The notes beneath the pieces are model-generated. The model had not been told where the DNA came from. It ran no database searches and saw only the letters and a list, made by a program, of their open reading frames with translations. A stretch of DNA of 24,824 bases from a virus. Every line of letters begins with the position of its first letter. Within the stretch, counting starts at the first letter, position 1. Below are positions 1 to 24,824 of the stretch, piece by piece. The position numbers were made by a program, and so were the translations under genes. The stretch lies in IMG/VR virus record IMGVR_UViG_3300026182_000008, positions 1 to 24,824 of that record, one strand, 5' to 3'.

Positions 1-273
1 TCTCATATCTCTATAAGGTGAAACTAATGATACCAATACTAAATAACCTTTATCATCCATTACTTTTGCCATATCGATAGCAAATTGAATATTCTTTCTA
101 CGACCTTTTTCTGAATAATCTTTATTGTCAACAGCCTCTCGTAAATCATCACCGTCAATATGCACAATTCTATGTGGATGGATTTTCATAAATCCAACTA
201 ATTTGTCGTCTATGAATCTATTTGTTAATGTGGTCTTGCCTGAACCAGGTTGACCTGTGAACCATAAAACCAT
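1..273 (-). CDS. cysC: Adenylylsulfate (APS) kinase, CysC-like, N-terminal part (cut by window edge)
   Basis: The first 91 codons of a gene that continues past the left edge. CysC enzymes phosphorylate adenylylsulfate (APS) with ATP to give PAPS, the activated sulfate donor. The translation begins MVLWFTGQPGSGKTT, a Walker A P-loop (GQPGSGKTT, residues 7-15). It continues with HIDGDDLRE, matching the family's DGDN/DxR nucleotide-site motif, then YSEKGRRKNI and LVSPYRDMR, which align in order with the family's SEEDRxENI and ISPYRxDR blocks. The ATG at 273 has AAAGG about 9 bases upstream. It is the last gene visible in the tail operon, after the lysine-rich gene. An APS kinase among virion genes is unexpected, so it is probably an auxiliary metabolic gene or serves a modification pathway. 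The family call is strong; the physiological role is inference. The lid and C-terminal half are not visible. Confidence 0.85.
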   Translation of the reverse strand, partial: MVLWFTGQPGSGKTTLTNRFIDDKLVGFMKIHPHRIVHIDGDDLREAVDNKDYSEKGRRKNIQFAIDMAKVMDDKGYLVLVSLVSPYRDMR

Positions 274-323
274 TTACTATAACCTTTACATATATATATT
301 AAATTAAATTCTCAAAATATGAA

Positions 324-1187
324 TTAATATGCCCCACTTGAACCCCCCGATGGTGCCTCAGTAGATGTTGACGTAGTAGGCTTTGATTTACTACTTTTTT
401 TCTTTTTTCGTTTCTTTTTTCTACCACCTAACTTAAAAACATTTTCTTTTGGAAGTAACTTATTAATTCTATTAAGTGTTTCTTCTTTCGAAGTTTTATC
501 TCCACCAAGATAACCTTCTTCTGGATTTAATGAAAATTCTAATGATGTAAACCCTTGACTAGCAGCCCTTTCAATCTCATCTACATTTTTAGATTTCATT
601 AATTCTCTATCTAAATTTAAACTCCATTTTAATTGTGTCTTTTCATAAAAAGGAGTTTCTTTACTATAATCCACTTTTGATATTTCAAAAATAGATGATT
701 CCAAATTATTACCTTGTTTTGCAAAATACCTTCTAGCGTGTCCTATTTTTTGATGTTTTTTAGTAACTTTAAATCTATGTTTATTTAAATAATCTGCAGC
801 TTTTGTTGGACCTTTCAAATTAACATATTGACCAAAATCAGTATTCCCCTTTACTCTATCAATCACCAAAGATGTTTCATCATGTTTATTTCCAGTCATA
901 TAAATCTCTGATTTTCCTATCCTTGAATAATGAATATGATAAGATTCTCCAACGGGAACTGTACCACCATCTTGGTATTTAAAATCACCAAACTTTTGAA
1001 CTGTACCAGCATTATTTACAATTCTTTCTTCGTGTTCTTCGGACAACATTTTATTTAAATCATATATTGCATTAAGTCTACCACCTAATATTTTTTGTCG
1101 CATTCCTTTAGACATCCCACTCAGGACTTTTGTATTAAATTTACCAGCTATTTTTTTGGATGATTTTTTCTTTTTCTTTTTTGGCAT
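324..1187 (-). CDS. Unknown protein with lysine-rich N- and C-terminal tails
   Basis: A 287-residue protein I do not recognise. Its core (about residues 25-250) looks like a soluble mixed alpha/beta domain. Both ends are extremely basic: residues 2-12 are nearly all Lys/Ser, and residues about 254-268 hold a second Lys/Arg cluster (RKKKRKKKK), followed by a Ser/Thr/Gly tail ending GGSSGAY. There is no signal peptide or membrane segment. The ATG at 1187 is preceded by AGGAT, a weak Shine-Dalgarno. It follows the hub-like gene by 10 bases, so it is probably co-transcribed with the baseplate genes and may be a virion or assembly protein. The basic tails could bind nucleic acid, acidic virion surfaces or host envelope polyanions; this is inference. 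The poly-Lys codons form A-rich tracts that are prone to slippage. Confidence 0.8.
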   Translation of the reverse strand: MPKKKKKKSSKKIAGKFNTKVLSGMSKGMRQKILGGRLNAIYDLNKMLSEEHEERIVNNAGTVQKFGDFKYQDGGTVPVGESYHIHYSRIGKSEIYMTGNKHDETSLVIDRVKGNTDFGQYVNLKGPTKAADYLNKHRFKVTKKHQKIGHARRYFAKQGNNLESSIFEISKVDYSKETPFYEKTQLKWSLNLDRELMKSKNVDEIERAASQGFTSLEFSLNPEEGYLGGDKTSKEETLNRINKLLPKENVFKLGGRKKKRKKKKSSKSKPTTSTSTEAPSGGSSGAY

Positions 1188-1197
1188 ATTACTTATC

Positions 1198-4011
1198 CTA
1201 AGTTGTTGGTTTTAATTTTTCTTCAACAAGTTTTCTCATGGCAACCCGTACTTGACCTTTAAGTGATGTCGTCCATCCATCGGCACTTACAGTATGGTCT
1301 GCTCCTAATACTTGAAAAATACAATAATCTTTGTATACTTGTGGTATATAATCTACATGAAAACAGTTCCCTGGAATAATTCCTCCCGTACCATCCAATA
1401 CTATTTCTAATTCTACTGGAATCATAGGATCACGAAGTGAATCCAATTCTTCAGTTGCGTCCTGGGAATTTGATCTTCCGTGTATAAAATTAATCATAAC
1501 CCTACGATGTAAAACATCAAACGCTGGTAAATCTTGTAATTCACCGATAGGATTATAGAGAGATATTTCTTCTTCGTCTATTCCATCCCATCCACCTCCA
1601 AAAAATCCTGCATTTGGATTTTTTATAAGTACAGTTGCACTTGGAGTCTCGAATGCAGTTGTAAAATATCCTTCAGATAATACTGATTTAGCCTGTTGGT
1701 TGGCTGCTTTTTCTTGAAGTTTCTTTTTTCTATCACTTTCATCTGTTTTTGCCTTTTCTTCATCTTGAGATTCGTACCAAGCTATAATCTCTTTCAATGA
1801 AACTTTAGAAAATGGGATTCCTGCACCTTTACCAAATGCATTTCCAGGTGATTTTGGTCCGGCGGGTGGATATGTTTCATCATTATTATCACTTAAAAAA
1901 CGTGAACCAAATGACCCAATTCCCCAAGGATTCCTACTTCCAAATGCGTCGTCTCCTAAACGATTGGCCATTCTAATTGCAGGTTGTGACTTATCGACTG
2001 ATTTATTAGGATCGGTTAATGCCGCTACAGCCTGTGCAGCAAGTGGAGCATTTGCTGATTCTTCACCTTTTTCACAAGTTCCTGCATACATTGCAGACAC
2101 AGCCATTGAACTTGGAACTTGTGATGTTAAGGTCTGAGATTTAACTATACTCTTTTCTCCCCATGATGGAAAAGTAAAAATTGGACTTTCTGGATTTCCA
2201 TTTCCACCTGGTGCACTGGCCTCTATAGCCTCATCTCTAAGCTTTAACATAGATACAGGATTAAATCCCGTTTCAAGTACATCTACTACTTTAACATTAC
2301 CATTTATATGTTGGTCTACTACTACCTCGAATTTCCAAAAACCATCTACTTCTTTATTAAGTTCATCAAATATTGCATTCATTCCTTCTCTAATTGTATT
2401 TGCATTCTCAAAACACCTTTCGATTAAATCATATGATAATATTATATTTCGTAAATATCCCTTTCTTCCATCACTACCAGGAACTTCAAATGGTCTAAAA
2501 TGAGATTTATTGTTTACTTTACTCGCTATATCACGAGTAAAAGCTGCTGTATTTCCTGTTGCCCAAAAAGCATTTTCTTTAGTATGTTCTGCAGGAAATT
2601 GACCAGGTAATATCCATTTATTCATCGCTGGTGTTAATAACTTTGGATGATTTCTAACTTTAACAGATTCAAATTGTGCTTCGTAAATATTATCCGTTTT
2701 TGTTTTACCATCATTCTTAATATATCCACCATCTTTATGTAAAAGTGGCTCTATACTTCTAAAAGATTGAGTAGTTTTACCTGTTGAATCTACTCTACCC
2801 ATAAACTTACCTAAAATATTATCTTCAAAAAATCCCCAAGTAATCCAAGGACCTGCACTAACATTATTCAAATAATTATCATGTATTACAGACAAAACTC
2901 CTGGTGGTTGTTTTCCACCAGCCTCTTTTGATTGACCTTCTGTACTCCATGTACCATCACTTACAGTTCCAACTGCTAAATTTGATCCAGCATTGAACCA
3001 ATTACCTGATCCCTCTGTACTAAGTGACCATATAGTTTGTCGTAATGCCCCTACAAATTCTTTTAAATTTGGTTCTAAATCACCTTCAGTATTTTCTCCA
3101 GCTGTTTCGGCTCCAGATAAATCTGAATCAATAATATTAACTCCTCGTGCTACTATCGTAGTTGTACAATCAAATCCACCATCATCTCTTAATGACCATT
3201 CCCAATTAGAAATAATACCAGCCATAGCATCATAATCTCCACCTAACTCAATAACTTTATCTTGTAAAGTATTATATGCATGACCATTTTGCATTTGTTC
3301 TTCACTATATAAAACACTTGCTTCTACACTTGGAATACTCCATCCCCACTCTAACAAAACTCCCTTACCGTGTGACATAAGATGTGGCATTAATCTTTCT
3401 AAATCTGCAAATGTCCAACAAGTCCAATTAATCGTTCCTTCTCTAATTGCCGATAAGCCACCTTTATAACTAACACTAACATCTTTAATTCCCGCTATTG
3501 GTCGAAATGATTCAACTGGTCCTTCTTTTGAAGCCTTTGGTGCAAGTGGACCACTTCCTGCACCACCTGGTCTTTGACTATAAGTTTCTTTAAATCCGTC
3601 AAATAAAAGTCCACCCTGATCTGTTATACCACCCATCATTGTCATTGTATTTAAGCCAATATCATTGTCCTTTTCTCCTACCATTGTAGTAGGTTCTGTC
3701 ATTTCTATTGGTTCATACTTATCACCTTTAGCAGCTGCTATTGTGGCTTCCATGGCACGTTTTTCATTTTCTTTTTTTCTCCACGCTTCCCTTATTTCAT
3801 CAGTAATTGGCAGTACTGCTGGTACTTTTGAACTATCTACTGGGGAAAATAACTTTATCCAAACAGATTTAGAAAAAGTATCTTGTAGATCTTCACTTCT
3901 TGGTTCAAGTAGTGATCCATTTTCATCTTTTCCAAAATCTCTTGATACCGCTTTACATTTTCGTTCTAACCTGTCTCTTATTTTTTTAGGAATAGGTTGT
4001 AAACTTATCAT
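1198..4011 (-). CDS. Putative baseplate hub protein (gp27 / gpD-like)
   Basis: A 937-residue protein, probably the hub on which the tube is built. A block at about residues 171-227 (IKDVSVSYKGG, NWTCWTFADLERLMPHL, GVLLEWGWS) looks like a conserved virion core. The last 100 residues (about 830-932: DPMIPVELEIVLDG, GNCFHVDYIP, VLGADHTVSADGWTTSLKG) follow the pattern ending many hub proteins of the gpD/gp27 type, a beta domain finishing with H-x(3-5)-GW-x-T. It follows the LysM gene by 5 bases, as gene D follows X in P2-like tails. The ATG at 4011 has AAAGG only 2 bases away, which is tight for a Shine-Dalgarno, but no better start lies nearby. It is much longer than T4 gp27 (about 390 residues), with Ala/Lys/Gln-rich insertions near residue 750. 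No lysozyme domain is visible. The hub call rests on position and the C-terminal pattern. Confidence 0.6.
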   Translation of the reverse strand: MISLQPIPKKIRDRLERKCKAVSRDFGKDENGSLLEPRSEDLQDTFSKSVWIKLFSPVDSSKVPAVLPITDEIREAWRKKENEKRAMEATIAAAKGDKYEPIEMTEPTTMVGEKDNDIGLNTMTMMGGITDQGGLLFDGFKETYSQRPGGAGSGPLAPKASKEGPVESFRPIAGIKDVSVSYKGGLSAIREGTINWTCWTFADLERLMPHLMSHGKGVLLEWGWSIPSVEASVLYSEEQMQNGHAYNTLQDKVIELGGDYDAMAGIISNWEWSLRDDGGFDCTTTIVARGVNIIDSDLSGAETAGENTEGDLEPNLKEFVGALRQTIWSLSTEGSGNWFNAGSNLAVGTVSDGTWSTEGQSKEAGGKQPPGVLSVIHDNYLNNVSAGPWITWGFFEDNILGKFMGRVDSTGKTTQSFRSIEPLLHKDGGYIKNDGKTKTDNIYEAQFESVKVRNHPKLLTPAMNKWILPGQFPAEHTKENAFWATGNTAAFTRDIASKVNNKSHFRPFEVPGSDGRKGYLRNIILSYDLIERCFENANTIREGMNAIFDELNKEVDGFWKFEVVVDQHINGNVKVVDVLETGFNPVSMLKLRDEAIEASAPGGNGNPESPIFTFPSWGEKSIVKSQTLTSQVPSSMAVSAMYAGTCEKGEESANAPLAAQAVAALTDPNKSVDKSQPAIRMANRLGDDAFGSRNPWGIGSFGSRFLSDNNDETYPPAGPKSPGNAFGKGAGIPFSKVSLKEIIAWYESQDEEKAKTDESDRKKKLQEKAANQQAKSVLSEGYFTTAFETPSATVLIKNPNAGFFGGGWDGIDEEEISLYNPIGELQDLPAFDVLHRRVMINFIHGRSNSQDATEELDSLRDPMIPVELEIVLDGTGGIIPGNCFHVDYIPQVYKDYCIFQVLGADHTVSADGWTTSLKGQVRVAMRKLVEEKLKPTT

Positions 4012-4016
4012 AACCT

Positions 4017-4322
4017 TTATACATCCTTATTAATTGATTGTAAATCATTTGTTATCTGTGCAATATTACTTGGTATTCTTAATTTTTCATCTGGTTTTAA
4101 TGCAAACGAACCATCTTTAATTTTATTTGCTTTTGCTATAATCCACCATAATGTAGAATCTCCATAATATCTATATGCAAGGCTTTCTAATCTATCCCCA
4201 TCAATAGGATACACAAACTGATCTCCATCTCCAATTCTTATTTCTGGATACAAAGTTGTTTTCATCACTCTATTGCCAGTATGTTTATCTATCTTAATTC
4301 CAGTATATTGATATCTACTCAT
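4017..4322 (-). CDS. LysM-domain baseplate protein (gpX / gp53-like)
   Basis: A 101-residue protein built around one LysM fold (about residues 36-84). It carries the marks of phage LysM proteins: DGDRLESLAYRYYGDSTLWW, then IIAKANKIKD and a final KLRIPSN strand. In contractile tails such proteins (P2 gpX, the LysM part of T4 gp53, Afp7-type proteins) sit between tube initiator and hub and glue the baseplate together. Binding of peptidoglycan is not required for that role. The start at 4322 lies 6 bases after the stop of the 1631-residue gene, and its own stop is 5 bases before the hub-like gene, so the three form a tight translational unit. The LysM call is secure; whether the closer equivalent is gpX or gp53 is not. 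Confidence 0.82.
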   Translation of the reverse strand: MSRYQYTGIKIDKHTGNRVMKTTLYPEIRIGDGDQFVYPIDGDRLESLAYRYYGDSTLWWIIAKANKIKDGSFALKPDEKLRIPSNIAQITNDLQSINKDV

Positions 4323-4328
4323 AATTTA

Positions 4329-7300
4329 TTATATTCCCATTAAATCAGGTAATTGTCCATCACCTCTTTTTACTAATTGTGGATTATCTTTCTGTTTCCA
4401 ATCTGCACCTCTATTATATTGTTTTAACCACCCTAAATCATAATGTTTTCCTATTGATGCCAATGGGTGTTTTCCAATATGGGTAAACTCACAACTTACA
4501 TTTATTGCATGTGGTAATTGAAACCCTTCTTCTATTTCCCAAGGTGAATTATCATCAACTGTAATACTTAAACTACTTAAAAATCCAGGAACTGCATTAT
4601 ACATATCACCTATAGTTAAGTTCATAAATGGTGCTTCCATTCGTTTACCATTTCCTACTGTTTTCCAAGTTGGATAAGTAAACCCAACAAGATAATTTAA
4701 TTTTTCCCATAAAATAGGTAATTCTTGCTTGCTACTTGGAACAACCATAAATTCAAAACTCATTGACCTATCCACTCCTTGATAAACATGGACACTATCT
4801 GGACGACCAATATATCTTTCAGATGCCCATTCAGGAGAAAGTGTTTCACTTATTCCACTCAAAAATGCTCTAAATATAATATGTTTATTATTTACTATAT
4901 CAAAAAATTTAAATTTAATGTAATCGGGTTTCAACGGGTCACTATCGTCACCATATGGAGTCATATTAATAGAATCGGGTTCCCCAATACCAGTACCATG
5001 ACCATACATATATTCACCATCCGTGTTTTTCTTTACTAATCCTAATTTATCTTCTGCGGGTATTTCATATAGTTTATTAGGTAAAGTTACTTCATCTTTT
5101 TCTTGTCCTGTATATTGTCCACCCTTATCATTTTCCGCGGCCTTACCAGTTTTTTTACTATATTTTTCACTCTCGTCGCTCTTTGTTGGGATATCTCCAT
5201 ATGCTAAAGTCTTATACCTATCAAGTAAATTTCCTGACTTATTTGTTTCAGATTTTCTCTCATGAATATTTTGTACTATTTGTGATTCTACCTCGTTATC
5301 CCCTCCGTCTGTGATTGTAACATTTCCATCTTTATTTATATTCTTTGTAGATAACTTTTTAATAACTTGTGGTATATTTTTATCACTTAATCCAAATCTA
5401 CCTTTATCAACTATACCCCTTAATTTCTCTTTGTCAGTTTTGGGTACACTCTTTATACTCTTTTCATATCCATCTTTGAAAGTTAGTCCCCCCCTTTTAT
5501 CTGCATTCCATTGATGTCCATATAAACTATCTGCCAATTGTATAGGTGTTCCACTTTCATTAATAAAACCAAGTGCTTGTTTCTCTGAACCAAGATTTCC
5601 TCCCGATTGGTTATTGAATAACGGAAAATTTTGAAGTTTTATAGGACTTGAAAGTGTAGTTTTTCCGTCTACATTAAATCTTGCTGTATTAAGATGGGCA
5701 GTCTGTATTTGAACAACTGGGTCTTTATCATCATCTATTCTTAATCTTGTTTTTGTTAAAGGACTACTTTGAACTTCATCAATACTAATATTTTTAGTAT
5801 ATTTATTATCCTTGTGATATAAATCACCACTAAAATTTGGAAATGTATTATCTTTTAATGATGTAGGTTTAGGATTGATATCTTCCTCGTATAATGTCGT
5901 GAGTTTAGAATACGTATAATCACCTACTTTTTTGCTTATTGAAACTCCGGCTGGTGCTTTAATTGGAGTAATAGGTAAAATAGAAGTTCCATGACCTGAT
6001 AAATATAATGTACCTTTCTTGTAAATGTTTTTACCATCGGGTTGGGTTACTGGTCCTGATGTAGTTACTCCATCACCCGTTGTTCTTTCGTGGTCAAATT
6101 TTGTTGAAATCGGTTTTGGAGTACCAACTGTACCAATAGTACTTCCCCAAACTCCAGTAGCGGCTGGTGATAGAGTACTTCCTTTATGGATAAATATTAC
6201 ATCTTGTTTTGCTTTTGGAGTACTCGCATGTCCAAGTGCCCTTTCTTTTCCTTTAAGTGGATAAGTTGGTACGGTTGGAGATCCGTGTCCTGACCAATAT
6301 TGTACCCCAAAATCTGTCCAATTAGTACCCGAAGTATCTGTATCCCCATACCTATTACCTTGAAAAACACCTGCAATCTTAATTGGAACTGGAAGTTTCT
6401 CTAAATTTACTGTATATGTCTTTTTTGCTCCTGGTTCAGTATCATCTTTGGCTCCCAGGTTCTTATATGCCACAGTCCGAGTTGCTTTAATACCATGATT
6501 AAAACTCCCATCGGTTGGCATTCTCATAATAGATATATGGCTATCACTTACCGTCCCCGTATATACATAATCCTTATCGTATTCTGCACCCTTTTTATAT
6601 AAATCACCATCAAACTCAGTATTAAATATTCTATCACCTCTTGATCCAATGTTACCTCCCCGAGCCGTATCAAGATTTTTCTGCCCGTCAAGAGTATAAA
6701 TTGCAATTTGATTTGATGTTAAAGGATCAGAAGATATTGAATAAAAATTCTTTTGTTTTGCTACATAATTACCATAATTTCTCCTAACAAAATGTATATC
6801 TTTTCCTGATATGGCCAATGTTCCACCATATTTTTTATCAGAAGTTTCATCATAACCATCTGTATATCTTTTACCTTCTTCGAATGAATATGAATTACCT
6901 GTAAAAGTATCAGTTATAAGTATAGGAGTTTGAAATGGTTTTGCCTTATCTTTGGTAAGAGAATATTGTGGAATTACAATTACACCACCTATTGGTTGAA
7001 TTGATTCTCCTGGTTGGTTATTTGAATGTGTCTTTACTGTAATTACTGAATCATGTATAGCTCCTATTTGAACAGATTTTCTATCACCTACAGCATCAAA
7101 AGCAAATTGTTCGTATATACCACCAGGTCTATCGGGTCCCCAATGGTCACCACCAAATACTTCTTTATCTCTATTTACTGCAACATCAGTTGCAGAAAAA
7201 ACATCTTCACCAACAACTTTTTGTAAAGGACTTTCTAAATCAACACCTCGTGATGGTGGTGTAAAATCTGATTTCTTAGTATTCTCTCCACCTATAAGAG

Positions 7301-9224
7301 AATTTCCCCAATTAGTGAGCGCGTCTGTTGCCATTGTAGTGGCCTGTGATACTGATATTGGAATGGAAGCTAATGTACCAAATGGTGAAGTACTAGCTGG
7401 TACAAATAATATACCTTTACCATCCAAGTACACATTCTCACCTGAATACTTATTAAATGAATGCTTTTGGAATAAATCTGGAACACCACCACCAGACTGT
7501 TCTTTTGCACGTTTTAAAACTCTACCTTGAGAACTTTCTATTCTTGATGCATCGGCTATGGCCGCATCTGTTCCAGTTTTTACAAAAACACCCATTGGTC
7601 CTGGCCATAAATATCTATTTGGATTTGAAAGTGCTACTCTTTTATCTAATGGTAATTTTTGTCCACTAACAGTTGCTAATGGTGATTGCATTTCAACACG
7701 ACCAAAACTGGGTTGTTCTACTCCGGACGCGTTAAAGGCCGCGTTAATAATATCATTTCCACCAATAGTAACTGGTCCCACAGACACATCTGGCATCAAA
7801 TCTCCAACTGCCTCAATTGCCTTATCAGATGGAACTACATCAGTATATCGTTTTCCACCTGCGTGTCTATTAACATGAACCATTGGTACAATTGAACCAA
7901 GTGATAAAGGATTATAAACTTTTGTTTCAATAGTTGGACTGAATGCCTGTAATATAAATTGGTTTGTTAAAAATAAAGCACCTTTTGTAGAAGTAAGAAA
8001 CTTGGCTATTCTTCCAATATCTGCTACAGACCTATCTACCATAACATCAAGTGGTGCTCTCAAAAATTGTCCACTTAATGCGTTTGCCCATTCTATAGCT
8101 CCTGATAAATGTTCACCACCATCTTGTGGATCACCTTCATATAATCCCCATCTATCTCCAATCCGTCTAACAATATATGGTTGCGTAGAATCAAGTGTAA
8201 CATCTATATTAGACTTTGCTCCTGTAACAGGATCTGATACCCACATTGGTGCCCAAGGGGTAACTCCCTTAAATATTAAATCATATGGTCTTGTATCTGG
8301 AAATTCAAAAAATTGAGAATTATTCATATCAAAATTATCTGAATATCTGTCTATTCTAATTAACGAACTATCACTACGACTAAATTCTTTAAAAACAGAA
8401 TCGGATGGTTCAATAATATTTGGTATGTACATCAAACTTCTATCAAATCCACTTTCTGGTTTAGTTCCCTCAAATAATGGAATATTACTAATCCCACCAG
8501 GTGGATTTGTATTTCTACCCTCCTGTGGAACTTGGTAATTCCCACTACTATCTCGGAAAACTGAACCACGTGGGTTGATTGGATTTAAATTTCCATAATA
8601 AGAAACTCCACCCCCAATTACTTCTGGTAAATCTTGGTTTCCTATATGAATAGAACCATTTAATCCATTAATACCACCATCTATATCTGCACCAAAAGTA
8701 ATCTCAGGGTAATTACTATATGCCTTTCTTAATCTATCTCTTGTTTGTGTATGGTCAAAAACTCCAGCAATACTATCAAACGCCCCTATACCATAATCTG
8801 ATAATGAATGGTTCATAATATCACCTTGCCAACCAATATAAAATCTCTTATTTCCAGTAACCGTATATCCACGAACATCAAACGTTTGTGGATTATCACT
8901 TGGTGCTACACCAAAACCTACACCATCATCATGTATAGAATGGTCATCTGGATGTGGTGGTTGTGCTGGAGTTGGTCCTTCAATTCCACCATGTCTACCA
9001 CTTATTACATCTGAAACAGTATACCCACGAACTGTAAATGATTGTGGATTTCCAATTCCACCTACCCCATCATCAAATTTAGAATGTTCTTCAGAGTGTG
9101 GTGGTTCTCCTCCACCTTCAAACCCACCATGACGACCTTCTACTTGACTATTATTGGCACCAACATTATCATAATCTGTATATTTAAAGTTTGATAAATC
9201 TGTTAATAATTCTACAAGTGCCAT
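4329..9224 (-). CDS. Giant virion protein with tube-initiator/gpU-like C-terminal domain
   Basis: A 1631-residue protein, the largest gene here. The C-terminal 203 residues (about 1429-1631) look like a conserved tail domain: FLSGISETLSPEWASERYIG, GRPDSVHVYQG and RSMSFEFMVVPSS, then a hydrophobic helix and a FTHIGKHPL strand. The pattern R-x-D-x-V-x-Y-x-G-x-x-R-x-x-S-F-x-F recurs in large-phage proteins encoded just before a LysM protein, and the site corresponds to U in P2-type tails. The first about 125 residues hold two histidine-rich repeats. A block at about 380-450 has a hydrophobic helix (KGALFLTNQFILQAF) followed by YNPLS and NRHAGG. The middle 1000 residues are Gly/Asp/Lys-rich with recurring GHG motifs and look like a string of beta modules. 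It lies 9 bases after the tape measure and 6 before the LysM gene, with a weak AGAG ribosome site. Probably baseplate or tube-initiation, with most of its mass exposed; the function of the N-terminal 1400 residues is unknown. Confidence 0.6.
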   Translation of the reverse strand: MALVELLTDLSNFKYTDYDNVGANNSQVEGRHGGFEGGGEPPHSEEHSKFDDGVGGIGNPQSFTVRGYTVSDVISGRHGGIEGPTPAQPPHPDDHSIHDDGVGFGVAPSDNPQTFDVRGYTVTGNKRFYIGWQGDIMNHSLSDYGIGAFDSIAGVFDHTQTRDRLRKAYSNYPEITFGADIDGGINGLNGSIHIGNQDLPEVIGGGVSYYGNLNPINPRGSVFRDSSGNYQVPQEGRNTNPPGGISNIPLFEGTKPESGFDRSLMYIPNIIEPSDSVFKEFSRSDSSLIRIDRYSDNFDMNNSQFFEFPDTRPYDLIFKGVTPWAPMWVSDPVTGAKSNIDVTLDSTQPYIVRRIGDRWGLYEGDPQDGGEHLSGAIEWANALSGQFLRAPLDVMVDRSVADIGRIAKFLTSTKGALFLTNQFILQAFSPTIETKVYNPLSLGSIVPMVHVNRHAGGKRYTDVVPSDKAIEAVGDLMPDVSVGPVTIGGNDIINAAFNASGVEQPSFGRVEMQSPLATVSGQKLPLDKRVALSNPNRYLWPGPMGVFVKTGTDAAIADASRIESSQGRVLKRAKEQSGGGVPDLFQKHSFNKYSGENVYLDGKGILFVPASTSPFGTLASIPISVSQATTMATDALTNWGNSLIGGENTKKSDFTPPSRGVDLESPLQKVVGEDVFSATDVAVNRDKEVFGGDHWGPDRPGGIYEQFAFDAVGDRKSVQIGAIHDSVITVKTHSNNQPGESIQPIGGVIVIPQYSLTKDKAKPFQTPILITDTFTGNSYSFEEGKRYTDGYDETSDKKYGGTLAISGKDIHFVRRNYGNYVAKQKNFYSISSDPLTSNQIAIYTLDGQKNLDTARGGNIGSRGDRIFNTEFDGDLYKKGAEYDKDYVYTGTVSDSHISIMRMPTDGSFNHGIKATRTVAYKNLGAKDDTEPGAKKTYTVNLEKLPVPIKIAGVFQGNRYGDTDTSGTNWTDFGVQYWSGHGSPTVPTYPLKGKERALGHASTPKAKQDVIFIHKGSTLSPAATGVWGSTIGTVGTPKPISTKFDHERTTGDGVTTSGPVTQPDGKNIYKKGTLYLSGHGTSILPITPIKAPAGVSISKKVGDYTYSKLTTLYEEDINPKPTSLKDNTFPNFSGDLYHKDNKYTKNISIDEVQSSPLTKTRLRIDDDKDPVVQIQTAHLNTARFNVDGKTTLSSPIKLQNFPLFNNQSGGNLGSEKQALGFINESGTPIQLADSLYGHQWNADKRGGLTFKDGYEKSIKSVPKTDKEKLRGIVDKGRFGLSDKNIPQVIKKLSTKNINKDGNVTITDGGDNEVESQIVQNIHERKSETNKSGNLLDRYKTLAYGDIPTKSDESEKYSKKTGKAAENDKGGQYTGQEKDEVTLPNKLYEIPAEDKLGLVKKNTDGEYMYGHGTGIGEPDSINMTPYGDDSDPLKPDYIKFKFFDIVNNKHIIFRAFLSGISETLSPEWASERYIGRPDSVHVYQGVDRSMSFEFMVVPSSKQELPILWEKLNYLVGFTYPTWKTVGNGKRMEAPFMNLTIGDMYNAVPGFLSSLSITVDDNSPWEIEEGFQLPHAINVSCEFTHIGKHPLASIGKHYDLGWLKQYNRGADWKQKDNPQLVKRGDGQLPDLMGI
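8859..9137 (-). repeat. Two tandem histidine-rich protein repeats in the 1631-residue gene
   Basis: Residues about 30-70 and 76-122 are two copies of one unit: GRHGG(F/I)EG, a Pro/Gly stretch, PPH(S/P)(E/D)(E/D)HS, (F/H)DDGVG, then NPQ(S/T)F-x-VRGYTV. Each unit has His at fixed places (RHGG and PPHxxxHS) and a paired DD. The copies differ in length by a few residues and are diverged in DNA, so they are old or selected, not a recent slippage. The His/Asp spacing could bind metal, which is inference. Confidence 0.75.
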
Positions 9225-9233
9225 TATATTTCT

Positions 9234-12200
9234 CTATATTATCTGACTGGCAATTTTACCAGTATTAGTTTTTGTTTGAGATGTTGCAAGTGCTATAGGT
9301 CCTTGTTCACCCATTAATCCAATTAACCTTTCTAACTTCTGATTAGTTTCATCAAGTTTAATTTCAACTGGGTTTCCTTCTGCTGAGGCCGTTTCTTCTC
9401 CACCACCACCACCTAATACTGATCCACCTAACATTCCAAGTGCTGCTAATGTCATCAATACAGGAAGTGCTGGTAATAATGCCAGTGCTCCAAGTGCCAT
9501 CGCTGCCATACTCCATCCCAATGCAGTAAATGCTCCTGCTAATACAAATATTGCCTTTGCCATTGGAGCTAATGTCATAATTGTTGGTAAAAATGAACCT
9601 AATCCTTGTGCTAACATATCAAATCCCTTACCAATGGCTTGAATTGCAACTCCCAATACAAGTAATGCTGCTGCCATTATCAACATAGCTCCTGCACCTG
9701 CCAATATAGCAACTGCTCCAACACCACTCATCATTATCGCTCCGATGGCTGCTAATACTAACACTAATCCAAGTAAAGCTACTCCGGCCTTAGCCATAGC
9801 CCCCCAACTTACTTTTCCAAATTCTATTAATGCCTTTGCAGTTACCCATAATGCGGCTGCTATTATCAATAATGCGGCTGCACCAGCGAGTGCTTTCTTT
9901 GCGTCAAATTTTTCAAACATACCACCAAGTGGTCCTTTACCTTTACCGCCACCTTTTTTACCTGGTGCTGGTTTTTTAACCGATTTAGTTTTATCTGCTC
10001 TCTTTCCAAATCTTTTATCTGGTTTACCACTCTTTGTCAAAGGTACATCATCACCGCCCATACCCACCATTTTCTTTGCCACACCTGTCATTTTTGAACC
10101 CATAGAAAAAATCATATCTTTCATCTTGCCAAGGGCTCCCATAATACCACCACTCATCAAATTTGTTCTAAATAAGAGTGCCGCTCCCGCCGCAAACATT
10201 ATTACATCACCTAATCCAACTCCCATAACATTTGCTTCATTTAACCATTCTATAATATCAGCAAACAAACCAAGTACATAAACTAAAACACCAGCAATTA
10301 ATAAAAATGGTGAAAGTAATCCAATGGCTAATGGTAAAAGTGCCTTAAAAATACCAAGAAATCTTGTCCAAATTTCTCCTATCTTTTTCATAACATCTGC
10401 TATTAAATCTTGTCTTTTCTTCTGTGCAGTAGTCATATTATTAAGTTTATCTTGGTTAGTTATCATCTTACCCATTTCAGAAACTTCCATTCCAAATGCT
10501 GCTGCTAATGATTTCCGTTGAACTATATTCAATGCATTCCAATCTGATGCACTACCAATTTGTTTAGTAATCTCTTTTTGCATTCCTTCTAAATCACCAG
10601 CTAATGCTAATTCTCGTGCCTTATCTGTATTGATATTACGACCAAGTAACATAGACGCTTCCATTTGTGCGTTTATAGATGTTTCAAAATCTAATAAACT
10701 ATCTGCCATGCTTTCAACAGTTGACATGCTCAAACCAAGTTTTCTGGCTGCTATCGCTGCTTTAAATACGTTTTGTCCACCATCTTTTGCAAATCCAGCA
10801 AATGATTCACTTGAACCTGCAACATCTTCCATAATCTTTGCTGGTGCCACTCCATTTGCCTGTGATAATGCAGCCACGGAATCCAATTGAGCCCCAACAG
10901 CATCTATACTACTAGCACCTACGGCCATCATTTGTGCTGCCAATACTCCTGAACTTTCTCCACTAATACCATACATTGCATTTAATCTGGCCATTTCTTT
11001 AACATTTGATTGTGTAATTTGACCTATTCCACCCAAGTTATCCATAATACCTACGGCCCCAGCTTTAACATCTTCAGCACTTACACCAAGAAACTTCATT
11101 TCCATTGCAGTAGTATTAAGAATTTGTTGTAATCCTGCTGCTTCTGTAAATGTAAGTCCAAACTCTTTACGGGTTTCTGCCATTCCACCATAGAACATTT
11201 CTGCAACCTTCTTGGCTATCATCAGAATTGCCACTATTGCCAGTGCTGGTCCTAACATTCCACCCATTGATTTATTTATTCCAGTAAATACTTCTTTAAG
11301 TTTTGAAAATCCTTCTTCGAACTTATCAAACATAATTTTAAATTGACCTCGTGTTACCCTTCCATTTTTATCTGTCTTAGTCCACATCTTACTCATAGCT
11401 AATCCAAAGTTCATCGGATTATCTGGATCAAGAGAATCCTTCACATAATTAGTAAATGTATTAGTAAAATGCTCAGTTGCATCACCAATTCCTACTAACT
11501 CTGATACGAATTTGCCCACCTTGGTTTTTTCAAAGAATGTTTTCATTTTTTCAAATGGTTCTGCTATAAATGCTACGGTAGACGCTGTCTGGCCATGTAA
11601 CACTTTCTGTCTTTTTGCTTCTGCTGTTAAATTCTTTGCTTTGTCAACATTTTCTTGCGCTAATGCATTACTTTCCTTTTGCTCCTGCTTATTTTCTTCA
11701 ATCTGTTCCTTAGTCTTTTTCCACTCTTCACTACCCTTTTTTTGTGTTTTTAATGTTTCTTCTAATTGTTCCTGATCTGCCTTTAACGCTGGAATTATTT
11801 CCTTCTTAACATAATCTTTATATCTCTCTGCCTTTTTGAGTTGTTCATCCATTGATTTTGTCATATCCATAAATGTACCACTACCAATATTATCATAAGC
11901 TCCACCTAATGATATTGCATCATCAATCATTTTTCCTCCCATACTAACCATAGGAGTCATTGCCTGTGCCCATTTCTTTTGATTTTCAGTACCGTTATTT
12001 AATACGTCAGTTAACCTAACACCCCAATCATATATGCTCTGACCCGTATTTACTATTTGGAGTCTGTCCATTAAAAAGGATTTTTGAGCTACTCCTTGAG
12101 TATATAAATTTGAAGATAATTTAGTAGTCCATCCTACTTCTTCCTTCAACATATCCCCGATTTTTTCTTCGAGGTCGGCTTGAAGGGATGTTAAAGTATA

Positions 12201-12503
12201 TTTCTTCCCATCTTCTTTAGCCATTATTTTAGCGTGTTCGGCCTCCTCTTTCATCAAGGCCCTCTTTTCTTTCTTTAATTCTTTATACTTCTTAATATCT
12301 TCCGCAGTACCATTCGCGGCATCTTTCTTCGCCTTGGCTATCTCATCATCAATATTTAAAAGTCGTTGAGTTATTACCTCTTGACGACTTAATTCAGCAG
12401 TTACTTTTTTTTCTTCGGCAAGTTTTTCCATAGTAGGTATAGTAGTATTATCAATACCACCCCAATATATTTCTCTTTGTTGATCTGTTTTTTCTAACGC
12501 CAT
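9234..12503 (-). CDS. Tail tape measure protein
   Basis: A 1089-residue protein that sets tail length and is packed inside the tube. The layout is typical: charged coiled-coil stretches at about residues 25-120 and 215-300, a mixed centre, and strongly hydrophobic helical segments at about 411-440, 710-770 and 870-1030 (for example ALAGAAALLIIAAALWV). A Lys/Gly linker near 830-860 separates the last two. The C-terminus returns to a short amphipathic helix (LDETNQKLERLIGLM). No lysozyme or peptidase motif was seen. It stands downstream of the chaperone-type genes and upstream of baseplate genes, the standard place. The ATG at 12503 has no clear Shine-Dalgarno, and a TATAAATA octamer sits only 13 bases upstream. 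The call is strong from architecture and position. Confidence 0.9.
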   Translation of the reverse strand: MALEKTDQQREIYWGGIDNTTIPTMEKLAEEKKVTAELSRQEVITQRLLNIDDEIAKAKKDAANGTAEDIKKYKELKKEKRALMKEEAEHAKIMAKEDGKKYTLTSLQADLEEKIGDMLKEEVGWTTKLSSNLYTQGVAQKSFLMDRLQIVNTGQSIYDWGVRLTDVLNNGTENQKKWAQAMTPMVSMGGKMIDDAISLGGAYDNIGSGTFMDMTKSMDEQLKKAERYKDYVKKEIIPALKADQEQLEETLKTQKKGSEEWKKTKEQIEENKQEQKESNALAQENVDKAKNLTAEAKRQKVLHGQTASTVAFIAEPFEKMKTFFEKTKVGKFVSELVGIGDATEHFTNTFTNYVKDSLDPDNPMNFGLAMSKMWTKTDKNGRVTRGQFKIMFDKFEEGFSKLKEVFTGINKSMGGMLGPALAIVAILMIAKKVAEMFYGGMAETRKEFGLTFTEAAGLQQILNTTAMEMKFLGVSAEDVKAGAVGIMDNLGGIGQITQSNVKEMARLNAMYGISGESSGVLAAQMMAVGASSIDAVGAQLDSVAALSQANGVAPAKIMEDVAGSSESFAGFAKDGGQNVFKAAIAARKLGLSMSTVESMADSLLDFETSINAQMEASMLLGRNINTDKARELALAGDLEGMQKEITKQIGSASDWNALNIVQRKSLAAAFGMEVSEMGKMITNQDKLNNMTTAQKKRQDLIADVMKKIGEIWTRFLGIFKALLPLAIGLLSPFLLIAGVLVYVLGLFADIIEWLNEANVMGVGLGDVIMFAAGAALLFRTNLMSGGIMGALGKMKDMIFSMGSKMTGVAKKMVGMGGDDVPLTKSGKPDKRFGKRADKTKSVKKPAPGKKGGGKGKGPLGGMFEKFDAKKALAGAAALLIIAAALWVTAKALIEFGKVSWGAMAKAGVALLGLVLVLAAIGAIMMSGVGAVAILAGAGAMLIMAAALLVLGVAIQAIGKGFDMLAQGLGSFLPTIMTLAPMAKAIFVLAGAFTALGWSMAAMALGALALLPALPVLMTLAALGMLGGSVLGGGGGEETASAEGNPVEIKLDETNQKLERLIGLMGEQGPIALATSQTKTNTGKIASQII

Positions 12504-12516
12504 ATTATATTAAGCC

Positions 12517-12524
12517 TATTTATA
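12517..12524 (-). promoter_or_regulatory. T4-type late promoter octamer candidate before the tape measure
   Basis: The minus strand reads TATAAATA, identical to the T4 late promoter consensus, 13 bases before the tape measure ATG. If used as in T4, the transcript would start close to the ATG and leave a leader of under ten bases with no ribosome site. It may therefore be fortuitous in AT-rich DNA, or the mRNA may be nearly leaderless. Confidence 0.35.
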
Positions 12525-12572
12525 TCTAAGACAATAACCTTTATTATTTATTTTAAAATCTAAGTTAGAAAC

Positions 12573-12812
12573 TTACCAACCCTTACGGGTTCCTGCGAAT
12601 TTTACTCCTCGTGTTTTTCCAGAACTTTTTAATGTTTTATCTAATTCTCTAACAGCTTTATCTGCATTACGAACTGCCTTTGCTAATCGTGGATTATCCT
12701 TTAAGGCCTTTTCCACTTTACCTACTCTCTTACTAACAATAGCTTGTAAAATTTTAGATAATATACCTTCTCTGAGTTGATCTTCTGTTAATTTATTTTT
12801 TGACGAAAACAT
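12573..12812 (-). CDS. Small basic helical protein of unknown function
   Basis: A 79-residue protein, mostly helical and strongly basic (many Lys/Arg, ending TRKGW). It has no membrane segment and no recognisable domain. The ATG at 12812 follows TAGGAGAATCAAA, a good Shine-Dalgarno at normal spacing, which supports a real gene. It lies between the assembly-chaperone ORFs and the tape measure, the spot where tail phages often place tape-measure partners, so a role in tail assembly is plausible but inferred only from position. Upstream DNA (12877-12887) holds a variant of the TATAAATATC element seen before other genes here. Confidence 0.75.
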   Translation of the reverse strand: MFSSKNKLTEDQLREGILSKILQAIVSKRVGKVEKALKDNPRLAKAVRNADKAVRELDKTLKSSGKTRGVKFAGTRKGW

Positions 12813-12876
12813 TTTGATTCTCCTACATACTGTCTATTTAAAATTTCTGTTGTTATGACACGATAGTATAACTCAC

Positions 12877-12887
12877 TAATAAATATC
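12877..12887. promoter_or_regulatory. Variant of the intergenic TATAAATATC element
   Basis: The plus strand reads TAATAAATATC, one base off the element at three other intergenic sites. It lies 65 bases before the start of the small basic gene. Function unknown. Confidence 0.25.
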
Positions 12888-12904
12888 ATATATAGGAAAA
12901 AATG

Positions 12905-13144
12905 TTAGCCTCGGGGGATACCTGGTCGTGAAATACCAGATTTTTTCTTGGATGCTTTATCGTATTGTTTCTTTTCTTCTTCGTAGAATTTTGAGGCCGA
13001 TTGTATGTAAAATCGGCGCAGATAGGTTGGCATGTTATACACTTCTGTAAAGTTAAATCCTCCTTTCCCGTGGAAGCATAGGGAGAAGATTTGTGAGTGA
13101 ATTGCAGGCTTATCTTCTGCCCGCAGGCCAAAAAAACTCAACAT
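12905..13144 (-). CDS. Tail assembly chaperone second ORF (probable frameshift extension of the gp26-type gene)
   Basis: A 79-codon ORF overlapping the end of the upstream gene by 35 bases, in the +1 (equivalently -2) frame. Its ATG at 13144 directly follows an in-frame TAG and has no Shine-Dalgarno, so independent initiation looks poor. The overlap contains a run of seven T and a stem-loop. Slippage there would give a fused protein of about 327 residues. The translated part ends with MPTYLRRFYIQ and a Glu/Lys-rich helix (YEEEKKQYDKASKKK), the charged C-terminal style of tail assembly 'T' or E'-type extensions that bind the tape measure. An internal ATG at 13033 could start the conserved part, but the nearest AGGAGG is about 24 bases away. 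The 1.5-gene cassette just upstream of the tape measure region fits the lambda G/GT and P2 E/E' arrangement. The ORF is probably real; the mode of expression is inferred. Confidence 0.7.
   Translation of the reverse strand: MLSFFGLRAEDKPAIHSQIFSLCFHGKGGFNFTEVYNMPTYLRRFYIQSASKFYEEEKKQYDKASKKKSGISRPGIPRG
13103..13136 (-). other. Candidate programmed frameshift site: T7 run plus stem-loop
   Basis: On the coding strand the first ORF reads GAG TTT TTT TGG. Seven T (13136-13130) are followed by GGCC and then a hairpin: TGCGGGC (13125-13119) pairs with GCCTGCA (13109-13103) with one G-U pair. The 9-base loop contains the TAA stop of the first ORF. Re-pairing TTT on TTT forward by one or back by two joins the downstream ORF without a mismatch. 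A -1 slip would enter a different, implausible frame. Confidence 0.6.
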
Positions 13145-13889
13145 CTAATGGGATGTCCATCGTTGTATCTTCACCAGTTTGATCACTGGTAAAAGTAAAA
13201 GACATATCAACATCAGGTGTTATTTTTATAAGATATTCTCTAAATGAAAGAGAATCACGAGATAGTAATTCGTTCTCCACGAACTCACTAATTCGTTTTA
13301 GTGATGTATCTCCATTAACCGACACAATTGCCTTCTTCAACCGTGTTGTGATTTCTGCAGTAATACCACTATCTTTTGAGAATTTCTTGTATGCTTTTAA
13401 TTCAGCATCAATTTCTTTTTCTTCTTTATGTGTTAAAAGACGAAATAGAATTTTAACTTTTGCTGCTGGCAGTTCAAATTCAAATTCATTCTTACCAGCC
13501 TTAAACAATTTTGAATCAATCTTCTTATCTGTAATTTCAGTTAAATCAAAAGTTTCCTCTTGTTTTTCTCCAGTAGATGGATCTGTAAGTTGAACGGTAT
13601 AATCTTTACCATACCCAAGTATTCTTGTTGCAATCATAATTGCATTTTTATCACCTAACAATAAATCATTGAGTGATACCTTTTCATCTACAATAACAGA
13701 TTCCAACAGTCTATCTAAAACAATTCCTTTTTGAATTAGATTACGAGAAGTTAAAATATCTTCTTCTTTTGCGGTCATATACTTTAACTCAATTGTTCCA
13801 CCTGCCAGCGGTGAATCTTTTGAATAAAGTAATCCCTTAGAAGGCAAATCAACTACCTCTGTTGGAAACTGGCGTTTATCTTCTGCCAT
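13110..13889 (-). CDS. T4 gp26-type baseplate/tail assembly protein (tail assembly chaperone)
   Basis: A 259-residue soluble protein. Its N-terminus (FPTEVVDLPSKGLLY, then GTIELKYMTAKEEDILTS and LLLGDKNAIMIATRILGYG) matches the pattern I know for T4 gp26-like baseplate hub assembly proteins of T4-type and cyanophages (Pfam T4_baseplate, from memory). The rest is a predicted beta/alpha domain ending DVEFFWPAGRR. T4 gp26 itself is shorter (about 208 residues). By position, between tube and tape measure and with an overlapping second ORF, it fills the place of lambda gpG or P2 gpE, so it may act as a tape-measure chaperone and not as a structural part. The ATG at 13889 has an excellent AAAGGAG site. 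A terminator hairpin lies just upstream, so it probably has its own promoter in 13890-13959, where I see no clear consensus. Confidence 0.8.
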   Translation of the reverse strand: MAEDKRQFPTEVVDLPSKGLLYSKDSPLAGGTIELKYMTAKEEDILTSRNLIQKGIVLDRLLESVIVDEKVSLNDLLLGDKNAIMIATRILGYGKDYTVQLTDPSTGEKQEETFDLTEITDKKIDSKLFKAGKNEFEFELPAAKVKILFRLLTHKEEKEIDAELKAYKKFSKDSGITAEITTRLKKAIVSVNGDTSLKRISEFVENELLSRDSLSFREYLIKITPDVDMSFTFTSDQTGEDTTMDIPLDVEFFWPAGRR

Positions 13890-13951
13890 GTTTTTTCTCC
13901 TTTAATGTAAAATATTATTGAATAGTAACCTATACAATATAACCAATTATT

Positions 13952-13985
13952 ATAAAACTAACTGGGGATATTAAAATCCCCAGTT
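13952..13985 (-). terminator. Hairpin terminator after the 59-residue gene
   Basis: The minus strand has a perfect 10-base stem, AACTGGGGAT and ATCCCCAGTT (13985-13960), around a 6-base loop, followed by AGTTTTATA. The U tract is short, so termination may be partial. It ends the tube and membrane-protein unit. Confidence 0.65.
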
Positions 13986-14007
13986 TCAAATATTACTTAC
14001 TGCTGAA

Positions 14008-14187
14008 TTATGCTTTTCCAACAGCGTCACGAACTCCGTACAAACCAAATGCCGCGAGTAATGTCCAAACGACTTCAGGTACTGCTTCTACAACACCTAC
14101 TGCTTGTAATACACCAACAACACCAGCAACTACTGATGTCCATACTGTCTTTGATTTCCACCAAGCTTTATCTGCTATGATTGCCAT
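14008..14187 (-). CDS. Small hydrophobic membrane protein (holin-like by shape)
   Basis: A 59-residue ORF: a short charged head (MAIIADKAWWKSKTVW), a hydrophobic stretch at about residues 16-33 (VWTSVVAGVVGVLQAVGV), a short PEVV turn, and a second hydrophobic stretch at about 39-50 (VVWTLLAAFGLY) ending VRDAVGKA. This suggests one or two membrane helices. A clean AAGGAGT site lies 7 bases before the ATG, and the gene sits 30 bases after the tube gene and just before a hairpin terminator, so it is surely expressed with the tube. Small two-helix phage proteins of this type are often called holin-like, but nothing proves a lysis role and no endolysin is next to it. It could also be a minor virion or membrane-interaction protein. 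Confidence 0.75.
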   Translation of the reverse strand: MAIIADKAWWKSKTVWTSVVAGVVGVLQAVGVVEAVPEVVWTLLAAFGLYGVRDAVGKA

Positions 14188-14217
14188 AATCGACTCCTTT
14201 TATTATTAAAATTTTTA

Positions 14218-14709
14218 TTAGAACTGTAATATTGCGTAATCGTATCTAAGTGTCAAAGTTACATCAACTGGGTCTGTAGTATTTGCCCAATCTAAATCAC
14301 CAAATGTTGCGTTAGTAATCCAAGTACCTTTAAGTGTCCACTCTTCAACCTTATCACCTACGGGTCCTAATACATTAATTGTTACATCTTTTTTATAAAA
14401 ATCTGAGTATCCATCTCTACCTGTTACGGATTCATGAGATAACCGAACCCATTCCATACATGCCTGTGCGGCTGATGGAACAACAGGATCATAAAGTGTA
14501 ATTTCTAATTCTTCCCATGCTCCCTTACCTTTAACATATCGTTTAACATTGATGTGGTCAAGTTCAATCGTTTCAAAAGCGATTGTAGGTCTGTTAGCTG
14601 TCTTAATAAGATAAGCTGGAATACCTTCAATGTACATGATGTACCGATTTTTAGTTTTCGGTTCAAACGGTGTGAACATTATTTCAGAAGGATCTAATAA
14701 GTCTGGCAT
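14218..14709 (-). CDS. 19: Tail tube protein (T4 gp19 family)
   Basis: A 163-residue protein, the same length as T4 gp19, which stacks as hexameric rings to form the tube that carries DNA. Family marks: an N-terminal PFEPKTKNRYIMYIEGIPAY segment, the TIAFETIELDHINVKRYVKG strand-loop region, WEELEITLYDPVVPSAAQAC, and a C-terminal KGTWITNATFGDLDW segment ending in a beta strand. The ATG at 14709 follows GGAG. It is encoded right after the sheath but separated from it by a terminator and a 124-base leader, so it has its own transcription start, as expected for a high-copy protein. The leader holds plus-oriented TATAAATA elements at 14741 and 14816. Confidence 0.93.
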   Translation of the reverse strand: MPDLLDPSEIMFTPFEPKTKNRYIMYIEGIPAYLIKTANRPTIAFETIELDHINVKRYVKGKGAWEELEITLYDPVVPSAAQACMEWVRLSHESVTGRDGYSDFYKKDVTINVLGPVGDKVEEWTLKGTWITNATFGDLDWANTTDPVDVTLTLRYDYAILQF

Positions 14710-14740
14710 CTTTAATCTCCAATAAGTTTAATTCTTCAAC

Positions 14741-14750
14741 TATAAATATC
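14741..14750. promoter_or_regulatory. TATAAATATC intergenic element before the tube gene
   Basis: The plus strand reads TATAAATATC, 32 bases before the tube ATG. The same 10-mer lies before the sheath gene and before the S74 fibre transcription neighbour. It contains the T4 late octamer, but pointing away from the gene. A related longer form (TATAAATATATC) starts at 14816. Confidence 0.35.
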
Positions 14751-14833
14751 AAAATTCTAAAAAATCATCATAATCATTTTTCTTAGTTTTTTAGAAGTTT
14801 TTTATATCTGTCGTATATAAATATATCAGGCAA

Positions 14834-14864
14834 CAAAAAACCCCTCAAAAAAGAGGGGCTTTTC
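14834..14864 (-). terminator. Strong Rho-independent terminator after the sheath gene
   Basis: The minus strand reads CCCCTC (14858-14853 paired strand) with GAGGGG (to 14841) around a T6 loop, followed by TTTTTTG. GC-rich 6-base stem, A-rich before and T-rich after: a textbook terminator for the sheath transcript. The plus strand also ends in CTTTT, so it may work both ways, although no plus-strand gene is near. Confidence 0.85.
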
Positions 14865-14888
14865 ATTTATTAATCTATGTGATTAAAC

Positions 14889-17261
14889 TTACGCTGGGAA
14901 AGTTGCTCCCGTTGGAAGTACCACGAAGTCAAGTACGATAAACTCTGCGGTTCTCGTTGGTTGGATAAAAATTTGTCCAATCAATTGATTTCTATCAATC
15001 ACATCAGGTGTGTTATTGGAATCATCCATAACTACCTTAAATGCCGATAAACCACTATTAGCTTGTACTGATTCTAAGAACGGATTCACAATATTCAAGA
15101 AACGATTTCTTGTTGCTGCTGTGTTCTGTTCAAAGACTAAGTATCTACTTGAAGATGCGATAAACTTCTTCAGTTTAATTAACAATCTACGTACATTAAC
15201 CCTATCGAGTGCTGATGGACGACCTTGTAAGGTCTTTTGTCCCCAAACTACTACACCTTGACCTGGGAATGAAGCGATTGGATTAACTCTTTCTTCATAA
15301 AGTGTATCTCTTTCATCATGAGTTAATCTTGTCTGTGCTTCTAATACTGTAGTCAAACCACCACGATTCAGACCAGCTGGTGCGAACCATTCGTGTGCTA
15401 CTTTATCTGTGAACGCTATAGTTCCAGGTAAAACACAAGAAGGTGGGACCCAAACAGGTAGTGCCGTATTTCTATCAACAATCTTTACCCAAGGGTAATA
15501 AGTTGCTGCGTAGTTTGTATCAAGTGCGGTAACTGCTGCGGTTGCAGATGATATTGAACCACCTTGAATACCACAATCTAAAATATAGAATGCATCACCA
15601 CGTTCTTCACATTTTTGTATCGCGTGATTTGTAATCTTCGGATGTAAATTGTGAATAACACCAGGAGTTACTAACATATTCAAGTCAAATTCATCAGGAT
15701 TACTTACAGCGTTAATTGCTTTCTTGTAAGCTACTGCTCCAGTTGCGGTTGCACTTGAAATGTCAAACCCTTGTGTGTTTGCTGCTGTAATACTTGCTCC
15801 TGTCAATTTTGGATTTGCTGGGTTATCCCCATCGAATCCACCTTGAAATGGAACAACGAACTTTCTCTGTTTAATACTTGAAAGTGCGAGAGTAATCTTT
15901 TCATTGTGTGTTGAAAAAGTATCTCCAGTTACGGATGCGTCTGCACTACCATTATAGTCTTCAAGACTCATAGTAGTATTTGCTCCATCCCCAGCTGCAG
16001 AAGGGTAAGGTGCCAAATATTGTTCTGCGTCGGCGTTTCCATAATCTACACCTAAAGGAACATTACTATCAAATTCACCCTGTGCGTTTGACTGTGATAC
16101 CTTAAACGGCCATGCTGGAACTGACGAATCATCACTACCAAATGGGTTATTAATTGCTGCATGTCCCATTGGGGATAATGTTTTTGGAACTGATCCATCT
16201 GAAATATCAGAAAAATCTGATAAATAAATATGTTTAGATCTATTATTCCAATCACCATTATGAGTAAGTTTACCATTAGCGTCAATAGTTACATACCTAT
16301 CTCCAATCCTACGAGCGAAGAAATTCGTACTCTTTGGATCAAAATTAAGTCCATCCCATTGTTCCAAGATGTTATCACTTGTTAAACCATTATCATCTAA
16401 ACCAGTTTGTCTTACTTGAAGTGAAAACTGTCCATAATCACTACCAGCTACTGTACCTGCTTTCTTAACATTCAAGACGGCAATCTTATATTTGTTATTT
16501 ACATCACTACCATGTGAACGAGTATTAACTTTAAATAAGTTATATCTTGAACCATTAATCAATTGTGATTGAATGTATGGTGTTGATGCATTTGAATATG
16601 CCGTTGGGGATGTAAAAGTACTAGCACTTGCACTTACTTCTGTTCCAGAAGAATATCCATTGCTACTTTGTGCATATTTAAAATTCTTATACAAATAAGC
16701 TGATACCGTATTCAAACCAGACTTCTGTACTTGGGGGTCTTTACTGAATACTTCTTCAATATAATTAGCACTTCCTGTATCAAATGATATTGTATATGAA
16801 CGTGAACTTAAACCCTTCGCTGCCATATTACTACCACTTAATACAAGTGTTGCCGAACTCCAACTTCCAGTAACATTACTACCTTCCAAATCAGCTGTTC
16901 CATTTGAACCACCACGTGAAGGTAATAACACGGCTACTGACTGTTTGGTTACAGCACTTGAAGTTACCCATAGTGTTACTTGATCTGCAGTGTATCCACC
17001 AGTATTAAGAACGCGAACAACCGTAATTGTTCCTGCACTCCTTAAATATTGTTCTATCGCATACGGTGTGTAATATCGTTGGTCGGTTGATCCAAACATT
17101 TCTTCAAACTCTGAGAAATTACTAACTTGAGTAGGTACAAAAGCGGGACCTTTAACTGTTGGTCCAACTATACATGCTCCAATTGCAGCAATTCCTGCGG
17201 GAAGAAATGATAAATCACGTTCACGAGTAAATACACCCGGCGATACGATTCTTTCTGCCAT
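14889..17261 (-). CDS. 18: Tail sheath protein (T4 gp18 family)
   Basis: A 790-residue contractile sheath subunit. The N-terminus is diagnostic: SPGVFTRERDLSFLPAG, GPTVKGPAFVPTQV, then FEEMFGSTDQRYYTPYAIEQ. The C-terminal 250 residues carry the conserved core (RLTHDERDTLYEERVNPIAS, VVWGQKTLQGRPSALDRVNV, FKVVMDD) and end AEFIVLDFVVLPTGATFPA, the strand that reaches a neighbouring subunit. It is longer than T4 gp18 (659 residues). The extra length lies in the middle (about residues 100-480), which is Ser/Thr/Asn/Gly-rich and probably makes exposed, fast-evolving domains. The ATG at 17261 follows AGGAG. It has its own terminator and probably its own promoter (TATAAATG at 17303-17310). The call is secure; only the boundaries of the inserted domains are uncertain. 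Confidence 0.95.
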   Translation of the reverse strand: MAERIVSPGVFTRERDLSFLPAGIAAIGACIVGPTVKGPAFVPTQVSNFSEFEEMFGSTDQRYYTPYAIEQYLRSAGTITVVRVLNTGGYTADQVTLWVTSSAVTKQSVAVLLPSRGGSNGTADLEGSNVTGSWSSATLVLSGSNMAAKGLSSRSYTISFDTGSANYIEEVFSKDPQVQKSGLNTVSAYLYKNFKYAQSSNGYSSGTEVSASASTFTSPTAYSNASTPYIQSQLINGSRYNLFKVNTRSHGSDVNNKYKIAVLNVKKAGTVAGSDYGQFSLQVRQTGLDDNGLTSDNILEQWDGLNFDPKSTNFFARRIGDRYVTIDANGKLTHNGDWNNRSKHIYLSDFSDISDGSVPKTLSPMGHAAINNPFGSDDSSVPAWPFKVSQSNAQGEFDSNVPLGVDYGNADAEQYLAPYPSAAGDGANTTMSLEDYNGSADASVTGDTFSTHNEKITLALSSIKQRKFVVPFQGGFDGDNPANPKLTGASITAANTQGFDISSATATGAVAYKKAINAVSNPDEFDLNMLVTPGVIHNLHPKITNHAIQKCEERGDAFYILDCGIQGGSISSATAAVTALDTNYAATYYPWVKIVDRNTALPVWVPPSCVLPGTIAFTDKVAHEWFAPAGLNRGGLTTVLEAQTRLTHDERDTLYEERVNPIASFPGQGVVVWGQKTLQGRPSALDRVNVRRLLIKLKKFIASSSRYLVFEQNTAATRNRFLNIVNPFLESVQANSGLSAFKVVMDDSNNTPDVIDRNQLIGQIFIQPTRTAEFIVLDFVVLPTGATFPA

Positions 17262-17302
17262 TATTTTTCTCCTATTATTATAATTTAAATAACTAATTTA
17301 GT

Positions 17303-17310
17303 CATTTATA
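17303..17310 (-). promoter_or_regulatory. Late-promoter-like TATAAATG before the sheath gene
   Basis: The minus strand reads TATAAATG, one mismatch from the T4 late octamer, 41 bases before the sheath ATG. That leaves room for a leader carrying the AGGAG site. Spacing fits a T4-type late promoter, but the motif is common in AT-rich DNA. Confidence 0.4.
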
Positions 17311-17326
17311 GACTACAAATATTTAC

Positions 17327-17336
17327 TATAAATATC
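17327..17336. promoter_or_regulatory. TATAAATATC intergenic element before the sheath gene
   Basis: Second exact copy of the plus-oriented 10-mer, 65 bases before the sheath ATG and just upstream of the TATAAATG candidate on the coding strand. Confidence 0.35.
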
Positions 17337-17375
17337 GCCTAACTTTCTCAAACGATATATTTGAAGGAGATTATT

Positions 17376-17732
17376 TTAAGTAGTTTCTGAAGCTTCTGTT
17401 ACTTGGGCGGCGGCTGGTGCTGGTGTAAAAACTCCCGTTGCGGGGTCTAAATTACCAGGACCATACTTTTCATTCAACGATTTAACAATATCTTGTTCCT
17501 TCTTTTGTAACTCAGAATAATCACTTTCCATCTGAATTTCAGTTGCATCAAGTGCATCTAATTGTTGTTGAACTAAAAGTTTCTGTACCTTTAATTGTCC
17601 AAATTGAGCTGATTTTTCAGAATAACCATCTTGTAATTCACGAAGTGATTGTAATTCTTCATCTGTGAATTTAGTTTCTGATGTCTTTTCTTCTACTTTT
17701 TTAGCCAAATTGGATTCTTCTGTTACGGCCAT
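17376..17732 (-). CDS. Small coiled-coil protein, probably virion- or assembly-associated
   Basis: A 118-residue protein. Residues about 20-85 form a long amphipathic coiled coil rich in Glu, Gln, Lys and Leu (LKVQKLLVQQQLDALDATEI). Then comes a distinctive KYGPGNLDPATGVFTPAPA segment and an Ala/Thr tail. The EKYGxGNL-D-x-x-TGxFTP element is one I associate with small conserved proteins of marine T4-like phages whose function is not established. The start at 17732 follows AAAGGAG. It lies between the S74 fibre and the sheath, so a structural or fibre-attachment role is plausible, but this is inference. There is no membrane segment or catalytic motif. Confidence 0.8.
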   Translation of the reverse strand: MAVTEESNLAKKVEEKTSETKFTDEELQSLRELQDGYSEKSAQFGQLKVQKLLVQQQLDALDATEIQMESDYSELQKKEQDIVKSLNEKYGPGNLDPATGVFTPAPAAAQVTEASETT

Positions 17733-17776
17733 AACTTTCTCCTTTATTCTTTATTATTGTTTAATAAAACCTATAT

Positions 17777-17786
17777 TATAAATATC
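17777..17786. promoter_or_regulatory. TATAAATATC intergenic element before the 118-residue gene
   Basis: Third exact copy of the plus-oriented 10-mer, 44 bases before the ATG at 17732, in the 66-base gap after the S74 fibre gene. Confidence 0.35.
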
Positions 17787-17798
17787 AAATGAATTCTC

Positions 17799-20450
17799 TT
17801 AATTCACTTTTTTCTTTAGATCTTCTACCTCTTGTTTTAATTCTTTAATTGACTCAATTAATAATGGAATGATTCGTTTATAATCAACTCCTAAGTAACC
17901 ATTTGTTCTTTCTATTACAATTTCGGGATGTACTTTTTGAATTTCTTGTGCCACAACCCCAATATCGTGTCCTCTTTCTTGTGCCCATTCAGGTGATTCT
18001 TCATTCCAATCAAATTCATAACCACTTATTTGACCAACTTTATCTAATGGGTCTTGAATAACTTGTAAATTATCTTTAAGTCTTTCATCAGAAGATGCAT
18101 ATGCTACAACATCACCACCCGCGTGAATATTTTCAGCAACACCAACACCACCATCAACTATCAGTGCTCCTGATGTTTTGGTTGTTGAAGTTGTTGTTGC
18201 ATTTATATTGATAGTATTAAAGTTTACATCTGAAGTTGCAGTTAATCCTTGATTTATTGCCTTAACTGATGCAAGACTTGCACATTCACTATCCATTAAC
18301 GCACCTGCTGCAGTTACATTTGTTGTATCTGTTACATCTGCACTTGTTTCAACAGTATCTAATAAAGTTTCTTGGGCATCTGTCATTAATCTTTTGTTAG
18401 TTGCATCTGTAAAATTAGTAGTTGTAAATGTAGGTGTTGCTCCACTAACAACTGATTGGTCTAATGCTTTTACATCTGCGATACTTGTTAATTCACTATC
18501 CATTAACGCACCTGCTGCAGTTACATTGGTTGCATCGGTTACATCTGCAGAAGCTTCTATTGCATCTAATTTACTATGGTCTCCACTTTCAAAAGGAACT
18601 GATGTGGTTCCGCCAATTGTTAATGCGTCGGTTTCGAGTGTTCCGTCAACATCTACATCACCACTAATGTCAAGACTTGTGGCTTCAATTTCACCACTTG
18701 CTTTCATTTTAATTACAGGAGTTTCATTGTTAGTCTTAAAATGTATTTCATTATCAGTTGAGAAAATAATTTGATTATGAGCATCTCTACCAACAACTAA
18801 AGCATCATTCAATATAGAAGTAAGTGTTGTTTGAGTAGCATCTATATCTATATCAGCGGTGTTTAGTGTTAAACCATTTCCTGCTGTAACTGCACTTGTA
18901 ACTGTAAGTGTATCACCACTTACTGCCGTAGTAATTCCTGTTCCACCAGCAATTGTAAGTGTATCAGTTGCAGTATTTGCAGTTGTAGTTCCACTATCAC
19001 CTGCAACTACATCCCATAAATCTTGGTCACCAGTATTTGTATTACTATTAGTACCTGTAATATCACTTGTAAACGCCACAGTACCATCATCATTTTGTAA
19101 TGTAATAGTTCTATCTGCTGTTGGGTCTACAACGGTTAAAGTTGTTTCATGTCCATCTGAAGTAGCTCCCTCAAAAATAACTGAACTCGTTACTACAAGA
19201 CTTGATGCTGATATAAAAGTTTGTGTACCCGCAACATCTATATTTTCAACTTTTAATGTTCCTGTACTTGGATTATAAGTAAATGCCCCTGTATCGTCTA
19301 ATAAAGCATTTGATTCATTGTGTAGTGTAATAGGAAAGTTTGTATTTGCTGTACTATCCGAAACAGTTACGGTACTTGCTAATGTCGCAGTTGCTGCATT
19401 TCCACTTGTTCCTGCATCCATTTCATCAGTTTGTGTTGTAACGAATGTGTGTATTTGGTCTGCCGTAGCTACACCAGTTCCACTATTTGCTATAGCTGCC
19501 GTACTTAATACTGCACTTGTTCCTAATCCTAAAGTTGTTCTTGCGTTAGATGCGGCTGCGTCATCTACAAGTGATGCCCCAAAGGTTGAAATTGTTGTAC
19601 TTGCAGGTAATGATAGCGTTTTAATATCTGCATCTACTTCACTATCCATCAATGCTCCAGCACTTGTTACATTGGTCGTATCAGTTACATCTGCACCTGC
19701 CTCTACAGAAACACCACCAATTGTTAATGCATCTGTTTCTACAGTTCCATCAAAATAAGCATCTTTAAATTCTAAAGCATCTGTACCTAAATCTACAATA
19801 GCATTTGAAGATGGTGTTAAAGCTCCATCAACAAGAGTAAGTTGGTCTTCACCACCTGCTCTAAATATAATATTATTATCGGTAGCAAAATCTATATCAT
19901 TATCTGCATCTCTACCGACTACTAAACCTGTATTTAATACAGAAGTGATAGTTGTTTGTGCTGCTGTTACTGCAACATCATCAGCGTTTGCAGTTATACC
20001 ATCTCCACCAATTACATTCATAACTCCACTTGTGGCAGTCATTCCTGCTCCTGCTAATCCTGTGGCTACACCATCGGAAAGGTGAGCGTCGTCTACTGCA
20101 TCTGCGGCTAACTCATCACTATCAACTGCATCATCAGCCAAATGTTCATTATCAATTGAACCTGCCGCATAGTGTTCTGAATTAATCTCATCATCACCTA
20201 TCATTGCGTTAACAACTTCGCCTGTTCCAATGGATATTGTTACATCACCTGTTGCCCCACTAACATCAATACCACTTCCTGCAACTACTGTAGATACATA
20301 ATTTCCTGTTGTGTGTGTACCTAATGTTATTAAATTATTTAATGAAGTAGCTCCTGTACCACCTTGTGCTACTGCTAACGGGCTATCTAATGTTAATGAT
20401 GATAATACGGCTGAACTGCCGGATGATATTAATTTTTTCCAACTTGGCAT
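17799..20450 (-). CDS. Tail fibre protein with C-terminal peptidase S74 intramolecular chaperone
   Basis: An 883-residue trimeric fibre. The N-terminus (MPSWKKLISSGSSAVLSSL) is shared with the next fibre gene upstream and probably anchors to the virion; GGTGATSLNN follows, a common fibre motif. The shaft is a long chain of Ala/Thr/Asp/Val-rich beta repeats, including three copies of a (A)DVTDTTNVT-AGALMDSE unit and two versions of a VLNxxLVVGRDAxNxIxF(A/S)TDN unit. From about residue 780 is an S74 chaperone: ASSDERLKDN has Ser787 and Lys792 at the spacing of the catalytic dyad of endosialidase-type chaperones. FDWNEES, IGVVAQE, VDYKRIIPLLIESI and a final coiled coil follow. Such domains trimerise the fibre and then cut themselves off. 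The ATG at 20450 follows AGGAG. A receptor-binding role is likely; the receptor is unknown. Confidence 0.9.
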   Translation of the reverse strand: MPSWKKLISSGSSAVLSSLTLDSPLAVAQGGTGATSLNNLITLGTHTTGNYVSTVVAGSGIDVSGATGDVTISIGTGEVVNAMIGDDEINSEHYAAGSIDNEHLADDAVDSDELAADAVDDAHLSDGVATGLAGAGMTATSGVMNVIGGDGITANADDVAVTAAQTTITSVLNTGLVVGRDADNDIDFATDNNIIFRAGGEDQLTLVDGALTPSSNAIVDLGTDALEFKDAYFDGTVETDALTIGGVSVEAGADVTDTTNVTSAGALMDSEVDADIKTLSLPASTTISTFGASLVDDAAASNARTTLGLGTSAVLSTAAIANSGTGVATADQIHTFVTTQTDEMDAGTSGNAATATLASTVTVSDSTANTNFPITLHNESNALLDDTGAFTYNPSTGTLKVENIDVAGTQTFISASSLVVTSSVIFEGATSDGHETTLTVVDPTADRTITLQNDDGTVAFTSDITGTNSNTNTGDQDLWDVVAGDSGTTTANTATDTLTIAGGTGITTAVSGDTLTVTSAVTAGNGLTLNTADIDIDATQTTLTSILNDALVVGRDAHNQIIFSTDNEIHFKTNNETPVIKMKASGEIEATSLDISGDVDVDGTLETDALTIGGTTSVPFESGDHSKLDAIEASADVTDATNVTAAGALMDSELTSIADVKALDQSVVSGATPTFTTTNFTDATNKRLMTDAQETLLDTVETSADVTDTTNVTAAGALMDSECASLASVKAINQGLTATSDVNFNTININATTTSTTKTSGALIVDGGVGVAENIHAGGDVVAYASSDERLKDNLQVIQDPLDKVGQISGYEFDWNEESPEWAQERGHDIGVVAQEIQKVHPEIVIERTNGYLGVDYKRIIPLLIESIKELKQEVEDLKKKVN
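18284..19695 (-). repeat. Three copies of a 59-base fibre-shaft repeat
   Basis: Copies lie at 18284-18342, 18491-18549 and 19637-19695. The first two are almost identical in DNA; the third keeps the protein motif with many silent changes. They encode DVTD(T/A)TNVT(A/S)AGALMDSE. Recombination between the first two would remove about 207 bases in frame. Confidence 0.8.
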
Positions 20451-20462
20451 TTAATTTATCTC

Positions 20463-20534
20463 CTAATCGCGGTTGGTTACTTCTCTCGAAGCCCACTTCC
20501 CATCATCTGCCTTAGAGATGGGCCAATTATTAAG
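20463..20534 (-). other. GC-rich structured spacer, or read-through extension, between the coiled-coil and fibre genes
   Basis: This gap is visibly richer in G+C than its surroundings. The minus strand forms CCCATC/GATGGG (20522-20499, extended by TCT/AGA past a one-base bulge) and a second hairpin CTTC-GAGA-GAAG (20491-20480) with a GNRA-type loop. GCCCAT can instead pair with GTGGGC further on, giving a competing fold. The stretch is also open in the frame of the upstream 66-residue gene after its TAA, encoding 23 more residues (including WPISKADDGKW) to a TAG. There is no U tract, so it is not a classical terminator. Confidence 0.45.
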
Positions 20535-20735
20535 TTATTCTTCTAAATGTTTTTTAAGTAACTTATATTCTGCCTGTAATTTACGAGTTACTTGTAATAC
20601 TTTCTGGACATCTTCTAATTTGTGTCCTGCGTCTGCTACTATTTTTAATAAAAATTCTAATTCAGGGATTGTCAATGGATGAACATATGCTTTTCCCTCT
20701 ACAATTTTAACTCCACCTTTGCTAATTAAAGCCAT
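20535..20735 (-). CDS. Small coiled-coil protein between two fibre genes
   Basis: A 66-residue protein with a short N-terminal beta part (MALISKGGVKIVEGKAYV), then PLTIPELEFLLKIVADAG and a Lys/Leu/Glu-rich helix (LQAEYKLLKKHLEE). The start at 20735 follows GAGG at good spacing, and it lies 20 bases after the 526-residue fibre gene, so it is part of the fibre operon. I recognise no named family. Small helical proteins beside fibres are often fibre chaperones or attachment factors, an inference from position. Its stop codon, a 23-codon open extension and the downstream fibre ATG are all in one frame, separated by TAA, TAG and TAA. Confidence 0.8.
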   Translation of the reverse strand: MALISKGGVKIVEGKAYVHPLTIPELEFLLKIVADAGHKLEDVQKVLQVTRKLQAEYKLLKKHLEE

Positions 20736-20755
20736 TGTGTAACCTCTTATTTAAA

Positions 20756-22336
20756 TTATGCAGTTCTTATCCAAATATCTTGTGTATCCGTTTCAATCCA
20801 CATTTCACCAACACCATACTCACCATAAGATGAATGAGGTGAAGAAGCAGATACTGCAGTAGTTACCACCATCTGTAATGGTGTTACTGCTGCTGATATT
20901 GAACCAACTCCTTTTGCAACTGCCCATCGTTGAGAACTAATATCATTATATATCGCTGAACCACTATCTACTGCTGAACCACTTTGAACAATTAAACCTG
21001 CGTCTACATTAGATGAAGCTGAACCAGTTGCCGCGAACAGAAAAGCATCTTGTACTGCTAAATTCGTAGTGGCTAATGTTGTAGTTGTGCCATTTACAGT
21101 TAAATCACCACTAATAGTTTGATTTCCTGTTACTGCTAATGTTGAACCATCAAAAGTTAAATTACTTTCACCGATTATAGAATCTGAATCAGACCAAGTT
21201 ACGAGTTCATTATTTGTCCCTGATCCATCTGTATCTACTAAATTTCCATCCCATACTTTTGAATCAATTTCGTCTGTTTTTAATAACCCACTTCCATTAA
21301 CAACAACTACAGTATTATCTGTATCAGTTCCTAAACTTCCAGCTGTTATTGTACTACCAAAAGTGGCTGTTCCAGATACATCAAGTATTGCGTTTACATC
21401 GAGAGTAGTAGCTTCAATATTAACATCAGTTGTAGCGGCTATATCAAGGTCTGCACCACTTGAAGCTGCAATATATTGTGTTGAATCATTAAATTGAAGT
21501 TGTCTTGTTGAATTTAAAAGAATTCCCGTATCTACTACGTGAGTTAAAGTAACATCTTGGTCATCTCCCAAGTTGACAACACCCGCGTCAGCTATATAAA
21601 GGTCTGACCAATTCTTGTCAGCAGAACCAATAGTTGCACCATCATCAGCATCTGGTTCTATTGCTGTTGCGAATGTACTTGTTCCACCAGCTGTAATTGC
21701 TCCACAACCAACCGTTCCAAGACCACTTACATTTCCACTCGTATCAAATGTATAGTTTCCATCTGAAAAAGTACCATCTATTGTTAAATTTCTAATTGTT
21801 GCTATATCTTTAGATGCATCTAATACCAACGCCTTACTCGCTGCAGCTGTTCCTGGAGTTACACTATCCAAAACACCAATTTCAGCTGTTGAAATAGTTA
21901 CTGCATCAAGTGTTAATGAAGTATCTCCTGTAATTGTACCTGTTACTGCTAAATTACCTGATGTAGTTATTGCTCCACAACCAACTGTTCCTAATCCACT
22001 TACATTGCCACTTGTATCGAAAGTATAATTACCATCAGAAAAAGTACCGTCAATCGTTAAATTTCTTAATGTTCCTATATCTTTGTTTCCGTCTACAACC
22101 AATGCCTTATTTGCAGTGGCCGTTCCGTTAGTTATACCATCTAATTTTTCTAAATCTGTTTCGTTTATGTCAGCGGATCCTATTATAAAGGAAGTTCCAG
22201 CAGTAACTGCTGCATCAGCCGTAATAGCTCCTGCTGTACTTAAAGTAGTTCCTGAACCTCCTGAACCACCACCTATATCTAAGGTATTTAATTCAGCATC
22301 GGATCCCGATACTATTACTTTTCTCCATGTTGCCAT
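20756..22336 (-). CDS. Tail fibre protein with repeated shaft modules
   Basis: A 526-residue fibre. The N-terminus (MATWRKVIVSGSDAELNTL) matches that of the S74 fibre (W-R/K-K-V/L-I-x-SGS), suggesting the same docking site. The shaft holds two near-identical 47-residue modules (NLTIDGTFSDGNYTFDTSG then NVSGLGTVGCGAIT) and others of the same Ala/Thr/Asp/Gly-rich beta type, such as KNWSDLYIADAGVVNLGDD. The C-terminal 120 residues have LTVNGTTTTLATTNLAVQD, AGLIVQSGSAVDSG and WAVAKG, ending GEMWIETDTQDIWIRTA, a head resembling those of cyanophage-type fibres. There is no S74 domain, so it may rely on another factor to trimerise. The ATG at 22336 has TAGGAG upstream. The receptor is unknown. Confidence 0.82.
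   Translation of the reverse strand: MATWRKVIVSGSDAELNTLDIGGGSGGSGTTLSTAGAITADAAVTAGTSFIIGSADINETDLEKLDGITNGTATANKALVVDGNKDIGTLRNLTIDGTFSDGNYTFDTSGNVSGLGTVGCGAITTSGNLAVTGTITGDTSLTLDAVTISTAEIGVLDSVTPGTAAASKALVLDASKDIATIRNLTIDGTFSDGNYTFDTSGNVSGLGTVGCGAITAGGTSTFATAIEPDADDGATIGSADKNWSDLYIADAGVVNLGDDQDVTLTHVVDTGILLNSTRQLQFNDSTQYIAASSGADLDIAATTDVNIEATTLDVNAILDVSGTATFGSTITAGSLGTDTDNTVVVVNGSGLLKTDEIDSKVWDGNLVDTDGSGTNNELVTWSDSDSIIGESNLTFDGSTLAVTGNQTISGDLTVNGTTTTLATTNLAVQDAFLFAATGSASSNVDAGLIVQSGSAVDSGSAIYNDISSQRWAVAKGVGSISAAVTPLQMVVTTAVSASSPHSSYGEYGVGEMWIETDTQDIWIRTA
21696..21836 (-). repeat. Shaft module copy A (141 bases)
   Basis: Encodes almost the same 47 residues as copy B at 21969-22109, exactly 273 bases away. 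Nearly all of the many base differences are silent, which points to selection on protein sequence. Confidence 0.85.
21969..22109 (-). repeat. Shaft module copy B (141 bases)
   Basis: Partner of copy A at 21696-21836, same length. The 273-base period is a multiple of three, so unequal exchange would add or remove 91 residues in frame. Confidence 0.85.
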
Positions 22337-22431
22337 TTCTATTCTCCTAAATTAAATAAACCATATGATTTATCGTTAATAAATATATACTTTCTAAATT
22401 ATTCCACTTTTCTTTTACTTAATTGTTAATT

Positions 22432-23529
22432 TTATGTTGGATCAACATCATATCCAAAATAAAAATCATCTGATCCTGAATAATAAATTCCACCTGCCAC
22501 TGCAGTAGGGGCCGCTCCTGTTACTGTCCCCAATACTGCCACTTTATTATCAATTTTGAACATTAAAGCATCACTATTATCATAAATATCAAATCCACCA
22601 CCAGTAGATTTGAAAAAGAAATCTGAACCAGTTATGCTATTTGCTCCACTATCTTCATTCCATGTGGTACTTCCATATGTAAACGCATCTGTTACAGCCA
22701 ATGAATCTATATTTGCTGTTCCGTCTATATGCAAATCTTTCCATTCTTTTCCTGTTTCACCTAAATCAAATACATTATCAACATCTGGTATCATACTTCC
22801 ACTATATTCTGCCTGTACTTGAATCGAATCAGTATCTGCATCTCCAAGTCTAATAGTACCAGTCAATAACATATTAGATGCAGAAACATCACCTCTAATA
22901 TCAAGTCCTGTTGCTAATGTAGTTCCAGTATATTGATATACCGTCATATAAAGATATTGACTATTAGTAGGATCATCATCCGAACTCTTAAACTGAACAA
23001 TCCCCGTCTTATAATCAAACTCATAATCATTAGTAGAAACTATATCATCTCCATCTAATGAACCAGTCTGTAAGCTATGACTAACTGCTGAAGATTTATA
23101 TATTGTTGCTAAATATCCAGGAGTTGAATCTGCTGTTGTAGAAGTTGCTAATGCTGCTACTGAATATTTTGGTGATATAAAATTAACCTCTTGATCACCA
23201 CTAATTAACTGTGCACCAATTCCACTATCACTTCCCGTTGGATTTAAGAAAAACCAAACTTCATTATTAGTATTTGATTTTGTTAATTTTTGTCTATACC
23301 AATACTTCATTACACCTGATCCCGAAACAGTATGAGTTGCACTAATTTGAGAACTCCCACTAAACGGTAATCCCGAAGATGGTATATACCCACCTTGAGT
23401 ATAAATCTCAGATGCTTGTAAATCAAGTACATTTGTAAATGACTCTTGTGCACTTGTAAGTGTATCGTGAGTATATCTTCGCGATGCTAATAATCGACTG
23501 GATTTTGACCCTGAATCTATTGCTGCCAT
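22432..23529 (-). CDS. Fibre/adhesin-like structural protein
   Basis: A 365-residue protein. The N-terminal half is a distinct domain (about residues 15-215) with SSRLLASRRYTHDTLTSAQ, the aromatic KYWYRQKLT and YLYMTVYQYTG strands. The second half has fibre-shaft signatures shared with the neighbours: VDNVFDLGETGKEWKDLHID and DSLAVTDAFTYGSTTW, and ends in a Gly/Tyr-rich AVAGGIYYSGSDDFYFGYDV. The module GxxxKxWxDLxIxG also occurs in the 526-residue fibre. There is no S74 domain and no signal peptide. The ATG at 23529 follows AGGA, 9 bases after the preceding gene's stop. Probably one component of a multi-part fibre or baseplate decoration; its exact place is unknown. Confidence 0.75.
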   Translation of the reverse strand: MAAIDSGSKSSRLLASRRYTHDTLTSAQESFTNVLDLQASEIYTQGGYIPSSGLPFSGSSQISATHTVSGSGVMKYWYRQKLTKSNTNNEVWFFLNPTGSDSGIGAQLISGDQEVNFISPKYSVAALATSTTADSTPGYLATIYKSSAVSHSLQTGSLDGDDIVSTNDYEFDYKTGIVQFKSSDDDPTNSQYLYMTVYQYTGTTLATGLDIRGDVSASNMLLTGTIRLGDADTDSIQVQAEYSGSMIPDVDNVFDLGETGKEWKDLHIDGTANIDSLAVTDAFTYGSTTWNEDSGANSITGSDFFFKSTGGGFDIYDNSDALMFKIDNKVAVLGTVTGAAPTAVAGGIYYSGSDDFYFGYDVDPT

Positions 23530-23538
23530 ATCTTATTC

Positions 23539-24824
23539 CTAACTGTAGCTCAATGTTATTGAGGTTACGGGAGATGGATCTCCCTTATATCTAACTATCA
23601 CGTAAAGTTCATTATCGTTACTATCTAAATACATTCCATCTGCATTTCTTATTGGTATAGTATATTCTGTACTATTAATACTTCCACCACTATTTCCGTA
23701 TAAACTAATTGCCGTGGTGAATGGATTTTTAAAATTATCTGCTGCCATATCTGCTTCAATTAAGTTACTTGTAGTTTTTGTTGGATCATATATTCTTGCA
23801 ACATCCAAAGAACTATTATTACCACTTCCATTACCAGAACTCTCATATAATATTGCTGCTGCTACACTATCTGCGGTAGTCGCTGCCCAATTAACTAATG
23901 TCTTACCAACATCAAGAGTCATACTTGAATATGTACTTCCAGGTGTTTGGAATCTTCGTATGTAATATCTGTATCCTGCACTGCTTGCTGTTAAACTGTC
24001 ACTTGTAAACCAATATCCATAACTACCAGTTGGATCTACTAAATATCCTGGTTTTACTTGTAAATCATTTTGTCCTATTGTACTATCACCTTCATCATTA
24101 GTTTGAAAACTATCAGTTGTAAAATAAGATCCATTAAACGCCTGTACATTATCTGCCAATACTATTCTAAAATCTTCGCCTGTAAATGTTTCAGTTAAAT
24201 CTTGTAAAGTATTTGTATCATATCCTTGTGCTCTACTATAAACTGCCATACTACCACTATCAGAACTCTGTCCAAATGTAGATGCGACATAAAAATTTTG
24301 TGCCGCGGTTGTATCAGTTACAGAACTATTTTTCCAATTCTTACCCGCTGCTCTTAATGCTAATGTATAATTCAAATCTTCTTGGGTTGAACGAGCAGAA
24401 ACTACATTATTATGATTTGAGTCCAAAGACATAGATAAAGAAGATGAACAAACTGCTATATCAGTTATATGTGGAATATCATTATCAGCCCTTTGTGTAG
24501 CTTTATCTGATGTAAATACTCCTCTTTTTAATCCACTTGTAACTGCTGTAGCAACACCATTAGAATCAATAGCAACCGTAGATGTACTCAATGTTGACGC
24601 ACCAATGGTTTCCCAATTATCAGTTGATGTCGTATTCTGTAAAACAGTTGTTGCGTAATTATAACCTGGATCAAAACTCTTACTCACTTCTGAATAAAAA
24701 TCATAATTAATTAAGGTAGTTAATAAATAAGGTGCCCCACTCAATGACCTTGATGTTGCTGTAAATCCAGTTCTATTTAAACTACTTGTTACTACCGCAG
24801 TAGGTTGACTTGTTGTAATGTTCT
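23539..24824 (-). CDS. Large fibre/virion protein, C-terminal part (start lies beyond the window)
   Basis: The reading frame is open from its stop at 23539 to the right edge with no interruption. The first potential start inside is a TTG at 24744 with no ribosome site, and about 26 more sense codons lie upstream of it (including TSSLNRTGFTATSRS), so the gene is truncated here. Over 425 residues are visible: Ser/Thr/Asn/Gly-rich, with repeated aromatic strands (SYGYWFTSDSLTASSAGYRY, YIRRFQTPGSTYSS) and an ending of short beta strands (YVIVRYKGDPSPVTSITLSY). The GEDFRIVLADN segment recalls surface proteins of marine T4-like phages. Probably a fibre or adhesin. It is the first gene seen of the fibre cluster, 9 bases before the next gene. 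Confidence 0.7.
   Translation of the reverse strand, partial: NITTSQPTAVVTSSLNRTGFTATSRSLSGAPYLLTTLINYDFYSEVSKSFDPGYNYATTVLQNTTSTDNWETIGASTLSTSTVAIDSNGVATAVTSGLKRGVFTSDKATQRADNDIPHITDIAVCSSSLSMSLDSNHNNVVSARSTQEDLNYTLALRAAGKNWKNSSVTDTTAAQNFYVASTFGQSSDSGSMAVYSRAQGYDTNTLQDLTETFTGEDFRIVLADNVQAFNGSYFTTDSFQTNDEGDSTIGQNDLQVKPGYLVDPTGSYGYWFTSDSLTASSAGYRYYIRRFQTPGSTYSSMTLDVGKTLVNWAATTADSVAAAILYESSGNGSGNNSSLDVARIYDPTKTTSNLIEADMAADNFKNPFTTAISLYGNSGGSINSTEYTIPIRNADGMYLDSNDNELYVIVRYKGDPSPVTSITLSYS

Follow-up and report, generated by a model that had tools for sequence, protein, structure and literature searches.

A gp26-type gene and the second ORF at its end

Frameshifted tail chaperones are central to phage tail building, and the locus analyzed here raises the question of how a short ORF that overlaps the end of a T4 gp26-type gene comes to be translated. 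The DNA under study (the window) comes from a marine virus and is the IMG/VR record IMGVR_UViG_3300026182_000008, 24,824 bases long. On its minus strand, ORF1 (13110–13889; 259 aa) is followed by ORF2 (12905–13135), whose translation begins FFGLRAEDKPAIHSQIF. The pair (12905–13889) lies between a gp19-type tail tube gene (14218–14709, minus strand; PF06841, phrog_4542) and the gene for a tape measure protein of 1089 aa (9234–12503, minus strand; phrog_4372, 5.8e-05), and ORFs of 59 aa and 79 aa intervene between the pair and these two genes.

The 3' end of ORF1 reads GAG TTT TTT TGG CCT GCG GGC AGA AGA TAA. The T7 within it (TTT TTT T, 13136–13130, minus strand; U7 in the mRNA), which is followed by GG, is the sole run of seven or more T on the minus strand of the whole window, and the base before it, the last of the GAG codon at 13137–13139, is not T. 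The ORF1 stop codon, TAA (13110–13112), where the zero frame ends to give the short form, begins 18 bases 3' of the run, and these positions match the distance claimed in the original prediction. ORF2 runs to 12905 in the +1 (equivalently −2) frame, which opens at an ATG (13142–13144, minus strand) directly after a TAG; this is the sole in-frame ATG upstream of the run. We looked for a Shine–Dalgarno (SD) site at this ATG and at ATG 13033, and neither has one; SD sites of the AGGAG/GGAG type are present at ORF1, at the tube and sheath genes, and at the gene for the 79-aa protein. The second ORF is thus confirmed to lie in the +1/−2 frame without a ribosome site of its own, as had been predicted, and ATG 13144 is probably not its start.

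The −1 frame of the window is likewise open past the ORF1 stop (74 codons versus 68). Reading the locus in that frame, however, gave 0 bits of homology compared with 100 and a nonsynonymous/synonymous ratio (N/S) of 8.8, that is, no protein-level selection. The −1 reading was rejected on these grounds, and the +1/−2 assignment therefore stands. A second ORF in the −1 frame at a canonical heptamer (X XXY YYZ) is found neither in the window nor in the 153 relatives described below that share its +1/−2 relation; the base before the run is other than T in 152 of the 153.

ORF1 and ORF2 as probable parts of a tail assembly chaperone

ORF1 matched PF12322 (T4_baseplate) with 35.1 bits, above the cut-off of 24.5, and phrog_150 at 1.6e-11, as expected of the gp26 family. 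Its direct profile match to T4 gp26 is weak (E 0.018), and the link to T4 gp26 runs through PF12322 and a cyanophage step, in which profile comparison of the ORF1 alignment with the cyanophage gp26 alignment gave 7.5e-10. ORF2 is homologous to small cyanophage ORFs annotated as gp51 (hhalign, 6.7e-8) and also matched phrog_634 weakly. The AlphaFold2 model, which covers ORF1 alone (pLDDT 90.6), matched predicted baseplate-hub proteins of T4-like phages with E values down to 1e-20. When the PDB was searched with this model, the HK97 tail assembly chaperone gp14 (2OB9) ranked first and fourth, at non-significant E values of 1.1 and 1.8. Homology assigns ORF1 to the tail assembly chaperones (TACs) of the T4 gp26 type, as the short form TAC-N, and identifies ORF2 as the C-domain, TAC-C; a shift between them would make the long form, TAC-NC, predicted at about 327 aa for +1 and 328 aa for −2.

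The run and the frame relation are conserved and under selection

All 80 viral loci closest to ORF1 have the slippery site and an identical frame relation. Four further searches, clustered at below 90% ORF1 identity, yielded 222 sequences with an FF or FL site; assigned by homology (a longest-open-frame criterion misassigns 20 relatives), ORF2 lies in the +1/−2 frame in 153, in the −1 frame in 67, and behind a separate start in 2. Among the 153, the sites are TTT TTT TGG (91), TTT TTT TAC (30), TTT CTT TGG (22), TTC TTT TGG (3), and seven rarer forms, and nearly all have TTT TTT T with at most one base changed. The T7 run and the frame relation, two of the features that the original prediction proposed to test for conservation, are thus seen in divergent relatives, the latter in 153/153. 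The frame relation is kept in Bacillus phage SP-15, Listeria phage LIS04, and Streptococcus phage GXN1 (about 30% identical), and all seven matching contigs from bacterial metagenome-assembled genomes (MAGs) keep ORF2 in the +1/−2 frame behind the run. Relatives found in bacterial bins (L438–L444) are mostly labeled as Bacteroidota (Winogradskyella, Flavobacteriales, Saprospiraceae), which hints at the hosts of the window's phage group.

We then compared the codons at the site with codon usage within the bodies of the same genes. The collection was searched with degenerate, back-translated patterns, so the search itself did not force the synonymous sites. Codon 1 of the run is TTT rather than TTC in 148:5 relatives and codon 2 in 128:0, compared with 1156:332 (about 78:22) in the gene bodies (p = 2e-10 and 7e-14, respectively), and Asn, Ser, and Asp codons preceding the run end in C rather than T in 60:0, compared with 1095:4131 (21% C; p = 7e-41); the relatives share ancestry, so these p-values overstate independence and are to be read as orders of magnitude. 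Elsewhere, T7 occurs only four times in 112 kb of the relatives' ORF1 bodies. Among 40 close relatives, the N/S of ORF2 is 0.25 in the +1 frame versus 8–9 in the other two frames. Before the conserved core of ORF2, there is no ATG, GTG, or TTG in 49/153 relatives and no ATG in 106/153. The locus accordingly has a conserved slippery site, and its ORF2 is held in a fixed other frame, is selected as protein, and has no start of its own. Conservation of the run, the synonymous lock on it, and in-frame selection on ORF2 support the programmed +1/−2 frameshift of the original prediction. As a class of mechanism, programmed frameshifting is nearly certain on this sequence evidence, and very probably it is such a translational shift, in whichever direction, that makes TAC-NC.

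RNA elements near the run

A stem-loop (13103–13125, minus strand) with the arms TGCGGGC (13125–13119) and GCCTGCA (13109–13103) around the loop AGAAGATAA forms seven pairs and starts 4 nt after the run. The stop codon of ORF1 sits inside its 9-base loop, exactly the geometry that had been predicted. In sequences with T7-TGG and the spacing of the window (61 distinct), 67% of cells are paired, versus 52% (sd 1.7%) with shuffled partners and at most 51% with slid partners, and stem pairs 4 and 6 swap GC and CG. This covariation shows the stem-loop to be a genuine RNA structure in the clade of the window and its neighbors, where it probably acts as a frameshift stimulator. In the large T7-TAC clade, however, hairpin pairing gave no signal (38% vs. 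38%). A family-wide hairpin was therefore rejected, and the element cannot be essential to the family; a stimulating role is probable for the window's clade and its neighbors but not for the T7-TAC clade.

A possible mini-hairpin just 5' of the run (ACATC / CCATTA / GATGT, 13141–13156, minus strand) is a weak lead; in the +1 class, at least four contiguous pairs in one register upstream of the run were found in 42% of sequences, versus 20% after synonymous resampling. Three codons upstream of the run, GGG is strongly preferred (69/97 Gly). Many +1-class loci (e.g., L023, L059, and L161) also have a conserved SD-like GGAGG stretch about 22–23 nt before the run, which in many cases is not followed by a start codon. 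An SD stimulator for the +1 class was considered and rejected, since these strong matches, at about 22–23 nt, are too far away for the usual action, unlike the box of the −1 class described below.

Opposite shifts and losses within the gene family

In the −1 class, which comprises cyanophages, KVP40-like phages, and Ci1 (loci L168–L171 and L355–L434 for the cyanophage and KVP40-like members), the corresponding two Phe codons form the site T TTT TTC, and ORF2 lies in the −1 frame. The preceding base is T and codon 2 is TTC in 67/67. A GAGGG box stands 8 nt upstream of the heptamer in most of the 67 relatives, and the Glu codon is GAG rather than the alternative in 57:7. The combination of T TTT TTC and the GAGGG box is the textbook −1 design with its classic set of stimulators. 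The rules of the +1/−2 class mirror it: no T before the run, and codon 2 never TTC.

Two loci have lost the site. In the related loci L345 (2173–2540) and L350 (2213–2510), ORF2 starts at an ATG of its own, which lies in another frame, and is extended N-terminally by about 25 aa; their runs have eroded to TTC TTG TAT and TTC CTT TGG. Both are nested in the +1 group on the ORF1 tree, and such decay would be expected of a run with no function other than the shift. We read them as a second, independent loss of frameshifting besides that in T4. When the four states (+1/−2, −1, own start, and separate genes) were placed on the ORF1 tree, which is a quick tree with several long branches, four changes were needed, the minimum possible being three.

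We consider it fairly probable, though well short of secure, that homologous chaperone genes carry two opposite and mutually exclusive shifts at the same codons: −1 in cyanophages and their like, on U UUU UUC with a GAGGG box, and, in a large lineage that is mostly environmental, a forward +1 slip on tandem UUU with a guard base that forbids U before the run. This reading also includes at least two more conversions to separate genes. Isolates of the +1 lineage are phages of Flavobacterium, Bacillus, Listeria, and Streptococcus, and its MAG matches are mostly Bacteroidota; the isolate nearest to the group is Flavobacterium phage immuto, with the site TTT CTT TGG. If the reading is true, the family would be a natural experiment on what sets the direction of a frameshift. 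Matched homologous sites in opposite frames, together with descendants that no longer shift, make it testable which bases around a poly-U run set the direction.

How ribosomes may move at the run

We propose that a single message yields both a short and a long tail assembly chaperone at a fixed ratio. The majority of ribosomes would read through to the ORF1 stop and make TAC-N (259 aa). A minority would slip on U7 into the +1 frame, with the stem-loop 4 nt farther on as an aid in this clade, and append the TAC-C of about 68 residues to give TAC-NC. The likeliest move would be +1, the P-site tRNA-Phe on the first or second UUU re-pairing one base forward on UUU, and the non-U base before the run would prevent the rival tandem slip by −1. 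If lambda G/GT is a guide, TAC-N may coat the tape measure and TAC-NC recruit tube subunits, both being absent from the finished virion.

Given a frameshift, we judge +1 to be the likely direction, considerably likelier than −2, and any other movement very improbable. The +1 move is favored because P-site re-pairing one base forward (at codon 1 or 2) works at 153/153 sites, compared with 146/153 for two bases backward. The −2 alternative is a Mu-like shift: from the second UUU, tRNA-Phe in the P site would step two bases backward to UUU, with UUU again as the next codon, and the product would gain one Phe (EFFFGLR). It reaches the identical frame relation and is possible on U7 and in those 146 sites, but simple re-pairing is impossible at TTC TTT (5 relatives) and TTT CTA (2). 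Codon 2 tells against it as well: TTC there would spoil a forward slip and not a backward one, in which it changes only the re-read codon from UUU to UCU, yet TTC is never seen (0/128). On the other side, the third T of the run (T3), which a −2 slip needs, is T in 148/153 relatives; one +1 slip at codon 2 would not require such strong conservation, which leaves room for a −2 slip or for codon 1 as the place of a +1 slip. Moreover, a nearby downstream hairpin is the usual stimulator of backward shifts, and that of the window's clade covaries. All told, the −2 shift appears unlikely, but it is the alternative to be taken most seriously.

Far less probable is coupled re-initiation at ATG 13144 or Met 13033 after the end of ORF1, with ORF2 as a gene of its own. 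The window does have an ATG just 5' of the run, 47/153 relatives have one upstream in the frame of ORF2, and the split form exists both in L345/L350 and in T4 genes 26/51; the relatives that lack any start codon, or lack ATG, before the ORF2 core, and the window itself, without an SD site, do not fit. Re-initiation would also leave the synonymous lock on the run unexplained, and relatives in which ORF2 starts independently show decay of the run. Least probable is slippage of RNA polymerase joining the frames by the loss of one U or the gain of two: there is a homopolymer at the junction, kept at seven by the non-T base before it in 152/153, but T7 is short for RNA polymerase slippage, and TTT CTT T (23 relatives) and TTT CTA (2) break the run with the frame relation kept.

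Relation to known frameshifted chaperones

Like lambda G/GT, the locus would make a short and a long chaperone form from overlapping ORFs between the tube and tape measure genes; the slippery site, reportedly GGGAAAG in lambda, is a different one, and ORF1 belongs to a different, longer family than lambda G. Frameshifted chaperone pairs are widely known and shift −1, −2, or +1 depending on the phage (PMC5009743); that of lambda goes in the opposite direction (−1). In lambda it is G that contacts the tape measure, and T the tail tube protein (PMC5009743); the original prediction had the C-terminal tail as the putative tape-measure binder. The chaperone pair of phage Mu uses a −2 frameshift (PMC5009743) and likewise reaches the +1 frame, but a Mu-type −2 slip fails at 7/153 sites of the window's class. 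For a +1 slip of ribosomes, the bacterial prfB gene (CUU_UGA; PMC10885494) offers a parallel, since its CUU U re-pairing step would also apply to the 23 relatives that read TTT CTT T; the A site here is filled by a sense codon instead of a stop. A strong SD at a prfB-like short spacing was looked for in the +1 class, and none was found.

Several groups of T4-like phages are said, in the abstract of the 2022 study by Vladimirov and colleagues, to frameshift, and T4 reportedly uses the separate genes 26 and 51. Identification of TAC genes in T4-like phages is due to Vladimirov, Gautam, and Davidson (2022, Virology 566:9–15), cited in PMC12846349; the citing passage credits them with −1 poly-T sites in T4-like TAC-N genes. 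In those loci, too, a small TAC-C ORF comes after a gp26-type TAC-N and is reached by a frameshift, at sites called −1, unlike the +1/−2 sites of the window's clade. The cyanophage, KVP40-like, and Ci1 loci analyzed here bear out the −1 label. The original prediction that the arrangement was undescribed in T4-family gp26 genes was thus wrong in general, T4-like TAC genes, some of them frameshifted, having been published in 2022 (by the account in PMC12846349). We found no description of a +1/−2 shift in a gp26-type gene in the literature searched, which covered a minority of subscription journals; both the direction of the shift and the nucleotide signature that goes with it may be new.

T4 gp26 and gp51 are homologous to the pair. 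Both have the full PF12322 domain, and gp51 has about 48 residues more, forming the C-domain; the C-terminus of gp51 matched the cyanophage TAC-C ("gp51") ORFs at 2.8e-9. Because it combines a gp26-type domain with a C-domain that matches cyanophage TAC-C, T4 gp51 is best read as the TAC-NC long form expressed from its own gene, and ORF1 plus ORF2 would be the long form made by a shift. Unlike the window, T4 has genes 26 and 51 on opposite strands, so no frameshift is possible there; conversely, a T4-type arrangement of separate genes fails for the window, where ORF2 is the C-domain alone. The view put forward in the original prediction, that the gp26 family is the counterpart of the lambda G and P2 E chaperones, is supported, and TAC-N and TAC-NC would be expected to act as chaperones. 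Short second ORFs such as ORF2 are usually annotated as stray hypothetical genes or missed. Where environmental T4-like phages carry "gp26" and "gp51" annotations, a TAC-N and a frameshift-reached TAC-C are to be expected.

Neighboring genes

The 79-aa ORF between ORF2 and the tape measure gene (12573–12812, minus strand) encodes a basic protein, has a good SD site, and matched no family; Microcystis phage Mel-JY01 has an ORF of similar size at the same place (L162, 5039–5254). Between the tube gene and ORF1, the 59-aa ORF (14008–14187, minus strand) is hydrophobic and holin-like. Farther away, a gene at 17799–20450 (minus strand) encodes a fiber-like protein of 883 aa with a C-terminal Peptidase_S74 self-cleaving chaperone domain. 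At the window edge, which cuts it, the N-terminal part of an adenylylsulphate kinase (1–273, minus strand; PF01583, 56 bits) represents an auxiliary metabolic gene beside the tail genes.
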